NCBI GenBank assembly: GCA_902599315.1
Contig: CACKEY010000001.1
Span: 237,328 to 301,327 of the forward strand
DNA: 64,000 nucleotides
Reading direction: 5' to 3'
Source of the DNA: an uncultured SAR86 cluster bacterium
Lineage (GTDB): Bacteria; Pseudomonadota; Gammaproteobacteria; Magnimaribacterales; D2472
Part shown: piece after piece, positions 1-64,000 of the stretch
How the letters are laid out: the number at the start of each line of letters is the position of its first letter
How positions within the stretch are numbered: the stretch's first letter is position 1
Program-made: the position numbers and the translations under genes
Notes under the pieces: model-generated
What the model was told of the DNA's origin: nothing
The model's database searches: none
Seen by the model: only the letters and a program-made list of their open reading frames with translations

Positions 1-145
1 TAAACAGTTTCGACCAGACTCCCACATTAATTTCATTATTCTTAAGCTCATTTTTAAATACTTCCATCGCAGCATATTTAAACCAAGAAAAAGTTACTAA
101 AAAAGTAATGGCACCAATGGCAAAAAGTAGAGAGTTTGAATTCAT
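1..145 (-). CDS. Partial small membrane protein, N-terminal part
   Basis: An open frame starts at ATG 143-145 and runs off the left edge with no stop, giving 48 residues (MNSNSLLFAIGAITFLVTFS...). Residues about 5-20 form a hydrophobic segment, followed by a charged stretch (EVFKNELKNNE), so it looks like a membrane-anchored protein with one N-terminal helix. It starts four bases after the dctM stop on the same strand and is probably the next gene of that transcript. I do not recognise the family. Because the frame is cut by the window edge, its length and function are unknown. Confidence 0.5.
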   Translation of the reverse strand, partial: MNSNSLLFAIGAITFLVTFSWFKYAAMEVFKNELKNNEINVGVWSKLF

Positions 146-149
146 GAGT

Positions 150-1478
150 TTATAAAATGAAAAATGGAAAAATTATTATAGTTAATAATACAGCTAGCTG
201 AATTAAAATAAATGGAATGACTCCTTTATAAATATCTGCAGTTTTTATACTCTCACTTGCCACACCCCTTAAATAAAATAGGGAGAAGCCAAAGGGAGGA
301 GTTAAAAAAGAGGTTTGCAAGTTGATCGCCATCAATATTCCAAGCCAGACCGGATCAAAGCCCATCATTAAAAGTGGGGGCGCTACTAAAGGGATAATGA
401 CATAGCAAATTTCTATAAAGTCTAAGATAAAACCAAAGAGAAAGATTGCCAATAAAATAAATAATAGAGCTGTATATTTGCCTCCCGGCATCATCTCAAA
501 AATTTGATCAACCAAAAGATCGCCACCTACACCTCTGAAAATTAAAGAAAAAATTGAAGCGCCAATTAAAATACTAAAAATCATAGTAGTAACAGTTGCA
601 GCTTTGTAACTTGTTACTTTGATTAACTCCAGATTTACACTGCTATTAAGCCCTGCAATAATAAGTGCTCCAAAAGCTCCAACTCCAGCAGCCTCAGTTG
701 GAGTTGCTATTCCAGCAATAATGGATCCCAGGACTACAAAAATAAGGATTGCTGGTGGAAGCAGTGTTTTTAATATGTTTGCCTCTCCTTCAATTTCCTC
801 TATGAGAAAAAATTCTTTCTTCCTATTAATAACGACGGTATAGATTAAATAACCCACAACAATCATGATGCCTGGAATAATTGCTCCGACAAACAAATCT
901 CCCACTGAGACTGTTTCTTGAGAAAAGACGCCCATGTTGTTTTGCGCTCTTTGATAAGCATTGGACATGACATCGCCAAGTAGGACGAGTGCAATAGATG
1001 GAGGAATGATCTGGCCCAAGGTTCCAGTTGAGGCAACAAGGCCTGCAGCAAAATCTTTGTCATAGCCTTGTTTTAACATTGCAGGCAGTGACATCAGACC
1101 CATGGTCACAACGGTTGCTCCCACAATTCCAGTGCTGGCTGCTAAAAGGGCGCCAACAATAATAATAGAAATACTCAGACCTGAATTTGTATTTTTAAAT
1201 ACTATGGCCATGTCTCTAAGCATCTTTGCAGCAATGCCAGATCTCTCTAAGATCACTCCCATAAAAACAAACAATGGTACAGCTAGCAGCGTTTGATTGT
1301 TCATGATTCCAAAGATGCGCATGGGCAAGGTTTTGAATAAATTAGGATCAAAAAAATCCATTGTGACTCCAAGGAGCGCAAATAAGATTGAAGTGCCAGC
1401 TAAAGTAAATGCAACTGGGTAACCTAATAGTAGAGCAGCACAAATTAAAACTATTAAAAGAATTGGAATTATTTCCAT
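150..1478 (-). CDS. dctM: TRAP transporter large permease subunit (DctM type)
   Basis: This 442-residue protein is hydrophobic throughout, with about a dozen membrane segments, and has the normal length of DctM/SiaM large subunits. Family-typical stretches include LLAVPLFVFMGVILERSG near residue 65, GTLGQIIPPSIALVLLGDV near 150 and a C-terminal NLQTSFLTPPFGFSLFYLRGVA. In TRAP systems this subunit is the sodium-coupled channel for organic acids and works with a small membrane subunit and a periplasmic binding protein. Its start overlaps the end of dctQ by 10 bases, so the two are co-translated. No binding-protein gene (dctP) is seen in this window next to the pair, so the substrate cannot be inferred. 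Confidence 0.93.
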   Translation of the reverse strand: MEIIPILLIVLICAALLLGYPVAFTLAGTSILFALLGVTMDFFDPNLFKTLPMRIFGIMNNQTLLAVPLFVFMGVILERSGIAAKMLRDMAIVFKNTNSGLSISIIIVGALLAASTGIVGATVVTMGLMSLPAMLKQGYDKDFAAGLVASTGTLGQIIPPSIALVLLGDVMSNAYQRAQNNMGVFSQETVSVGDLFVGAIIPGIMIVVGYLIYTVVINRKKEFFLIEEIEGEANILKTLLPPAILIFVVLGSIIAGIATPTEAAGVGAFGALIIAGLNSSVNLELIKVTSYKAATVTTMIFSILIGASIFSLIFRGVGGDLLVDQIFEMMPGGKYTALLFILLAIFLFGFILDFIEICYVIIPLVAPPLLMMGFDPVWLGILMAINLQTSFLTPPFGFSLFYLRGVASESIKTADIYKGVIPFILIQLAVLLTIIIFPFFIL

Positions 1479-1921
1479 GTTTTATATAACTCCTTTATTC
1501 CAGCAAAAGCTAAAACAAGTGGGAATAAGAAAATTAAAGATTTTTGAATATAAACAATGCTCAGTCCACCTGGCTCAGTAGAAATTTCTTTTACAGACCA
1601 AGAAGCCGCAACAAAATCTATAGCGTAGTATCCAAGAACACCAACCATGGGCAGCAGAAGAAAAATAATTCCCAAGGAGTTGGTTAATTTTTTATAAACA
1701 GGCGATGCATTACGGTAAAAAATATCAACTCGAACATGTTCATCCGCAGAATAAGCCCAGCCCGCACAACCCAAAAAAATAAGCGCATGCACATACAACG
1801 CTAGTTCCTGAATATCCACTCTTCCAATATCAAAAAAATATCGACCAATGACAACCACCATAACCAATATCAATAAAACAGGCATTAGACATGCAAAAAA
1901 CCGCCCTAAATAATCACTCAT
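1469..1921 (-). CDS. dctQ: TRAP transporter small permease subunit (DctQ type)
   Basis: The protein has 150 residues and four predicted membrane segments: residues about 8-25, 40-60, 85-105 and 125-143. The motif YVHALIFLGCAGWAYSADEHVRVDIFY is typical of DctQ subunits (A-(Y/F)-x-x-x-x-HVRVD). DctQ forms a complex with DctM in the inner membrane and helps dock the periplasmic binding protein. It is the first gene of the visible dctQ-dctM pair. It is divergent from yaaA with about 40 bases between the two start codons, so the promoter must lie in or close to that gap. The usual third partner, DctP, is not adjacent. Confidence 0.9.
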   Translation of the reverse strand: MSDYLGRFFACLMPVLLILVMVVVIGRYFFDIGRVDIQELALYVHALIFLGCAGWAYSADEHVRVDIFYRNASPVYKKLTNSLGIIFLLLPMVGVLGYYAIDFVAASWSVKEISTEPGGLSIVYIQKSLIFLFPLVLAFAGIKELYKTWK

Positions 1922-1959
1922 GCTATGTATATTAAAGAGATTTGTTTAAAATAAGAACC

Positions 1960-2727
1960 ATGATAGTTTTATTATCACCAGCCAAGACTCTTGATTACAC
2001 TAAGGAATTCGATGTGGAGCCATCTGCTCCAGCATTTTTATCTGATTCAGCCAAGTTAATTAAAGAGCTAAAAACAAAAGAGCCAAAAGATATTGCCTCC
2101 CTCATGGGCCTTAGTGATAAGTTGGCAACTTTAAACTTTGATCGTTATCAAAGCTGGTCAGCGGCAAAAAAGATGAGCGCCGATAGCAAACCGGCCTTGT
2201 TTGTTTTTCAAGGAGATGTATATCAGGGCTTGCAAGCCGATACTTTTAATAAAAAAGACATTTCATTTGCACAAAAGCATTTGCGAATTTTATCTGGTTT
2301 GTATGGTGAGCTCAGACCATTGGATGTTATAAAACCTTACCGATTAGAGATGGGCACCAAATTAAAAAATACCAAGGGCAAAAACCTATATGAGTTTTGG
2401 GGCAACAAAGTCCAAGAGAATATTTTAAAGGAACTTAAATCTAACAAATCTAGTCTAATTGTTAACCTTGCATCAAAAGAATATTTCTCTGTTTTAGGAA
2501 AGATGCCTCATGATGTTAACGTTGTATCACCAGTATTTAAGGATTTTAAAAATGGCCAATATAAACTTATAAGCTTCTATGCAAAAAAGGCCAGGGGTTA
2601 TATGAGTAATTGGATTATAAAAAATAGAATAACTGACTCTAATGATTTAAAGCTTTTTAATGCAGAAGGGTATAAATTTTCTAAGTCTGAGTCTACTGAA
2701 ACTGAACCAGTTTTTTTAAGAAAATAG
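1960..2727 (+). CDS. yaaA: YaaA family protein (peroxide stress / UPF0246)
   Basis: From ATG 1960 the product is 255 residues and begins MIVLLSPAKTLDYTKEF, which matches the start of YaaA proteins (about 258 residues in E. coli). An in-frame TTG at 1942 would add six residues without family support, so ATG 1960 is preferred. Further family blocks are RILSGLYGELRPLDVIKPYRLEMG near residue 105 and KKARGYMSNWIIKNRI near 210. In E. coli YaaA limits Fenton damage by lowering free iron under peroxide stress and binds DNA. The gene stands alone on the plus strand and converges with the dienoyl-CoA isomerase gene, four bases apart. Confidence 0.92.
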   Translation: MIVLLSPAKTLDYTKEFDVEPSAPAFLSDSAKLIKELKTKEPKDIASLMGLSDKLATLNFDRYQSWSAAKKMSADSKPALFVFQGDVYQGLQADTFNKKDISFAQKHLRILSGLYGELRPLDVIKPYRLEMGTKLKNTKGKNLYEFWGNKVQENILKELKSNKSSLIVNLASKEYFSVLGKMPHDVNVVSPVFKDFKNGQYKLISFYAKKARGYMSNWIIKNRITDSNDLKLFNAEGYKFSKSESTETEPVFLRK

Positions 2728-2731
2728 TCTT

Positions 2732-3592
2732 TTAGCTACCAGTTTCGTCAAAATTCTTAACGTCTACCATTTGCTCAAAAATTGCATCTCTTTTTTCTAT
2801 ATTGGCAGTCATGGCTTCAGTCATATCCTTGCCGCTAAGCATAGCTCCACTCCACAGAGCATTAAAATCAAGGCTATCTTTAATGCTGTGATCTCTTGAA
2901 TAATTCATAACCGCTTTTAATCCATATATTGCAACTGGAGACTTAGTTGCTATTTCATTTGCCATTTCATTGGCAGCATCTAACATTTCTTTTTGAGTTT
3001 TGTATACATCGCTTACCAGGCCAGACTCCTTCGCTTCATTTGAGAGCATTCTTCTTCCGGTGTAGGCCAGTTCTCTCATTTTTGAGTCAGGAATTATCCT
3101 TGGCAATCTTTGAAGAGTCCCAACATCAGCTGCCATTCCTATATTGATTTCTTGAATACAGAAGAAGGCATCTTGCGATGCAAGTCTTATATCACAGGCA
3201 GTAATTAAATCTAATGCGCCTCCAACACATGCGCCTTGCACGGCAGCAATGACTGGGACTCTTATTTCTTCAAGGGTGCTAATGTATCCTTGAAGTTCTT
3301 TAGCAGATCTATATAGTGTTTCACCAACTCTTGCATGATCAGGTTTCTTATCTTCTGGAATATTTTCTACGCCATTTGAAAATGCAGCAAGATCCATGCC
3401 TGCACAAAAATGTTTTCCAGTAGACGACATAATGACTGCTCTTATTTCTGAGTCCCTATTTATTTCCTCTAGTACTTCTGGCAGTTCAACCCAAAATTTT
3501 CTTATCATGGTATTAAATTCATCAGGACGATTTAAAATTAGATTGGCTATGTGCCCATTTTTACTTAATTCAAAACAACTGTATTTACTCAT
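2732..3592 (-). CDS. Enoyl-CoA hydratase/isomerase family, delta(3,5)-delta(2,4)-dienoyl-CoA isomerase-like
   Basis: This 286-residue crotonase-fold protein has the oxyanion-hole blocks SSTGKHFCAGMDL (about residue 57) and GACVGGALDLITACDIR (about 120). The stretch IQEINIGMAADVGTLQRLPRII is close to the ECH1 dienoyl-CoA isomerase signature, and the three acidic catalytic residues of that family (Asp in ACDIR, Glu in QEINIG, Asp in AADVG) can be placed. The enzyme would help beta-oxidation of unsaturated fatty acids with odd-numbered double bonds. A 54-residue ORF just upstream overlaps its start by eight bases. A plain enoyl-CoA hydratase is the alternative, but the Asp in AADVG favours the isomerase. 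Confidence 0.88.
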   Translation of the reverse strand: MSKYSCFELSKNGHIANLILNRPDEFNTMIRKFWVELPEVLEEINRDSEIRAVIMSSTGKHFCAGMDLAAFSNGVENIPEDKKPDHARVGETLYRSAKELQGYISTLEEIRVPVIAAVQGACVGGALDLITACDIRLASQDAFFCIQEINIGMAADVGTLQRLPRIIPDSKMRELAYTGRRMLSNEAKESGLVSDVYKTQKEMLDAANEMANEIATKSPVAIYGLKAVMNYSRDHSIKDSLDFNALWSGAMLSGKDMTEAMTANIEKRDAIFEQMVDVKNFDETGS

Positions 3593-3749
3593 TATCTATA
3601 ACCTCATTTTTAATCTCTTGAACTATTTCTCTCATGTCATCAACAAGTTCAAATGTTTTGTGATGTGGAAGCACCACTTTTCTCTCAGTGCTGAGTTTCT
3701 TCAGCCCATTATCTAGAACATCTAATTTGCTGATTATTTCTTTACTCAT
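3585..3749 (-). CDS. Small hypothetical protein (54 aa) upstream of the dienoyl-CoA isomerase
   Basis: ATG 3747-3749 opens a 54-codon frame (MSKEIISKLDVLDNGLKK...) that ends in TAA at 3585-3587, overlapping the isomerase start codon by eight bases. The product is charged and predicted to be mostly helical, with heptad-like leucine/isoleucine spacing at both ends (KLDVLDNGLKKL and FELVDDMREIVQEIKNEV). This suggests a short coiled coil. No signal peptide or membrane segment is present. The tight overlap with the next gene suggests translational coupling and a real gene. I do not recognise a family, so no function is assigned. Confidence 0.55.
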   Translation of the reverse strand: MSKEIISKLDVLDNGLKKLSTERKVVLPHHKTFELVDDMREIVQEIKNEVIDNE

Positions 3750-3795
3750 AGCTACAATAGTTTAATTAAACAAAAAATTATAATAGCTTGAATCA

Positions 3796-4647
3796 ATGAA
3801 AGCACGTCTCTGGCAATTTTTCTTTCTTTTTTATGCATTCGCATCAATAGAAAATATTTTTGCAGAGGAGTCAAAAAAAAATATCAAAGACATTAAAGAA
3901 CAAAATATTATGTCTGTTCTTTATCAGCAGACAGCAGCTGAAAGAATGGCTGGAAGTCTTCAAACTTTTAAATTAGCTAAGCAAGCCATAGATAAAGCTT
4001 TAGCAGATCCATCTTGGAGTGCATTGCCTGGACAAAATACTAGAGATAAAAAGCCAGCTATCATAGTCGATGTTGACGAGACTGTCCTTGATAATACAGC
4101 TTATGAAGCTCGTATGATTCTAAATGGCACCTCATATCCAGAAGGATGGATTCGTTGGTGCAAAGAAGCTGTTGCGACTGAGGTACCAGGGGCAAAAGAT
4201 TTTCTTAATTATGCAGCATTAAAAGGAATTACAATTTTTTACGTTACCAATCGTGTGTTTCAGCTAAAAGAGGCGACTAAAAAGAATCTAAGTAACCTTG
4301 GCATTCCATGGGATCAAGCCAAAGATACTATATTAATGCGTGGTGAAAATAACTGGGACTCTGATAAGGGCCCACGAAGAGCCTTAGTGGGTAATGAATA
4401 TAGGGTACTAATAATGGTTGGAGACAATTTGGGCGATTTTGTTGATGCCAAAGAAAATAACTTAATCGCGAGTAAGAGAAAAAACATTGTTAAGGACTAC
4501 ACTGATTACTGGGGTGTAAAGTGGTTCATGCTTCAAAATGTCGCCTATGGCGATTGGGAGGGAGCACTGTACAATTTTGATTATTCACTTTCTCCTGAAG
4601 AGGTACATAAAACTCGCATAAAGTCCTTAGATTCCCAAGGGAATTAG
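3796..4647 (+). CDS. Secreted HAD-superfamily acid phosphatase / 5'-nucleotidase, e(P4) family
   Basis: The 283-residue product has an N-terminal signal peptide (about residues 1-23, ending ...SIENIFA) and the HAD motif I of the e(P4)/class C acid phosphatase group, DVDETVLDNTAYE, near residue 92. Later family stretches are FYVTNRVFQLKEATKKNL (motif II Thr) and IMVGDNLGDFVDA (motif III/IV Asp pair). Members hydrolyse phosphomonoesters, often nucleotides, in the periplasm and so feed phosphate and nucleoside uptake. There is no lipobox Cys, so it is probably a soluble periplasmic enzyme and not a lipoprotein as in Haemophilus. It stands alone and converges with the HAD gene at 4700-5350. Confidence 0.88.
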   Translation: MKARLWQFFFLFYAFASIENIFAEESKKNIKDIKEQNIMSVLYQQTAAERMAGSLQTFKLAKQAIDKALADPSWSALPGQNTRDKKPAIIVDVDETVLDNTAYEARMILNGTSYPEGWIRWCKEAVATEVPGAKDFLNYAALKGITIFYVTNRVFQLKEATKKNLSNLGIPWDQAKDTILMRGENNWDSDKGPRRALVGNEYRVLIMVGDNLGDFVDAKENNLIASKRKNIVKDYTDYWGVKWFMLQNVAYGDWEGALYNFDYSLSPEEVHKTRIKSLDSQGN

Positions 4648-4699
4648 ATAAAGAAATTTTCATTAAATTTTGTAGTTCCTCGATTATAAGAACCTAGAT

Positions 4700-5350
4700 T
4701 CAAGTAATTGTGCTGACTAAATCAGCAAGGCTAGGAAATGTCTCAACTCCATTTTGCAAAATCCTATTTTTACCCTCAGTGATCCAGACTACTTGTTTAA
4801 TTCCCGCTTTAACAGCAGCTGTGACAACCTTGAAATCATCATCAATAAATATTGCATCCTTAAAATCTAGGTTTAAATTGTGCCTTGCTAAAGCCCAGAA
4901 TTCTCTAGATTCCTTTGGATAACCTGCATGCATGCTATAAAAGATTGAATCAAAAAATTCTAGAAAGTTATTAGTCTCTGCCTTATATTCCTGAATTCTT
5001 GGATCTCCATTGGTTAGAATATACTTGGGATTTTCTAATGTTGATAATCTTTGTAATGCTTCATATGAACCCTCTATGTAAGAGCACTTTTCTTTTTTTT
5101 CTTTAATAATTTCTATGCAGTCAAGATTTAGTAGATCATCCCAATAATTAAGATCATAAAAATTAAGAGTCCCTCTTTGAAGATTTATTTTTGAAAGAAT
5201 CTCTGCTGTAGCTTCCTCCTCAGTTAGGCTTGATTGACTTGCTATATACTCAGGCAGCCAAGATTCCCAAAATTTTATATCGTAATCAATATTTAAGATC
5301 ACTCCATCAAGATCTGAAAGAATTGCAGTGGTAGAATTAAGCTTTACCAT
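4700..5350 (-). CDS. HAD-family hydrolase, YrfG (GMP/IMP nucleotidase)-like
   Basis: This 216-residue cytoplasmic HAD hydrolase has motif I LSDLDGVILNIDYDIKFWESWLPEYIA at residues about 11-37. It also has RGTLNFYDLNYWDDLLNLD near 55, a motif II Thr in ILTNGDP and motif IV IFIDDDFKVV. The FW..WLP and YW-LD pattern matches YrfG, a nucleotidase acting on GMP/IMP in E. coli. Gene-order knowledge supports this, because yrfG lies near nudE/cysQ in several gammaproteobacteria and here it is divergent from cysQ. The start codons of the two genes are only seven bases apart, so each promoter must lie inside the other gene. Confidence 0.78.
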   Translation of the reverse strand: MVKLNSTTAILSDLDGVILNIDYDIKFWESWLPEYIASQSSLTEEEATAEILSKINLQRGTLNFYDLNYWDDLLNLDCIEIIKEKKEKCSYIEGSYEALQRLSTLENPKYILTNGDPRIQEYKAETNNFLEFFDSIFYSMHAGYPKESREFWALARHNLNLDFKDAIFIDDDFKVVTAAVKAGIKQVVWITEGKNRILQNGVETFPSLADLVSTIT

Positions 5351-5357
5351 TTATAAA

Positions 5358-6173
5358 ATGCTATCTAAAAATTTAGAATCCATTATCGCTCAATTAGAGG
5401 AATTAACGCGCAGTTTATTTCCAGAGATTCTTAAAATTTATCAGAATCCAAATTCTGGTGCACAAGAAAAGAAAGATGGCTCACCTGTGACTGCTGCAGA
5501 TATGCACGCTCATAAGATAATAGTAAAGTTTCTAGAGAGTCACTTTCCTGATATCCCTATTGTTTCTGAAGAAAGTTTTAAGCCAAAAAATTACAGGCCA
5601 GCAAAAGAGTTTTGGATCATTGATCCCATTGACGGAACTAAAGAATTTGTAAACAAATCAGACGAATTTACAACAAATATAGCACTTATTCAAAACGGTA
5701 AACCTTTTATTGGTGTTGTGGGAGCACCCGCTTTTGATCAAGTATGGTCTGGAATAGCGAATCAACCAGTCAACAAGATAAAGCCTTTCAATAAAAAATG
5801 GTCCACTCTTCGAATAGTTACCAGCAAAAGTCATAGAACAATAATAGATACGGCTTTTCTAAATTTTTTAGATAAGAAGGGAAAGAAACTAAAGATAGTA
5901 TCCAAGGGCAGCTCTCTTAAAATTTGTGCCTTGGCAGATGAAAAAGCGGATATTTATCCACGATTTGGTCCTACCTCTGAGTGGGACATAGCCGCTGCAG
6001 ATGCCGTTTTAAGATCTAGGGGTGGAGGGATTTTTCAAATAGATAATCAAAAACCTCTTGAATATGGGAAAAAGAGCAGCATATTAAATCCTATGTTTAT
6101 TGCAATTAGAGATATGAACGAAAAAAAGACAATTTTGTCTCTGATAGGCAGTTTCAAAAAAAATTTGCTATAA
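5358..6173 (+). CDS. cysQ: 3'(2'),5'-bisphosphate nucleotidase CysQ
   Basis: From ATG 5358 the product is 271 residues (MLSKNLESIIAQLEEL...). The frame is open back to a GTG at 5328, but that start lies inside the divergent gene and adds residues with no family match. Inositol-monophosphatase-family metal motifs are clear: PIVSEES near residue 70, WIIDPIDGTKEFVNKSDEFTTNIALI near 91 (DPIDGT) and PTSEWDIAAADAVLRSRGG near 210 (WDIAA). CysQ removes adenosine 3',5'-bisphosphate produced by sulfate assimilation. It is followed by rpoH after a 53-base gap that contains a separate promoter. Confidence 0.93.
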   Translation: MLSKNLESIIAQLEELTRSLFPEILKIYQNPNSGAQEKKDGSPVTAADMHAHKIIVKFLESHFPDIPIVSEESFKPKNYRPAKEFWIIDPIDGTKEFVNKSDEFTTNIALIQNGKPFIGVVGAPAFDQVWSGIANQPVNKIKPFNKKWSTLRIVTSKSHRTIIDTAFLNFLDKKGKKLKIVSKGSSLKICALADEKADIYPRFGPTSEWDIAAADAVLRSRGGGIFQIDNQKPLEYGKKSSILNPMFIAIRDMNEKKTILSLIGSFKKNLL

Positions 6174-6176
6174 TTA

Positions 6177-6204
6177 TTGGTTCGTAATAAATATGAGTTA
6201 TAAT
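6177..6204 (+). promoter_or_regulatory. Probable sigma-70-type promoter of rpoH
   Basis: TTGGTT (6177-6182) and TATAAT (6199-6204) are separated by 16 bases, placing the start of transcription about 16 bases before the rpoH ATG at 6227. The -10 box is consensus and the -35 box matches four of six positions. A second TATAAT lies at 6169-6174 across the cysQ stop. The short leader has no strong Shine-Dalgarno sequence. This is a pattern match only. Confidence 0.5.
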
Positions 6205-6226
6205 TAATTATTAGTAATAAGTATAT

Positions 6227-7087
6227 ATGAGTACAGATTTACAAACAATCACGCTTTCAACACCTGGAAAGGATATTGAATCCTACCTATCTTGTGTGCA
6301 TGCAATTCCAATCTTGACTGCCGAACAAGAACAAGAACTTGCTCATAAGCTTTATGAAAACAATGATTTGGAAGCCGCGCGTCAATTAGTTCTTTCCCAT
6401 TTAAGATTCGTTGTGCATATTGCAAGATCCTATCAAGGCTATGGTTTGCCCTTAGCTGATATTATCCAAGAAGGAAACGTAGGTTTGATGAAGGCTGTTG
6501 ATCGATTCGATCCAAACAGAGGAGTCAAGGTTGTTTCATTTGCAGTTCATTGGATTAAGGCAGAAATCCATGAGTATATTCTTAAGAATTGGAGAATGGT
6601 AAAAATCGCTACAACCAAAGCACAAAGAAAATTATTTTTTAACCTTAGAAGCAAGAAAAAAACATTAGATTGGCTTACACAAGAGGAAGCTGAGAAAATT
6701 GCAGATGATTTAAATGTTGAAGTTAAAGATGTGTTACATATGGAAAACCGATTGACATCTCAGGATTCAGCATTTGATGCCCCGGTTGGTAGTGACGACG
6801 AAGGCGATATTTTGTCTCCATCTCAATTTCTTGAAGACAAATCATCTAGCCCTGAAATTCTTGTTGAACAACAGGAAGTTGCTGAACATAATTCAGAAGA
6901 ATTATCTATGGCTCTAGCAAGCTTGGATGATAGAAGTAAAGATATTATTGCTAGAAGATATCTGGCAGACGAAAAAGAGACATTGCATGATCTTGCTGAT
7001 GAATACAATGTTTCTGCTGAAAGAATCAGACAGATTGAAAATGGAGCATTGAAAAAACTCAAAGCTGCCATGTCTAATGCAGCCTAA
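6227..7087 (+). CDS. rpoH: RNA polymerase heat-shock sigma factor RpoH (sigma-32)
   Basis: The product has 286 residues, the usual RpoH length. Region 2 contains LVLSHLRFVVHIARSY and GLPLADIIQEGNVGLMKAVDRFDPNRGVKVVSFAVHWIKAEIHEYIL (about residues 53-125). It is followed by NWRMVKIATTKAQRKLFFNLRS, which includes the RpoH box used for protease-dependent turnover. Region 4 ends with ETLHDLADEYNVSAERIRQIENGALKKLKAAM, a typical helix-turn-helix for the -35 element. RpoH directs RNA polymerase to chaperone and protease genes; hspQ at 32.8 kb may be one target. The downstream trmB reads in the same frame as rpoH after its TAA stop. Confidence 0.97.
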   Translation: MSTDLQTITLSTPGKDIESYLSCVHAIPILTAEQEQELAHKLYENNDLEAARQLVLSHLRFVVHIARSYQGYGLPLADIIQEGNVGLMKAVDRFDPNRGVKVVSFAVHWIKAEIHEYILKNWRMVKIATTKAQRKLFFNLRSKKKTLDWLTQEEAEKIADDLNVEVKDVLHMENRLTSQDSAFDAPVGSDDEGDILSPSQFLEDKSSSPEILVEQQEVAEHNSEELSMALASLDDRSKDIIARRYLADEKETLHDLADEYNVSAERIRQIENGALKKLKAAMSNAA

Positions 7088-7102
7088 GTAAGGCATTCCT
7101 CT

Positions 7103-7759
7103 ATTAATCAAGATAAACCGTACCTACCAAGTTTCGTAAAAAGACTTGGACGAATCACTCAATCACAAAAAGATGCTTTAGACTCATTAGATCAACATCA
7201 TCTTGCAGGTTCAAATGAGCTATTAGAATTTGCTAGAGACTATGAAAAAATTATTCTAGAGATAGGGTTTGGTAATGGTGAAAACACTTCTTTCTTGGCA
7301 ATGAAAAACCCAAATGCGTTAATAGTAGCCTCTGAAGTATATCTTTCTGGTATTGGTAGTCTCCTTAATAACATTGCTAGGAACTCTTTGACGAACATAA
7401 AAATTTTTGACGAGGATGTGCGCGAACTGCTTTTATCACTACCAAATAAAATTTTTGACGAGATATATATCATTTGTCCTGATCCATGGCCAAAAGCTAG
7501 ACATCATAAAAGAAGGCTAATTAAACTGGATTTCTTAAAAATTTTAGTAAAAGTCCTCAAAAGAGATGGGACTGTATACATTTCAACAGATTGGGAAAAT
7601 TATGCTGAATCTATTGAAGAAGAATTGAAAAAAATTAAAAATAAGTTTTCCTTTATTCAAATTTCTAATGAGGGCATGCCTATAACTCGATTCCAACAGC
7701 GCGCAATAAATGAAGGTAGGTCAATACATACTTTTTTATTAAAAATTTTAGAAAAATAA
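7103..7759 (+). CDS. trmB: tRNA (guanine-N7-)-methyltransferase TrmB with a non-canonical start
   Basis: Family homology begins right after the rpoH stop: PSFVKRLGRITQSQKDAL, then the SAM motif EIGFGNGENTSFLA and the catalytic block CPDPWPKARHHKRRL. The frame has no ATG, GTG or TTG between the rpoH TAA (7085-7087, same frame) and TTG 7295, and a start at 7295 would delete the SAM motif. The best placed codon is ATT 7103, nine bases after TAAGG (7089-7093), a Shine-Dalgarno-like run, giving 218 residues. Readthrough of the rpoH stop, a frameshift or a sequence error are alternatives. TrmB makes m7G46 in tRNA. Function is confident; the start is not. Confidence 0.85.
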   Translation: MNQDKPYLPSFVKRLGRITQSQKDALDSLDQHHLAGSNELLEFARDYEKIILEIGFGNGENTSFLAMKNPNALIVASEVYLSGIGSLLNNIARNSLTNIKIFDEDVRELLLSLPNKIFDEIYIICPDPWPKARHHKRRLIKLDFLKILVKVLKRDGTVYISTDWENYAESIEEELKKIKNKFSFIQISNEGMPITRFQQRAINEGRSIHTFLLKILEK

Positions 7760-7802
7760 TTGTATTTCTATTAAATAAAATTTTAATTTACTGTTTGTTG
7801 TT

Positions 7803-8408
7803 TCATTCAGAAGAAAGTTTTTGAATCTTGTTTTTTAAAATTTGTATAGCTTTACCCCTGTGACTTAATAACGCTTTTTCATTTTTATCCATTTCTCCTA
7901 AGGAGAAATTGCTATCTTTGGGATAGAACATGGGATCATAACCAAATCCATTTTCACCACGCATGGTTGTTTTCACCGATCCTTCAAATATTCCAGTTGC
8001 AATCAAGGGAAAAGGATCTGCAGAATCTCTTACAAGAACAAGCACACAAACATAATATGCTTTTGCTTGATTTAAATTCAGTTTTTCAAGTTCATTTTTT
8101 AGATACTGCCTATTTTCATCGTCCGTTGCGCTCTCATGTGCATATCTAGCTGATCGAAGCCCTGGTAAATTATTTAAGGCAGGTACAATTAAACCAGAAT
8201 CATCACCCAGCGACATCTTGCCAGAAGCAGTGTTTGCTACTCGAGCTTTTTTTAGGCTATTTTCAAAGAATGTCTCACCAAGCTCCTCTTCAGGGACTAT
8301 ACCCAAAGAACTTTGTGAGATTATATTAAAGTTTGGTAGAAGCAGTTTAAACTCTTTGAGCTTGCCTGGATTATTAGTTGCAACAACAATGGTTGTTTGA
8401 TTAGCCAA
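7803..8408 (-). CDS. rdgB: XTP/dITP pyrophosphatase (RdgB/HAM1)
   Basis: The 201-residue protein begins MANQTTIVVATNNPGKLKEFKLLL, the Ham1-family substrate loop (T/SxNxxKxxE). It contains LGDDSGLIVPALNNLPGLRSARYA near residue 66 and ENGFGYDPMFYP near 150, both typical of RdgB. The enzyme removes non-canonical purine triphosphates such as ITP and XTP from the nucleotide pool. It is the last gene of a long minus-strand run and overlaps the end of metW by eight bases, the same order (metX-metW-rdgB) as in many gammaproteobacteria. Confidence 0.95.
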   Translation of the reverse strand: MANQTTIVVATNNPGKLKEFKLLLPNFNIISQSSLGIVPEEELGETFFENSLKKARVANTASGKMSLGDDSGLIVPALNNLPGLRSARYAHESATDDENRQYLKNELEKLNLNQAKAYYVCVLVLVRDSADPFPLIATGIFEGSVKTTMRGENGFGYDPMFYPKDSNFSLGEMDKNEKALLSHRGKAIQILKNKIQKLSSE

Positions 8409-8988
8409 TTAAATAGACCGCTTGAGCAGCGAATAAGTTAGGAAGTTTATTAGCTAGCCAGGTAGACTTGCCTTTGCGATTTAAATAGACATTCTTTTTA
8501 ATAGCGAAAGATTCTTCACGGCATAATTCTTCAAAATCCGCAATCGTACAAAGATGAAGATTCTTTGTCTCATACCATTTAGCTGGAAGTTGAGCTGAGG
8601 AGGGCATCTTACCATTTAATATTCCCAACCTAAGTTCCCAATTTCCAAAATTAGGCAAAGTTATCACGCACTCATTTGCAACTTTTAAGATATTTTTCAT
8701 TGCATCTTTTGGTTTCCTTAAACATTGAATAGAACTGGCCATTACTGCAACATCAAAACCCATACCTTTGTAATTGTGTATCCCGGCATCAATATCTTGT
8801 TGTATCACTGATACACCGTTAATAATGCAAGCATTAATCTTATCTGGATCATTTTCTACTCCGTAGCCGATTATGGACTTTTGCTCAGATAATATTTTAA
8901 GAAGAGCGCCATCTCCACATCCAAAGTCTATAACTTTTGACTGACTAGGTATCCAGTCTAGAACGATTAGTTTGAGGGTATTATCCAT
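8401..8988 (-). CDS. metW: Methionine biosynthesis protein MetW (SAM-dependent methyltransferase fold)
   Basis: This 195-residue protein carries the glycine-rich SAM-binding motif KVIDFGCGDGALLKIL at about residues 18-33 and a downstream GFDVAVMASSIQCLRKPKDAMKNIL strand-helix. The conserved PNFGNWELRLGILNGKMPSSAQLPAKWYETKNLHLCTIADFEEL is diagnostic for MetW. MetW acts with the neighbouring MetX, and in characterised pairs it is needed for full homoserine O-succinyltransferase activity of MetX. The start overlaps the metX stop by eight bases, which supports joint translation. Confidence 0.95.
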   Translation of the reverse strand: MDNTLKLIVLDWIPSQSKVIDFGCGDGALLKILSEQKSIIGYGVENDPDKINACIINGVSVIQQDIDAGIHNYKGMGFDVAVMASSIQCLRKPKDAMKNILKVANECVITLPNFGNWELRLGILNGKMPSSAQLPAKWYETKNLHLCTIADFEELCREESFAIKKNVYLNRKGKSTWLANKLPNLFAAQAVYLIG

Positions 8989-10081
8989 CAGATTTTAAGA
9001 AGTTTGTAAGCGCAACAGAATACTGTTCGGAATAAAAAAGAAAGCTATCATGACCGTAATCACCTTCGAGTTCTATATATGAGCTATCGATTCCTGCTTT
9101 AATTGCAGACATTTGGATTTCTACTCCATACTCTTTTGGAAACAGCCAATCTGAATCAAAAGATATAACAAGTAATTTAGCTTGAATGGTTTGAAGACAT
9201 TTAATTAAATCATTGTCAAAATCTTTAGCTGGATCAAAACTGTCCATGGCTTTAGTCATAAGAATATAGCTATTCGCATCAAAGGTATTAGCAAATTGCT
9301 CGCCTTTATACTGAAGATAATTTTCCACCTCATAGTTTACATCTGCATCTATTTTGTTTTTTGGATCTTGTAGCCTCCTTCCAAACCTTTTGCTCATGTT
9401 AGATTCAGATAAATAAGTTATATGCCCAAGCATTCTTGCAGCCTTCAAACCCTTTTTAGGAGATACATCCTTAGACAAATAATCACCATCATGAAAATCT
9501 TCATCTTTTTTAATTATTTCTCGAGCTACTTCATTTAATGCAATATTTTGAGTACTAATTTTTGATGAGGCTGCTATTATTGCAGCTTTTTTAACTCTGT
9601 TAGGATATGAGATTGCCCATTGAAGTGCTTGCATTCCGCCTAAGCTTCCACCAGCAACCATCTCCCAACAATCAATTCCAAAATGATCAGCCAGCAACTT
9701 TTGAGTTTTAACCCAATCACTTACTGACACTTCTGGAAAACTTGCGCCACTGAATTGATTAGATTCATTATTAGGTGTGGCTGGTCCAGTTGAGCCATGA
9801 CAACCACCAATATTATTTACAGCAACAACAAAATAATTCCTTGTATCAATTGTCTTGCCGTCTCCAATTAATTCATCCCACCAACCAGGCTTTTTTTCTC
9901 CATCTCTTTTACCTGCTGCATGATGATTTCCAGAAAAAGCATGACAAACTAAAACAGCGTTATCTTTCGCATAATTCAGCTCTCCATATGTTTCTGTCAT
10001 AAGATCAAAGCCATGCAAAACCTCCCCAGACTCAAGAGCTAGGGACTCAACAAATGAAACTTTCTCTGTATTTACTTTCAT
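8981..10081 (-). CDS. metX: Homoserine O-acyltransferase MetX
   Basis: The 366-residue alpha/beta-hydrolase-fold enzyme shows the nucleophile elbow VAGGSLGGMQALQWAISYP near residue 145 and an early VLVCHAFSGNHHAAG oxyanion loop. The late Asp (FDSDWLFPKEYG) and His (DYGHDSFLF) complete the triad. It acylates homoserine in the first committed step of methionine synthesis. With metW beside it, the acyl group is likely succinyl in a gammaproteobacterium, although acetyl cannot be excluded from sequence alone. Its start overlaps the yggT stop by four bases. Confidence 0.94.
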   Translation of the reverse strand: MKVNTEKVSFVESLALESGEVLHGFDLMTETYGELNYAKDNAVLVCHAFSGNHHAAGKRDGEKKPGWWDELIGDGKTIDTRNYFVVAVNNIGGCHGSTGPATPNNESNQFSGASFPEVSVSDWVKTQKLLADHFGIDCWEMVAGGSLGGMQALQWAISYPNRVKKAAIIAASSKISTQNIALNEVAREIIKKDEDFHDGDYLSKDVSPKKGLKAARMLGHITYLSESNMSKRFGRRLQDPKNKIDADVNYEVENYLQYKGEQFANTFDANSYILMTKAMDSFDPAKDFDNDLIKCLQTIQAKLLVISFDSDWLFPKEYGVEIQMSAIKAGIDSSYIELEGDYGHDSFLFYSEQYSVALTNFLKSDG

Positions 10082-10593
10082 AACAAAGAACGGATTATCT
10101 GTATGAAAGATGAGTTGATTAAATTTAGAATAAGTAATCCTATTATTGGAGTAAAATCTAAACCTCCCATTGGAGGAAGGAATTTTCTAATAGGATCTAA
10201 AACACCTGCAGAAATTTCTTCTACGATTTGCAACAAGGGATGATTATTTCCAGGAGCGATCCAACTTAAAACCACCGAGCCAATAACGCAATAAAATAAA
10301 ATTCGAAAGCCAGAGTTAATAACATCAATAACGGCAATATAAAACAATGACAATGATTCATAACCTGATGAGTAGGCTAAATAAAAAGAAATAAATTTCA
10401 AGACTAATGCAAAGGCAATTGCTGCTATCAGAGGTGGCAAGAAGAAGAAAATATTTTTTGATATTGGTTCCAAATATGTAGCAAAAATTTTCACTATAGG
10501 ATTAAAGTAATTAATTCTAAATAACCTGAATATAGATAAAAGTACAAAGGCATAGCTGGCAAAGCCAAATAATATTGCTGATGCACTAGTCAT
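10078..10593 (-). CDS. yggT: YggT family integral membrane protein
   Basis: The 171-residue protein contains two YGGT repeats, each with a membrane segment followed by a conserved loop. The second repeat has VLSWIAPGNNHPLLQIVEEISAGVLDPIRKFLPPMGGLDFTPIIGLLIL, and the first is shorter and more diverged. About four membrane helices are visible. YggT proteins are implicated in osmotic-shock tolerance and in membrane/division-site organisation, but their biochemistry is not settled. The location directly after proC and yggS matches the common yggS-proC-yggT order in gammaproteobacteria. Confidence 0.9.
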   Translation of the reverse strand: MTSASAILFGFASYAFVLLSIFRLFRINYFNPIVKIFATYLEPISKNIFFFLPPLIAAIAFALVLKFISFYLAYSSGYESLSLFYIAVIDVINSGFRILFYCVIGSVVLSWIAPGNNHPLLQIVEEISAGVLDPIRKFLPPMGGLDFTPIIGLLILNLINSSFIQIIRSLL

Positions 10594-10605
10594 TTTTTTA
10601 AGTAT

Positions 10606-11388
10606 TTACTGCTCATTGCTAATTTCAATTGATCTATTTTTTGCTGCTCTAAAAGCTTCTTTAAAAATACTTTCTAGATCATTTTTTTCAAGAGATTCTA
10701 ACCCTGCTTGAGTTGTTCCTCCCGGTGATTTTATCTTATTTATCAAGGTTTCAAAATCAGGTTCATTAGAAAAAGCATCTCCAAGTCCGGTTACAAAGTT
10801 TTTAAAAATTTGTTTAAAATCACTATTATCTGATGCAATTTTTTCTAGCTCAATAAGGTATATTCTCAAAGCCTCAAAAAGATAGGCTTGGCCGCTACCA
10901 ATAATGCTTGTGAAGGCATGCATATCTTCTTCATTTTTGAGGGTAAATACATGACCTACTTTTTGAAATAAATCATTAGCGAGATTGAATTCTTTCGAGG
11001 AATGATCAATTGCATAAAGAGCGGTTATCCCCTTGCCAAAAGCAGTTGATGTATTTGGCATTGATCGGATAATAGAATTAGGATTTGAGTATTTATTTAA
11101 CTCTATTCCTGCCACAACAGTTATAACTTTAGAGCTTGGCGCAACCTTAAATATATCTTTTTCAGCAGTTAAAGCATCCTTAGGTTTAACAGCCAAAATC
11201 ACCAAATCAAAATTTTCTGTAGCTAAATTGTTTAATTCAACTACTTTTAAGTTCTTTTCTTTTAAAAGCTTTACTTTTATTTCATTTCTTTCAATGCAAG
11301 TAATGCTTGATGATGAAACTCCGCTTCTAATTAATCCATCAATCATTGCTTGCGCAATATTGCCGCATCCAAGAAAACAAACATTCAT
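10606..11388 (-). CDS. proC: Pyrroline-5-carboxylate reductase ProC
   Basis: The product has 260 residues and begins MNVCFLGCGNIAQAMIDGLI, a Rossmann dinucleotide motif. It contains LVILAVKPKDAL near residue 63 and SIIRSMPNTSTAFGKGITALYA near 105. The C-terminal SPGGTTQAGLESLE is the proline-binding signature of the family. It reduces 1-pyrroline-5-carboxylate to proline with NAD(P)H. The start overlaps the yggS stop by four bases. At 260 residues it is slightly shorter than the about 270 usual for the family, without missing a motif. Confidence 0.96.
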   Translation of the reverse strand: MNVCFLGCGNIAQAMIDGLIRSGVSSSSITCIERNEIKVKLLKEKNLKVVELNNLATENFDLVILAVKPKDALTAEKDIFKVAPSSKVITVVAGIELNKYSNPNSIIRSMPNTSTAFGKGITALYAIDHSSKEFNLANDLFQKVGHVFTLKNEEDMHAFTSIIGSGQAYLFEALRIYLIELEKIASDNSDFKQIFKNFVTGLGDAFSNEPDFETLINKIKSPGGTTQAGLESLEKNDLESIFKEAFRAAKNRSIEISNEQ

Positions 11389-12071
11389 GACCTTCTACCC
11401 AACAGACTCTCGCCAATTCTAATCATTGTTGAGCCAGCAAGGATTGATTCCTCAAAATCATTTGAAGTCCCTAAAGACAGTACATTGCATGCCGGGAACT
11501 TATTAACAAATGTATTTTGAAGAGCAGTTATGTTTTTCATTGAATCTATTTTATCTTTTTTAGATTGATTAATCTTTGGCATAAACATTAGTCCCTTAAG
11601 AATCAAATTTGGGCAATTCACATCTATATGACTTGCAAAATCAATAACATTATTGGAGTTGATACCTGATTTAGATTCCTCTTGATCAATATTTACTTGA
11701 ATTAATACTTGAATTTTTCGTCTTTCTTTTTCTAATGCATCATTTAGTTTTTTTGCAACCTTCTCTCTTTCCAATGAATGGATCCAATGAGCATGCTTGG
11801 CAATAAGCTTAACTTTGTTTGATTGAATTGGCCCAATAAAATGCCAAATTATATCTTTTGGAGTTGCTAAAACTTTTTTATCAAGCTCCTGCGCATAGTT
11901 TTCACCAAAATGATTTATTCCCAGTGAGTATGCTGCTTTAATAACCTCAATGGATTGCAATTTCGAAACCGCAATTAATTTCACATCTTTTTCTGATCTC
12001 TGAGCTTCCAAACAAGCAGCTTGGATTTTTTGAGAGATGTTTGTAAGTCTATCTTTTAGGTCTTTATGCAT
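11385..12071 (-). CDS. yggS: PLP homeostasis protein YggS (YBL036C family)
   Basis: This 228-residue protein has the fold-type III PLP-lysine motif VKLIAVSKLQSIEVIKAAY near residue 30, followed by GINHFGENYAQEL and WHFIGPIQSNKVKLIAKHAHWIHSLER. The C-terminal LSLGTSNDFEESILAGSTMIRIGESLLG is the phosphate-binding end. YggS/PLPBP proteins bind pyridoxal phosphate without a known catalytic reaction and balance vitamin B6 and amino-acid pools. The gene overlaps the end of the SPOR gene by 16 bases and the start of proC by four. Confidence 0.95.
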   Translation of the reverse strand: MHKDLKDRLTNISQKIQAACLEAQRSEKDVKLIAVSKLQSIEVIKAAYSLGINHFGENYAQELDKKVLATPKDIIWHFIGPIQSNKVKLIAKHAHWIHSLEREKVAKKLNDALEKERRKIQVLIQVNIDQEESKSGINSNNVIDFASHIDVNCPNLILKGLMFMPKINQSKKDKIDSMKNITALQNTFVNKFPACNVLSLGTSNDFEESILAGSTMIRIGESLLGRRS

Positions 12072-12592
12072 TTTTTATAGATTAGTGGCTGCCTATTATT
12101 TTTAATTAGTAGTTCACGAGCATTATTAACTTCAGATTTATTTAGATAGGGTCCAGACATAACTCTAAACAAGGGTTTCTCAGGTTGCTTCGAGCTAAAT
12201 GTTTTTTCAACATAGGATTCCATGCCTAGAGATAATAAAAAGGTTAGTTGCTCCTGCGCATACACTCTTTTACCATATGATTCTATTTGAATTAAATACT
12301 CACAGTCCTCCTCAACCACAATTCCCTCAAGCTCAATGAGCATGGTATCTTTAGCTAACTCCACAGGATATAAAAATTCAACTTTTGGATTACTAACTGT
12401 GCTTCTGATATTTACAACGTCAGTCTGCAATATTAAATTTGATGCAAATAAAACCATTGCACTCATAGCAGCAATAATTATTAAATGTTTTATTTGGAGT
12501 GGTTGATTCATCTTTCTCTTTGCGCGCAAAGAAGTCTTAACTCTTCTTGTCTTTGGCTTATTTATAGGATGTTTTTTTGCGTAATCTTTCAC
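12056..12592 (-). CDS. SPOR-domain inner-membrane protein (FtsN-like)
   Basis: The 178-residue protein has a basic cytoplasmic N-terminus (KTRRVKTSLRAKRK), one membrane segment at about residues 35-53 and a periplasmic C-terminal SPOR domain. Recognisable pieces of the domain are YLIQIESYGKRVYAQEQLTFLLSLGMESYVEK and FRVMSGPYLNKSEVNNARELLIKN. SPOR domains bind denuded septal peptidoglycan, so a division-site role is likely. The gene lies directly after argS, as in many gammaproteobacteria where the SPOR protein is called FtsN-like. It is short for FtsN, and there is little linker between membrane segment and domain. Confidence 0.83.
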   Translation of the reverse strand: MKDYAKKHPINKPKTRRVKTSLRAKRKMNQPLQIKHLIIIAAMSAMVLFASNLILQTDVVNIRSTVSNPKVEFLYPVELAKDTMLIELEGIVVEEDCEYLIQIESYGKRVYAQEQLTFLLSLGMESYVEKTFSSKQPEKPLFRVMSGPYLNKSEVNNARELLIKNNRQPLIYKKCIKT

Positions 12593-12597
12593 ATTAA

Positions 12598-14325
12598 TTA
12601 CATATTTTCTAAAGGCTCAATGCCTAGTAGCTGAAAAGAGGAAGCTATTACAGACTTAACTATCATAAGAGTGCGCATAATATTATTTTTATGTTTTTCA
12701 TCTGCATTGAGGATGTTTACGTTGTTATAAAATTGATGAAAATTTTGTGCAATATCCCTAAGATAATAAATAATAAGATGCGGCTGCAAGTTCTCTCCTG
12801 AACTTTTAATAACAAATTGAGCACTTAAAGCCATTTGAAGCAGTTCATCACACTCGTCAAAATCAACATCATTAAACTTCTTAGGTAAAGGCTGCTTCAA
12901 TTCAAGAAACTTTTTTTCTACAGAGCTAATTCTCGCATGCGCATATTGAATATAATAATAAAGATTATCTTTAGAATTAGATCTAGCAATTCCAATATCA
13001 AAATCTAAATGTTGATCTGCTTGTTTGGACAAGTAGTAAAACCTTGATGCATCAGGGCCTATGTCATCAATTAGTTGCTTCAAAGTATAGAAATTTCCAC
13101 TTCTGGTTGACATTTTTACTTTAGATCCATTTTCAAAAAGGTTGGCAAATTGAACAAGCTGAACCTGCATTTGTTTCTTGCTATAACCCATGGCTTCAAT
13201 GGTTGCCTCTATCCTCTTTATGTAACCATGATGATCTGCTCCCCAAACATTTATTATGGTATCAAAGCCCCTATCTAACTTATTTCTGTGATACGCCAAA
13301 TCAGCAGATAGATATGTTCCTCTGCCATCTTCACGAATAATTACTCGATCTTTATCATCCCCAAATTTTGTGGATTCTAACCAAATAGCTCCATTTTTTT
13401 CATACGCATGATCTTTTTGTACTTTAGCCAGTGCTTTTGAAATTTCCGATTTTTTGTCTGTCAGCTCTCCAAGTGATGATTCAAAAAACCAATTATTAAA
13501 TATCACTTTAAATTTTGTTAAATCCTCTCTTATAGATTCAATAACATAGCTAAGGCCAAAATCCCTTATTGTTGACCAGGCCTCTGGATAATTAATTTTT
13601 ATGCGCTCAATCAGAGCGTCTATTCTTTCTTCATTATCATTTGGAAGATTATCTATCAGGGATTCTTTTTCAGATTTAGTTATACCAATATCAAGTTCTA
13701 TTGCATCAGCAATTTCTAAAATGTACGATCCCTTATATGCTGACTCAGGAAATTCATTTTTAAAGCATTCAAACTTTCTTAAAAAAATACTACAGGCTAG
13801 AATGTCAATCTGCCTGCCTGCATCATTAACATAGTATTCTCTGGATACTTCATGGCCCAGTCGCTCTAAGATTCGCCCAATAGCGTCGCCATAAGCAGCA
13901 CCTCGGCCGTGACCCACGTGCAATGGACCAGTTGGATTTGCTGAAACAAACTCTATCTGTATTTTTTCTTTGGAGGTATTTGAAGAATTCAGAAAATAAC
14001 TAGGATCATTATGAGCATTATCAAGTTGATTTAAAAATGCTTCTCGAGTTAAAAATATATTTATAAAACCTGGTCCTGCTAATTCTACTTTTGCAATTTC
14101 AGATTTTGATTCAAGAACAGGTATTAGTGCTGAGGCTATATCTTGAGGATTTTTTTTTGCAAGATTAGATGCAATCAAACACAGGTTAGAAGTCCAGTGA
14201 CCTTTTTTTAGAGAATCTGAAAGAGTCAATTTTTGTTTTTTTAATAACGTCTTTTTTTGAACTGAATCAAGAGAAAGTTCATTATCAATAAAATCATTTA
14301 GCGAAGCTGAAATTTGATTATACAA
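12598..14325 (-). CDS. argS: Arginyl-tRNA synthetase
   Basis: The 575-residue class I synthetase shows the HIGH-type motif SANPTGPLHVGHGRGAAYGDAIGRIL near residue 120 and a KMSTRSG (KMSKS-type) motif near 375. The DALR anticodon-binding domain is at the C-terminus (YYIQYAHARISSV...). It charges tRNA-Arg in the cytoplasm and is essential. It lies between efp and the SPOR gene with gaps of three and five bases, so the whole efp-argS-SPOR-yggS-proC-yggT-metX-metW-rdgB series could be one transcription unit. Confidence 0.97.
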   Translation of the reverse strand: MYNQISASLNDFIDNELSLDSVQKKTLLKKQKLTLSDSLKKGHWTSNLCLIASNLAKKNPQDIASALIPVLESKSEIAKVELAGPGFINIFLTREAFLNQLDNAHNDPSYFLNSSNTSKEKIQIEFVSANPTGPLHVGHGRGAAYGDAIGRILERLGHEVSREYYVNDAGRQIDILACSIFLRKFECFKNEFPESAYKGSYILEIADAIELDIGITKSEKESLIDNLPNDNEERIDALIERIKINYPEAWSTIRDFGLSYVIESIREDLTKFKVIFNNWFFESSLGELTDKKSEISKALAKVQKDHAYEKNGAIWLESTKFGDDKDRVIIREDGRGTYLSADLAYHRNKLDRGFDTIINVWGADHHGYIKRIEATIEAMGYSKKQMQVQLVQFANLFENGSKVKMSTRSGNFYTLKQLIDDIGPDASRFYYLSKQADQHLDFDIGIARSNSKDNLYYYIQYAHARISSVEKKFLELKQPLPKKFNDVDFDECDELLQMALSAQFVIKSSGENLQPHLIIYYLRDIAQNFHQFYNNVNILNADEKHKNNIMRTLMIVKSVIASSFQLLGIEPLENM

Positions 14326-14328
14326 AGT

Positions 14329-14889
14329 CTATGCGCGCCCCGAATATTCTCCAGATCTAGTATCTACCTTAATTTTTTCTCCTTCTTCAACAAATAAGGG
14401 CACTTGAATCGTTACACCAGTTTCAAGTTCTGCAGGCTTTGTTGCTCCAGAGACAGTATCACCTCTTACACCAGGATCTGACTTTATAATTTTTAATTCA
14501 ACAAATGGCGGCGCCTCAACTGAGATAGGTTCATCATTCCAAATCACCACTTCACAGTTTTCCTGTCCAATGATCCATTTTTTTGCATCACTTACAATGT
14601 TTCCATTGATTGCAATTTGTTCAAAATTAGTAGAATTCATAAAATGCCATTGCTCTCCATCTGAATAAAGATAGCTCATCTCAATTGTCATTACATCTGC
14701 TTCCTCCACGGATTCGCCTGATTTATATGTTTTATCTATTACTTTGCCAGTAATCAAGTTTCTAAATTTTACTCTCATCACTGCCTGCCCCTTACCTGGT
14801 TTATGAAACTCATGCTCAAGAATTGAACACGGCTGACCATTGATAATGATTTTTAAACCGTTCTTAAATTGGCTTGTTGATATTTTCAT
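14329..14889 (-). CDS. efp: Translation elongation factor P
   Basis: The 186-residue protein has the three-barrel EF-P layout. Its first domain carries EFHKPGKGQAVMRVKFRNL, with the modifiable lysine of the PGKG loop at position 33, matching Lys34 of E. coli. The C-terminus GDTVSGATKPAELETGVTIQVPLFVEEGEKIKVDTRSGEYSGRA is the EF-P signature. EF-P relieves ribosome stalling at polyproline stretches. A lysine in this loop suggests EpmA/EpmB-type modification, but neither gene is in the window. It is divergent from the M2 peptidase gene with 38 bases between starts. Confidence 0.97.
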   Translation of the reverse strand: MKISTSQFKNGLKIIINGQPCSILEHEFHKPGKGQAVMRVKFRNLITGKVIDKTYKSGESVEEADVMTIEMSYLYSDGEQWHFMNSTNFEQIAINGNIVSDAKKWIIGQENCEVVIWNDEPISVEAPPFVELKIIKSDPGVRGDTVSGATKPAELETGVTIQVPLFVEEGEKIKVDTRSGEYSGRA

Positions 14890-14927
14890 ATTGTGATTTA
14901 CTTTCTTCTATCATCTAAAGGAATTTT

Positions 14928-16760
14928 ATGTATAAATTTTCATTATCTACTATTTTTATCTTTATCTTATTTCTTTCCTCTTGTTCAAGCGAAAAACCAA
15001 ATTCTCTTACCGAATCTGATGCAGAGGCATTTCTCCATAGAGTTGAGCTTGAAGATAAAACTCTTGGTCCTATTGTAAGCTCTGCCTATTGGATTGGCGC
15101 AAATTTTATCACTTATGATTCTCAGAAAGTAGTTGCAGACTATGGCAAAAGATATCAATTACTTGCATTAGAGAGAGCTCGGCAGGCTTCTTCTTTTGAT
15201 AAGGTTGAAGTTTCAGAAGAAAATCGAAGAAAACTTAATCTTATCAAAAGCTCATTTGTGATGCCATCTCCCTTGAATGAAGCACTGGCTGGGGAAATAT
15301 CATCAATTAGCGCAGAATTAGATGCTATGTATGGAACTGGAGAGCATTGTTTTTCAGTTGATGATTGTTATGACTTAGAGGCATTTGAGAACATTATTGA
15401 TAATTCAAGAGATCCTGAGGAGCTTCTGAAGGCATGGGAAGGATGGAGAAATATTGGCAAGCCTATGAAAGACATGTATTTAAGAATGGTCGAAATAGGT
15501 AATCAAGGCGCTAATGATTTAGGTTATGACGGCCTAACGGATCTATGGTTTAGTAAGTATGACATGCCGGCAGAAGATTTTTTAGATGAAACCGACAGAG
15601 TATGGGATGAACTAAAGCCTCTTTATGATGCTCTGCATTGCCATGTTCGTGACGAACTATCAAATTTTTATGGGGAAAACATTGTTTCTAGAAGTGGTAA
15701 TTTGCCTGCGCATGTATTGGGTAATATGTGGGGACAGTCATGGGCAAATATTTATGACTTGGTTTATACGCCAGAAAACGATCAACCTAGCTCCGAAATA
15801 AATTTAACCAACATACTTATTGAAAAAGATATAGATGAAGTTGAAATGGTAAAAATTGCTGAAAAATTTTTTATATCTCTTGGATTTGAGCCATTATCAA
15901 ATAGCTTTTGGGAAAGATCATTATTTATAAAGCCTCAAGATAGAAATGTTGTATGTCATGCATCTGCTTGGGATATAGATTCTGATATAAATGATTTAAG
16001 AATTAAAATGTGTATTGAGAGAAATTCAGAGGACTTTTCTGTAATACATCATGAGCTTGGCCATATTTTTTATTATCAAGCCTACAGCGATCTTCCTAAT
16101 ATTTTTCAAAGAGGAGCCAATGACGGTTTTCATGAAGCCGTAGGAGACTTATTATCATTGTCAATCACTCCTAACTATCTCCAAAAGATTGGTATGATTA
16201 CAGCGGAGGAGGCCGCTAAGGCAAATTCAGATCCAATATCACTATTAATGCAACAGGCTCTGGATGGGGTAGTATCTGTCCCATGGACTTTGATGTTAGA
16301 TAAATGGAGGGCAAAAGTCTTCAAAGGTGAAACTAGCCCAGATGAATTAAATAACTCATGGTGGGAGTTAAGAAAATTTTATCAAGGCATTGAAGCTCCA
16401 CGAGATCGTGATTTGGATGCATTTGACCCTGGTGCAAAATATCATATTCCAGGCAATACACCCTATACTAGATATTACCTAGCGAAGATTCTTCAATATC
16501 AATTTCATGAATCCCTTTGTAATCAAATGGGTTTTGAGGGACCACTTCATGAATGCTCAATATATGATAATGAGATCGCTGGTAAGAAATTGAGAGCCAT
16601 GCTGGCTCTGGGACAAAGCAAAGAATGGCAAACTGCACTGGAAGCAATGACTGGAACCAGAGAATTAAGCGGTAAGGCGATGTTAAACTATTATCGACCG
16701 CTTATGGACTGGCTTGACAAACAAAACGCTGAACGAACATGTGGATGGGAGGCATCGTGA
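14928..16760 (+). CDS. M2-family peptidyl-dipeptidase (angiotensin-converting-enzyme-like), lipoprotein
   Basis: This 610-residue metalloprotease has a lipoprotein signal (FLSSCSSEK, lipidated Cys near residue 19). The zinc motif HHELGH lies at about residues 373-378, with the third ligand in FHEAVGD about 24 residues later. The surrounding blocks (LTDLWFSKYDMPAEDF, HIPGNTPYTRYYLAKILQYQFHESLC) match the ACE family, which has about 600 residues in bacteria. It would remove dipeptides from the C-termini of peptides at the cell envelope, fitting a protein-scavenging lifestyle. The SD sequence AAAGGA precedes the ATG. The stop overlaps the next gene by four bases. Confidence 0.93.
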   Translation: MYKFSLSTIFIFILFLSSCSSEKPNSLTESDAEAFLHRVELEDKTLGPIVSSAYWIGANFITYDSQKVVADYGKRYQLLALERARQASSFDKVEVSEENRRKLNLIKSSFVMPSPLNEALAGEISSISAELDAMYGTGEHCFSVDDCYDLEAFENIIDNSRDPEELLKAWEGWRNIGKPMKDMYLRMVEIGNQGANDLGYDGLTDLWFSKYDMPAEDFLDETDRVWDELKPLYDALHCHVRDELSNFYGENIVSRSGNLPAHVLGNMWGQSWANIYDLVYTPENDQPSSEINLTNILIEKDIDEVEMVKIAEKFFISLGFEPLSNSFWERSLFIKPQDRNVVCHASAWDIDSDINDLRIKMCIERNSEDFSVIHHELGHIFYYQAYSDLPNIFQRGANDGFHEAVGDLLSLSITPNYLQKIGMITAEEAAKANSDPISLLMQQALDGVVSVPWTLMLDKWRAKVFKGETSPDELNNSWWELRKFYQGIEAPRDRDLDAFDPGAKYHIPGNTPYTRYYLAKILQYQFHESLCNQMGFEGPLHECSIYDNEIAGKKLRAMLALGQSKEWQTALEAMTGTRELSGKAMLNYYRPLMDWLDKQNAERTCGWEAS

Positions 16761-17629
16761 AACACTTAGCTAATTTAGCTATCGCTGCAGGAGTTTTTAT
16801 TTTTACAAAGCTCTACGCTGAGATAATTTCTTTTAATAGTATCGATTTTGAGGGCGCAAACTTAGTTGGCCAGATTTTAGTTATGGCTTTTGTTATTCAG
16901 TGGATAGTTTATATCCCTGCTTTTGTTTTTAAAACCGAAAAGTTTTATGACATTACAGGTAGCTTTACCTACATTGGGACTATTTTATTTGCTTTGTATG
17001 CATCTAGCAGTTTTCAAAATCTTAAGCTTGGCAACATATTTATTGGTTTGGCCATAATTATCTGGGCAATCAGACTGGGCTCATTTTTATTTATGAGGAT
17101 TCACAAAGATAAAAAAGATGGAAGATTTGATTCTATCAAAACATCTTTTTCACAATTCTTTATGACATGGACATTGCAAGGCATGTGGGTTTTTATATGT
17201 TCATCTGCAGCTCTAATAGCTATTGCCAATCCATCAGGTGTTCCCATAAATAGTGTATTTATATTAGGACTTTTTATGTTTATATTTGGTTTTGCAATTG
17301 AGGTAATAGCTGACAATCAAAAGTCCGCATTTCGATCAATTCCAGAAAACAAAGACTCTTTCATCAATGAAGGACTTTGGGCTAGATCCAGACATCCCAA
17401 TTACTTCGGTGAAATTACCCTTTGGGCTGGTATAACGGTAATGGGCATATCTACTTTTGAAGGCATGAATTATCTAGCAATTTTCTCACCTATCTTCTCT
17501 TACTTGCTTTTAGTATATGTTAGTGGCGTAAGATTGCTTGAGCTCAGGGGGCATAAAAAGTGGGGCCATCTTAAGGATTATCAAGATTATAAAAAAAATA
17601 CCCCAAAACTTATCCCAAGGATATTCTAA
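16757..17629 (+). CDS. DUF1295 family membrane protein (steroid 5-alpha-reductase-like fold)
   Basis: From GTG 16757, which overlaps the upstream TGA in a GTGA junction and follows GGGAGG at 16747-16752, the product is 290 residues. An ATG at 16739 in the same frame is possible but lies before that Shine-Dalgarno run. The protein has seven or more membrane segments and the hallmark NEGLWARSRHPNYFGEITLWAG near residue 205, shared by DUF1295, 5-alpha-reductases and isoprenylcysteine methyltransferase-like enzymes. An NADPH-dependent lipid reductase activity is possible, but the substrate is unknown. Confidence 0.85.
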   Translation: MKHLANLAIAAGVFIFTKLYAEIISFNSIDFEGANLVGQILVMAFVIQWIVYIPAFVFKTEKFYDITGSFTYIGTILFALYASSSFQNLKLGNIFIGLAIIIWAIRLGSFLFMRIHKDKKDGRFDSIKTSFSQFFMTWTLQGMWVFICSSAALIAIANPSGVPINSVFILGLFMFIFGFAIEVIADNQKSAFRSIPENKDSFINEGLWARSRHPNYFGEITLWAGITVMGISTFEGMNYLAIFSPIFSYLLLVYVSGVRLLELRGHKKWGHLKDYQDYKKNTPKLIPRIF

Positions 17630-17799
17630 GCGTTAACTTTTTTAAGAATTCTTGAAAAAATGCTTTAATACTGTAAAAAATAAGTTGCATGTTAGTGTCA
17701 CCATTTTATGCAAAATTGGTTACAATCTCATTATTATAAAAGTTTGAATAATTTCGCTACGCTGTTAGACTAGTGAACCATTTTTCAAAGGGGAAAAAT

Positions 17800-18552
17800 A
17801 TGTTAAAAAAAAGCCTAGTAGCTCTTACTATGTTGTCAACATTTGTTGTGGCATCAGAGATGGAGCTTGTATTAGAAGTTGGTAGAGATAACACTGAGCT
17901 TTCAGCTAAATCTCAAGCAAAAATAGATGCCACCGAATCAGATACAGATAAATTAATCAATGAGTTTAAAGTTGTCTCAAAACAAGTCGAGGGATTAAAA
18001 TTATATAACGCACAAAAAAGAATCCAAATCCAAGCTCAACTTGATTTAATGGATAAATATGATGAGCAGCTGGTTCAAGTTGTTGTCATGCAAAGACAGA
18101 TTCCGCCTCTTGCACAAAGGATGCTTGAAGGGCTTGAGAAATATGTCAATCTTGACACACCGTTCCATATAGAAGAAAGAAGGCAAAGGCTGGACCTTGT
18201 AAGAGCATCTTTATCAAATCCAAAAGTTACTGCCTCAGAGCAGGTTAGACAAATTCTAGAGGCATACAACATTGAAGCTGAATATGGCAGAAAGCTTGAT
18301 GCTTATGATGAGACCATTGTTTTAGACGGCCAAGAAGTTGTGGTTAATATACTTAGAGTAGGAAGATTAGGCATGTTTTTCCAGTCTAAGGATGAGAGAA
18401 AAACAGGATATTACGATAATGAAACGGGTACATGGGAAGAGCTATCTGGAAGTTACAGGGTAACTGTAAGAGATGGAATTAGAATGGCACAGAAATTAGC
18501 ACCCATGGATATCATGATGCTCCCTGTAGTATATAGAGGAGACGCACTATGA
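17800..18552 (+). CDS. DUF3450 periplasmic protein of the TonB2/TtpC system
   Basis: From ATG 17800 (after AAAGGGG) the product is 250 residues with a signal peptide ending near ...STFVVASEM. The frame extends back to a GTG at 17773, which lacks a comparable ribosome site. Residues about 30-110 form a long helical, probably coiled-coil segment, followed by a compact C-terminal part with VVVNILRVGRLGMFFQSKDERKTGYYDNETGTWEEL, typical of DUF3450. Such genes lead TonB2-type clusters in marine gammaproteobacteria. It overlaps ttpC in an ATGA junction. Its exact role is not established. Confidence 0.82.
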   Translation: MLKKSLVALTMLSTFVVASEMELVLEVGRDNTELSAKSQAKIDATESDTDKLINEFKVVSKQVEGLKLYNAQKRIQIQAQLDLMDKYDEQLVQVVVMQRQIPPLAQRMLEGLEKYVNLDTPFHIEERRQRLDLVRASLSNPKVTASEQVRQILEAYNIEAEYGRKLDAYDETIVLDGQEVVVNILRVGRLGMFFQSKDERKTGYYDNETGTWEELSGSYRVTVRDGIRMAQKLAPMDIMMLPVVYRGDAL

Positions 18553-19931
18553 AAAATTTAAAAAACTATCTTCTTACTTGCGCTCTTATTTTTTCGTTTG
18601 ACATAGGCTCCCAGGAAGATTCTGATGGTGAGCCAACAACAATTCAAGGCTTGCTTCAGTTAGTTGAGCAAGGCAGAACATCTGAGCAGAATGTAAATAC
18701 TCAACGTGAGGCCGAGTTTTTAGTTAATAAAAATCAACAAGCTGCAAAGCTAGCCGCAGAAAAAAGAGAATTAGCAAGACAGGAGAGGATTGCTGATCAA
18801 CTTGAAGCTGAGTATAAGAAAAATGATGCTATTTTAGTTGTAAAGGAAGCAGCTTATAAAAAAGAGTTGGGCTCATTGGTAGAGCTTTTTGGTCATTTGC
18901 AAAGTTCAGCAGGTGAAGCTAGCTCTTTATTTGCGGATTCTCTCACTTCTGCCCAGTATGGAAGAGAAAGAGAAACATTTTTAAATGATCTATCTGCAAA
19001 AATGTCTAGTGCTACAGAGCTTCCGACAATCAGAGAGCTTGAGGGCTTATGGTATGAATTGCAAAGAGAGATGGTCGCTGGCTCTGAGGTTGTTAGCTTT
19101 AATACCAATGTAATCAATCTTGATGGCGAATCTGAAAATTGCATTGTTACTAGAGTGGGACTTTATAATGCTATTTGTGATGGTAAATATCTTGAATACA
19201 TTGGTAGCAAAGGACAATATGCATTTTTAGGTAAGCAGCCTGAAGGTAGGTATGTAAGCTCTGCAAACAAATTATCTAATGCTGATCCTGGCGATGTTGT
19301 TAAGTTTGGAGTTGACCCAACTGGTCCAGTTGGTGGCAGCTTGCTTGCAAATTTAATTCAAAATCCAAGTCTTATGGAAAGAGTTAATCAAGGTCGAGAA
19401 GTTGGATACATTATTATAATCGTTGGTTTGTTTGGTATCGGTGTAGCTTTTTGGAAACTGTTTACTTTATACAACATGGGTGTTGCTGTAAAAAAACAAG
19501 CAAAATCAAAGTCTCATGATCAAAACAATCCACTAGGAAGAGTCTTAGCTGTTGGTGAACAGCACATGGGCAAAGATATAGAAACGCTAGAGTTAAAACT
19601 TGCCGAGGCAATAATGGCAGAGAGGCCTGCCATTGAGAGAGGCATTCCTGTTGTAAAAATTATATCTGTTGTTGCTCCGCTTGCTGGATTACTCGGAACT
19701 GTTACAGGTATGATTGTTACCTTCCAGCAAATTACATTATTTGGTACTGGAGATCCAAAAATTATGGCAGGAGGAATTTCACAAGCTCTTGTCACAACTG
19801 TTTTAGGTCTTGTAGTTGCTATTCCAACAACACTTTTACATTCTTTTGCTAATTCATCTGCAAGAGGAATCATTAATGTTCTAGAAGAACAAAGTACAGG
19901 AATAGTAGCAGAACATTCTGATTCAAAGTAA
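18549..19931 (+). CDS. ttpC: TtpC-like MotA/TolQ/ExbB proton channel protein with long periplasmic region
   Basis: The 460-residue protein starts with a signal-like segment (NYLLTCALIFSFDIGSQ). It continues with a coiled-coil region rich in Ala, Gln and Glu (about residues 35-110) and a globular periplasmic part, and ends in a MotA/TolQ/ExbB channel domain with three membrane helices. The channel signature APLAGLLGTVTGMIVTFQQI is near residue 378. This architecture is that of TtpC, the extra fourth component of the Vibrio TonB2 system, thought to couple the proton motive force to TonB2 across the periplasm. Its stop is seven bases from exbB. Confidence 0.87.
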   Translation: MKNLKNYLLTCALIFSFDIGSQEDSDGEPTTIQGLLQLVEQGRTSEQNVNTQREAEFLVNKNQQAAKLAAEKRELARQERIADQLEAEYKKNDAILVVKEAAYKKELGSLVELFGHLQSSAGEASSLFADSLTSAQYGRERETFLNDLSAKMSSATELPTIRELEGLWYELQREMVAGSEVVSFNTNVINLDGESENCIVTRVGLYNAICDGKYLEYIGSKGQYAFLGKQPEGRYVSSANKLSNADPGDVVKFGVDPTGPVGGSLLANLIQNPSLMERVNQGREVGYIIIIVGLFGIGVAFWKLFTLYNMGVAVKKQAKSKSHDQNNPLGRVLAVGEQHMGKDIETLELKLAEAIMAERPAIERGIPVVKIISVVAPLAGLLGTVTGMIVTFQQITLFGTGDPKIMAGGISQALVTTVLGLVVAIPTTLLHSFANSSARGIINVLEEQSTGIVAEHSDSK

Positions 19932-19938
19932 TTAGCTA

Positions 19939-20463
19939 ATGTTTTACGCGATAACTGAAGCTTTTAACACCCTTAGGGATTTTATGTCCGCTGGAGGAAG
20001 TGTTCTTTGGTTGATTGCAATCCTTGCAGCTTTTATGTGGGCAATTATTCTTGAAAGAATTTGGTATTTCAATGCCGGCCATAAAGATTACATGGGCGAG
20101 CTAAAATCTGAATGGGACTCCATTACTGATCACTCATCATGGAAGGCTCAGCAGATTAAAGATAAATTAATGTCTCAGGCAAAAGAAGCAGTCAATAGAC
20201 ACTTATCACTTATAAACACTTGCGTCGCACTTGCGCCACTTTTTGGATTATTGGGCACTGTAACAGGAATGATAGAAGTTTTTCAGGTAATGGCTTTCAC
20301 CGGTGGTGGTGATGCAAGGTCAATGGCTGGAGGAGTCTCAAAGGCAACACTTCCAACAATGGCAGGAATGACTACCGCATTATCAGGAGTTTTTGCTACT
20401 ATTTATTTAAATGCTGCTAGAAATAGAGAAGAAGGTTTAATAAAAGAAATAATAAAAAGTTAA
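19939..20463 (+). CDS. exbB: ExbB2-type biopolymer transport protein
   Basis: The 174-residue protein has three membrane helices and the MotA/TolQ/ExbB signature VALAPLFGLLGTVTGMIEVFQVMAFTGGGDARSMAGGVSKATLPTMAGM near residue 95. It is shorter than classical ExbB (about 240), as expected for the ExbB2 form. With ExbD it forms the proton-driven motor that energises TonB. Its place between ttpC and exbD is that of the Vibrio TonB2 operon. Confidence 0.92.
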   Translation: MFYAITEAFNTLRDFMSAGGSVLWLIAILAAFMWAIILERIWYFNAGHKDYMGELKSEWDSITDHSSWKAQQIKDKLMSQAKEAVNRHLSLINTCVALAPLFGLLGTVTGMIEVFQVMAFTGGGDARSMAGGVSKATLPTMAGMTTALSGVFATIYLNAARNREEGLIKEIIKS

Positions 20464-20475
20464 AAGGAGAATATT

Positions 20476-20886
20476 GTGAGAAGAAACGCTATATCAAGTG
20501 CTGTTCAAGAAGAAGAAGCAGAAATTAATATGACACCAATGCTTGATGTTGTTTTTATCATGCTCATTTTCTTTATTGTGACAGCTAATTTTATTAAAGA
20601 GCCCGGCCTTGAAATTAATAGACCAGAATCTGATACTTCAGAAACACAAGAAAATGCTGCAATTTTAATTGCTATTGGTGCTTCCGGAGAAATTTGGATG
20701 GATGGCAGAAGGATTGATGCAAGACAGGTGAAAGCTAATGTCGTTAAACTACTAGCCGATAATCCTCAGGGATCAGTGGTTATTCAAGCTGATGAAAAAG
20801 CCATGGCCGATACAATAATTAAAGTAATGGATGGTTCAAGAGAGGCCGGCGTTTATAATATATCTCTTGCTTCTGAACCTAATTAG
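20476..20886 (+). CDS. exbD: ExbD-type biopolymer transport protein
   Basis: The gene starts with GTG at 20476 after a clear AAGGAG, and encodes 136 residues. A short cytoplasmic tail is followed by one membrane helix carrying the motor aspartate (INMTPMLDVVFIMLIFFIVTANF, Asp near residue 24). The periplasmic ExbD domain then includes VVIQADEKAMADTIIKVMDGSREAGVYNISLA. The membrane Asp is the proton-carrying residue of the family. It sits 12 bases after exbB and 9 before tonB. Confidence 0.94.
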   Translation: MRRNAISSAVQEEEAEINMTPMLDVVFIMLIFFIVTANFIKEPGLEINRPESDTSETQENAAILIAIGASGEIWMDGRRIDARQVKANVVKLLADNPQGSVVIQADEKAMADTIIKVMDGSREAGVYNISLASEPN

Positions 20887-20895
20887 AGAATTCAT

Positions 20896-21612
20896 TTGAA
20901 TACAGCCAATAATAGTTTAAGTAACTTTTCGCAAACCATGGCAAGGGTGTTTGGACCATTAATAGAACTATATTACAAGGCATTTAATTACAATAAATAT
21001 CTTGCTGGATCTGGTTTTGCGGCTCTAATAACTCTTGGATTATTTTTTCTAATGGTCGCTTTGATTTCTCTAGGTGATAACAGTGTTCCTACGGACAACT
21101 CCAGAAAATTAGGAGATGTGATAATGCCTGATAGGGACATTGATACGTTATTTGATAATGTTGACAAACCCGAAGAGCCAGATCAACAACCAGAGGACAT
21201 TGCACAGCCTGAATTAGATTTGGCACCTCTGGCTGGTGTTGATGTAAGTCTGCCAAAACCAAAAGCTAATTTTGCTGGTGGCGGATCATTTTTTAGAGAT
21301 GGTGAATATATTCCATTATTTAAAGTTACTCCTATATATCCTAGAAGAGCTCAAGAAAGAGGCATTATGGGATATGCAGTTGTCGCATTTACTATTACTG
21401 AAACAGGAACGGTTGAAAATGCAGTTCCTTTGGAGGGAATGTGTGGGGATCCAACCAATCCTGAAACAGTTTATAGACAATGTTCTATATTTAATTCAGC
21501 AGCATCACGGGCAGCATTAAAATTAAAATATAAGCCTAAAATAGTTGATGGCAAAGCTGTAAGAGTAGATGATGTTCCCCACAAATTTACTTTTATTCTT
21601 GAGGAAAGCTAA
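20896..21612 (+). CDS. tonB: TonB2-like energy transducer
   Basis: The longest supported start is TTG 20896 (238 residues); ATG 20938 is an alternative. One membrane helix lies near residues 37-58, followed by an acidic, proline-containing periplasmic spacer (DKPEEPDQQPEDIAQPELDLAPL). The C-terminal TonB fold holds the block LFKVTPIYPRRAQERGIMGYAVVAFTITETG. The C-terminus contacts the TonB box of outer-membrane receptors. No receptor gene is in the window, so the transported substrates are not indicated locally. It shares the A of its TAA with the next ATG (TAATG). Confidence 0.92.
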   Translation: MNTANNSLSNFSQTMARVFGPLIELYYKAFNYNKYLAGSGFAALITLGLFFLMVALISLGDNSVPTDNSRKLGDVIMPDRDIDTLFDNVDKPEEPDQQPEDIAQPELDLAPLAGVDVSLPKPKANFAGGGSFFRDGEYIPLFKVTPIYPRRAQERGIMGYAVVAFTITETGTVENAVPLEGMCGDPTNPETVYRQCSIFNSAASRAALKLKYKPKIVDGKAVRVDDVPHKFTFILEES

Positions 21613-23093
21613 TGAAAAATTTCTTTAAAAGCCTTCTATCTTTGCTATTAATTTCTGCCTTTACCTTTAGTTCGAATTCATTATTTGCCCAAAGTAACTC
21701 AGATGGAGGTAATAATTCAGAAAAAAGAACATATAAAAAAGCTAGAGTGCTTACATCTAAGACCGCAAAAAAAGTTGTCAAAGTTGTTGAGGCACTAGAA
21801 AGACAAAAAGTTGTTAAAGTCCCAGATCCAGAAAATGAAGGTAAGTTTATTGAAAAAGAAGAAGACGATCCTGACTGGAATGAAGCAAAAAGAATCTTAA
21901 CAGAGCTATTGAATGAGCGAGCCGATTTAAAAAGTTATGACCGATCTGTAATGTGGAATTACTGGGGTTATATATATTTTAGTGAAGAGGATTATGATCA
22001 AGCAATGTATTCATATGAGCAATTATTAAAGGAGCCAGAGGCAACTATACCGCTCCGAACCGCATCCTTGCTAACTCTCGCACAATTAAACCTTGTAAAG
22101 GCAAACTGGGATAAAGGAATTCGTCTCATTCTTCAATGGATGGATGAGGTAGAAAAGGTAACCGCTCAATCGTATTATCTTCTTGCTTCTGCATATTTCC
22201 AAAAAGAAGATTATGTAAGAGCTCGCTCATCTATGGAAGAGGCTATAAGACTTGCTGAAGAAGAAGGCTATCGCCCAAAAGAAAATTGGTATGTTTTACT
22301 AGCGGCTTGCTTTAATGAGTTAAAAGATAGAAAAGTTATTAGTGCTTCATTTGCATTAGAGCAACAACTAGTTATTTATGAAATTCTTGTAAATTATTAC
22401 CCTAAAAAACTTTATTTCTTACAGCTAGGTGGAACTTACCAGCAAATGGATAGAGAAGAGGATTATATGATCACTCTTAAAGCTGCCTTTAACAAAGATC
22501 TACTTGATAAAGAGGGCGAGTATCTTGCTCTGGCCCAATTACTTCTTCTTAGCAAAAATCCCTACTGGGCTGCACAGGTACTTGTGGCCGGTCAAAATAA
22601 AAAAGTAGTAATTAAGGATGAAAAAACTGGTGAAGAAACTACAGTACCTGTTGTAAAAGATACTGAAAAAAATCTTAAACTTTTAGCTGACTCTTGGAGA
22701 ATGGCTCAAGAAATTGATAAAGCAATACCAGTCCTCGAGCAAGCAGCAAAAATGTCTAAAGAGGGCGATACCTATATTTTGTTAGGTAACCTTTATCTAT
22801 TCGAGGATAGAATAGAAGATTCAATAAGAGCAATTGAAGCCGGCTTGAAAAAAGGTAAAGTTAAAAGCAAATCACAAGCCCAATTAGTCCTTGGACAAGC
22901 TCATTTCGAAATAGAAAATTTTGATGAAGCTAAAAAACAGTTTAGAGCTGCAGCCCGCGATGAAGATAAACGTATTAAAAAGACAGCTAATTCTTGGATT
23001 AAATATGCTGAAAATGAAGAAATTAGAGTGAAAAATCTTGCTTTAAGGAGAGAGTTTATTCAACAATCCAAGGCAAAAGAAACAACCTCTTAA
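21612..23093 (+). CDS. TPR-repeat periplasmic protein of the TonB2 cluster
   Basis: The 493-residue product has a signal peptide (LLSLLLISAFTFSSNSLFAQ, cleavage after about residue 27), a low-complexity Lys-rich stretch and then several TPR-like helical repeats. Examples are YWGYIYFSEEDYDQAMYSYEQLL near residue 115, ASAYFQKEDYVRARSSMEEAIRLA near 195 and LVLGQAHFEIENFDEAKKQFRAAA near 430. A TPR protein closes the Vibrio tonB2 operon in the same position (TonB-system-associated TPR). It probably supports assembly or substrate coupling of the TonB2 machine, but the role is inferred from position. Its end overlaps the convergent folA by four bases. Confidence 0.85.
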   Translation: MKNFFKSLLSLLLISAFTFSSNSLFAQSNSDGGNNSEKRTYKKARVLTSKTAKKVVKVVEALERQKVVKVPDPENEGKFIEKEEDDPDWNEAKRILTELLNERADLKSYDRSVMWNYWGYIYFSEEDYDQAMYSYEQLLKEPEATIPLRTASLLTLAQLNLVKANWDKGIRLILQWMDEVEKVTAQSYYLLASAYFQKEDYVRARSSMEEAIRLAEEEGYRPKENWYVLLAACFNELKDRKVISASFALEQQLVIYEILVNYYPKKLYFLQLGGTYQQMDREEDYMITLKAAFNKDLLDKEGEYLALAQLLLLSKNPYWAAQVLVAGQNKKVVIKDEKTGEETTVPVVKDTEKNLKLLADSWRMAQEIDKAIPVLEQAAKMSKEGDTYILLGNLYLFEDRIEDSIRAIEAGLKKGKVKSKSQAQLVLGQAHFEIENFDEAKKQFRAAARDEDKRIKKTANSWIKYAENEEIRVKNLALRREFIQQSKAKETTS

Positions 23094-23593
23094 TTTCTAA
23101 TATAGGTCTCAACTAAAAAATCATACTCGTTTTCTTCATCTTTTTTAAAAGACTCATTTGAAATCATTGACCATTCTGTAAAATCGAGGCGAGGGTAAAA
23201 TACATCTCCGTCAATATCACAATTAACCCTGGTGAGAACTAACTTGTTCACTAAGTTAATACTCTCTTTAAAAATATATCCGCCTCCAATTAGTACAACC
23301 TCTTCAGCTAAGTTATTTTCTTTATTCCAATCTGTTGCTTCAGATATTGCTTGCTCTAGAGAATTTACTATTTGAATTTCACCCGTTGATGATAGGGTTG
23401 ATGATATTACAATATTTTTTCTATTTGGTAGCGGTCTCCCAATTGATTCAAAAGTTTTCCTGCCCATTACAATGACTTTGTTTTGGGTATAAGCACTGAA
23501 GTGCTGGAGATCTTTCTTTAATTTCCATGGCAAGTCATTGTTCACACCTATTACATAGTTATTAGACAATGCGACTAAATGTGAAATTATCAT
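23090..23593 (-). CDS. folA: Dihydrofolate reductase
   Basis: The 167-residue enzyme begins MIISHLVALSNNYVIGVNNDLPWKLKKDLQHF, with the substrate-binding Asp replaced as usual within the LPW..K.D(L) block. It continues with VIVMGRKTFESIGRPLPNRKNIVIS near residue 43 and EVVLIGGGYIFKESI near 110, the NADPH-binding signature. It regenerates tetrahydrofolate from the dihydrofolate made by ThyA. It is the last gene of the rppH-tauE-lgt-thyA-folA run, five bases after thyA. Confidence 0.96.
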   Translation of the reverse strand: MIISHLVALSNNYVIGVNNDLPWKLKKDLQHFSAYTQNKVIVMGRKTFESIGRPLPNRKNIVISSTLSSTGEIQIVNSLEQAISEATDWNKENNLAEEVVLIGGGYIFKESINLVNKLVLTRVNCDIDGDVFYPRLDFTEWSMISNESFKKDEENEYDFLVETYIRN

Positions 23594-23598
23594 TTTAT

Positions 23599-24465
23599 CT
23601 ATATTGCCATTTTTGCTTTTAAAGCTGGGTGAGATTCATAGCCTTCTAAAATAAAATCACTAACAGAGCAATTTTTTAGCTCATCAATCGAGTCTAGCTG
23701 AGGCATTATTAGCTTTGGAAGTTTTTTAGGTATTCTTGTGAGCTGTTCTTCAACTTGCTCTAAACTATTTTTGTAAATATGCGCGTCGCCAAATGTATGA
23801 ATAAATTCTCCAGGAACCAGGTTTAAGATATTTGCCAAAATTGACTGCAGTAATGCATAGCTTGCAATATTAAAAGGAACCCCTAAAAACATATCCGCGC
23901 TCCTTTGATACATTTGACATGATAAGCGACCGCTTTCTGAAACATAGAATTGAGACATGACATGACATGGAGGCAATGCCATAGAATCAAGTTGCTCGAC
24001 GTTCCAGGCACTCAAAATATGCCTTCTTCCGTTGGGGTTAGAGTTAATTTCATTAAGCAATTTTTTAATTTGATCCACGCCACCCCAATTTCTCCATTGG
24101 ACTCCATATACTGGCCCAAGTTTTTTTGTAATATCATTATTTTCGTAACCAAGCTCAATACCTTGATTGTCAGCATTATCAGTCCAAATAGTAGAGAATT
24201 TACTTAAATCAGTTAGCTCAGATCTATCTTTTTCAAATCTAATTTCAGCTAATCTACGCTCATCATCTGAGCCTTCAAGAAACCATAATAATTCTGATAC
24301 AACACCTTTCCATGCAAGTGATTTAGTTGTAACCGCAGGAAATCCGTCTTTAAGATCAAAACGGATTTGATGACCAAAAGACGAAATTACTCCCGTTCCA
24401 GTTCTATCATCACGATCTTCACCGTTTTTAAGAATGTGATCTAAGAGGTCAAGATATTGCTTCAT
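23599..24465 (-). CDS. thyA: Thymidylate synthase
   Basis: The 288-residue enzyme has the N-terminal DRTGTGVISSFGHQIRFDL phosphate loop and the catalytic cysteine in LPPCHVMSQFYV near residue 170. The folate and dUMP region is QRSADMFLGVPFNIASYALL, with a terminal HPALKAKMAI. It is somewhat longer than E. coli ThyA (264) because of an insertion near residues 75-105. ThyA methylates dUMP to dTMP and turns methylene-THF into DHF, which the next gene folA reduces. Its start overlaps the end of lgt by 17 bases. Confidence 0.97.
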   Translation of the reverse strand: MKQYLDLLDHILKNGEDRDDRTGTGVISSFGHQIRFDLKDGFPAVTTKSLAWKGVVSELLWFLEGSDDERRLAEIRFEKDRSELTDLSKFSTIWTDNADNQGIELGYENNDITKKLGPVYGVQWRNWGGVDQIKKLLNEINSNPNGRRHILSAWNVEQLDSMALPPCHVMSQFYVSESGRLSCQMYQRSADMFLGVPFNIASYALLQSILANILNLVPGEFIHTFGDAHIYKNSLEQVEEQLTRIPKKLPKLIMPQLDSIDELKNCSVSDFILEGYESHPALKAKMAI

Positions 24466-25255
24466 TTTTTTTTAAAGATTTCATTAAAAGTAAAAGTCCA
24501 ATAATTATCATGGGGATGCTAAGAAGCTGACCCATGCTTAATTGTAATGCAACAAAACCCATGTGAGAATCAGGCTGCCTAAAGTATTCTACAAAAAATC
24601 TTATTGCTCCATAAGCAAGCAAAAAGGTTCCACTGATAACCCCATGTTTATTATTTTTGGCATTAACAAACATCAGTAAAATAAACAGAAATAAGCCCTC
24701 AAAAAATGCTTCATAGAGTTGCGATGGATGTCGTGTAAATCCATATGGATCTGTCGGAAAAATAAACCCCCAAGTTCCGTCAGTAGGCCTACCAAATAGC
24801 TCTCCATTCATAAAGTTCCCAATTCTGACCAAACCAAGACCAATCGGCATGGCAATACATATAGAATCTGCAAGTCTAAGAAAAGAAATCTTGTGTTGAT
24901 AGCAATAGACATACAAACTCACAATCACTCCAATCAAACCACCATGAAAGCTTAAGCCGCCTTCCCATATAAAAAATAAACTCAGTGGATTTGCTGCTAA
25001 TTGATCCAAGCCATAAAAAAACATATAGCCAAATCTTCCGCCGATCATGGCACCAAATATTAACCCATACAAAAAAACAATATCATTCACCTGATCGGAA
25101 GAGAGCTGCAATTCTCTAATGATTTGATGTTTTTTTAAATATTGAAAGATGAATATCGCTGAAAGGATCCATGTCACAGCATAATATTGAATTCTAAACC
25201 AGCCAATCTCAATTAAACTTGGGTTATTGAAGAAATCTGAAAGCTCAATGATCAA
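24449..25255 (-). CDS. lgt: Prolipoprotein diacylglyceryl transferase
   Basis: The 268-residue inner-membrane protein has about seven membrane helices. Lgt-specific blocks are GAMIGGRFGYMFFYG near residue 52, FIWEGGLSFHGGLIG near 93 and the signature GLVRIGNFMNGELFGRPTDGTWGF near 138. The ending is RFFVEYFRQPDSHMGF. Lgt adds diacylglycerol to the lipobox cysteine of prolipoproteins, which would include the M2 peptidase and the GH106-like protein of this window. Its start overlaps the TauE-like gene by four bases. Confidence 0.96.
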   Translation of the reverse strand: MIIELSDFFNNPSLIEIGWFRIQYYAVTWILSAIFIFQYLKKHQIIRELQLSSDQVNDIVFLYGLIFGAMIGGRFGYMFFYGLDQLAANPLSLFFIWEGGLSFHGGLIGVIVSLYVYCYQHKISFLRLADSICIAMPIGLGLVRIGNFMNGELFGRPTDGTWGFIFPTDPYGFTRHPSQLYEAFFEGLFLFILLMFVNAKNNKHGVISGTFLLAYGAIRFFVEYFRQPDSHMGFVALQLSMGQLLSIPMIIIGLLLLMKSLKKNEAIS

Positions 25256-26061
25256 TTTATTATTACCAAAATACCAACCAAAATTAAAAACATGCCAAAT
25301 GATATTTTTAGATTTTTCTCAGAAATAGAGTGACTTATATTTGCCCCAATTCTAGCAGTTAATATGCTCGCAAAAGAAATTGAGATAACTGCTGGCCAAA
25401 AAACATAACCAAAAGCGCCTGACGGAAGAATTGCTACTGTTGATTGTCCAAAATACATATATCCAATAGCTCCTGCGGCAGCTATTGGAACTCCACAAGC
25501 AGCTGCTGTGCCAATTCCACTTCTAATATTGTAGCCTCCAGCGATCATTAGTGGCGTGGTAAATGATCCTCCCCCGATTCCAATTATAGAAGACAAAAAT
25601 CCTATCCAAGATCCATGAATTGGAGTAATAGATTTGGATAAAGCAATAATCTTTTTATCTTTTTCAGCAAGAAACTTCGTGAAGTTAAAAATCATTTCTA
25701 TGCCAATTACAATTAAAAAAATGGTAATGATCCATTTTAAATTTTCATTTGTGAGGGTCGCTGCATACTTTGCTCCAATTACAGCACCTAAAATCATTCC
25801 CATGGATAAAGGGACCACTAGAGACCACTCAACACTCCTTTTTTTATGATGGGAAAGTGTTGATGAAATGGCTGAGAAAAATATACTTGCAAGGGATGTT
25901 CCAATTGCCATTAGAAATATTATGGAGCTCTCAAATCCCATGCCATAAAAAATTAAAATTAGTGATGGAACCAATATACTGCCTCCACCAATACCAAACA
26001 TGCCGGCTAGTAAGCCAGTAAATGCACCTAATGATAGATAAATGAGAATTTCAATTGTCAT
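25252..26061 (-). CDS. TauE/SafE (DUF81) family membrane transporter
   Basis: This 269-residue protein has eight predicted membrane segments and the two family repeats, GLLAGMFGIGGGSILVPSLILIFYGMG near residue 14 and GFLSSIIGIGGGSFTTPLMIAGG near 153. TauE/SafE proteins are proposed exporters or importers of small sulfur-containing or organic anions such as sulfite, sulfoacetate or other acids. The substrate here is unknown. The order rppH-tauE-lgt-thyA is common in gammaproteobacteria, so context does not narrow it. It overlaps rppH by 11 bases. Confidence 0.88.
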   Translation of the reverse strand: MTIEILIYLSLGAFTGLLAGMFGIGGGSILVPSLILIFYGMGFESSIIFLMAIGTSLASIFFSAISSTLSHHKKRSVEWSLVVPLSMGMILGAVIGAKYAATLTNENLKWIITIFLIVIGIEMIFNFTKFLAEKDKKIIALSKSITPIHGSWIGFLSSIIGIGGGSFTTPLMIAGGYNIRSGIGTAAACGVPIAAAGAIGYMYFGQSTVAILPSGAFGYVFWPAVISISFASILTARIGANISHSISEKNLKISFGMFLILVGILVIIN

Positions 26062-26533
26062 AAAGGCTTATATATTTTGGAAGAAATTCAATTAACACAT
26101 TTCTATAAACTTCTTGTTTAAATGGAACAACATTTGTTAAAGCAAACCAGTATGAAGACCATTCATAGTCTATAAATTCTTGAGGGATTTGATTTGAAAG
26201 ATTTATTTTCAGCTCACCTTTTGCTTTGAGTAAATACCATTTTTGCTTTTGACCACTAAAATTCTCTAAACTTTTTGGTCTCGGTTTATATTCTCTCGGT
26301 ATGTCGTAATGATACCAATGCTTACTTCTTGCTATAACTTTTACTTGGTGCTTATTAATTCCAACCTCCTCAAACAGTTCTCGATAAGCAGCATCTAAGT
26401 TTTTCTCGCCCACATCGATACCCCCTTGAGGGAATTGCCAAGCGCTTTTATCCTTTCTTTTGCAAATCAACAATTGATTATTTTTATTTAATACAATTAA
26501 GCCAACATTTTTTCTGTAACGTTTGTCATTCAT
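26051..26533 (-). CDS. rppH: RNA pyrophosphohydrolase RppH
   Basis: The 160-residue Nudix protein carries the box GGIDVGEKNLDAAYRELFEEVGI at about residues 37-59, which fits G-x5-E-x7-REUxEExGU. The N-terminus (YRKNVGLIVLNKNNQLLICKRKDKSAWQFPQGGID) and the C-terminal block FIDYEWSSYWFALTNVVPFKQEVYRNVL are typical of RppH. It converts 5'-triphosphate ends of mRNA to monophosphate and so triggers RNase E decay. Its start is 16 bases from the divergent HAD gene. Confidence 0.94.
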   Translation of the reverse strand: MNDKRYRKNVGLIVLNKNNQLLICKRKDKSAWQFPQGGIDVGEKNLDAAYRELFEEVGINKHQVKVIARSKHWYHYDIPREYKPRPKSLENFSGQKQKWYLLKAKGELKINLSNQIPQEFIDYEWSSYWFALTNVVPFKQEVYRNVLIEFLPKYISLYDN

Positions 26534-26549
26534 GTTAGATTAACCCCTT

Positions 26550-27218
26550 ATGAGCAAGCCTGATTTAGCTATTTTTGATTTAGATAATACCATTCTAAAC
26601 GGAGATTCAGATTATTCGATGATTAATTACCTGGTAGATATTAATCTCCTTGATAAAGATGCAAAGTTAAAAAATGATGAATTTATTCTAGATTATCAGC
26701 AGGGACAACTAGATTTTAATCAATACACGAATTTTGCTCTAGAGCCATACATAGGCATGACGCAAAATGAGATTAATGAAGTAATTCATCCCTTTGTAGA
26801 AAAAATAATTGAACCAATGATAAATATATTTGCTCTAAAACTATTGCATGAACATTATGAAAACGGAGACAAAATATTGCTTGCAAGCGCAACAAATGAA
26901 CTCATTGTAAAGCCAATAGCTAAAAGATTAGAGATCAAAAATGTTATAGCTACAAAAGTAGAATTCAAAGACAATAAATGCACAGGCAAGTTTATCTCTC
27001 CATCCGCTTTGGGAGAAGGCAAGTTGAAACTAGTACATTCTTGGATAAAAGATAATCAATACAAAAATTTTAAAGGCGTGACTTTTTATTCAGATTCTAT
27101 AAATGACTTACCTTTAATGGAGGCTGTTGAATTTCCAAAGGCTGTAAATCCCGATGCAAAACTTGAGAAAATTTCAATTGAAAAAGGCTGGCAAGTTATA
27201 AAATTGCCAATAATTTGA
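26550..27218 (+). CDS. HAD-IB family phosphatase (SerB-like)
   Basis: The 222-residue protein has motif I LAIFDLDNTILNGDSDYSM at about residues 6-24, motif II ILLASATNEL near 110 and motif IV TFYSDSINDLPLMEAV near 177. This is the HAD subclass IB pattern (FDLDxT...S-T...DSxxDxP) seen in putative phosphoserine phosphatase/phosphatidylglycerol-phosphatase-like proteins. The substrate cannot be read from sequence. It is divergent from rppH and is followed by a Fur-box promoter, so it is probably a single-gene unit. Confidence 0.86.
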   Translation: MSKPDLAIFDLDNTILNGDSDYSMINYLVDINLLDKDAKLKNDEFILDYQQGQLDFNQYTNFALEPYIGMTQNEINEVIHPFVEKIIEPMINIFALKLLHEHYENGDKILLASATNELIVKPIAKRLEIKNVIATKVEFKDNKCTGKFISPSALGEGKLKLVHSWIKDNQYKNFKGVTFYSDSINDLPLMEAVEFPKAVNPDAKLEKISIEKGWQVIKLPII

Positions 27219-27242
27219 AAAGAAATTTTCTTTCTATATAAT
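27215..27242 (+). promoter_or_regulatory. Sigma-70-type promoter of the ferric iron transporter operon
   Basis: TTGAAA (27215-27220) and a consensus TATAAT (27237-27242) are separated by 16 bases, which puts the transcription start near 27249. The following Fur palindrome covers that start. The -35 box begins across the stop of the HAD gene. The match is by eye, with five of six and six of six consensus bases. Confidence 0.7.
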
Positions 27243-27247
27243 CCAAA

Positions 27248-27262
27248 TGAGAATCATTCTCA
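27248..27262 (+). promoter_or_regulatory. Fur box (perfect 7-1-7 palindrome)
   Basis: TGAGAATCATTCTCA is a perfect inverted repeat with one central base and matches the 7-1-7 Fur consensus TGATAATNATTATCA at 13 of 15 positions. It begins five bases after the -10 box and covers the expected transcription start, the classic repression position. Together with the downstream fbpABC genes it indicates iron-dependent control. Confidence 0.88.
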
Positions 27263-27285
27263 ATAAAAAATTTAAGAGGTCTTGA

Positions 27286-28305
27286 ATGCTTAAATCCATC
27301 TTTTTACTAATTTTAGTGGTTACAAGCTCATTGTCTGTTGCTAATGAAGTAAATATATATACATCAAGACATTATGACTCCGATGATCAGTTGTACGAAG
27401 ATTTTCGAAAAGAGACTGGGATTAAAATCAATGTTATTTCAGGTAATGGAAGTGCTTTGCTTGAAAGATTAAAGTCTGAGGGAGCAAACTCTCCTGCTGA
27501 TATTTTTTTTACTGTCGATGCAGGTAACTTATGGAAAATTCAAAAAGAAGGATATTTTCAAAGCATCTCATCTTCAAAGGCCTTATCAATAGTACCTAAA
27601 AACTTAAGGGGTCCTAATAATGAATGGATTGCAATTGCTAAAAGAGCACGAGTAATTTTTTACAATCCAGATAATGTATCAAATGAAGAAATTAAAGATC
27701 TTCGTTATGAGAATCTTGCAGATAAAAAATGGAGCAATAGGGTTGTTATAAGAAGTTCTAATAACATCTACAACCAATCTTTGGTAGCGTCGTTAATTTC
27801 AACTCATGGCATTGATGAAACTGAGTTATGGGCTAAAGGACTCATATCAAATTTTGCAAGAAAGCCTCAAGGCAATGACAGATCTCAGATAATGGCTGTA
27901 GCTAGTGGAATAGCAGATATTGCAATAGCTAATAGCTACTACTATGGATATATGTTGTCTGGAAAAGCAGGCGAGGATCAACAAAAAGCAGCTCGGAAGG
28001 TAAAAATGTTTTTTCCAAATCAAAATGATAGAGGAGTGCACATTAATATAAGTGGATTAGGCATTTTAAGGAATGCAAAAAATGTTGATAACGCCAACAG
28101 ATTCATAGAGTTTTTGCTATCAAAAAAAATGCAAGCAAGTATGGTAAATAATTCATTTGAATATCCTGTCTTAGAAAATGTACTGCCTCATCCTGATATA
28201 GCAAGCTCAGGCTTGGATTTTATAGAGGACGAAATCTTAGTTTCAGAATATGGTAAATTTAATACAGAGGCATTAAAACTTATGGATAGGGCTGGCTGGA
28301 AATAA
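27286..28305 (+). CDS. fbpA: Ferric iron ABC transporter, periplasmic binding protein
   Basis: The 339-residue protein has a signal peptide (LKSIFLLILVVTSSLSVA). Its mature start EVNIYTSRHYDSDDQLYEDFRKETGIKINVISG is the hallmark of FbpA/FutA/IdiA transferrin-like proteins. The iron-coordinating tyrosines are expected in NSYYYGYM near residue 213, and an early Tyr/His lies in YTSRHY. It binds ferric iron in the periplasm and delivers it to FbpB. AAGAGGT precedes the ATG. It is the first gene after the Fur box. Confidence 0.95.
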   Translation: MLKSIFLLILVVTSSLSVANEVNIYTSRHYDSDDQLYEDFRKETGIKINVISGNGSALLERLKSEGANSPADIFFTVDAGNLWKIQKEGYFQSISSSKALSIVPKNLRGPNNEWIAIAKRARVIFYNPDNVSNEEIKDLRYENLADKKWSNRVVIRSSNNIYNQSLVASLISTHGIDETELWAKGLISNFARKPQGNDRSQIMAVASGIADIAIANSYYYGYMLSGKAGEDQQKAARKVKMFFPNQNDRGVHINISGLGILRNAKNVDNANRFIEFLLSKKMQASMVNNSFEYPVLENVLPHPDIASSGLDFIEDEILVSEYGKFNTEALKLMDRAGWK

Positions 28306-28351
28306 CCATATTGTGATAATCTGCCTTTTTATCTAAATTCAGTTATACAAA

Positions 28352-29977
28352 GTGCCGTTTTTTAAAATTTTCACTATTTGGCATGCCTTGCCAATTTTGA
28401 TTCTTCTGCTATTTTTTTCTCCAATACTAATAATTTTATTTAGTCTATTTAGTGACTACTCCGAAAACTGGGAGCATATTTATAATTATGTTCTAACTGA
28501 CTATATTGTTAATTCGCTTATTTTAGTATTAGGGGTTTCAATTCTAGTAATAATCATTGGTTCTGTCACAGCTTGGATAGTCACAAATTATGACTTTACA
28601 GGCAGACGTTTTTTTGAATGGGGCCTTATCTTGCCGTTAGCAATTCCACCATACATTTTAGCATACACATTTACGGGTTTATTTGACTCATATGGAACAT
28701 TGAATGAACTTGCAGGATCGATCTTTAATTTGCAAGAAAGCGGATTGTTTTTTCCCAATATTAGAAATATCTATGGAGCAATTTTAGTTTTCTCATTTAC
28801 CCTTTATCCATATGTATATTTGATTTGTCGCACTGCTTTTTTGAATCAATCAAGATCTATGTTTGAAGTTGGAAGAACATTAGGCTTATCTCAAAAATTA
28901 ATTTTCTTAAAATTAGCTCTTCCAATTGTAAGACCTGCTTTAATCGCAGGCACCATGATAGTTGCTATGGAAACCTTATCTGACTTTGGTGCAGTGGACC
29001 ACTTTGCTGTTTCAACATTTACAACAGGTATTTTTAGGACTTGGTATGGAATGTATGATCTGACTACTGCTATGCAATTAGCATCAATGCTTTTAATTTT
29101 TATAACTTTTTGTTTAGTTATTGAAAGAACATCTAGAAGAAATGCCAGTTTTTCTACGATTTCATCAAATTTCAAGCCAATGCCAATAAAAAAACTATCT
29201 TCTCAACAATCTTTCTTATGTTTTCTTGTGTGTTTTATACCAATATTTATCGGGTTTGTTTTGCCAATACTTGAAATTTTGAATTGGTCATTAAGATTTA
29301 ACTCAGGTTTTTTTGAAAAGCATTTTTTTAGAATATCCTTTAACACAATTTCATTATCAGTATTCTCTGCAATACTTTGCACCTTCATCGCAATGCTAAT
29401 TAACTTTTCAATAAGATATCAAAATAGCTCAATCATTAAAGTTACTAATCCCTTTTTAAATATTGGATATGCAGTACCGGGACTAATTCTCGCGGTAGGA
29501 ATTGTTCAATTATTTGTATTTTTAGACAACAATATATTGAATTCCTTTGATGGATATTTTGTTACCGGGAGTATATTTGGATTGATCTTTGCTTACATCA
29601 TCAAGTCTTATGCTTTAGCAAACTCTACCTATGAAGCTGGCTATCAAAAAATAAGCCAAACGGTTGATGATACTGCTCGTATTTTAAAATCAAAGGGCTT
29701 TAATTTACTTTTTAGAGTTCACTTTCCTCTTTTAAAGACTAGTTTTTTTACTAGCATTCTCTTAGTAACATCTGAGGTTGTGAAGGAATTACCAGCAACA
29801 TTAGTTTTGAGGCCTTTTAATTTTGAAACTTTAGCAGTTTCAACATATATTTACGCCTCCGAGGAAAGAATGATTGAGGCGGCTGCTCCAGCAACAGCCA
29901 TAATATTAATAGGCTTAATACCTATTTTCTTTTTAACAAAAATGATTAGAGCATCTAGATTGGAAGATAAGAGATGA
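28352..29977 (+). CDS. fbpB: Ferric iron ABC transporter, permease (fused double domain)
   Basis: The gene starts with GTG at 28352 and encodes 541 residues with about 12 membrane helices. Two binding-protein-dependent permease domains are present, each with an EAA-type loop: EVGRTLGLSQKLIFLKLALPIVRPAL near residue 171 and DTARILKSKGFNLLFRVHFPLLKTSF near 443. This duplicated arrangement is standard for FbpB/SfuB. It forms the inner-membrane channel for ferric iron. Its stop overlaps the fbpC start by four bases. Confidence 0.94.
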   Translation: MPFFKIFTIWHALPILILLLFFSPILIILFSLFSDYSENWEHIYNYVLTDYIVNSLILVLGVSILVIIIGSVTAWIVTNYDFTGRRFFEWGLILPLAIPPYILAYTFTGLFDSYGTLNELAGSIFNLQESGLFFPNIRNIYGAILVFSFTLYPYVYLICRTAFLNQSRSMFEVGRTLGLSQKLIFLKLALPIVRPALIAGTMIVAMETLSDFGAVDHFAVSTFTTGIFRTWYGMYDLTTAMQLASMLLIFITFCLVIERTSRRNASFSTISSNFKPMPIKKLSSQQSFLCFLVCFIPIFIGFVLPILEILNWSLRFNSGFFEKHFFRISFNTISLSVFSAILCTFIAMLINFSIRYQNSSIIKVTNPFLNIGYAVPGLILAVGIVQLFVFLDNNILNSFDGYFVTGSIFGLIFAYIIKSYALANSTYEAGYQKISQTVDDTARILKSKGFNLLFRVHFPLLKTSFFTSILLVTSEVVKELPATLVLRPFNFETLAVSTYIYASEERMIEAAAPATAIILIGLIPIFFLTKMIRASRLEDKR

Positions 29978-30627
29978 AAACAATACTTGAAATAAGTGAT
30001 TTATCTCACTCTTATGGTGATGAAATTTTTACAATTACAGATTTTAGTTTCTCATTAAAAGAAGGTGAAATCACATCAATCATCGGTGCTTCAGGCATTG
30101 GCAAAACAACTTTATTAAGAATTATTGCAGGATTGGAGCAACCGGTTGAGGGTGAAGTAAGAATAAATGAAAAGCTGGTATCAAGTAAAAATTTTATACT
30201 TCCTCCCGAAAAAAGAAATTTGGGACTTGTGGTTGAAGATAGAGCCCTTTTCCCCCATTTAAATGTTAAAAAAAATGTGATGTTTGGAATAAATTATATC
30301 GAAGAAAAAGAATCATTAGCTCGTGAGTATCTCGAATTATTTAAAGTTCTAGATTTAGAAGAAAAATTCCCTCATGAAATTTCAGCTGGTCAGCAACAAC
30401 GTGTTGCTTTTGCAAGAGCACTAATTACCAATCCGGATATTCTTTTGCTTGATGAGCCGTTTGCTGCGCTTGATAAAAAACTTAAAAGCGAGTTGCATGT
30501 TGAGACAAAGAAAATTTTCAAAGAAAAAGGCTTGTCAGTAATTTTAGTTACTCATGATGAGGAAGAGGCTGAGTACTTTTCAGATAGAATAATAGAGTTT
30601 CAAGAAAATAAGATCATAGTTCGTTAG
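29974..30627 (+). CDS. fbpC: Ferric iron ABC transporter, ATP-binding protein (short form)
   Basis: The 217-residue ATPase has Walker A GASGIGKTTLLRIIAGLEQP near residue 38. The Q-loop region is atypical (VVEDRALFPHLNV). The signature SAGQQQRVAFARAL lies near 135, Walker B LLLDEPFAALD near 156, and the switch His is in VTHDEEEAE. FbpC proteins usually have about 340-350 residues because of a C-terminal TOBE/regulatory domain, and that domain is absent here. The stop is followed directly by the convergent rmuC end, so nothing is hidden downstream. Confidence 0.93.
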   Translation: MKTILEISDLSHSYGDEIFTITDFSFSLKEGEITSIIGASGIGKTTLLRIIAGLEQPVEGEVRINEKLVSSKNFILPPEKRNLGLVVEDRALFPHLNVKKNVMFGINYIEEKESLAREYLELFKVLDLEEKFPHEISAGQQQRVAFARALITNPDILLLDEPFAALDKKLKSELHVETKKIFKEKGLSVILVTHDEEEAEYFSDRIIEFQENKIIVR

Positions 30628-30634
30628 AATCTTT

Positions 30635-31525
30635 TTAGCTATCTACATTTTCCATATTTTTAATCGCTTTATTCATCTGTCTCTCGCGCGAAGAATGTTC
30701 GTTAATAACTTTTAGCATTGCATCTGCCTTCTTTTGAAGCTCTGCAGTGGAACTACTAAAATTTTCAAATTCTTTTTTCAGTTTCCCAAATTCTTTCATA
30801 ATCTCACTGGCCTTTTCATTTATTGCAAGAGTTCTAAAGCCCATGTGAACACTAATAAGATATGCCGCAAGAGAATTTGGGCCCATTATTAAAATTCTAC
30901 TATCTCTAAATATTTGCTCCCTTATATCGCTTATTGAATCTATTAATTGCATCAAAGATTCACTAGGAATAAACATGATTCCCAATTCAATGGTAATTCC
31001 TGATTGAATATATTTACTATTGATATCATTCGCATCATTGATTACATGTCTTCGAATTGCATCTATTGCTGTTTTTATTGATTGAGAGTTGCTGCTGTCC
31101 ACAGCAGACAAATAATTATCATAAAGACCAGAAGGGAATTTTGCATCGATTGGTAAAAGAAGACCCTCTGGTAATTTAATTGCAAATTCAACTCTTTTAC
31201 CGGATCCAGTTATAACTTCTGCATTTTCAATGAATTGATTCGGATGAAAAATATCTTTAATTATTGCATCTAAAGCCCATTCTCCAAATGTCCCAGCTAA
31301 TGCTCCTCCAGACAAATACCTATTAAGCTTGCTTAGTGGATCTTGAAAAGATTGAATTTCAAGAGATAGATCGGATAGTTTCGTTTCTTGTCTCTCAACT
31401 GCTTTATCTAAATCTCTCAAGGATTCTTTTGAATCTGAACTTTGCGAACGATCTTTAATATTAAGATATATTAATAGTCCTAAAAGCAGGATTATTATGA
31501 TTAAAAGAATCCATATATATGCCAC
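30635..31525 (-). CDS. rmuC: RmuC-domain protein (DNA recombination protein RmuC family), short
   Basis: The 296-residue protein has one N-terminal membrane helix (residues about 3-23), a short coiled-coil stretch (residues 30-60) and the RmuC domain. Typical stretches are GTFGEWALDAIIKDIFHPNQFIENA near residue 78, LLPIDAKFPSGLYDNYL near 120 and FIPSESLMQLID near 185, plus IMGPNSLAAYLISVHMGFRTLAI near 215. E. coli RmuC has 475 residues, mainly because of a longer coiled coil. RmuC limits inverted-repeat-induced rearrangements and may be a nuclease. Function in this organism is inferred. Confidence 0.87.
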   Translation of the reverse strand: MAYIWILLIIIILLLGLLIYLNIKDRSQSSDSKESLRDLDKAVERQETKLSDLSLEIQSFQDPLSKLNRYLSGGALAGTFGEWALDAIIKDIFHPNQFIENAEVITGSGKRVEFAIKLPEGLLLPIDAKFPSGLYDNYLSAVDSSNSQSIKTAIDAIRRHVINDANDINSKYIQSGITIELGIMFIPSESLMQLIDSISDIREQIFRDSRILIMGPNSLAAYLISVHMGFRTLAINEKASEIMKEFGKLKKEFENFSSSTAELQKKADAMLKVINEHSSRERQMNKAIKNMENVDS

Positions 31526-31574
31526 TTATAAATTTATCCTATAAAATATATTTTTTAACACACTCAATGATACT

Positions 31575-32777
31575 ATGGATGAATCTCTAGAATCTAAATT
31601 TACCTCTTTAAAAGCTAAGAATCTCAAGATTGATTTAACTCGAGGAAAACCAGGAGCTGATCAGTTAGACCTTTCAAATCAACTTTTAACTAATAGTGTT
31701 CCATCTGAAAGTCCCAGTGGAGTAGATGTTCGTAATTACGGCCATCCACTAGGTATAGAGGAGGCTAGAGAGCTTGGTGCAGAGTTAATGTCAGCCACCA
31801 TAGAAAATACCTTAGTTGGAGAGCAATCTAGCTTATTACTTATTTACCAACTCATACTTGCAAATCATCTTTTTGGCTTAGTAACGCCATGGAAGGATCA
31901 AAAAGATGTAGCATTTATCTGTCCTGTTCCTGGTTTTGATAGGCATTTCAGATTGTTAGAAGATTTTGACATCAAAATGTTGACCGTTCCTTTAACAGGA
32001 TCTGGAGTTGATATTGAAAAATTCAAAGGGCTGCTTGAAGAAAACAAAAATGTTAAAGGAATAATGTGTGTGCCCAGGCATTCAAATCCATCAGGTGATA
32101 TCTACACAGATGAAAATATTTCTGAGCTTTTAAAACTTGGAAAGGAATACTCCAGTGAATTTTTATTTATTTTTGATAATGCTTACCTTCTTCATGATTT
32201 TTTGCCGTCAGCAAATCAAACTGCAGTGTGGGATCTCGCTATTAAACATAATGCACTTGATCAAACGGCAATATTTTGTTCATTCTCCAAGGTAACATTT
32301 GGAAGTGGTGGCTTATCTTTTGCTGCTGCAGGAACCAAGCTTTTTAATCTCTTGGTAAGGCAGAGAACTTCTATGATTGTCTCAGCTGATAAGGTAAATC
32401 AACTGCGTCACACAGAATTCTTTAAAAACAAGGATGATGTTGTGAGTCACATGAGAAAACATGCGGAATTAGTTAAACCAAAATTTGAAGTTGCTTTCAA
32501 TGCATTAGATGCCCTTAATCCAAAAATAGGCAATTATAAAAAACCTTCAGGCGGATATTTTATTTCCTACAATACAAATAAACCTATCGCCAAAAGAGTC
32601 ATAGCCTTATGCGAAGAGGCTGGAGTTTTAATCACGCCTGCAGGGTCTACATATCCTCACTTTAATGACCCAGCAGATTCAAATATTAGATTGGCGCCAA
32701 CCTTTTTGAATCTAGAGGATTTAAAAGAAGCAATGGAGGTTTTCATCACCGCCTTGCAGATTGCTCATCAGGAATAA
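31575..32777 (+). CDS. PLP-dependent aminotransferase, aspartate aminotransferase of the MocR-like (PF12897) type
   Basis: The 400-residue fold-type I enzyme starts with KNLKIDLTRGKPGADQLDLS, the distinctive opening of the Corynebacterium-type aspartate aminotransferase group. The PLP lysine lies in FCSFSKVTFGSGGLSFAA near residue 238, and the cofactor Asp/Tyr region is LFIFDNAYLLHDF near 197. GVLITPAGSTYPHFNDPADSNIRLAPTF contains the C-terminal substrate-binding Arg. No DNA-binding domain is present. It most likely transfers amino groups between aspartate and 2-oxoglutarate. It starts 49 bases from the divergent rmuC. Confidence 0.85.
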   Translation: MDESLESKFTSLKAKNLKIDLTRGKPGADQLDLSNQLLTNSVPSESPSGVDVRNYGHPLGIEEARELGAELMSATIENTLVGEQSSLLLIYQLILANHLFGLVTPWKDQKDVAFICPVPGFDRHFRLLEDFDIKMLTVPLTGSGVDIEKFKGLLEENKNVKGIMCVPRHSNPSGDIYTDENISELLKLGKEYSSEFLFIFDNAYLLHDFLPSANQTAVWDLAIKHNALDQTAIFCSFSKVTFGSGGLSFAAAGTKLFNLLVRQRTSMIVSADKVNQLRHTEFFKNKDDVVSHMRKHAELVKPKFEVAFNALDALNPKIGNYKKPSGGYFISYNTNKPIAKRVIALCEEAGVLITPAGSTYPHFNDPADSNIRLAPTFLNLEDLKEAMEVFITALQIAHQE

Positions 32778-32778
32778 C

Positions 32779-33123
32779 TTAGTTAACCGCTCTGGTCAAA
32801 GGTACAAATTTTCCATCTTCAAAGTGAGAAAATAAGTTTTTAATTTCAGGATGTTTTGGCAATTCGTCTGTAACATCGTCAAGTAAGTTTTGCTCAGACA
32901 CATAGGCAATATAAAAGATGTGGCCATTCTCAGCAAAGAGATGATAAAAGGGTTGATCTTTTTTGGGACGGATTGATGTTGGGATAGATTGATACCATTC
33001 CTCAGTATTATTAAATTCTGGATCTACATCAAATATGACTCCGCGAAAATCTAAAAAACGATGTTTCACAATTGCCCCGATGGCAAATTTTGTTTCAACT
33101 AACTCTTGTTTTATATTATCCAT
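32779..33123 (-). CDS. hspQ: Heat shock protein HspQ
   Basis: The 114-residue protein contains FAIGAIVKHRFLDFRGVIFDVDPEFNNTEEWYQSIP at about residues 14-49 and DQPFYHLFAENGHIFYIAYVSEQNLLDD near 58, matching HspQ (YccV/HemiDegP-regulating). HspQ is a hemimethylated-DNA-binding-domain protein that also acts as a specificity factor for the Lon protease. In E. coli it is part of the heat-shock response, so RpoH (6.2 kb) is the likely activator. It converges with the aminotransferase gene, one base apart. Confidence 0.92.
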   Translation of the reverse strand: MDNIKQELVETKFAIGAIVKHRFLDFRGVIFDVDPEFNNTEEWYQSIPTSIRPKKDQPFYHLFAENGHIFYIAYVSEQNLLDDVTDELPKHPEIKNLFSHFEDGKFVPLTRAVN

Positions 33124-33161
33124 ATACTTTATGTAATCATATCAAATTTTTGGAGCAAACC

Positions 33162-33479
33162 ATGATAGTAACCAGCACACCATCTATAGAGGGTAAACAA
33201 ATTCAAGTTTATCTTGGGATTGTTATGGGTAGCACTGTGAGAGCTAGACACTTAGGCACAGATATATTAGCAACCTTAAAAAATATTGTAGGCGGTGAGT
33301 TGAAAAGCTATTCAATTCTTTTAACGCAAGCAAGAAAAGAAGCTATGGAAAGAATGATTAAAAGTGCTGAAGAGATGGGTGCTGATGCAGTCGTTAATTT
33401 TAGGTATGAAACATCTACTATTGCAGCAGCTGCGTCAGAAGTTATAGCCTATGGGACGGCAATTAAGTTTGACCATTAA
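33162..33479 (+). CDS. YbjQ/UPF0145 family heavy-metal-binding-domain protein
   Basis: From ATG 33162, preceded by TGGAGC, the protein has 105 residues: MIVTSTPSIEGKQIQVYLGIVMGSTVRARHLG... This is the standard YbjQ start. An upstream in-frame start at 33072 would run back through the divergent hspQ gene and is not used. The block ARKEAMERMIKSAEEMGADAVVNFRYETSTI is conserved in the family, which forms a pentameric ring-like fold of unknown function. Despite the domain name, metal binding is not demonstrated for most members. Confidence 0.9.
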   Translation: MIVTSTPSIEGKQIQVYLGIVMGSTVRARHLGTDILATLKNIVGGELKSYSILLTQARKEAMERMIKSAEEMGADAVVNFRYETSTIAAAASEVIAYGTAIKFDH

Positions 33480-34098
33480 TTCAATTAAAGTTTTTGGTGA
33501 ACGTCATTGTGGAACTAATGCTATAGGTTATTTTGCTGGTAAAAATTTTAAGCTTGAATTTCAGCATTATGATTTCTTAGGTTGGAAGCATAGACTTGCT
33601 CCAAAAAAAGATGAGTGGTCAAAGTTTAATGTACAAAGTTGCTTATTTATTTTTTGTATGCGGAATCCTTATTCATGGATTAAAGCTATGCATAGAGAGC
33701 CTTATTATGATCATTATCCAAAAATAAAAGATTTATCTTTAGAGAATTTCATTAAATTTTCTATTGAGGACTATGAAAACAGTATTGTGATGTGGAATCA
33801 AAAAAATGATTCTTATTTTAGAATGTCAGATGAGATACCCAACTCAATTATTATTAACATTGAAGACTTTCACGCAGATCAACAAAAATTTCACACTAAA
33901 ATAGCAAATTTACTTAACAGACATGACGTGCCTTTAATCAAAATGAATGATTATGTAAATGGAAGAGGTTGGCATGATAAAAAGGATATTGCATCTTCAC
34001 TTCAGATACCTAAGTTAGATAAAAAAGTAGCTACAATTATTAACTCTTCTTTATCAGAAGAAATGATGAAAAAATGTAATTACGAAATACTATTTTAA
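33451..34098 (+). CDS. P-loop sulfotransferase-like protein
   Basis: The frame from ATG 33451 gives 215 residues and overlaps ybjQ by 29 bases; TTG 33469 is an equally possible start. The N-terminal KVFGERHCGTNAIGYFAGKNF (about residue 13) looks like the 5'-phosphosulfate loop, and FCMRNPYSWIKAMHREPYYDHYP (about 66) like the 3'-phosphate motif with RNPxxW, as in sulfotransferases acting on glycans or small molecules. The short length suggests a minimal or divergent member. It may modify surface polysaccharide, but no glycan genes are adjacent. I am fairly sure of the fold and not of the substrate. Confidence 0.62.
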   Translation: MGRQLSLTINSIKVFGERHCGTNAIGYFAGKNFKLEFQHYDFLGWKHRLAPKKDEWSKFNVQSCLFIFCMRNPYSWIKAMHREPYYDHYPKIKDLSLENFIKFSIEDYENSIVMWNQKNDSYFRMSDEIPNSIIINIEDFHADQQKFHTKIANLLNRHDVPLIKMNDYVNGRGWHDKKDIASSLQIPKLDKKVATIINSSLSEEMMKKCNYEILF

Positions 34099-34110
34099 AC
34101 TGAGAAACAA

Positions 34111-34335
34111 ATGAACAAAACTGAAAAAACTGCTTTTAGAGAAAGTATTATTGTTGTGATGATGGGGCTGGTTATTAATTTTCCTCTTCAAACTTTCTTA
34201 CTTTGGTTAACTATAGATAATTGGAGTTGGACAAATACTCTTTTAATTTCAATATTTACTCAAACAATTCTTACCCTGGTTGCTTTGGTTAGGGTTTATT
34301 CTATTCGAATGAGGTTTAAAAGAGGAAGATTTTAA
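34111..34335 (+). CDS. Small two-helix membrane protein
   Basis: The 74-residue protein has two predicted membrane segments (about residues 12-34 and 42-62) and a positively charged C-terminus (VRVYSIRMRFKRGRF). The pattern of an N-terminal ESI...G..INF, two helices and a terminal (S/Y)xxRxxF resembles small proteins common in marine phages and metagenomes (DUF7220-like); this is a visual impression only. It follows the sulfotransferase-like gene by 12 bases and may be co-transcribed. No function is assigned. Confidence 0.6.
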   Translation: MNKTEKTAFRESIIVVMMGLVINFPLQTFLLWLTIDNWSWTNTLLISIFTQTILTLVALVRVYSIRMRFKRGRF

Positions 34336-34368
34336 GGTCTTGAGCTTTCGTATGGGTAAAATATCTTT

Positions 34369-35157
34369 ATGAAATTAAGAATGTATCAAGTTGATGCTTT
34401 CTCAGAAAAATTATTTACTGGTAATCCAGCTGCAGTGGTAATTTTAGAGTCCTCTTTGAAAGATAGTGTGATGCAATCAATAGCATTTGAAAATAATCTT
34501 TCTGAAACAGCCTTTGTAAGTATTTATGAAAGTCCTATTTATATCAGATGGTTTACTCCCTCAACTGAGGTAGATCTTTGTGGGCATGCAACTTTAGCAA
34601 GTGCAAGGATACTTTTTGAACATTATCCTGAGCTCGCAGGAAAAGAAATTATTTTTGATTCTAAGAGTGGCATTTTAAAAGTCACTAAAAATCAGGATAA
34701 TTTATGTTTAAATTTTCCAGAAGACCGACCGGTTTTAGTAAGTCCAGATCCAAAATTTAAAGAAATATTAGGCATTCAGCCGTTGAAACTTCTTAAAGGA
34801 AAAGATGATTATCTTGCGATCTTTAAAAACCAAAAACAGATTGAGCAAATCCAGCCAAATTTCTTACTCCTTTCAAAACTAGATTCCAGAGGACTTGTTA
34901 TTTCAGCTCCCGGAGATCAAACAGATTTTGTCTCACGATGCTTTTACCCCGAAGCAGGAATTGAAGAAGATCCGGTAACTGGATCAGCTCATACTATGTT
35001 AACTCCATATTGGGCTAAGAAACTTAATAAAGATAAGCTCAAAGCAAATCAGCTTTCTCAAAGGGGGGGGAAACTTAACTGCGAATTAGTTAATAATAGA
35101 GTTTTTATATCGGGGAGAAGTGTTATTTATTTTGATGGAATCATTTCTATTGTTTAA
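34369..35157 (+). CDS. PhzF-family epimerase/isomerase
   Basis: The 262-residue protein begins MKLRMYQVDAFSEKLFTGNPAAVVILE. It has the general acid/base Glu in ENNLSETAFVS near residue 47 and TEVDLCGHATLASARILFEH near 67. The second half contains SRCFYPEAGIEEDPVTGSAHTMLTPYWAKKL. This two-lobed diaminopimelate-epimerase-like fold is that of PhzF/YHI9. Most members are isomerases of unknown substrate, and there are no phenazine genes here. A run of eight G near 35064-35071 within the gene keeps the frame. Confidence 0.9.
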   Translation: MKLRMYQVDAFSEKLFTGNPAAVVILESSLKDSVMQSIAFENNLSETAFVSIYESPIYIRWFTPSTEVDLCGHATLASARILFEHYPELAGKEIIFDSKSGILKVTKNQDNLCLNFPEDRPVLVSPDPKFKEILGIQPLKLLKGKDDYLAIFKNQKQIEQIQPNFLLLSKLDSRGLVISAPGDQTDFVSRCFYPEAGIEEDPVTGSAHTMLTPYWAKKLNKDKLKANQLSQRGGKLNCELVNNRVFISGRSVIYFDGIISIV

Positions 35158-35188
35158 AATCTAATTTTATTAATTTTGGAGAAAATTT

Positions 35189-35557
35189 ATGGCTACATAT
35201 ATTATTTACGCACTACTGCTTACAATTATTCAAATTTGGGTTGTTCCTGCTGCTTTTAATATAAAAAATTTTTCATGGTATACAACTAATAGAGATGAAC
35301 CAATGCCTGAGACTTCTGTTATGGCAGGAAGAGCCATTAGGGCTGCTACGAATCTACAAGAAAGTCTACCTGCCTTTTTAGCGCTGGCTCTACTATCTAT
35401 GCACTTATCTGTTGATTTGACCGGTTTAGCTTTTTGGTGGCTGATATTAAGAGTTGCTCATCTTATTACATATATTGCAGGTATAGCTTTATTGAGAACG
35501 CTTTCGTGGCTTGGATCTTTAGTTACTTTGATTATGATGGCGCTTGCGTTGATTTAG
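35189..35557 (+). CDS. MAPEG family membrane protein
   Basis: The 122-residue protein has about four membrane helices. It shows the MAPEG-like block RAIRAATNLQESLPAFLALALLSMHL near residue 50, then FWWLILRVAHLITYIAGIALLRTLSWLGSLV. Family members include glutathione-dependent membrane enzymes of eicosanoid and detoxification metabolism, but bacterial members are mostly uncharacterised. The gene is preceded by TGGAGAA and followed by a strong bidirectional terminator. A second MAPEG gene lies at 60637. Confidence 0.83.
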   Translation: MATYIIYALLLTIIQIWVVPAAFNIKNFSWYTTNRDEPMPETSVMAGRAIRAATNLQESLPAFLALALLSMHLSVDLTGLAFWWLILRVAHLITYIAGIALLRTLSWLGSLVTLIMMALALI

Positions 35558-35579
35558 TATGAATCGTCAAGACTATATC

Positions 35580-35608
35580 AAAAGAAGGGAGTATAGCTCC
35601 CTTCTTTT
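35580..35608. terminator. Bidirectional intrinsic terminator
   Basis: A 12-bp perfect stem (AAAAGAAGGGAG paired with CTCCCTTCTTTT, loop TATAG) lies between the MAPEG gene and the convergent oxidoreductase gene, whose stop codon begins at the stem end. The run of T on either side of the GC-rich core allows it to act in both directions. Confidence 0.85.
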
Positions 35609-36720
35609 TATCCGTTAGGATTGATTAAGAATTTCTCTCCAGTTGCTTGTTTTGCATAGACCATCAGTGACTCTAAAGTTAATGCCTCTTCAAGAGTAAC
35701 TTCTTGAGTATATGTGCTAGCGAAAGTAGTTTTAATTTCATTTGCAACTCGAGCTTGCATTTCACCCATTTTCTCAAATCCAACCTTTCCAAGAAATGGT
35801 GTTAATAGAAATCCGCCTATACCCCAATACATTCCAAAGGTTCTATTGTTAGGCAATGTAATGGCTGATTGATTTAGTCCACCATAAATATAAACTTGCT
35901 TGTGATCCGTAGATCCATAGGGACTGTATTCTGTAGCATTTTTTCTTGCTGCACCTTCCATGCAAGCAAGAATTTTTCCAGCCAGTTCTCCTCCACCCGT
36001 TGCATCAAATGCAAGGGTTGCTTTGGTTTCTGTTATAGCTGTGGTTAGTTGGTCTATAAAATCATCATCCGATGAGTTACAAACAAACTTTGCGCTTATA
36101 GATTCTAATAAATCAACATGCTCTTGCTTGCGAACAATGTTTATGAGTTGCACATCATCATCATTACAGATTTTCACAAGCATTTGACCTAAATTAGAGG
36201 CTGCTGCTGTATGAACAAGCGCCGTGTGTCCTTCCATTTTCATTGTCTCAACCATAGCAAGTGCAGTCAGTGGATTCACAAAACTTGACGCACAATCTCT
36301 GGGCTCAGTACCTTCATTCATCACTAAGCAGCTTGCTGCAGGCATGCATCGGTATTGGGAATACATACCTCCGCCAACGACACTAACTACTTTACCAAGT
36401 AGATTCTGAGCATTAGCTCCAGCTTCAATTACAACACCAGAGCCTTCATTACCAACTGGCATAGAGATATTCAATCTTGGTTTCATCGCACCCATAATTG
36501 CCTTTGGAACATCCATTATAATTTTTGAATCTTCAGCCTGAAGAGTATTAATATCTCCAGGTCCTAGTAAAAGCCCTAGGTCAGATGGATTGATTGGAGT
36601 TGCTTCTACTTGAATAAGTACCTCATCCTCGCTTGGAACAGGACGTTTAGATTCAGTAATAGCTATTTCTAACTTTCCTGCATCAGATACGGTAGATGTA
36701 ATTTGTTTATTCAAGCTCAT
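35608..36720 (-). CDS. Zinc-type/quinone-oxidoreductase-like MDR family dehydrogenase
   Basis: The 370-residue protein has the GroES-like N-terminal domain with PVPSEDEVLIQVEATPINPSDLGLLLG near residue 28 and MPVGNEGSGVVIEAG near 81. The nucleotide-binding half follows (GHTALVHTAAASNLGQMLVKICN near 158; LAFDATGGGELAGKIL near 235). Catalytic zinc ligands are not evident, which favours a zinc-free quinone-oxidoreductase/enoyl-reductase type. It reduces activated double bonds or quinones with NAD(P)H, and the substrate is unknown. It is divergent from the flavin monooxygenase with 95 bases between. Confidence 0.85.
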   Translation of the reverse strand: MSLNKQITSTVSDAGKLEIAITESKRPVPSEDEVLIQVEATPINPSDLGLLLGPGDINTLQAEDSKIIMDVPKAIMGAMKPRLNISMPVGNEGSGVVIEAGANAQNLLGKVVSVVGGGMYSQYRCMPAASCLVMNEGTEPRDCASSFVNPLTALAMVETMKMEGHTALVHTAAASNLGQMLVKICNDDDVQLINIVRKQEHVDLLESISAKFVCNSSDDDFIDQLTTAITETKATLAFDATGGGELAGKILACMEGAARKNATEYSPYGSTDHKQVYIYGGLNQSAITLPNNRTFGMYWGIGGFLLTPFLGKVGFEKMGEMQARVANEIKTTFASTYTQEVTLEEALTLESLMVYAKQATGEKFLINPNG

Positions 36721-36815
36721 TTTATCCCCTAAAAATTTTTAAATAGTAATATATATAAAGAACTATACACTCTAGAGAAAGCTTTAAAACAAATAAAAGA
36801 AATTAAGAATTTTTT

Positions 36816-37967
36816 ATGCAGAATTACTCAGAACATATTGCAATTATTGGAGGAGGAATAGCAGGCCTTTCTCTTGGCTGCACTTTATTAAAGGAGGGCA
36901 TCCCAGTAGTAATTTTTGAAAAAATGTTAGAAGAAACCTCTCATGGAGCAGCAATCAGTCTTTCTTCAAATGCATTGTGTCTTTTAGATAGGTTGGATGT
37001 TTATAGTGATCTCAAAACAAAATCATTTGTACATTCTGAAGCATTAATTCAAGGGCCCCATAAGAAGATATGCACATTCAAAACACCAGAAGTTTTGACA
37101 ACACGTCGTCAAACATTAATGTCTCTTCTGCATTCTAGATTTCTAAATTTAGGCGGCGATATTTATCATGATCATACTCTTGTAAGTTTTGATGCTAAAA
37201 AATGTGAAGCAACATTTTCAAACAAAAAGAAATATAACTTTAAGCACTTGGCCGCATGTGATGGAATAAGATCATCGATACGCGACACTTTTTTTCCAGC
37301 AAATCAAAAGCCAAAATATAGTGGCTATAGTGCATGGAGAGGTATTGGTAAATCAGCTCTGAAAAGTATTCATTTTGCGCTAGGTCCTATGGGCCATGTG
37401 GTTAGTTATCCAATCAATAATGATGGTGATGTTAGTTTTGTTGCTGTAAGGAAGGAAGATTTTCAATTTAAAGAATCATGGAAAGAGCAGGGATTTCTTA
37501 ATAATTTATTAGACGATTTTTCAATGTATGACCCCAGTATTTTTCCTGAGCTTAAAGATGGAGTAACCCTGTACAAATGGGGCATTTATATCAGGCCACC
37601 TTTACAATCAATGACTTCAAAAAATATTACTTTAGTCGGTGATGCTGCTCATCCAATGGTTCCATTTTTAGGACAAGGTGCTTGCATGGCGATAGAAGAT
37701 GCTTATACATTTGCAATGCTTTGTAAACATAAGAATGGAAATTTTACTGATGCACAAAATATTTATGATTTGATTAGGAGTGAGCGCACTAAAAAAATTC
37801 AAAAGGCGTCCATGTTGCAGGGAAAGATTTATCATATGAAAAATCCTGTGTTGGTATTTGCAAGAAATTCAGTTATGAAATACACCAACATTCCAGGCAA
37901 TGATCTGAAGAGGATTCATGATTATGATGCACATAAAGAAGTATTATTTTTTCTTAATCTTATATAG
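36816..37967 (+). CDS. FAD-dependent monooxygenase (group A aromatic hydroxylase type)
   Basis: The 383-residue flavoprotein starts with the Rossmann motif HIAIIGGGIAGLSLGCTLLKEGIPVVIFEK (residues about 7-36). It has the second motif HLAACDGIRSSIRDTF (DG motif) near 145 and the FAD ribityl motif ITLVGDAAHPMVPFLGQGACMAIEDAYTFA near 270. This is the pattern of class A flavin monooxygenases such as salicylate or 3-hydroxybenzoate hydroxylases. The substrate is unknown. Its end overlaps the convergent thrC by eight bases. Confidence 0.9.
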   Translation: MQNYSEHIAIIGGGIAGLSLGCTLLKEGIPVVIFEKMLEETSHGAAISLSSNALCLLDRLDVYSDLKTKSFVHSEALIQGPHKKICTFKTPEVLTTRRQTLMSLLHSRFLNLGGDIYHDHTLVSFDAKKCEATFSNKKKYNFKHLAACDGIRSSIRDTFFPANQKPKYSGYSAWRGIGKSALKSIHFALGPMGHVVSYPINNDGDVSFVAVRKEDFQFKESWKEQGFLNNLLDDFSMYDPSIFPELKDGVTLYKWGIYIRPPLQSMTSKNITLVGDAAHPMVPFLGQGACMAIEDAYTFAMLCKHKNGNFTDAQNIYDLIRSERTKKIQKASMLQGKIYHMKNPVLVFARNSVMKYTNIPGNDLKRIHDYDAHKEVLFFLNLI

Positions 37968-39186
37968 AAAATTTACTGAATTCCAAATCAGAGTCTTTAT
38001 CAATATTTTTATTTGTATCAGGCATTGGATATTTCAATCCAGAGGCACAATTGAAGAGTACAACTTTTTCATCTTTATCTATAATCCCTTTCTCTAAGGC
38101 TATTTGATATCCGGCGGCTGTCGCCGCGCCCTCTGGACAAAGCAATAAACCATCTTCTTTGGAAATGATATCTCTAGTTTCTATGATGTGCTCATCTTCA
38201 ACTGCAAAAGCAAAACCATTTGATTGACGAATAGCATCTAATATCAAAAAGTCTCCAATTGCAACAGGAACTCTTATGCCCGATGCAACAGTATTAGCGT
38301 TATCCCAGGCAGTTGCATGATTTAAGCCTTTTTCAAATGCATCAACGATTGGCGCACATCCAGAAGATTGAACAGCAATCATTTTAGGAAGTTTGCCTTT
38401 AAGCCAGCCTAATTCTTTTAACTCAGAAAATGCTTTCCACATTCCAATGAGTCCAGTGCCCCCTCCAGTTGGGTAAAAGATTGCATCTGGTAACGTCCAT
38501 TGCATTTGTTCCGCAAGTTCAAAGCCCATTGTTTTTTTGCCTTCAATTCTATATGGCTCTTTTAGAGTAGAGACGTCAAACCAGCCCACTTTTTCTTTGC
38601 CCTCAAGAACTATTTTCCCACAATCATTAATTAGCCCATTCACCAGATATGTATCTGCTCCTTGAAGCTGTATTTCTTGAATATTTATTTTAGGCGTATC
38701 TTCTGGACAAAAGACAGTTGCTTTTATATTTGCTTGTCTAGCATATGCCGCCAAAGCTGCACCAGCATTTCCATTAGTTGGGATGGCTAGATGTTGAATC
38801 TCAAATTGATGTGCCATTGAAACAGCAAGAGCTAAGCCTCTTGCTTTAAAAGACCCAGTTGGAAGCCTACCTTCGTCTTTAATAATAATATTACCTATTT
38901 CACCTCCAAGCATATGAGAAGTTTTTTTTAGAGTAATTAAAGGCGTTACAACTTCACCTAAAGAAATTATGGAACCAGCATTTGAAACGGGAAGTAATGC
39001 TTGATATCTCCAGAAACCTGGAGCTGATTCTATGCACCAGCTATCTATCTTGAGCTCATTTTTAATTTTTTTTAAATCATACCTTGCTAACAATGGCATT
39101 CCATCATTAGAAAGATTGTAAATTTGATTTGCCGGATATATTTCTCCAGTTTTAGAGCACTCTAAATGCGAAAGATATGTTGGCAT
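37960..39186 (-). CDS. thrC: Threonine synthase
   Basis: The 408-residue fold-type II PLP enzyme begins with a zinc-ribbon-like remnant (MPTYLSHLECSKTGEIYPANQ). The PLP lysine is in EGRLPTGSFKARGLALAVS near residue 110, NGNAGAALAAYARQANIKATVF lies near 140, and the phosphate loop FYPTGGGTGLIGMW is near 235. It converts O-phosphohomoserine to threonine. A sulfopyruvate/cysteate-type synthase or threonine-dehydratase-like relative is less likely. Its ATG follows the pip TAA with no base between them (TAAATG), suggesting coupled translation. Confidence 0.85.
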   Translation of the reverse strand: MPTYLSHLECSKTGEIYPANQIYNLSNDGMPLLARYDLKKIKNELKIDSWCIESAPGFWRYQALLPVSNAGSIISLGEVVTPLITLKKTSHMLGGEIGNIIIKDEGRLPTGSFKARGLALAVSMAHQFEIQHLAIPTNGNAGAALAAYARQANIKATVFCPEDTPKINIQEIQLQGADTYLVNGLINDCGKIVLEGKEKVGWFDVSTLKEPYRIEGKKTMGFELAEQMQWTLPDAIFYPTGGGTGLIGMWKAFSELKELGWLKGKLPKMIAVQSSGCAPIVDAFEKGLNHATAWDNANTVASGIRVPVAIGDFLILDAIRQSNGFAFAVEDEHIIETRDIISKEDGLLLCPEGAATAAGYQIALEKGIIDKDEKVVLFNCASGLKYPMPDTNKNIDKDSDLEFSKFSI

Positions 39187-40152
39187 TTATTTGTGCACTC
39201 CGCCATATCTATCTGTTGCTAAGATCAGTTCATGAGTAATTTCTTTCTCAAATGCGCTATGACCTGAAAAAGGGGTGATAATAAATTTTGCTTCTGGCCA
39301 ACTTTTATGAAGCTCCCAAGCTGTTTCTATAGGGGTGCAAACATCATATCTTCCCTGAATAATAGTAGCTGGGATATTTCTTATGATATCAATTCCGTCA
39401 ATGAGTTGTTGTTCATGTGATAAAAAGCCCTTATTTATAAAATAATGATTTTCAATAAGCGCAAACGCTAGAGCAAACTTAGGTTTAGAAAAACTATCTG
39501 CCATTTCAGGGCTATAGCTCAAATTAACAGTAGATCCCTCCCATCTAGACCATGCAATTGCTGCTTTTAGTTTTTCATCCTCATCGTCGCTTTTAAATAT
39601 CTCATAATATGCCGATATCAAGTTATCTCTTTTAGATTTATCAATTGGCTCAATAAATTTCTCCCAAGCATCAGGAAATATTTTGCTGGCGCCTTCTTGA
39701 TAAAACCAATCCAATTCTTTTTTTCTCAACATGAAAATACCACGTAGGACCATTTCACTAACTGAGTCAGGATGAGTTTGCGCGTAAGCTAATGCGAGAG
39801 TACTTCCCCAAGATCCTCCAAAAACAAGCCATTGATCAATGTTTAATTTATGTTTTAAGGATTCAATGTCTGCTACTAAATCCCAAGTTGTATTATTTGT
39901 TAAACAAGTGTGAGGCTTGCTTCTACCGCAACCTCTTTGATCAAAAACTATAATTCTATAAGCATCTGGATTAAAAAATCTTCTAACTGCTTCACTTCCA
40001 CCGCCACCAGGCCCACCATGCAAAAAAACAGCTGGCTTACCATTAGGATTTCCACATTGCTCATAATAAATTTCATGCTCGCCTGCTGCCATGAAGCCAG
40101 TATCATATGGCTTAATCGAAGGATAAAGGTTTATTAGTTCAGTCATAGACAA
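39187..40152 (-). CDS. pip: Proline iminopeptidase
   Basis: The 321-residue alpha/beta hydrolase of family S33 has the HGGPGGGGSEAVRRFF oxyanion loop near residue 44 and FDQRGCGRSKPHTCLTNNTTWDLVADIESL near 75. The nucleophile elbow is VFGGSWGSTLALAYAQTHP near 110, the Asp is in QGRYDVCTP near 268 and the His in PFSGHSAFEKE near 297. It removes N-terminal proline from peptides in the cytoplasm. The length and the block YEQCGNPNGKPAVFLHGGPGGG match Xanthomonas/Neisseria-type enzymes. Confidence 0.94.
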   Translation of the reverse strand: MSMTELINLYPSIKPYDTGFMAAGEHEIYYEQCGNPNGKPAVFLHGGPGGGGSEAVRRFFNPDAYRIIVFDQRGCGRSKPHTCLTNNTTWDLVADIESLKHKLNIDQWLVFGGSWGSTLALAYAQTHPDSVSEMVLRGIFMLRKKELDWFYQEGASKIFPDAWEKFIEPIDKSKRDNLISAYYEIFKSDDEDEKLKAAIAWSRWEGSTVNLSYSPEMADSFSKPKFALAFALIENHYFINKGFLSHEQQLIDGIDIIRNIPATIIQGRYDVCTPIETAWELHKSWPEAKFIITPFSGHSAFEKEITHELILATDRYGGVHK

Positions 40153-40176
40153 AAATTTATAAAAAGGAAATTGTAA

Positions 40177-41064
40177 TTAATTTTTTTTGGTTGAACTATC
40201 TAAAAGCTCTTCAGACGATCCAATTTTAAATTGATCAACATCCTCTCCAAATAATTTTTTCGGGGATACTGACTCAAACTTACCTTCGGTATCTGTTGGA
40301 TCAGTGAAAAATCCAAGCACATAGCCTCCTTGAGAATAACCCATTAAATCTCTTAATTCAGGAGATAAATCCTTTGCAATTGACGGAGGGCATGAAAGGT
40401 ATTGATTCTCTTCTTGTCTTAACCAATTAGGTGCATAGTGCAGAAAAACGCCTAGTCTGTTTTCAGAAGTTTGATTAGCACCGCCTCCATGAATAACAGA
40501 GCCAGTATAAATAAATACTGATCCCGCAGTCATTTCGGCGCTTTCAATTTCTTCGTCTAAAGGCGTCCTGTTTTTATCCCATTTATGAGATCCAGGCACA
40601 ACCTGAGTTGCTCCATTTTCTTTTGTGAAATCTGTAATTGCCCAGACAGTGGCAAACTGTGTTTCAATTTTTCGTGGTACATAACCACCCCAAACGCCTC
40701 TATCTCTGTGAAGGATTTGAGCTGTTTCTTTTGGGCCTATCTGAATTGCTGATGTGAAATGGAGCTGATAACCGTCACAGTGAGGCTCTAAAAACTTTTT
40801 TGATAAAGCATTGATTTTAGGATCAAGAGCAAGCTCACGACATTTTGGAGATCTAGCCATAAGAGCGCCAACTCTTTTTGTTTGAAATCCTGTAAATTCA
40901 TTATCTCCCTCAATATCATTGTTGAGGAAGGGCTGAAGTTCATTTTGAATTTCAATTAGATCGCCCTCAGATAAAACATTATCAATCACGACTGCCGCAT
41001 CCTGATCAATGATTTCTAAAATAATGTCTAAGTCTGTATCTGCACTTACATGTTGAATACTCAT
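40177..41064 (-). CDS. Phytanoyl-CoA dioxygenase (PhyH) family oxygenase
   Basis: The 295-residue Fe(II)/2-oxoglutarate oxygenase has the iron-binding HxD in ILHRDRGVWGGYVPRK near residue 117. It also has WAITDFTKENGATQVVPGSHKWD near 140, and the distal His with the 2-oxoglutarate Arg in YTGSVIHGGGANQTSENRLGVFLHYAPNWLRQEEN near 192. All three metal ligands are present, so it should be active. PhyH-family enzymes in marine bacteria hydroxylate diverse small molecules. The substrate is not known. It stands apart from pip by 24 bases. Confidence 0.9.
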   Translation of the reverse strand: MSIQHVSADTDLDIILEIIDQDAAVVIDNVLSEGDLIEIQNELQPFLNNDIEGDNEFTGFQTKRVGALMARSPKCRELALDPKINALSKKFLEPHCDGYQLHFTSAIQIGPKETAQILHRDRGVWGGYVPRKIETQFATVWAITDFTKENGATQVVPGSHKWDKNRTPLDEEIESAEMTAGSVFIYTGSVIHGGGANQTSENRLGVFLHYAPNWLRQEENQYLSCPPSIAKDLSPELRDLMGYSQGGYVLGFFTDPTDTEGKFESVSPKKLFGEDVDQFKIGSSEELLDSSTKKN

Positions 41065-41160
41065 AGTTTCAGTTTAGGTTAAATTTAAAAGTCTGTGAAA
41101 TATTTTTTTAAGTAAGAATTTATATTCTGGTTAAGTATTCTCCACCAAGCTCAGTTCAGA

Positions 41161-41166
41161 TATAAT
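41161..41166 (+). promoter_or_regulatory. -10 box of the tRNA-Phe gene
   Basis: A consensus TATAAT lies 15 bases before the tRNA. The -35 region at the right distance (TTCTCC at 41138-41143, 17-base spacer) is weak, so only the -10 element is claimed. Confidence 0.5.
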
Positions 41167-41181
41167 TCTTTATCTTAAATT

Positions 41182-41257
41182 GCCCAGATAGCTCAGTCGG
41201 TAGAGCAAAGGACTGAAAATCCTTGTGTCGGTGGTTCGATTCCACCTCTGGGCACCA
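41182..41257 (+). tRNA. tRNA-Phe (anticodon GAA)
   Basis: A complete cloverleaf of 76 bases can be folded. The acceptor GCCCAGA pairs with TCTGGGC, the D arm is GCTC/GAGC, the anticodon stem AAGGA/TCCTT holds loop CTGAAAA with anticodon GAA, and the T arm GGTGG/CCACC holds loop TTCGATT. The discriminator is A and the terminal CCA is encoded. All stems pair without mismatch. Confidence 0.97.
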
Positions 41258-41277
41258 TGTTATAAGATAATCATAAC

Positions 41278-43620
41278 TTGGATAAATTTAAAAAAATTTC
41301 GTTCTTCCTTTCACTTATCTTATTTATTAGCTGTAGCTCAGAAGATAAAAATTGGTATCCTTTTCCTAACTCATTCTTTGGTCAAACCTATACAGCAGGC
41401 CCAATCGCTTTAACAAGCAATTTAAATGAAAGAAACATTTGGCAAAATATAAACGAGTTAAATATAAGCCTTGCCAGGATGTCATACGTTATGCAGCTTG
41501 GAGTACCTGAAGTTAATATCGCATGGTTTCTTCAAGATGGAGCATGGCCAGATGAACCAAATTTTCAGTTTCGAAGACTAAATTCAAATTATCAAGAATC
41601 TGAAATTAGTAAACATATTAATTTAAATGGTTATACCTATGACAGGATAAGTGAGAAGAATCTTTTGTCGTCAAACATTTCTGGGAATAAATTAAATATT
41701 GGAAATGGCTCATATCAAGTTTTGCTTGTGACTAATTTAAAGCATACATCTCCAAGCATTTTGAGAAAGGTTCTAGCCCTTGCAGATGCAGGGCTGAAAG
41801 TAATATTCATAGGTGATTTTCCGCAACGCGCAACTGGGCTTACTAATTTTAAAATAAAAGACACGGAAATCGTTAGATATGTAGAAAAGATTTCTAAACT
41901 TGTGTTCCAACTTAACGATACACAAGATCTTGCAAATACTTTAAAGGACCTAAATATTGATCCATTAATAACTTTATTAGATAAAGATAAAAATTACTTT
42001 AGATCTGCCACTAGGTCATGTGGCTCACATAAAATTATTTATTTTTTTAATGATTCTTATGAGGTACAGAAAAAATTTTTTTATTTAAATAAATCTTTAA
42101 AGAATATAAAAATTCTTGATCCTTTTGACGGAGCAATAGATGAATTTTCATATCGAAATTTTGAGGAAAATTTAACAATATCAATAGAAGGAGGCAAAGC
42201 AAAAATATTAATTTTGAGTCAAAGAACAGACTCAAATAATAAAAATTGTTTTAAGGCTAATGAATGGATTAATCCAGACGAAAGATACTTTCCAATTTTA
42301 AGATGGTGGTGGCCTGGAAATGCAGTAGAAAAAGCTCAGATTCAAACAGAGCTACAGAAATTTAAAAAAGCTAAGTTTTCTTCGATTGAGCTGCAAACAT
42401 TGACAATTGGAATGCCAAAAAAATATTTAATGCAAAATAAAAATGAAATCTTTCAAGTGGGAGAACAACCCTTTTTTGATAATCTTAAATATCTATTTTC
42501 ACAGGCGAATGCTTTAAAATTGAATGTAGATCTTACTCTTGGAAGTGGTTGGTCGAGCGGAGGCCCATTTATTAAAGATTTTCCCGCACAGCAACTAATA
42601 AAATCTGAGTTAGAGATCATTGGGCCTGTAAGCGAAGTAATAAAACCTCCTAAAATTCAAGAGCCCAATTATGTAAGCAAAACAAATTTCATTGTAAATA
42701 AAACAATAGGTAACTTTGATCAGGATGTTGATTTAATGAGTGTGACTTTGGCTAAAGTTAAGCAATCACAAAAAAAAGATATTTTGACTGAGTTTATAGA
42801 TGTCAGCAATTTCTTAGATGATGATGGGTTGAAATTAGATATACCTGAAGGGAAACACAAATTGTTTTTTATATATCAGAATAATGTTTCTCATAATACC
42901 CTGGGTTCTGCATATAAGGGAGCATTGGATGAATCTTTAGTGTTAGACCATTTAAATAAAGGAGGCGTTGAGGAGTATATCGAGAAGCTTGGAAATAATT
43001 GGATAGAAAAAATTAAACCATATAAGCCAAGAAATTTTTTCATTGATAGTTTTGAGCTAATTGGTGAGTTACCTTGGTCAAAAAAGTTTTTTAAAACCTT
43101 TGAGGAGATGCATGGCTATAGTATTGCTCCATACCTACCGTTAATGTTTAAAAAGAATGGAGAATCAAAATACCTATATGCAATATTTGGTGAAGAGTTT
43201 TTATATCAATCAGAACATAGCCTTAGTGAGAGAGTATATGAGGATTATCTGTATACAAGAGAAAAGCTTTTTATGACTGAGTTTCTCCTGCCAATAAAAA
43301 ACTGGACCAACTCTTTAAATATTAAGCTAAGGCTCCAAGCTCATGGAGGATATGGCAACTATTTGGATGCATATGCCATTGCGGATATTCCTGAAAGCGA
43401 GGGTCTTTTTGCAGGCGGAAGTTTTGATTTCTTAAAATTAGCATCCTCAGCAGGAAATATTGCAAATAAAAAGATTGTTAGCTCAGAGTCGTTTATCAAA
43501 ATAGACTTTAATTACAATAAGTTAAAAATTGAAGATTATGAAAGGCTGGCTGGTAATGCATTCGCAGCGGGAATTAATCAGATAGTTTTTCACGGATATC
43601 CCTATAAGCTTTCATATTAG
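41278..43620 (+). CDS. GH106-like (alpha-L-rhamnosidase-type) glycoside hydrolase lipoprotein, C-terminally short
   Basis: The gene starts with TTG 41278, only 20 bases after the tRNA-Phe, and encodes 780 residues with a lipobox (SLILFISCSSED, Cys near 19). After about 330 residues of unfamiliar sequence comes a GH106-like region: RYFPILRWWWPGNAVEKAQIQTELQKFKKAKFSSIELQT, LTLGSGWSSGGPFI and FFIDSFELIGELPWSKKFFKTFEEMHGYSIAPYLPLMF. The frame ends at NQIVFHGYPYKLSY, where relatives normally continue with a C-terminal part. It may be truncated or a short form. Rhamnose-containing algal polysaccharides would be a plausible substrate. Confidence 0.72.
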   Translation: MDKFKKISFFLSLILFISCSSEDKNWYPFPNSFFGQTYTAGPIALTSNLNERNIWQNINELNISLARMSYVMQLGVPEVNIAWFLQDGAWPDEPNFQFRRLNSNYQESEISKHINLNGYTYDRISEKNLLSSNISGNKLNIGNGSYQVLLVTNLKHTSPSILRKVLALADAGLKVIFIGDFPQRATGLTNFKIKDTEIVRYVEKISKLVFQLNDTQDLANTLKDLNIDPLITLLDKDKNYFRSATRSCGSHKIIYFFNDSYEVQKKFFYLNKSLKNIKILDPFDGAIDEFSYRNFEENLTISIEGGKAKILILSQRTDSNNKNCFKANEWINPDERYFPILRWWWPGNAVEKAQIQTELQKFKKAKFSSIELQTLTIGMPKKYLMQNKNEIFQVGEQPFFDNLKYLFSQANALKLNVDLTLGSGWSSGGPFIKDFPAQQLIKSELEIIGPVSEVIKPPKIQEPNYVSKTNFIVNKTIGNFDQDVDLMSVTLAKVKQSQKKDILTEFIDVSNFLDDDGLKLDIPEGKHKLFFIYQNNVSHNTLGSAYKGALDESLVLDHLNKGGVEEYIEKLGNNWIEKIKPYKPRNFFIDSFELIGELPWSKKFFKTFEEMHGYSIAPYLPLMFKKNGESKYLYAIFGEEFLYQSEHSLSERVYEDYLYTREKLFMTEFLLPIKNWTNSLNIKLRLQAHGGYGNYLDAYAIADIPESEGLFAGGSFDFLKLASSAGNIANKKIVSSESFIKIDFNYNKLKIEDYERLAGNAFAAGINQIVFHGYPYKLSY

Positions 43621-43702
43621 TGAATAACATGAGAGAAAAGTAATTATGTGTAAATTTTATCTACAATATTGTAATTTTTTTTATAATTTTTTAACATAGA
43701 AG

Positions 43703-43762
43703 ATACGTTCATCCTAATTTATTCAAATTAGGACGGAAGTAGTCGAAAGACGAAGGAACGCA
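43703..43762 (+). ncRNA. Glutamine riboswitch aptamer 1 (glnA RNA motif)
   Basis: The conserved blocks of the glnA/Downstream-peptide motif occur in order: CGTTCATC (43706-43713), GGACGGAAGTAG (43731-43742) and GAAGGAACGC (43752-43761). P1 pairs CGTTC (43706-43710) with GAACG (43756-43760). P2 is an 8-bp perfect stem CCTAATTT (43713-43720) with AAATTAGG (43725-43732). P3 is GTC-GAAA-GAC (43742-43751). The three-way junction matches the L-glutamine-binding RNA. Confidence 0.9.
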
Positions 43763-43764
43763 TT

Positions 43765-43816
43765 ATCGTTCATCTCGAAAGAGACGGAAGTAGGTAATGA
43801 TACTGAAGGAACGCGT
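43765..43816 (+). ncRNA. Glutamine riboswitch aptamer 2 (tandem copy)
   Basis: A second complete set of conserved blocks follows six bases after the first P1: CGTTCATC (43767-43774), GACGGAAGTAGG (43783-43794) and GAAGGAACGC (43805-43814). P1 pairs CGTTC with GAACG (43809-43813), P2 is CTC-GAAA-GAG (43774-43783) and P3 is a short GTA-ATGA-TAC stem. Tandem aptamers suggest a steeper or cooperative response. About 50 bases further is the GGAGG of the small gene. Confidence 0.9.
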
Positions 43817-43875
43817 TGTTAATTGGTGTATATCGAAAGATATATTATTTTAATCGACGAAAACTGGAGGCTAAT

Positions 43876-44046
43876 ATGACTTCGTACTATAGAGGCATTA
43901 AAGTAACTCGCCAAAATAATACTAATCACAGTTCAGCTGTTGACAAAGTATTAAATTATAGAGGTGCTAAATACAATGCTTTAAAAATAAGCAAGTCAGC
44001 TAAACCATCAAGCGGTAATTATCGCGGTGTAAGCTGGTCAGCATAA
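43876..44046 (+). CDS. Small basic DUF4278-type protein with three YRG motifs
   Basis: ATG 43876 lies five bases after a strong GGAGG (43866-43870) and opens a 56-codon gene. The protein starts MTSYYRGIKV and carries YRG at residues 5-7, 28-30 and 49-51, each followed by a small hydrophobic residue. It has ten Lys/Arg and one acidic residue, so it is strongly basic. YRG repeats of this kind are found in DUF4278 proteins, mainly known from cyanobacteria and often placed behind glutamine riboswitches. The gene has its own leader and terminator. A role in nitrogen control is inferred from the riboswitch only. Confidence 0.85.
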   Translation: MTSYYRGIKVTRQNNTNHSSAVDKVLNYRGAKYNALKISKSAKPSSGNYRGVSWSA

Positions 44047-44060
44047 CTTATATTTAAGTT

Positions 44061-44092
44061 AAAAAAAGGAAGGTTATTACCTTCCTTTTTTT
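44061..44092 (+). terminator. Intrinsic terminator of the riboswitch-small protein transcript
   Basis: A 7-bp GC-containing stem GGAAGGT/ACCTTCC with loop TATT is extended by seven A-T pairs (AAAAAAA with TTTTTTT) and forms a run of T on the plus strand. It starts 15 bases after the DUF4278-type stop codon and closes a monocistronic unit. Confidence 0.9.
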
Positions 44093-44190
44093 ATTTAACA
44101 AACAAATTTTCATTTCGATAAACAAAAAGAAAAACGTAAATATTTAATCTCTGCTTTGAATATTAAAAATAAAAAGTTAAATTAAGAGTC

Positions 44191-44955
44191 ATGAAACCAG
44201 TATGTTTAGTTCTAGGAGCAGGCGCAGGCATTGGCGGGACTGTTGCAAAGAAGTTTGCCAAAGAAGGCTTCCATTCATGTTTGTGCAGAAGATCTGATCA
44301 AAAAGGATTAGATCAGCTTGTTTCTGATATAGAGCAGGAAGATGGATCAGCAACAGGTTATTTAATAAATGCAATTGAAGACAATGTCTTAGAAGAATTA
44401 ATTTTAAAAATTGAAAAAGACATTGGTCCTATTGAAGTCCTTGTCTACAATCTTGGCGCTCAAACAGGAATGAAGTTACTAAATGAAACATCTTTAAAAG
44501 AGTTTGAGTGGGGCTGGAGAATGGCAAATCTTGGGCTATTTAGAGTAGCAAAAGTTTTAATGCCAATTATGGAAGATAGGAATGCGGGAACATTTCTTGT
44601 AACTTCGGCGACAGCAGCAATGCGAGGCAATAAAAATCAGCACTCTCATGCTGCGGCCATGGGTGGAAGAAGGCTGTTGTGTCAAACTTTAAATGCAGAA
44701 TTTGCACCTAAGGGAATTCACATAGCACATATTGTCGTCGATGGCATGGTGGATGCTCCCGATACATTGGGAAAAATGCTCGGAAAAGAATTATTTCAAC
44801 AACTGCGTGAGACAAAAGGAATGGAACATGATGGCTTGATTTTGCCTACAAGCGTTGCAGATACTTACTACTATATATCTCAACAACATCGTTCTGCTTG
44901 GACACATGAAATTGATATCAGGGCTTTCTCAGATGTAGCTTGGTGGAATAGTTAG
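44191..44955 (+). CDS. SDR-family oxidoreductase lacking the YxxxK motif
   Basis: The 254-residue protein has the classical SDR cofactor motif CLVLGAGAGIGGTVAKKFAKEGF at residues 4-26 and the structural block LVYNLGAQTGMKLLNE (NxG) near 87. At the place of the catalytic S...YxxxK it reads VTSATAAMRGNKNQHSHAAAMGGRRLL: the Ser region is present, but Tyr and Lys are replaced (His/Met by alignment by eye). It may therefore be a non-catalytic or unusual SDR. The end overlaps the convergent GH16 gene by four bases. Confidence 0.8.
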   Translation: MKPVCLVLGAGAGIGGTVAKKFAKEGFHSCLCRRSDQKGLDQLVSDIEQEDGSATGYLINAIEDNVLEELILKIEKDIGPIEVLVYNLGAQTGMKLLNETSLKEFEWGWRMANLGLFRVAKVLMPIMEDRNAGTFLVTSATAAMRGNKNQHSHAAAMGGRRLLCQTLNAEFAPKGIHIAHIVVDGMVDAPDTLGKMLGKELFQQLRETKGMEHDGLILPTSVADTYYYISQQHRSAWTHEIDIRAFSDVAWWNS

Positions 44956-45941
44956 TTTAATTTTTGATACTCAATCCAATCAATTAGAAATCTTTTTTTA
45001 TTTGGATAAGCTTGATTTGAGCAATTTTTATCATTGCAAAAAGCACTTTTATCAACCCAATAGTCGTCATATATTCCGCCAGCCGCAACATTAATAATTA
45101 AGTAATAAGATGAATTAAATGGGTATCCAAATTCTTTAAATGACTCCATATCTGAGTTAACAGAAAAATATGGCTCCGTTTCATCATTCAAATAGAAATT
45201 TATTTCGTTTTCTAGCCACTCTAGTGTAATCGAGTGAAAGTGATCTTGAAATTTTACTTTTTGCGGGATTAATACTTCACCAACGAGCGTGGCTTTATTA
45301 TTAGGCGTGAAACCAAAATGAAGAGCAGAACTTGATATATTTGATATCCTGCCCCGGTTTTCCATGATGTCAATTTCTCCACCTTTAGGCCAATTTATCT
45401 CTTTATCCGGCATCAACCAAAATGCTGGCCAGAATCCTATTCCGCTTGGGACCTTGAAGCAGAAGGTAATCTTGGAAGGATATGTAAAGGATTTTTTGTT
45501 TTTAGAGTGAATTCTTGCAGATGTAAATTGATATTTTTTATATTTATTTTTATGGTAAATAGGTTGAATTTTTAAAAGCCCATCTTCAATAAATAAATTT
45601 TGATTTGTATTTAATTTTCCTCTGCCTATTCTGTAGTATTGCAATTCATTATTTCCCCATCCCGGAACAAGATTTCCTTTATAAATAAATGAATTACCTT
45701 TTGCATAAGTCCAATCTGATTTTGAAAGCTTTGGTTTGTCAAAATCTTCACTCCATGTAAGCAGGGCCGGATTTGTTTTTTCTTTGCAATATGAAACTTT
45801 TGATTCACCAAAAATAGGGCTATTAATTTTTTTAGAAAATACTATGTCATTATTTGTTTGAGTAAATAAGTTTGGAGAAACAACTAGAAAATTTAATAGA
45901 ACCACAGGCACCAAAACCTTTTTATGATGTTTACTCACCAT
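44952..45941 (-). CDS. Glycoside hydrolase family 16 (endo-beta-glucanase/laminarinase-like)
   Basis: The 329-residue secreted protein has a signal-like N-terminus (KVLVPVVLLNFLVVSPNLFTQ). The GH16 catalytic motif GGEIDIMENRG lies near residue 189, carrying the nucleophile and acid/base Glu (E-[IL]-D-[IV]-x-E). Typical neighbours are IGFWPAFWLMPDKEINWPKGG before it and FHSITLEWLENEINFYLNDE after it. Bacterial members of this type usually cut laminarin, the storage glucan of diatoms and brown algae. It sits near the GH106-like gene, which suggests a small algal-polysaccharide locus, although no SusC/D-like or TonB receptor genes are next to it. Confidence 0.9.
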   Translation of the reverse strand: MVSKHHKKVLVPVVLLNFLVVSPNLFTQTNNDIVFSKKINSPIFGESKVSYCKEKTNPALLTWSEDFDKPKLSKSDWTYAKGNSFIYKGNLVPGWGNNELQYYRIGRGKLNTNQNLFIEDGLLKIQPIYHKNKYKKYQFTSARIHSKNKKSFTYPSKITFCFKVPSGIGFWPAFWLMPDKEINWPKGGEIDIMENRGRISNISSSALHFGFTPNNKATLVGEVLIPQKVKFQDHFHSITLEWLENEINFYLNDETEPYFSVNSDMESFKEFGYPFNSSYYLIINVAAGGIYDDYWVDKSAFCNDKNCSNQAYPNKKRFLIDWIEYQKLN

Positions 45942-45948
45942 TTAAGGC

Positions 45949-46218
45949 TTAATCCAATGCTTTAAACCCAGATGCTTGCTCCACTTCTTCATTATTAAAG
46001 TATTTTTCCATTTGCTCTAGTAGCCATTGACGGTCTTCGTCTTTTGAAAGATCTAAATGTTTTTCGTTAATAAGAGTGGTCTGGTGAGATTTCCAAGATT
46101 CCCATGCTTCTGATGATACAGTTTCCATTAACTCTATTCCTTTACCACCTGGCATTGGAGGTATTGTCATGGCTGGTAATTCTTTTTGAAGTTTCTTGCA
46201 AAAAACTGTTTTATTCAT
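45949..46218 (-). CDS. yggX: Fe(II)-trafficking protein YggX
   Basis: The 89-residue protein begins [17 protein letters not shown], with the conserved Cys7, followed by MPGGKGIELMETVSSEAWESWKSHQTTLINEKHLDLSKDEDRQWLLEQMEKYF, closely matching YggX. It protects iron-sulfur clusters under oxidative stress and may move iron. The start overlaps mutY by four bases, the conserved mutY-yggX arrangement, which fits since MutY carries a 4Fe-4S cluster. Confidence 0.94.
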   Translation of the reverse strand: MNKTVFCKKLQKELPAMTIPPMPGGKGIELMETVSSEAWESWKSHQTTLINEKHLDLSKDEDRQWLLEQMEKYFNNEEVEQASGFKALD

Positions 46219-47216
46219 AGTTCATTAATTACTTTGCTAATAGGTTTAGGAAGACCATATTGATCTATTCTATCTTTTTTTATCCATTTGTATTTTTTAT
46301 TCGTATTAATTTTAGATTCACTTTCAGAAAGGTAGGTATTTAAGCTTATATTTAGAACTCTGTGTGTAAGTTCATGTTGAATTTCTTGACTCGATGTCAG
46401 TTTGAAAACCCCAGCATAGTTTTTTAACGATCTTGTCTCAAAAGGGATCCATAGATTTTTCCAGATCGAGCTATCTTCATTTTTTACGAGCAACAATGAA
46501 TCTTTAGTTTGAATTAGAGATAAATTCATTGGAATAATTTTTTTTAGCTTAGCAACCCTCTTGTTTTTATTGATCGTAATATTAAATGCAGAAGCACATT
46601 GATTTTGAACGGGGCAATCTTTGCATGATGGATTAGTTGGGGTGCAAATTGTGGCTCCTAAGTCCATGATGCCTTGAGTATAAGCAAAGCAATTATCCTT
46701 ATTAACAAATTGACTAGACAGTTTCCATAACTCTCTTTCCTTAATTAAATTAAGGTTCTGATTAACCAATCTTGTTATAACTCTTTTCACATTTCCATCT
46801 AGTATTGGATGCGGATTTCTATAACCCAAAGACATAATTGCTCCAGCAGTAGATTTACCAATTCCGGGAAGTTCCAGTAATTGATGAAATTCTTTTGGGA
46901 ATTTATTGTTATATTTTTCTTTTATAATTTCTTTAGTCTTGAATATATTTCTAGCTCTTCTATAGAAGCCAAGTCCAGACCATAATGCTAAGATTTGATC
47001 TTCACTTGCCCTAGATAATTTTTTTTGAGTAGGGTATTTTTTAATGAAACTTTTAAAATATGGCGTCGCTGTTTTTACTTGAGTTTGTTGGAGCATAATT
47101 TCAGAGATCCAAATTCTATATGGCGTGACTTTTTGTCTCCACGGTAAATCATGTCTTCCATTATCCAAGTACCACTGGACGATTTTTTGCGAAATTAGTT
47201 GTGTTTGATTACTCAA
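46215..47216 (-). CDS. mutY: A/G-specific adenine glycosylase MutY
   Basis: Family blocks are [14 protein letters not shown] near the start, [16 protein letters not shown], the helix-hairpin-helix [20 protein letters not shown] with [11 protein letters not shown] (catalytic Asp), and the 4Fe-4S cysteines in [17 protein letters not shown]. The C-terminal half is the Nudix-like 8-oxoG recognition domain. I chose TTG 47216 because it places 13 residues before VQWY, like E. coli MutY, follows AAAGAGA and overlaps gpmA by only eight bases. ATG 47246 or 47255 would add 10-13 residues. MutY removes A opposite 8-oxoG. Confidence 0.93.
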
Positions 47217-47835
47217 AAAGGTTCTCTTTAAAAGTTGGACCTTCATTACCTTCAAAGGAGTAAATTATTGGAGCGCCAGTTGGAATTTCCAAAGCTATTA
47301 CTTCTTCCTTTGATAAATCATCAAGTTGCATCACTAAAGATCTGAGTGAATTTCCATGAGCAGCAACTAAAATATTTTTACCTTCTATGATTTTCGGCAG
47401 GATTGAACTATTAAAAAATGGTAATACTCTCTCAGCTGTATCCTTTAGACTCTCCCCACCAGGTGGTGGTATATCAAAAGATCTCCTCCAAATATGAACC
47501 TGTTCTTCTCCCCATTCTTTTCTCGCATCATCTTTGTTTAGGCCAGAAAGATCTCCATAATCTCTTTCATTCAGAGCTTCATCTTTTACAACTTCAATAT
47601 CAGGTTGCTCTATGCCATCTAAAATTATTTGACCGGTAATTTGTGCTCTCTTAAGAGCCGAAGTGAACATCATTGAGAATTGAATATTTCTTTCTTTAAT
47701 TAATGAGCCCGCATTAATTGCTTCTTTCTTTCCATCAGATGTCAAATCAGGATTTTTCCATCCAGTGAAAAGGTTTTTGGCATTCCATTCACTTTGCCCG
47801 TGACGAACCAGCACTAAAAAATTTTGATCTTTCAT
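47209..47835 (-). CDS. gpmA: 2,3-bisphosphoglycerate-dependent phosphoglycerate mutase
   Basis: The 208-residue enzyme begins [35 protein letters not shown] with the catalytic His in RHGQSEWN. It has [42 protein letters not shown] near residue 87 and the second His in [15 protein letters not shown]. It is of the shorter type (about 206 residues) common in alphaproteobacteria, compared with about 250 in E. coli. It interconverts 3- and 2-phosphoglycerate in glycolysis. It is divergent from the rhodanese gene, with 45 bases between the start codons. Confidence 0.93.
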
Positions 47836-47880
47836 AATATAAATCTCACTAATGAATATATTTTAAGCGATAATAGCCTT

Positions 47881-48300
47881 ATGCTGGAATTCAATTTATT
47901 TTTAATGGACTATTGGTATTTTTCTGTACCATTGTTTTTATCAATTATTCTATGGTTTCGCTCTGAAACAAGAAGGGGTGGGAATCGAGTAGATTGCGGC
48001 CAACTTACTAATTTGGTGAATAAAAAATCCGCCCTTTTATTAGATGTCAGACCTAAGAGTGAATTTGAAACTGGAGCAATTGCAGGATCTGTCAATATTC
48101 CCTTCAACGAATTAGAAAATAGAAATGAAGAATTATTGAAAGCTCAAGATAACCCAATAGTTCTTATCTGCAAAATGGGAAGAAATGCCGCTTTAGCTGG
48201 AGAAAAAATGCAGAAATTTGGCTATAAAGAAACTCATATATTACAGGGCGGGATTTCAACCTGGCAACAAGAAGGACTTCCATTGGTGAAAGTAAAGTAG
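47881..48300 (+). CDS. Membrane-anchored rhodanese (YibN-like)
   Basis: From ATG 47881 the protein has 139 residues: a short N-terminus, one membrane helix (about residues 8-24, YWYFSVPLFLSIILWF) and a rhodanese domain. The domain shows KKSALLLDVRPKSEFETGAIAGSVNIPFNEL near residue 47, and the active-site loop VLICKMGRNAALAGEKM places the Cys near 95. The layout and the neighbouring grxC match E. coli YibN (yibN-grxC-secB). An upstream in-frame TTG at 47824 lies in the divergent gpmA start region and is not used. A sulfur-transfer role is likely; the partner is unknown. Confidence 0.88.
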   Translation: MLEFNLFLMDYWYFSVPLFLSIILWFRSETRRGGNRVDCGQLTNLVNKKSALLLDVRPKSEFETGAIAGSVNIPFNELENRNEELLKAQDNPIVLICKMGRNAALAGEKMQKFGYKETHILQGGISTWQQEGLPLVKVK

Positions 48301-48303
48301 CGT

Positions 48304-48741
48304 ATGAATTTTTGTCATAAATTTTTATTCTTTCTTTTTTTGATTATTCCTAATATTTCTGCAGATGAACTTACTATAAAGTTAGTGGGACAAAATAAGG
48401 CAGGCATATTAAATTTAGCAATATATGATAATGCAGAAGCATATGATCGCTCCGTAAAAGGAGAGGGAAGATCAGAAGGCGGTTTCTTTTCAGGAATAGA
48501 TTCTTTTATTGAGCTTAAAGAAAGCCACGAGTTTGTTATTAATCTTCCTGAGGGAATCTATGCTATTGCACTTTTTATTGATGCAAATAAAAATATGAAA
48601 ATTGATAAAAACTTTCTTGGCATTCCAAAAGAACAATATGGCTTTTCTAATAACGCCATGGGTAATCTATCTGGTCCGTCTTTTGAACAGGCAAAATTTC
48701 AGGTTAAAGGAAATTCTATACAAAATATAAAATTAAAATAA
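48304..48741 (+). CDS. DUF2141 secreted protein
   Basis: The 145-residue product has a signal peptide (KFLFFLFLIIPNISA) and the DUF2141 pattern: an early GILNLAIYDNAEAY, then LPEGIYAIALFIDANKNMKIDKNFLGIPKEQYGFSNNAMGNLSGPSFEQAKFQV. The block DANxNxKxDxNFLGIPxExYGFSN is the family hallmark. It is a beta-sandwich-like secreted protein of unknown function. It starts three bases after the rhodanese stop and is followed by grxC after 15 bases, so it belongs to the same transcript. The protein is presumably periplasmic. Confidence 0.85.
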   Translation: MNFCHKFLFFLFLIIPNISADELTIKLVGQNKAGILNLAIYDNAEAYDRSVKGEGRSEGGFFSGIDSFIELKESHEFVINLPEGIYAIALFIDANKNMKIDKNFLGIPKEQYGFSNNAMGNLSGPSFEQAKFQVKGNSIQNIKLK

Positions 48742-48756
48742 TCTATAATCTTACTA

Positions 48757-49008
48757 ATGAAAGAAGTAACTATCTTCACAACAAAAACTTGCCCATACTG
48801 CTATAAAGCCAAAAGATTATTAAAAAAATTAAATATTGTTTACAAAGAAATTTCTGTTGATTTTAATCCTAAGCTAAGAGCAGAAATGGCTGCAAAAGCT
48901 GGAAAAACATCTGTTCCTCAAATTTGGTTTGGTGATAATCACATTGGAGGCTGTGATGATTTACATCATCTTCACCAAGCTACAAATTTATTAGAGGCTT
49001 TGCGTTAA
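48757..49008 (+). CDS. grxC: Glutaredoxin 3
   Basis: The 83-residue protein has the dithiol active site CPYC at residues 12-15 (FTTKTCPYCYKAKRLLKKL), the cis-proline in KTSVPQIWFGDNHIGGCDDLHHLH near residue 52, and the GG glutathione-binding turn. It reduces disulfides and mixed glutathione disulfides in the cytoplasm. It overlaps the end of the convergent ntrC gene by four bases. The length matches E. coli GrxC (83). Confidence 0.95.
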   Translation: MKEVTIFTTKTCPYCYKAKRLLKKLNIVYKEISVDFNPKLRAEMAAKAGKTSVPQIWFGDNHIGGCDDLHHLHQATNLLEALR

Positions 49009-50393
49009 GCTTTTTGAGCTTTTATTTTTTTTGAGAGAGTATTTCTTCCCATACCCAAGACTTTAGCTGCATCCTGCTTTTTTCCGCCTGCTTTTTCTAG
49101 AGCAAAATCAATAATTACTTTATCTAATTCTGGTTCAATAATTTCGAGCATATTCTCTGCATTGCTTTGATAGATTTCACCCAGCCAATTAGATAATCCT
49201 GATTGCCAATTTTCATTTTCAGCTTTTACAGGTTGATCATTATTTTTAATTTCAGCAGGAAGGTCTTCTATATTTACATTTTGAGTAGGAGCCATAAGAG
49301 CAATCCAATAACAGGTATTTTCTAATTGTCTAACATTTCCTGGCCAATTATATTGTGTGAGAGCAAGAAGGGCTTCTGGAGATAGTAACTTTTGATCATC
49401 CATCAAAGAATCTGCATGTCTTTTTAAAAAAGCAGAGGATAGTTCGCCAATATCTTCTTTTCTTTGTCTTAGTGGAGGCACATCAATTCTAATAACATTT
49501 AATCTATAGTAAAGGTCTTCTCTAAATGTACCAGATGCAACTAGTGATTCTAGGCTCTGATGTGTGGCAGCCAAGATTCGTACATCTACCTTGATAGGCT
49601 TGTCTCCGCCAACTCTAAAAAATTCTTTATTAGACAAGACTCTTAATAAACGTGTTTGAGTCTCAAGAGGCATGTCTCCAATTTCATCAAGGAAAAGAGT
49701 TCCACCATTTGCTTGCTCAAATCTGCCAATTCTTTGTTCTACAGCACCAGTGAAAGCTCCTTTTTCATGCCCAAATAATTCTGACTCAATTAGCTCCTTA
49801 GGAATATCTGCCATGTTTAATGCTATGAAGGGCATGTCATGCCTTGGACTATTTTTATGCAATGATTTGGAAACTAATTCTTTCCCTGTTCCGGACTCAC
49901 CTTGTATTAGAACAGTAGCATTGGTGTTAGCAAGTTTACCAATTGATCTAAAAACAAGTTGCATTGAAGGAGCCGAACCAATGATTTCTGACTTAGAAAC
50001 TTTTTTTGGCTTAGTTTCTTTATGCTCCTCTAGAGCTTTTTGCACTGTAATTATAGCTTCCTCAAGATCAAAGGGCTTTGGTATGTATTCGAAAGCACCA
50101 CCTCCATAAGAATCAATTGCAGCTTGCATGTCGGTAAAAGCAGTCATAATTATTACTGGTAGTTTTTCATAATTATTCTTAATGTGTTTTAAAAGATCAT
50201 AACCATGCATGCCAGGCATTTTTATATCTGAAATAATGAGATCTGGCTTATCTATATTTAAAGCATCTATTAATGATTGGCCATCAGAAAATGTCTTTAT
50301 TTCAAGGCCATCTCTACTCAGACCTTCTTCGAGTACAATTCGAATAGCTTCATCATCATCAGCTATCCATACTTTAGGCACTTTGAGCTCCAT
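49005..50393 (-). CDS. ntrC: Nitrogen regulation response regulator NtrC
   Basis: The 462-residue protein has a receiver domain with the phosphorylated Asp near residue 56 (LIISDIKMPGMHGYDLL). A sigma-54 AAA+ domain follows, with Walker A GESGTGKE near 163 and the sigma-54-contact loop GAFTGA near 216. The C-terminal Fis-type HTH is GGKKQDAAKVLGMGRNTLSKKI. In the same operon as NtrB and next to glnII it is the nitrogen regulator and not another NtrC-family activator. It would act at the sigma-54 promoter at 52569-52585. Its start overlaps the end of ntrB by 20 bases. Confidence 0.94.
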   Translation of the reverse strand: MELKVPKVWIADDDEAIRIVLEEGLSRDGLEIKTFSDGQSLIDALNIDKPDLIISDIKMPGMHGYDLLKHIKNNYEKLPVIIMTAFTDMQAAIDSYGGGAFEYIPKPFDLEEAIITVQKALEEHKETKPKKVSKSEIIGSAPSMQLVFRSIGKLANTNATVLIQGESGTGKELVSKSLHKNSPRHDMPFIALNMADIPKELIESELFGHEKGAFTGAVEQRIGRFEQANGGTLFLDEIGDMPLETQTRLLRVLSNKEFFRVGGDKPIKVDVRILAATHQSLESLVASGTFREDLYYRLNVIRIDVPPLRQRKEDIGELSSAFLKRHADSLMDDQKLLSPEALLALTQYNWPGNVRQLENTCYWIALMAPTQNVNIEDLPAEIKNNDQPVKAENENWQSGLSNWLGEIYQSNAENMLEIIEPELDKVIIDFALEKAGGKKQDAAKVLGMGRNTLSKKIKAQKA

Positions 50394-51462
50394 CTATGTT
50401 ATTACTGGAAATAGGTATTAAAATTGAAAATATCGTTTGATCATCTTTGCGATCAAAGGATATTGCACCTCCATGAATTCTTACAATGTCTTGAGATATT
50501 GAAAGCCCAATTCCTGATCCATTTTCTTTACCTGATATCATCGGGAAGAAAATTTGATCTTTAATTTCTGAGCTAACCCCAGGCCCATTATCTCTGACAA
50601 TAATTTCAGCTAGCGTTTTGTGGACGGTTCCATTGATTGGTTGTCGGTATGAAATTTTAGTTTGAATTCGAAGACAAGGTTTTTCTGAAAAGTTTGTGCA
50701 GGCATGAATGGCATTTTGAGTAATATTAATAAGAGCTTGAATAAATAAATTTTTGTCTCCATAAATTTCAGGAATGCTTGGATCATAGTCTCTTTCAATC
50801 ATTAAATTTTCTTGAGATTCGGCATTGCTTAATGCTAATACTCGCTGCAAAGATTCATGAAGATTAAAATATTCAAAAGTTGGTTTTTTTGCGGGAGTTA
50901 ATATTCTGGTAACAATCTCATTAAGCCTATCAGTTTCTTCTTCAATAATTTTTAGAAACTTTTTTGAAAAATCGTCTTCATATTTAGACTTTAAAATTTG
51001 AGCACTTCCTTTAATTCCTGATAATGGGTTTTTTACTTCGTGTGCAAGAGTTCTTGCTAAACCAGCAGCTATTTTTTGAGTTGAAAAATTTCTTGTAGAG
51101 TCAATAATCTTATTTAGGTTATCAATATTAACTGCTTCAATAAATATAAGATTTTTCTTATCTGAGAAAGTTATTGTAAGGTCAATTGTCCTTGAGTCAC
51201 CAGATTGATAAACAACTTCAAAATCTCTTCTTGTAACTGATCCAGAACCCTTTCTTGTTTTTTGAAGTATTTGCTCAATTTGGTACTTAGTTTGTTTATT
51301 CAATAATGAAGAAATTTTTTTACCGCTAAGTTTTGATGAATCATCAGTCCAATATGCTGCTTTTGCAGCTTCATTCATCCACAATAAGTCTAAATTATCT
51401 CCATCCAAGATAATAATTTCAGTATTTAAGTTATCAAATGCTTCAAAGCTAGAAAGGTTCAT
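50374..51462 (-). CDS. ntrB: Nitrogen regulation sensor histidine kinase NtrB (GlnL)
   Basis: The 362-residue kinase has an N-terminal PAS domain (residues about 10-115) and no membrane segment. The HisKA box LARTLAHEVKNPLSGIKGSAQIL places His near 141. The ATPase N box is at INITQNAIHA and the G boxes at VRDNGPGVSSEIKDQIFFPMISGKENGSGIGLSIS. NtrB is controlled by the PII protein GlnB and phosphorylates NtrC when glutamine is low. No glnB is in the window. It lies between glnII and ntrC, 78 bases after glnII, with a weak terminator between that may lower basal ntrBC expression. Confidence 0.94.
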   Translation of the reverse strand: MNLSSFEAFDNLNTEIIILDGDNLDLLWMNEAAKAAYWTDDSSKLSGKKISSLLNKQTKYQIEQILQKTRKGSGSVTRRDFEVVYQSGDSRTIDLTITFSDKKNLIFIEAVNIDNLNKIIDSTRNFSTQKIAAGLARTLAHEVKNPLSGIKGSAQILKSKYEDDFSKKFLKIIEEETDRLNEIVTRILTPAKKPTFEYFNLHESLQRVLALSNAESQENLMIERDYDPSIPEIYGDKNLFIQALINITQNAIHACTNFSEKPCLRIQTKISYRQPINGTVHKTLAEIIVRDNGPGVSSEIKDQIFFPMISGKENGSGIGLSISQDIVRIHGGAISFDRKDDQTIFSILIPISSNNIDGAQSA

Positions 51463-51479
51463 ACTTTTCTTTAAGGAAT

Positions 51480-51507
51480 AAAGCCCCCATTAATCAGAGG
51501 GCTTTTT
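51480..51507. terminator. Attenuating terminator-like hairpin between glnII and ntrB
   Basis: AAAGCCC (51480-51486) pairs with GGGCTTT (51499-51505) around a 12-base loop. Reading on the minus strand (glnII to ntrB) the stem is followed by TTTATT, a weak U tract, while on the plus strand a run of five T follows. A partial terminator here would let glnII be made in excess over NtrB/NtrC. The stem is short, so the call is moderate. Confidence 0.6.
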
Positions 51508-51540
51508 GGTTTTCCGTATTAGACTTATTCAATCTATGAT

Positions 51541-52521
51541 CTATTTTGTGAGAGTTCCAACAATGTGAGCTAAAATTTTATACGGGTCAGCATTTGAAGC
51601 AGGCCTTCTGTCTTCTAAGTAACCGTTCCAGTTATGCTCAACTGTATATACTGGAATCCTTATACTAGCTCCTCGATCACTTACTCCATATGAGAATTGA
51701 TCAATGCTTTGAGTTTCATGGAGGCCTGTCAACCTCATATCATTGTCAGAGCCATAGGCAGCAATTCCTTCTTCATGAACAGCACCAAGCTTGTCACACA
51801 ATGAAGAAAATAATTCTTCTGAGCCTTTGGATCTCATTTCTTCATTTGAAAAGTTAGTATGCATTCCTGAACCATTCCAATCACCAGTTTTTGGTTTAGG
51901 ATGAATGTTTACACCAACTCCGTATTCTTCTGCAATTTTATATAGAAGATATCTGCTAATCCAAAGATCATCAGCTGCTTTTATTCCAGTACCAAAACAT
52001 TGATATTCCCACTGACCAAGTGCAACTTCTGCATTTGTACCCGTTAGTGTGATTCCTAAGTCAAGACAAGCCTGAAGATGATGGTCAGAAATTTCTCTGC
52101 CAACAACATTACCAGCTCCAACACCACAATAGAATTCGCCTTGTGCTCTCGGCTCTCCATTTTCCCATCCAAGAGGCTCGCCAGTTTCAGGATCAGTAAA
52201 GAAAAATTCTTGCTCAAATCCAAACCACCATTCATCTGTGACGACTTCAGCGGCAGCTGCTCTAAAATTTGATGGATGAGTTGTATGATCAGCTGATTGG
52301 ACTTGAGTCATTACTAAATCATGACCGTTTGGATTTTCGTAAGTTTCAACTGGAAGAAGTAGGCAGTCTGAGCTTCCACCTTCGGCTTGTTGTGTTGATG
52401 AACCATCAAAGGACCAATCAGGAGGAGTATCTGCATCTGTTGCTTTAACTTTGCTCCTCATAAATGGCTCTGGTTGATAACCATCAAGCCAAATGTATTC
52501 ATATGTTTTATATTTTGACAT
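51541..52521 (-). CDS. glnII: Glutamine synthetase type II (GSII, eukaryote-like)
   Basis: The 326-residue enzyme begins MSKYKTYEYIWLDGYQPEPFMRSKVKATDADTPPDWSFDGSSTQQAEGGSSDC, the beginning typical of GlnII and plant/animal GS and not of 470-residue bacterial GSI. Active-site blocks are WWFGFEQEFFFTDPETGEPLGW, GQWEYQCFGTG, KTGDWNGSGMHTNFSNEEMR and RRPASNADPY. The GSI adenylylation tyrosine region is absent. It makes glutamine from glutamate, ATP and ammonium. Upstream are a sigma-54 promoter and two NtrC-type palindromes. No GSI gene is seen in this window. Confidence 0.95.
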   Translation of the reverse strand: MSKYKTYEYIWLDGYQPEPFMRSKVKATDADTPPDWSFDGSSTQQAEGGSSDCLLLPVETYENPNGHDLVMTQVQSADHTTHPSNFRAAAAEVVTDEWWFGFEQEFFFTDPETGEPLGWENGEPRAQGEFYCGVGAGNVVGREISDHHLQACLDLGITLTGTNAEVALGQWEYQCFGTGIKAADDLWISRYLLYKIAEEYGVGVNIHPKPKTGDWNGSGMHTNFSNEEMRSKGSEELFSSLCDKLGAVHEEGIAAYGSDNDMRLTGLHETQSIDQFSYGVSDRGASIRIPVYTVEHNWNGYLEDRRPASNADPYKILAHIVGTLTK

Positions 52522-52568
52522 TATCTTTCTCCTAAAAAGTTATAAAATTTTATAGTGCTATATAAATA

Positions 52569-52585
52569 TGCAATATCAGTGCCAA
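52569..52585 (-). promoter_or_regulatory. Sigma-54 promoter of glnII
   Basis: On the minus strand the bases read TTGGCACTGATATTGCA, which contains the consensus TGGCAC-N5-TTGCA with the invariant GG (-24) and GC (-12) correctly spaced. The transcription start would fall about 52558, leaving a leader of about 37 bases with AGGAG before the ATG at 52521. NtrC is the natural activator. Confidence 0.92.
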
Positions 52586-52591
52586 TATTTA

Positions 52592-52608
52592 CGCACTTAT
52601 ATAGTGCA
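52592..52608. promoter_or_regulatory. NtrC-type binding palindrome, promoter-proximal
   Basis: CGCACTTATATAGTGCA fits TGCACY-N5-RGTGCA at 11 of 12 defined positions; only the first base differs. Its centre is about 42 bases upstream of the expected start and its edge lies six bases from the -24 element. That is closer than usual for enhancer sites. Confidence 0.8.
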
Positions 52609-52643
52609 ATTAACGAAATATTATAGAGCATCATGTTTAAATA

Positions 52644-52660
52644 TGCACTTATTTAGTGCA
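52644..52660. promoter_or_regulatory. NtrC-type binding palindrome, promoter-distal
   Basis: TGCACTTATTTAGTGCA is a full match to TGCACY-N5-RGTGCA. It is centred about 94 bases upstream of the expected glnII start and 52 bases from the proximal site, about five helical turns, so the two dimers face the same side. It overlaps the last codons of the adjacent yqiA gene. Confidence 0.85.
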
Positions 52661-53225
52661 TATTTAAGAATATTTTAATTTTTAAAAAGTATTTTTCAAA
52701 GGCTTCAAATGAATGATTTCCACCAAATTTAATCTCAACCTGGCTTGAAGCAAAATACTTGATCGCATATTTATAATCCAGCACTTCGTCACCTGATTGA
52801 ATTAAAGTCAAAAAATTTTTTGGCCTTTTTAGGAATTTAATTTTTTGATTCATTGTTTCCAGCAATTCTAAATGATGATTATTGATAATAAACTTTTCAC
52901 CTGTGGAATAATTTTCATTCTCTCCAAGATACTCTGACATATCTATAGGTGGAACAGCTGGATTTACATTTACACATCGGAGATTATATTTGTCTGAAAA
53001 ATATGTAGCATAAAAACCACCCAAAGAACTTCCAATGATAGATGAGGGAGATTCTTTTTTTATTATTAAATCAATTTGAAGATATGCACTTTCTATATCG
53101 TTGTCTAAATCTGGAATCAGAATCTGAGTTGATTTAGTATTTTTTTTAATAAAGGTATTTATTAGGTTAGCTTTTGTTGAATCAGCAGAAGAGGCAAATC
53201 CATGAAGATATAAAATTTTAGTCAT
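52653..53225 (-). CDS. yqiA: YqiA-like esterase
   Basis: The 190-residue alpha/beta hydrolase begins MTKILYLHGFASSADSTKANL and contains SSIIGSSLGGFYATYFSDKYNLRCVNVNPAVPP, with the nucleophile Ser near residue 67. The late Asp lies in LIQSGDEVLDY and the His in GGNHSFEAFEKYF. YqiA of E. coli hydrolyses short acyl and palmitoyl esters. The first 16 codons have been duplicated upstream, see the 35-codon mini-ORF. The gene ends inside the NtrC-type site of glnII. Confidence 0.92.
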   Translation of the reverse strand: MTKILYLHGFASSADSTKANLINTFIKKNTKSTQILIPDLDNDIESAYLQIDLIIKKESPSSIIGSSLGGFYATYFSDKYNLRCVNVNPAVPPIDMSEYLGENENYSTGEKFIINNHHLELLETMNQKIKFLKRPKNFLTLIQSGDEVLDYKYAIKYFASSQVEIKFGGNHSFEAFEKYFLKIKIFLNMH

Positions 53226-53252
53226 TCAAAAAATTTATTTTCTTTAGTTCAA
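53170..53252. repeat. Direct repeat copy 1 (yqiA start region)
   Basis: This 83-base segment recurs at 53270-53352 with two mismatches, a 100-base period and 17 unique bases between. It carries the first codons of yqiA and a copy of the tail of yqiB. It is a recent tandem duplication of a gene junction. Confidence 0.97.
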
Positions 53253-53325
53253 AGATATTTTGTAAGCTTGCTTTTGTTGAATTAGCAGAAGAGGCAAATC
53301 CATGAAGATATAAAACTTTAGTCAT
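53218..53325 (-). CDS. 35-codon mini-ORF created by duplication of the yqiA start
   Basis: ATG 53323-53325 opens a frame that starts MTKVLYLHGFASSANSTKA, nearly the same as the YqiA N-terminus. It then passes through the 17-base spacer into a copy of the YqiB tail (ELKKINFLND) and stops at TAA 53218-53220. It overlaps yqiB by eight bases at its start and yqiA by eight at its end, so it could relay translational coupling. It lacks most of the esterase fold and is probably not a functional protein. Confidence 0.6.
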   Translation of the reverse strand: MTKVLYLHGFASSANSTKASLQNIFELKKINFLND

Positions 53326-53352
53326 TCAAAAAATTTATTTTCTTTAGTTCAA
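53270..53352. repeat. Direct repeat copy 2 (yqiB end region)
   Basis: This is the second copy of the 83-base repeat, differing at two bases. It contains the genuine last codons and stop of yqiB (53318-53320) together with an extra copy of the yqiA start codon at 53323-53325. Confidence 0.97.
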
Positions 53353-53749
53353 CTGCTCCGTTTATAAAAATATTCTCTAGCCATTCAGTTAGAATTCTAT
53401 TTTGTTGATATTTCTCATCTTGCGAGTGACTGAATTGTTGAGGGGAAAAAAATGGAACTGGTTTTTCCTGTTGATAAGAAACTACTTCAGCTAATTTTGC
53501 ATCGATGTAAATATTTATTCTCAATAAAAAATCCACCAAAGCCAGATCATTGTTCTTAAATTTCGCCTCAATAGATAGAGTATGTTGTGTTCGTGAAATT
53601 ACAATAAATTCAGCTTCACTTTTTTGGGTATGATTAAGAATCTCAAAAACATAGACATCATGTTTAAAGCTGCAAAGAATTTTTCTAAGTCTAGAATAAT
53701 TTGCACTACATGTTGTTAGGTGATCCCTAGTTTTTAAAATTTTATACAT
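53318..53749 (-). CDS. yqiB: DUF1249 family protein YqiB
   Basis: The 143-residue protein contains DFLLRINIYIDAKLAEVVSYQQEKPVPFFSPQQFSHSQDEKYQQNRILTEWLENIF. This matches the DUF1249 pattern (VRxYxDAxxAEVxxxQ ... DEKxQxNxFLxEWL). In E. coli yqiB stands directly before yqiA and cpdA, and the same order is kept here. Its function is unknown. The last ten residues (ELKKINFLND) also occur as an extra copy within the mini-ORF downstream. It follows the GNAT-like gene without a gap. Confidence 0.82.
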   Translation of the reverse strand: MYKILKTRDHLTTCSANYSRLRKILCSFKHDVYVFEILNHTQKSEAEFIVISRTQHTLSIEAKFKNNDLALVDFLLRINIYIDAKLAEVVSYQQEKPVPFFSPQQFSHSQDEKYQQNRILTEWLENIFINGAVELKKINFLND

Positions 53750-54877
53750 TTAATAAATTTTATAATCTTTGTTGAAAGGAGTATAGGATTTGCAGGCTTC
53801 GATATAATTTTCTATCTGTATTTTTTCAGATGTACAAAAATGAATTACAGCTTCGTCAAAATCTTTTTCTAAAAAATAATGAAATGATGAACTTGAATGC
53901 GGTTGAAATCCTCTCCGAATTTTATGTTCACCTTGAACTCCTGGATCAAAGTATTTGAGATTGTTTTTTATACAGTATTCTATTCCTTGATAATAACAAC
54001 ACTCAAAGTGCAGGTTTTTTATTTTCTTTGTTGCTCCCCAATGTCTTCCATACAAGGTATTTTCACCTTCAAAACAAAGTGAGGCACCAATTGTTTCTCC
54101 TTCAAGCTCTGCAAAAAAAATAACTGGTTTAACACATTGATTTCCGGTATTTATTAAATAAAAAAATTCCTTATTTAGATATGGATTTTGGGCTCTCTCA
54201 TAGTACGTTTTTTGATAAAATATATAAAATAAATCCCAATCTTCAATGGTAATTTCATCACATTTTTTGCAATTAATTTTAATATTTAATTTCTTAATAC
54301 TATTTCTCTCTTTTCGAATAGTAGATCTTTGACGAGATGTAAAAATTGATAAGAAATGATCAAAGTCAGAAAAATTATCATTTATCCATGTAAATCTGTA
54401 ATTAAATCTTTCAATAAAATTTCTATCACGCAAAATGGCCTTGCACTCTTCATTTGGAAAAAGAATATGCCAAGACTCTATTTGCTCTGCCTCCATTTTT
54501 TTTATACCCGCATCAATTAGACCAATTTTATTTTTTTTATTTTTAGCTAGAATTCTATCTCCTTCACAAGGAGTAAAAGGAATTGCTGTTAGTAATTTAG
54601 GGTAATATCTTCTACCCGTCCTTTGTAAGGCATTTGCCCATTGCTGATCGAAAATGAATTCACCATAACTGTTAAATTTTTTATATAACGGCATAAAACT
54701 TATCAATTTTTCACCTTCAATTTCTCCTAGATGATTTGGAATCCACCCAGAGATTTCTGCAGCAGATTCACTTTGCTCCATTGCTCTAAGGTATGCAAAA
54801 TCTTCGAAAGGATTATTTGCTTTATATGAATAAGATTTCTCTTTTAAATTAATTTTTTGGATTTCAGATTTCATCAA
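53750..54877 (-). CDS. GNAT/FemAB-like acyltransferase family protein (PF04339, DUF482)
   Basis: The 375-residue protein begins with a conserved YLRAMEQSESAAEISGWIPNHL and has FIFDQQWANALQRTGRRYYPKLLTAIPFTPCEGDRIL near residue 85. RQRSTIRKERNSI follows near 185, and LYGRHWGATKKIKNLHFECCYYQGIEYCIKNNLKYFDPGVQGEHKIRRGFQP is near 285. These match the DUF482/peptidogalycan-biosynthesis group with a GNAT fold. The substrate is unknown, and aminoacyl or acyl transfer is expected. Its stop directly precedes the yqiB start. Confidence 0.85.
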   Translation of the reverse strand: MMKSEIQKINLKEKSYSYKANNPFEDFAYLRAMEQSESAAEISGWIPNHLGEIEGEKLISFMPLYKKFNSYGEFIFDQQWANALQRTGRRYYPKLLTAIPFTPCEGDRILAKNKKNKIGLIDAGIKKMEAEQIESWHILFPNEECKAILRDRNFIERFNYRFTWINDNFSDFDHFLSIFTSRQRSTIRKERNSIKKLNIKINCKKCDEITIEDWDLFYIFYQKTYYERAQNPYLNKEFFYLINTGNQCVKPVIFFAELEGETIGASLCFEGENTLYGRHWGATKKIKNLHFECCYYQGIEYCIKNNLKYFDPGVQGEHKIRRGFQPHSSSSFHYFLEKDFDEAVIHFCTSEKIQIENYIEACKSYTPFNKDYKIY

Positions 54878-54878
54878 A

Positions 54879-55721
54879 TTAGATAATAAGAAAACATAAT
54901 ACTGAGAGCATTAGTAAATAAAAAGATGCCCAATGATTATTTTTAAATGCCAGGAAATATTTCTTTTGATTAGCAAGATGATGTTGGTGTAAGTAAAATC
55001 CAATTAAAAAAATTACTCCTAAGTACCAAACAAATTTAAGTGCAGCCTGCCATCCCACAATTAGCAAAAGAAAAATTGCCATTGATTGAAAGCAAGCAAC
55101 AATTTTTAAAGTGTTTGATCCCCACCATATTGGTGTCGAGTTAATACCTAGTTTTTTGTCGTCATCTATATCACATAATCCATAAAGTGTATCAAAAGCA
55201 ATAGTCATCGCAGCAAGTGCAAAGTAAAGAAATGTCATTGTTGAATTATTTAATTCATCTGTCATGGCATAAACAATAATCGTTGGATTAAAAGTGAGAC
55301 CAAGAAATATTTGCGGCCCCATTAAAAATCTTTTTGTGAGGGGATATAAAATTATCAATAGGCTAAAGCAAAAACTTATAAAAATGGTATTTGCATTAGT
55401 TAGGCTGAGTAAAATCAAACTTAAAAATCCAAGAATTAAAAATAGAGCCCAGCTTTCGTATATTGACACTCTTTTGCTCGGAATCGGCCTTAATTTTGTT
55501 CTTTCTACACTGCCATCAAGGTCTTTATCCCATATATCGTTAATAACGCAACCCGCAGATCTAACTAAGATGCTTCCTATAACAACTATTAAAAAATCAG
55601 AATATATAAAATTACCACCAGTACTTATAATTAATGCTAATAATGCTGGCCAAAGTAAAAGATATATCCCAATAGGCTTATCAAGCCTCATTAGTTCAAA
55701 GAATGCATGTGCTTTATTCAT
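54879..55721 (-). CDS. ubiA: 4-hydroxybenzoate octaprenyltransferase
   Basis: From ATG 55721, which overlaps the ubiC stop by four bases, the enzyme has 280 residues; a longer frame to 55757 would run into ubiC. It begins MNKAHAFFELMRLDKPIGIYLLLWPALLAL. The prenyl-diphosphate metal motif is RSAGCVINDIWDKDLDGSVERTKLRPIPS (NDxxD), and the second DxxxD site is AFDTLYGLCDIDDDKKLGINSTPI. About eight membrane helices are present. It prenylates 4-hydroxybenzoate, the product of UbiC, for ubiquinone. Confidence 0.95.
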   Translation of the reverse strand: MNKAHAFFELMRLDKPIGIYLLLWPALLALIISTGGNFIYSDFLIVVIGSILVRSAGCVINDIWDKDLDGSVERTKLRPIPSKRVSIYESWALFLILGFLSLILLSLTNANTIFISFCFSLLIILYPLTKRFLMGPQIFLGLTFNPTIIVYAMTDELNNSTMTFLYFALAAMTIAFDTLYGLCDIDDDKKLGINSTPIWWGSNTLKIVACFQSMAIFLLLIVGWQAALKFVWYLGVIFLIGFYLHQHHLANQKKYFLAFKNNHWASFYLLMLSVLCFLII

Positions 55722-56257
55722 GGGGATAAGAAAACCTCCATAACAGTTAATGGGCAATCACGAACAAGGTAATGTGTTCTTCTTCCCCAAACATTACTAT
55801 TATCAGCCATAGTAAATTCTGCAAATTCACGATTAGTTTTAACAAATAATTTACTTTGAAAGATCAGATCACCCAGTGGCTTAGACCCTATTGATCCCAA
55901 TCCTGGATATCCTTTAGATGATGTAAGAGTTGGGATGATACTTCTTGCATGAACCAAAGGTAATAAATTTCCATACAGCAATACTTCTCTAATCCGAACC
56001 TCTTCAGGAGACATTTTAAGAGCCGCATATTCGTCTTCTTCTGCTATTCCAATATCATCTCGCAAAATTTCTAGTTTGAATTCGGCTTTAGATGAAATTT
56101 TTTTTGTAATTGAATACTCCTCATTTAACCAATCTAGAATTCTTTTTTCTTTCAAGCGATGTTTTAATTCCGAAGAATTTAGCCATTTATTTTTTCTTGT
56201 AAGTTGCATTAGAATTAGATCTTTAAAATCTGATATTATAGCCTGCTTAATTTTCAT
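55718..56257 (-). CDS. ubiC: Chorismate lyase
   Basis: The 179-residue protein contains RIREVLLYGNLLPLVHARSIIPTL near residue 88, KPLGDLIFQSKLFVKTNREFAEF near 125 and a terminal NVWGRRTHYLVRDCPLTVMEVFLSP. These carry the substrate Arg and Glu pattern of UbiC. It converts chorismate to 4-hydroxybenzoate and pyruvate, the first step of ubiquinone synthesis. It is upstream of and overlaps ubiA, as in many gammaproteobacteria. It is divergent from rubredoxin with 40 bases between starts. Confidence 0.92.
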   Translation of the reverse strand: MKIKQAIISDFKDLILMQLTRKNKWLNSSELKHRLKEKRILDWLNEEYSITKKISSKAEFKLEILRDDIGIAEEDEYAALKMSPEEVRIREVLLYGNLLPLVHARSIIPTLTSSKGYPGLGSIGSKPLGDLIFQSKLFVKTNREFAEFTMADNSNVWGRRTHYLVRDCPLTVMEVFLSP

Positions 56258-56297
56258 TAAATGAGACTTTTAACACTTATTAAATAAGAGAGAAAAA

Positions 56298-56471
56298 ATG
56301 CAATATAAAAAATGGGAATGCATTGTTTGCGGACTGATATATGACGAAGAGCTAGGCTGGCCTGATGATGGTATTGAGCCTGGTACTGCATGGGATGATG
56401 TTCCTGATGATTGGTTGTGTCCAGACTGTGGAGTCGGTAAAGAAGATTTTGAAATGATAGAAATTGAATGA
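56298..56471 (+). CDS. Rubredoxin
   Basis: ATG 56298 opens a 57-residue protein with the two iron-binding knuckles CIVCG (Cys 8 and 11) and CPDCG (Cys 41 and 44). The central [22 protein letters not shown] is the classical rubredoxin sequence. It is a one-iron electron carrier, often paired with alkane hydroxylase or with NADH:rubredoxin reductase; neither partner is adjacent. AGAGAGAAA precedes the start. The stop overlaps the next ATG (ATGA). Confidence 0.95.
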
Positions 56472-57730
56472 TTGATACCCCAAAAAACCTTACCAGAAAC
56501 ATACTTATTGGTCTGATCCTCGGTTTTGTTGTCGGTTCTTTCCTTTTTTACACTGATTTTTTACCAAGCCAGATTGATGACTTAATAGAAAAATATATTT
56601 TTAATCTTGGGGGAGATATCTTCATGAATCTCCTGAAGTTGTTAGTTGTGCCTTTAGTTTTCTTTTCTTTGGTATCGGGCATTTCCTCTTTAGGAAGGGA
56701 ACAGTCTTTAGGAAAGTTAACATCTAAGACTGTTGGATTCTATTTGCTAACAACTGCCATAGCAGTATCTTTAGCCTTACTTGCAGGTTCGCTCTTTAAA
56801 CCAGGCTCTAATTACTCATCTGAATTAGCAATGATTGCACCAAGCTCCTTGCCTGAGGGCCAAGGAATTTATTTTACTATTGTGGGAATTTTTCCATCAA
56901 ACATTATTCAAGCCATGGCAGAAAACCAAATGCTAGCAATAGTTTTCTTTAGCATTATATTTGGTCTAGCACTGAATAAGACCAATCATTTAACAGGTAA
57001 TTTAAGTGATTCATTTTCTAAATTAAATACTGTATTTTTACAACTGATTGTAATGATAATGAGCTTTGCACCCTTGGGTGTTTTTTGTTTAATTGGAAAA
57101 TTTGTTATCGCTGATGGGCTTGATATATTCCAAGACGTTGTTACCTATGTTGTTTTATTAATTACCCTGCTCTTATTTCACGCGGCTTTTACCTACTCTT
57201 TTTTTCTAAAGGTTATAGGTGGTTTAAATCCAATAACTTTTTTCAAAAAGATGAAAGATGTTATTTTATTTGCATTTTCTACTTCATCAAGTGCTGCAAC
57301 AATTCCAGTAACTCTCAAAACCGCTAATCAAGATTTAGGCGTTAATCAGAATGTAGCTTCTTTTGTGGTGCCTGTTGGAGCTACTATCAATATGGATGGA
57401 ACAGCAATCATGCAAGGCTTAGCAACTGTATTTATTGCTCAAATGTCTGGCATTGATCTAACACTATTTCAGTATATGCAAGTTGTCTTACTAGCTGTTG
57501 CAACCTCAATTGGAACAGCTGCTGTTCCATCAGCGGGAACGATTACTTTAATAATAATTTTGCAGCAATTTAACTTACCACTTGAGGCAATAGGGATCAT
57601 TTTGGCAGTTGATAGAGTTCTAGATATGATCAGAACATCGGTAAATGTTACCGGTGATGCCGCAATTGCATGTATAGTTGCGAAAACAGAGAATCAGTTG
57701 GATGAAAATATTTTTAATTCAAAGGCTTAA
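56468..57730 (+). CDS. Dicarboxylate/amino acid:cation symporter (DAACS family)
   Basis: The 420-residue protein has eight membrane helices plus re-entrant loops. The first hairpin carries [57 protein letters not shown], with the NMDGT cation/substrate motif. The helix 8 region is [24 protein letters not shown] (substrate Asp and Asn). This is the GltP/GltT/DctA fold, which takes up glutamate, aspartate or C4-dicarboxylates with sodium or protons. The exact substrate is not certain. It overlaps rubredoxin by four bases, perhaps only compaction. Confidence 0.92.
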
Positions 57731-57787
57731 TTACTAATTAAACTTAATTTTATTTGATAAAATCTAACGCTTTTTAAAAGGAGAGAA

Positions 57788-59779
57788 ATGATGAATGTAT
57801 TAATTGCACCTGCATTAGGTATTTTTGGTTTAGTTGCTGCTTTTGTGGTATTTAGTTTGGTCATGCGTTATTCAGATGGAACAGATCAAGTGAAAAAGAT
57901 TGGTGACGAAATTCATAAGGGCGCAATGAAATTCATGAAAACCGAATATACCTATCTTCTAATTTTTGTTGCTGTATTGGTTATTCTGGTTGCAACTTTT
58001 CTAACAATTCAATCAGCTATTGCAGTTATTGTTGGTGCAGCATGTTCATCATTAGCAGGATTTATTGGAATGTATGCAGCAACAAAAGCTAATGTTAGAA
58101 CTGCAACTGCAGCTCAGCAAGATGGTGCAGCTGCTGCATTAAGTGTTTCTTTCTATGGAGGTTCTGTGATGGGATTATGTGTCGCCTCACTTGGCTTAAT
58201 TGGTCTAGGCGGCCTCTTCTATTTTTTCAGTGAATCTCATGTTCATGCACTTGAGGGATTTGGTATGGGTGCGTCAGTTGTTGCATTATTCTCTCGAGTT
58301 GGCGGAGGCATTTTTACAAAGAGTGCAGATGTTGGAGCTGACTTGGTTGGCAAGATTGAGGCTGGCATTCCCGAGGATGATCCAAGGAATCCTGGAGTTA
58401 TTGCAGATAATGTTGGAGATAATGTTGGTGATGTTGCAGGAATGGGCTCAGATATTTTTGAGTCCTATTGCGGTTCAATGATTGCTTCTATTGCCATAGC
58501 TTACACTTTAGGCTCCAAAGAAATGATGATGTATCCATTGGCGCTAACTTCAATTGGCCTCATAGCTTCAATTATTGGGATAATAATTGTTAAATTGCAA
58601 TCAGCAAAAGCTCCAGCAAGCGCTTTAAGATCGGGAACCCTTTTAGCTCCAGTCATTTTTATCATCATGGCTTATTTTTTAACAAATAGTATGGTTGGTG
58701 TTTCAATGAATGTTTGGTGGGCAGTCGTTTGTGGAGCTGTTGGTGGGGTCCTTATTGGATTAATTACTGAATACTATACCGGCGGAGCCCCTGTGAAAAA
58801 AATTGCTGAGTCTGGAGAAACTGGTTCAGCAACGGTTATGATTTCAGGCCTGTCTGTTGGAATGCAGTCTGTTGTAATTCCGATTTTAGTATTGGCAACT
58901 ATTATTCTTATATCCACAAGTTTATCAGGCGTTTATGGAGTTGGTGTTGCTGCAGTCGGCATGCTTTCAACTGTTGGTATTACTATGGCTATTGATGCAT
59001 ATGGTCCGGTGGCAGATAATGCTGGTGGAATAGCAGAGATGGCTGGCATGGGTGAAGATGTAAGAGAGATTACCGATTCATTGGATGAGCTTGGCAATAC
59101 AACAGCAGCCATAGGAAAAGGCTTTGCAATTGGAGCTGCAGCTCTTGCTGCATTAGCAATTATTTCTGCATTCTCAGCAGTTGTGAGTCTTAACTTCGGC
59201 GAAGCTTTTACATTGTCTCTTGGTCAACCAATTGTATTAGTTGGAATGTTTATAGGAATATGTATTCCTTTTCTAATTTCTTCAATCACCATGACAGCGG
59301 TTGGAGATGCTGCATTTGAAATGATAAATGAAATTAGAAGACAGTTCAGAGAAATTGCTGGCTTGATGGAAGGCAATGCTGATCCTGACTCAGAAAAATG
59401 TGTTGAGATAGCAACCAAAGCAGCTTTAAAAAAGATGATGTTACCAGGTGTTATTGCAGTAGCAATGCCAGCAGTTGTTGGGTTTGGCTTGGGTGCTATG
59501 GCATTAGGTGGAATGCTTGCAGGCGGTCTTTTAGGTTGCGTTGCACTTGCCTTGTTTATGGCAAATGCTGGCGGCGCTTGGGACAATGCCAAGAAATATG
59601 TTGAGAAGGGCAACCTTGGTGGAAAGGGTTCTGATACCCATGCCGCAGCTGTTGTTGGAGACACTGTTGGCGATCCATTTAAAGACACATCTGGACCTTC
59701 AATGAACATCTTAATTAATGTAATGGCAATTGTTAGTTTAGTTATAGCTCCATTGTTAACATTGAACGGAATGTTATAA
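57788..59779 (+). CDS. hppA: Membrane-bound, ion-pumping pyrophosphatase (probably K+-dependent type)
   Basis: The 663-residue protein has about 16 membrane helices and the PPi-binding [35 protein letters not shown] near residue 180. [15 protein letters not shown] lies near 408, and [14 protein letters not shown] near 440 has Ala at the position where K+-independent enzymes have Lys, suggesting K+ dependence. The C-terminal motif is [12 protein letters not shown]...[19 protein letters not shown]. It pumps protons or sodium across the membrane using PPi. AAAGGAGAGA precedes the ATG. Confidence 0.94.
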
Positions 59780-59799
59780 AGTAACTTAATTAGAAACTT

Positions 59800-59830
59800 A
59801 AAAAAAGACCCGCATCTGCGGGTTTTTTTA
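59800..59830. terminator. Bidirectional intrinsic terminator after hppA
   Basis: ACCCGC/GCGGGT stem (59808-59813 with 59818-59823) with a four-base loop is flanked by a run of A and followed by seven T. It lies between hppA and the convergent NAD-binding gene and can work both ways. Confidence 0.88.
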
Positions 59831-59836
59831 TTTCAT

Positions 59837-60484
59837 TTAAATGAAGTCTTTGAATTCAAAATAGTTTATTCCACCTTTTTTACATTCAGGTTTTTGCACG
59901 ACTGAATTAGATATTTTTTTTGCTGAAATGCTTCTAAATTTTTTTAATGGCCCATACAAAAAAGGATCAGCAATCATAGATACTACATCAGCTATAACTA
60001 TATCCAGCCTAGCCTTATTTCCCATGAGATGTCCGGGTTGAAAAAAATTTGTGCTCTCAAATCCAAGTTTAATTATTTCCATTTCAAGTTTACCTTTAGT
60101 TTTTAAATAATAGTTCCAAGAATTTGGATTAGCTCCAGCTGCTGAAATAAGAACAATGTTTTTAGCGCCGGCTTCTTTAGCTTTTTCAGCTATCTGTAGT
60201 TGATAAGTAAAATCTACTTTAAAAAAGTTTTCTTTAAGGGCGCGGCTCATTACACCTAAAACGTTTTGATAATACAAGGGATATCCTAGTGAAAGATAAA
60301 CAGTTTCTAACTTCGGAATTTTCAAAGCTGAGATGTTATCAAAGTCAATAATTAATTCTTGTGCGCTATCTGGCAAGTTAGGAATAGCTCTTCTTCCCAA
60401 AGCTATAATTGGGCTTTTATTTAAGCCTAATTCTTTTAGGATAAGATTACCTAAAAATCCGGTTGAGCCTGCTAAAAGATTCAT
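59837..60484 (-). CDS. NAD(P)-binding Rossmann-fold protein (TIP30/HTATIP2-like)
   Basis: The 215-residue protein opens with MNLLAGSTGFLGNLILKEL, a short-chain atypical Rossmann motif (GxTGxxG). It contains TYQLQIAEKAKEAGAKNIVLISAAGANPNSWNYYLKTKGKLEMEIIKLGFESTNFFQPG, with a serine and a YxxxK-type YYLKTKG, similar to HTATIP2/TIP30-like atypical SDRs. The substrate is unknown. It is single and minus-strand between two terminators or promoters. Confidence 0.82.
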   Translation of the reverse strand: MNLLAGSTGFLGNLILKELGLNKSPIIALGRRAIPNLPDSAQELIIDFDNISALKIPKLETVYLSLGYPLYYQNVLGVMSRALKENFFKVDFTYQLQIAEKAKEAGAKNIVLISAAGANPNSWNYYLKTKGKLEMEIIKLGFESTNFFQPGHLMGNKARLDIVIADVVSMIADPFLYGPLKKFRSISAKKISNSVVQKPECKKGGINYFEFKDFI

Positions 60485-60636
60485 TTTTTGTACCTATTCA
60501 TAGTTTCTGGCACTTTGCCAAACATTTCCTATGATAAATTATTATTAAATCTAATGAAGACATAAAATAAAAAATATTTAGCTTTGGCGATCTTAATGTA
60601 AAGTTTACATATGAAAATAAATTTGGAGAGATAAAT

Positions 60637-61041
60637 ATGAATCAAATAGCACTTTTAGCACCAGTTCTTGTATTAGGACTTTGGACTTTTACAATTTTTT
60701 TAGTGATGGCATTTGGCAGACTTAGATTCATGAAAAATCCTCAGGACGCATCGCACACGAAAGATCTTAAAGGCTCAATGCCTGCTTGGGTTGAAAGAAC
60801 GTCAGATAACTATAATCACCTTTTTGAGCAGCCTGTTGCATTTTATGCTGTGACTTTATCAATTGCCTTAATTGATAATTTTGATTCATTTATGGTTCAG
60901 TTGGCATGGGCATTTGTGATTTTAAGAATTATTCATTCACTAGTTCAATTAACTATTAACATAGTCCTTGTAAGATTTTTATTATTTGCTTCAGGGTGGC
61001 TAATTATTGCTTATATGGCATATTCTCAGCTCTTTGCCTAG
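60637..61041 (+). CDS. MAPEG family membrane protein
   Basis: The 134-residue protein has about four membrane helices and a conserved loop: GSMPAWVERTSDNYNHLFEQPVAFYAVTLSIALI near residue 47, with a following FVILRIIHSLVQLTINIVLVRFLLFASGW. The RxxxNxxE-like pattern is MAPEG-like. It differs from the MAPEG gene at 35189. GGAGAG precedes the ATG. It may be a membrane-bound glutathione-linked enzyme, but the function is not proven. Confidence 0.85.
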   Translation: MNQIALLAPVLVLGLWTFTIFLVMAFGRLRFMKNPQDASHTKDLKGSMPAWVERTSDNYNHLFEQPVAFYAVTLSIALIDNFDSFMVQLAWAFVILRIIHSLVQLTINIVLVRFLLFASGWLIIAYMAYSQLFA

Positions 61042-61086
61042 AGTTATTTTATAAATTATTATTATTAAATACATTGGAGACTTAAA

Positions 61087-61413
61087 ATGAAAAAATATTT
61101 TGTTCTAGCAATTACCTTGTTGTTTTGTAATATTTCACAAGCAGCTGTATATCTGATCGATTTTAAATGCGATCAGGAGGCATATAAAGTTTTTGCCACC
61201 ATGACTTTAGATGAACTTGATGGTCAATTTCTAGAAGGCTCTTCAAAGCTAGCTAGATATCACGACTTAACGACTGGCAATGGTATAGTCTTAGTTGAAG
61301 CCGAAGACCCGACTCTTGTAATTGAATTTGCTAATGGATGGAGCGAAGTCTGTGAATCTGCAATAGTCCCTGTAGTAGACGATAAAAAAGCAATGGAAAT
61401 ATTGACTAGATAA
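61087..61413 (+). CDS. Small secreted hypothetical protein
   Basis: The 108-residue protein has a signal peptide (KKYFVLAITLLFCNISQAA) and a mature part with two cysteines, in FKCDQEAYKVF and SEVCESA, that could form a disulfide. I do not recognise the family. It follows the MAPEG gene by 45 bases and ends directly at recG, which runs the other way (stop codons adjacent at 61413/61414). It is probably a periplasmic protein of unknown function. Confidence 0.62.
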   Translation: MKKYFVLAITLLFCNISQAAVYLIDFKCDQEAYKVFATMTLDELDGQFLEGSSKLARYHDLTTGNGIVLVEAEDPTLVIEFANGWSEVCESAIVPVVDDKKAMEILTR

Positions 61414-63477
61414 TTAAGCGTCAGCAAAAGCCATAGACCCAGAAATCCATCTCTCAATGAGCTGATTAGCAAGCTCTGGGTCTTCATTGCATATTGACTC
61501 GGCAACTTTTTTAGTTTCCATAAGATACTGACTATCCCTAACAAGATTGGTATATTTCATCGGTACAATACCAGTTTGTTGTGCGCCCATAATTTCTCCA
61601 GGCCCTCTTATTACAAGATCTTCTTCAGCAATTTTGAAACCATCTTGAGAGTCTACTAATACTTGAAGTCTTTGCAATGAAACATCTTGAATCTTATCTT
61701 TGTGCAGAAGAATGCAGTAGCTTTCTTTGTTTCCTCTACCTATTCTGCCTCTTAATTGATGCAGTTGAGCCAAACCAAATCTTTCTGCATTTTCAATGAC
61801 CATGATATCTGCATCAGGGATATCGACTCCTACCTCAACAACGGTCGTTGAAACCAAGATTGAAGTTTTGGAATCCTTGAAAGCTTGAATCTGCTCTTGT
61901 TTTTTATTTGCTGATAGCTTGCCATGCAGGCAACCAACCTTATCTTGACTAAAATGTTCAGATAAATCCTCGTATGTTTCCATGACGGCATTTAAATCTA
62001 GGTTTTCAGACTCTTCGATTAAAGGGCATATCCAATATATTTTGCTGCCTTGTTTTGTTGCAGCTAGTATTCTTTCAATAAGCTTATCTTTTCCGCTTAA
62101 AGGTAAACATGATGTTTGAATTGGCTTTCTACCTGGAGGCAGCTCATCGATTACAGACACATCCATGTTTGCATATACACTCATAGAAAGCGTTCTTGGA
62201 ATGGGGGTTGCTGTTAATGTCAGCTGATGAGGCGCTGATGTTTCAGAGTCATTTTTTTTTCTTAAGGCTAGTCGCTGATTCACTCCAAACCTATGCTGCT
62301 CATCGATAATAATGAGAGCAAGACTAGAATACTCGACACTTTTTTGAAATAAAGCATGGGTTCCAACTAGTAATTTGATCTTACTATCTTTGAGGTCCTC
62401 TAAGATTTTCTTTCTTTGGCTTGAAGTAGTGCTGCCAGTAAGAAGAGCCACTTTTCCTGCTTGTTTATTAAAAAATGATTTCAAACTAAGAAAATGTTGT
62501 TCTGCTAGCAGTGTGGTTGGGGCCATAAAAGCAACCTGAAATGATGAATCAAGGGCTAAGGCAGCAGCCAAAGCACCCACCACTGTTTTTCCTGATCCAA
62601 CATCTCCTTGAACCAATCTCATCATGGGAACTTGCTGCGATAAATCCTTTTTAATTTCATTGACAACTCTTGCTTGGGCTCCAGTTAACTCAAATGGAAA
62701 ATTCAATTTAACTTCTTTTGTCCATTCACCTTCTTCGGTTAGCGAAAATGCATGATGTCTTTTTTGCTTGCTTTTTAAGAAAGCCATACCAGCCTGAAAA
62801 GCAATCATTTCCTCCTTCAATAGTCTCACTCTAGCTGGATGCGAACCTCCAGGAAGCATTTCTTCGATGTTTATGCCTGCATCAGGATTATGAATCGTTG
62901 CTAGGGCATCAATAATTTTCATGTTTAAAGATGAGTCATATTTTTCTACATCGAGAAAGTCTTCAGCAAAATTTAGCTTTGAAATAGCAGCATTAATAAA
63001 TCCCCTTATTTTTTTTTGGCCTATGCCTTTTGGAACCCTATATACAGGAGTAAGTTTTTCATCTTTTAAAATATGATCACTCAATATTACTTCGTATTCT
63101 GGATGAATCATCTCTAATCCATATCTACTGAGGCTCACTTTCCCGTAACACAAAAGCTCAGTTCCAGCTTTGAGTTGTCTTGTTTGAGCAGGATGGAAAT
63201 AAAAAAAGCGAATATTAATATTAGAATATGAATCAGCAGCCTTAAGCACCATCATCTTTCGTGGTCTATAAATGGATTGAGCAGAAACAATCTTTACTTT
63301 AATTAATTTCTCATCTCCGGGTTGAAGGTCACTTATATTTGAAATCTTTGTTCTATCTTGATATCCAAATGGAAGATGAAAGCACAAATCTCTTAAGTTA
63401 AAAATTCCTATGAGATTTAGTTTTTCAACTATGGAGGGTCCGATACCTTTTAATTGTTTTAGTTCAATATTAGCCAC
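61414..63477 (-). CDS. recG: ATP-dependent DNA helicase RecG
   Basis: The 687-residue helicase has an N-terminal wedge/OB domain (MANIELKQLKGIGPSIVEKLNLIGIFNLRDLCFHLPFGYQDRT). Helicase motifs include Walker A LVQGDVGSGKTVVGALAAALAL near residue 293, LIIIDEQHRFGVNQRLALR near 389, LTATPIPRTLS near 418, and VVEVGVDIPDADIMVIENAERFGLAQLHQLRGRIGRG near 550. RecG remodels stalled forks and Holliday junctions. It ends beside the small secreted gene, and its start is 43 bases from the next, divergent gene. Confidence 0.96.
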   Translation of the reverse strand: MANIELKQLKGIGPSIVEKLNLIGIFNLRDLCFHLPFGYQDRTKISNISDLQPGDEKLIKVKIVSAQSIYRPRKMMVLKAADSYSNINIRFFYFHPAQTRQLKAGTELLCYGKVSLSRYGLEMIHPEYEVILSDHILKDEKLTPVYRVPKGIGQKKIRGFINAAISKLNFAEDFLDVEKYDSSLNMKIIDALATIHNPDAGINIEEMLPGGSHPARVRLLKEEMIAFQAGMAFLKSKQKRHHAFSLTEEGEWTKEVKLNFPFELTGAQARVVNEIKKDLSQQVPMMRLVQGDVGSGKTVVGALAAALALDSSFQVAFMAPTTLLAEQHFLSLKSFFNKQAGKVALLTGSTTSSQRKKILEDLKDSKIKLLVGTHALFQKSVEYSSLALIIIDEQHRFGVNQRLALRKKNDSETSAPHQLTLTATPIPRTLSMSVYANMDVSVIDELPPGRKPIQTSCLPLSGKDKLIERILAATKQGSKIYWICPLIEESENLDLNAVMETYEDLSEHFSQDKVGCLHGKLSANKKQEQIQAFKDSKTSILVSTTVVEVGVDIPDADIMVIENAERFGLAQLHQLRGRIGRGNKESYCILLHKDKIQDVSLQRLQVLVDSQDGFKIAEEDLVIRGPGEIMGAQQTGIVPMKYTNLVRDSQYLMETKKVAESICNEDPELANQLIERWISGSMAFADA

Positions 63478-63520
63478 TTACCGATAATACTTTTAATATA
63501 TGAACTTTAAAAACATATAT

Positions 63521-64000
63521 ATGAAAAAAGTTTTAATTATAGGCTATGGAGATATTGGTAGACGCTTAGCTTTAATGTGTCCACAGCATAAGTTTATAGG
63601 CGTTTCCAGAAGCATACCCCAGCAACAAGATAATGTTGAATTTATTCAATTAGATTGGATCAAAGACTCCATTCATAATCTTCCTAAAGAACAAATTTCA
63701 ACAGTGGTTTTAATATTTAAACCAACGTCATCAGATATCAGTGGATATCAAACAGGTTTTCTTGAGGCATCTCATAAAATCATTGATTTTTTAAATCACA
63801 ACATTATTTTTGAAAAATTAATTATTGTGAGTTCAACCAGAGTTTATGGCTTGAGCAATGGAAGAAACATAACTGAATCAGTCATGCCAGCACCTGATGA
63901 TGATCAAGGAAAAATAATCTTAGATTTTGAAAATTTTGTATTAAGTGAATCTAAAGTTGAGCCTTTAATACTTAGACCCTCAGGACTATATGATGAACAA
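63521..64000 (+). CDS. NAD-dependent epimerase/dehydratase-like protein, C-terminus cut by window edge
   Basis: The frame from ATG 63521 (or the in-frame ATG 63500) runs to the window end with 160 codons and no stop. It starts MKKVLIIGYGDIGRRLAL, an NAD(P)-binding GxGxxG motif. It later has KLIIVSSTRVYGLSNGRNITESVMPAPDD, with the SSTxVYG block of the YeeZ-like extended SDR/epimerase group, and EPLILRPSGLYDE at the edge. It probably acts on a nucleotide sugar or related compound. The missing end prevents a closer call. Confidence 0.75.
   Translation, partial: MKKVLIIGYGDIGRRLALMCPQHKFIGVSRSIPQQQDNVEFIQLDWIKDSIHNLPKEQISTVVLIFKPTSSDISGYQTGFLEASHKIIDFLNHNIIFEKLIIVSSTRVYGLSNGRNITESVMPAPDDDQGKIILDFENFVLSESKVEPLILRPSGLYDEQ

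Follow-up and report, generated by a model that had tools for sequence, protein, structure and literature searches.

The window, by which we mean the whole stretch of 64,000 nucleotides analysed here, is part of a 647-kb contig in a 1.44-Mb genome. It carries a compact cassette in which two consecutive glutamine riboswitch aptamers precede one small gene, set between a gene for a GH106-like protein and a short-chain dehydrogenase (SDR) gene; a group of nitrogen genes lies farther along on the opposite strand.

41278..43620, + strand: GH106-like protein, upstream neighbour (Pfam)
43621..44095, + strand: whole cassette, boundaries approximate; in genomes G000, G015 and G016, missing at the GH106-SDR site in G023 and G014
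43660..43687, + strand: promoter-like hexamers TCTACA-16-TATAAT, 10/12 matches, ~16 bases 5′ of aptamer 1
43704..43764, + strand: glutamine riboswitch aptamer 1 (RF01739), cmscan 63.5 bits, E 1.1e-12, model 1-53
43765..43817, + strand: glutamine riboswitch aptamer 2 (RF01739), cmscan 59.9 bits, E 1.1e-11, model 1-53
43814..43859, + strand: platform helix CGUUG/CGACG enclosing a hairpin at 43828-43845 (nine-leader alignment)
43866..43870, + strand: Shine-Dalgarno sequence GGAGG (read from the sequence)
43876..44046, + strand: 56-aa DUF4278 (PF14105) protein with three YRG motifs, Pfam 29.3 bits
44064..44092, + strand: intrinsic terminator AAAAGGAAGG-TTATTA-CCTTCCTTTT(TTT), GGAAGG-TTATTA-CCTTCC-U7 (by eye)
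44191..44955, + strand: short-chain dehydrogenase, downstream neighbour (Pfam)
49005-50393, − strand: ntrC-like gene beside glutamine synthetase, named from its translation
50374-51462, − strand: ntrB-like gene beside glutamine synthetase, named from its translation
51541..52521, − strand: glutamine synthetase, 326 aa, the only match in the genome; it lacks a riboswitch and lies 7.5 kb from the cassette

Assignment of the leader to the glutamine riboswitch class is secure on the evidence of its sequence. A covariance-model search of Rfam gave significant matches to RF01739 for both copies, each over the full model and above the gathering score of 35 bits, with P1, P2, P3 and the conserved core blocks complete in both and six bases between the two cores. 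This is the arrangement that the original prediction had described, and the conserved blocks that it quoted are found where it had placed them. It had also spoken of a glnA/Downstream-peptide RNA; the glnA half of that label stands, and the Downstream-peptide (Glutamine-II, RF01704) half falls, at 17.4 bits against a cut-off of 33. The aptamers presumably bind L-glutamine. Aptamer 2 ends 58 bases before the ATG of the DUF4278 gene on the same strand, placing the tandem in the 5′ leader, and a genome search found no RF01739 match besides these two.

The gene behind the leader belongs, as anticipated, to the DUF4278 type: the domain spans residues 1-53 of a strongly basic product (pI 10.4), with a score above the Pfam cut-off of 25.3 bits. 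The GGAGG sequence, the 56-codon frame with its three YRG motifs and the terminator were likewise confirmed; the last is known from reading by eye and is absent from the output of our signal scan of the region. The terminator is near-identical in G088, a genome of another genus, and terminator-like hairpins also follow those genes with readable 3′ ends that stand behind the insert-type leaders described below. The promoter signal is weak: the region has four promoter-like sites, and 2.6 would be expected from shuffled sequence. Pfam found DUF4278 at E 0.01 in all ten proteins of set A2, and a search for a solved structure of the domain gave a single, insignificant match (E 0.79). PirA was considered as a relative of DUF4278 and set aside, the word DUF4278 being missing from the available part of the PirA paper.

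The host is a gammaproteobacterium, as the original prediction held, and more precisely a member of SAR86, since a 96%-identical protein occurs in SAR86 records AG-325-G09 and AG-337-O06 (probably our G015 and G016); we extend the name SAR86 to the whole order from these records of the window's genus. The length of the contig (647 kb) and the shared gene neighbours at this site in relatives rule out contamination by a cyanobacterial contig. A search for the downstream dehydrogenase succeeded in 21 of the 26 genomes of the genus, and in five of these a GH106-like gene adjoins it; G000, G015 and G016 carry the cassette between the two genes, and G023 and G014 do not. This presence and absence at one site indicates that leader, gene and terminator, about 475 bases, form one block, which bears out the notion of a single-gene switch. 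DUF4278 is present in three of the 26 genomes, exactly those with the tandem riboswitch, and aptamer cores, platform and gene are almost unchanged across them. The same block occurs in G088, with a leader 87.9% identical, just 5′ of a GH106 homologue; the GH106-like gene (L056) thus adjoins the cassette on its 5′ side in one genus and on its 3′ side in another. Separately, a weak match to the Plastid-ycf2 model at 41182-41255 of the window (− strand; 30.2 against 65.7 bits) runs antisense to a tRNA gene and is an artefact.

Directly 3′ of aptamer P1 is a platform helix whose 3′ arm ends six bases before the Shine-Dalgarno sequence. In an alignment of nine leaders (the window, G088 and seven of the insert type), with the structure as named by the analyst, 96.5% of cells were paired; both-side changes affect three pairs of the inner hairpin, where 1.8 are expected in shuffles, and none of the outer helix. 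The covariation score was 0.293; shuffles gave 0.174, and sliding the structure gave no more than 0.115. Further pair types numbered seven, below the 8.6 in shuffles. A U-tract is missing 3′ of the platform hairpin in G088 and in the leaders of the insert type, which suggests that control is translational rather than by termination; in the window the AU-rich hairpin is followed by UUAUUUU, and weak termination in this leader alone is conceivable. Folding calculations gave results for ten leaders: when P1 was forced, accessibility of the Shine-Dalgarno sequence rose relative to free folding in three, clearly only in L096, and fell slightly or more in seven, the window going from 0.30 to 0.24. 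With no common direction among the ten, thermodynamics lends the switching step no support. In the SAR86 leaders P1 could also pair with an AACGA located 5′ of the Shine-Dalgarno sequence, but the viral leaders read lack AACGA, and we place no weight on this pairing.

Beyond this locus, RF01739 is matched in 17 of the 26 genomes of the genus and, across the order, in 95 of 203 genomes (81 over the cut-off), spanning 13 of 22 genera with up to seven copies per genome. Samples of the class and the phylum gave four matching genomes in 369 (three from the window's order, the fourth being G486) and one in 398 (the window's own), in searches that, like all those over more than 40 genomes, used stricter filters at which weak matches are lost. 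G486, a gammaproteobacterium of another order with 1.1 Mb, has one riboswitch before a gltB-like gene and one before a gltD-like gene (loci L251 and L254), each of the two being followed by repeats that may form alternative hairpins.

In the order, target genes were taken from selected stretches and from the right strand only. Among them are two kinds of glutamine synthetase (L027, L036), glutamate synthase in genus g12 (L042/L071, L091), Gcw_chp proteins (Pfam), proteins whose sequences we read as TonB-receptor-like, a DUF4177-like protein at 24.6 bits, just below its cut-off of 25, and, behind single riboswitches in genera g7, g8 and g9, circularly permuted ATP-grasp genes (Pfam; L065, L067-L070). 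Two candidates with Pfam matches, a gltB-like ORF at L026 and a permease at L054, were discarded because the riboswitch is on the other strand; in genus g22 (L026, L040, L053) the gltB-like genes are divergent from the riboswitch-led gene and not 3′ of the riboswitch. The riboswitches also lead tiny proteins (L057-L064, L066, L072-L075), many of which end in FFPYYL (L061 being an exception) or DNPFYP, the latter ending recurring in viral L202, L232 and L250 behind glutamine riboswitches; one of the tiny proteins, of 54 aa, has no Pfam match.

DUF4278 leaders of other genera have a different architecture. Within the order, Pfam detects the domain in 23 of 203 genomes (11 of them above the cut-off), an undercount that misses G088 and others. 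Fifteen DUF4278 leaders from other genera score 38.5-48.4 bits with RF01739, lower than the window aptamers owing to an insert in P3. A pattern for this conserved insert of 55-80 nucleotides was found in 37 of the 203 genomes and seven of the 22 genera, including 7/7 genomes of g11 and 8/9 of g12; the reversed pattern was found in none. The gene 3′ of the insert was read in 34 of the 37 (all except G037, G169 and G175) and is DUF4278-like in each, 32 being whole ORFs with at least two YRG-type motifs and two (G033, G035) the start of an ORF only. Nested P3 domains occur at L096, L098-L113, L295-L310 and L114-L130, loci of SAR86 genomes and of T4-like viral contigs, with a DUF4278-like gene 3′ wherever read. 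In G156, a genome with DUF4278, the 2.1-kb locus contains no riboswitch match.

Rfam gave no match for the insert itself, neither in L112 (best other match E 0.15) nor in 14 others at E 0.1. Its first hairpin and aptamer P2 hold across 17 distinct bacterial and viral sequences: for the named structure as a whole, 94.7% of cells are paired and 12 of 25 pairs changed on both sides, compared with a mean of 6.3 in shuffles and at most four when the structure was slid, with 18 further pair types against 15.8. P3 is weaker in this alignment (79.6% paired, three of seven pairs changed on both sides), partly owing to its variable length. Inside the insert, GAACGA is able to pair with UCGUUC, which consists of the 5′ strand of P1 and a flanking U; of the six pairs of this decoy, five are invariant in 17/17, so that they lie beyond a covariation test, and the sixth holds in 16 and breaks in one. 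In our reading of the letters, the insert resembles the 3′ half of the aptamer, with AAGUA, a CC/GG hairpin and GAACGA. It is tempting to speculate that such a leader is a two-sensor RNA in which a second, aptamer-like domain in P3, perhaps an internal duplication, steals P1 through GAACGA, so that a second ligand or DUF4278 itself would veto or license glutamine sensing, with the window's tandem as a two-aptamer alternative; this is a tentative idea, and we would sooner doubt it than adopt it.

The insert-type leader is shared with viruses. Its pattern occurs in 17 IMG/VR contigs, probably marine, and a YRG (DUF4278-like) ORF comes next in 17/17; a gp23-like ORF ends 117-154 bases before the pattern in ten of them, and both kinds of this gp23-like protein match the PHROG major head protein. 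Plain glutamine riboswitches are present in at least 120 viral contigs, with an ORF bearing two YRG-like motifs behind the riboswitch in 13/120 among the viral matches listed. Searches of phage records with the window protein and viral DUF4278 (tblastn) gave no match, where a low-complexity filter may matter, and searches with the leaders (blastn) gave weak partial matches only.

As to what the protein might act on, glutamine synthetase lies close by, beside the ntrB-like and ntrC-like genes, and we take it to be of another type than the cyanobacterial enzyme. PII was found in 25 and glutamine synthetase in 20 of the 26 genomes of the genus, most of them incomplete. GlnE was found in none of these 26, by a search that detects it in three control genomes, and the genus therefore probably cannot adenylylate its glutamine synthetase. 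A small protein that restrains nitrogen assimilation at high glutamine would fit such a setting. The DUF4278-bearing N-terminus of cyanobacterial IF17 is described as dispensable for IF17 function (PMC6316151, in excerpt), which makes glutamine synthetase as the target of DUF4278 a guess; with 56 residues, DUF4278 alone and no longer protein, the window product is not an IF17 and at most IF-like.

We propose that the locus is a glutamine-activated, translational tandem riboswitch of the glnA type that controls one nitrogen-status DUF4278 protein in SAR86, and we put the probability of this reading at about 0.66. When glutamine is high and the cell nitrogen replete, both aptamers would close, the ribosome-binding site would be free and DUF4278 would be translated, the two aptamers making the response steeper; the protein may then bind a partner, possibly the glutamine synthetase encoded 7.5 kb from the cassette, and in this way hold nitrogen assimilation back. 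Binding of the ligand, the sign of the switch and the role of the protein are putative in this scheme, and they lean on several parallels. DUF4278 genes are the main associates of glutamine aptamers in cyanobacterial genomes, IF17 synthesis is under glutamine riboswitch control, and PMM1846, a small DUF4278 gene, is boosted by a glutamine riboswitch in nitrogen excess (all PMC6316151, in excerpt); pseudo-cooperativity through tandem copies is an established design among glutamine riboswitches (PMC9481103, in excerpt). We also count in its favor that one platform is common to the tandem and insert-type DUF4278 leaders, that the block is present or absent at a single site, and that riboswitches elsewhere in the order precede nitrogen genes. 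The restriction of the cassette to three of the 26 genomes of the genus weighs against it.

The sign could be the reverse, with glutamine lowering expression of a DUF4278 protein that is useful in nitrogen shortage. Glutamine synthetase and glutamate synthase are normally wanted when nitrogen is short, and the same aptamers precede genes for both in the order, so that an OFF switch is possible there; the folding model, too, gives the ON sign no preference. However, the platforms of the glutamine synthetase leaders read differ from that of the DUF4278 leaders. The sign may thus differ by gene, and the glutamine synthetase and glutamate synthase leaders may behave otherwise than the DUF4278 leader. 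It is from the reported rise of a cyanobacterial DUF4278 gene and of IF17 with glutamine or nitrogen (PMC6316151, in excerpt) that we assign the ON sign, and we consider the reverse rather unlikely for the window.

A stronger challenge to our proposal is that the cassette is mobile first, a unit of T4-like phages, cyanobacteria and SAR86 that is phage-derived in SAR86 and serves the phage or no one. The viral contigs speak for this, in that all 17 matching contigs pair the insert-type leader with a DUF4278-like gene, ten of them shortly after a gp23-like gene, and 13 of 120 further viral riboswitch sites among the matches listed have ORFs with two YRG-like motifs behind them; the presence or absence of the cassette at the GH106-SDR site and its patchiness in the genus (3/26) point the same way. 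Yet insert-type leaders in nearly all genomes of g11 and g12 look long-standing, and the leaders are intact, with compensatory changes. Proteins of about 55 residues hold little phylogenetic signal on this question, and we regard a primarily mobile cassette as a substantial possibility, though not the favored one. That the locus is a decayed or chance resemblance without function can be given almost no credence: E-values of 1e-11 to 1e-12, the cassette in three genomes of the genus and the single genome matched in the phylum sample of 398 argue against chance, and the three genomes hardly differ in aptamer cores, platform and gene.

Both the RNA and the gene in the window are, by their sequences, members of known families. 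The cyanobacterial type-1 riboswitch (RF01739), which occurs with DUF4278 and gifB (IF17), is of the same aptamer class, is known in tandem and has a DUF4278 target; in contrast, the SAR86 host is a heterotrophic gammaproteobacterium, and other genera of its order have the domain nested in P3. The type-2 riboswitch (Downstream-peptide, RF01704) of marine picocyanobacteria likewise has a small DUF4278 target and multiple copies (PMC6316151, in excerpt), but belongs to another family by the scores given above. In phages of streamlined marine heterotrophs glutamine riboswitches are already known, from the OM43 phage Melnitz and pelagimyophages, tied there to a tmRNA gene, unlike the SAR86 cassette; the riboswitch is not found in the OM43-related host genomes named in that paper, and DUF4278 goes unmentioned in the available part of its text (PMC9004378, in excerpt). 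According to the available portion of a 2018 review, glutamine riboswitches are restricted but common to cyanobacteria (PMC6316151); later papers add phages. No report of a glutamine riboswitch in SAR86 or gammaproteobacteria was found in titles and abstract openings of the open-licence literature, and a report elsewhere is possible. As far as our searches show, what is new is the nested form, together with the lineage of the host and the wide spread of the switch in that lineage.

Environmental glnA RNAs were found before PII, glutamine synthetase, glutamate synthase and ammonium transporter genes (Weinberg 2010, PMC2864571, in excerpt), and the associations with glutamine synthetase, PII and transporters appear restricted to environmental samples and hence to uncultured strains (PMC6316151, in excerpt). 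The order shares the glutamine synthetase and glutamate synthase targets, whereas PII and Amt genes were not among the targets at the sites read. Set beside the 2010 RNAs by target genes, SAR86 is a good candidate for their source, and its spread of riboswitches offers an owner for these orphan RNAs. It also points to a system by which an ocean heterotroph, represented here by uncultured genomes alone, may sense nitrogen. Occurring in bacteria and viruses alike and linked to a single small gene, the nested P3 domain is a candidate new RNA sensor, and DUF4278 becomes testable as a nitrogen-status protein of cyanobacteria, SAR86 and phages.
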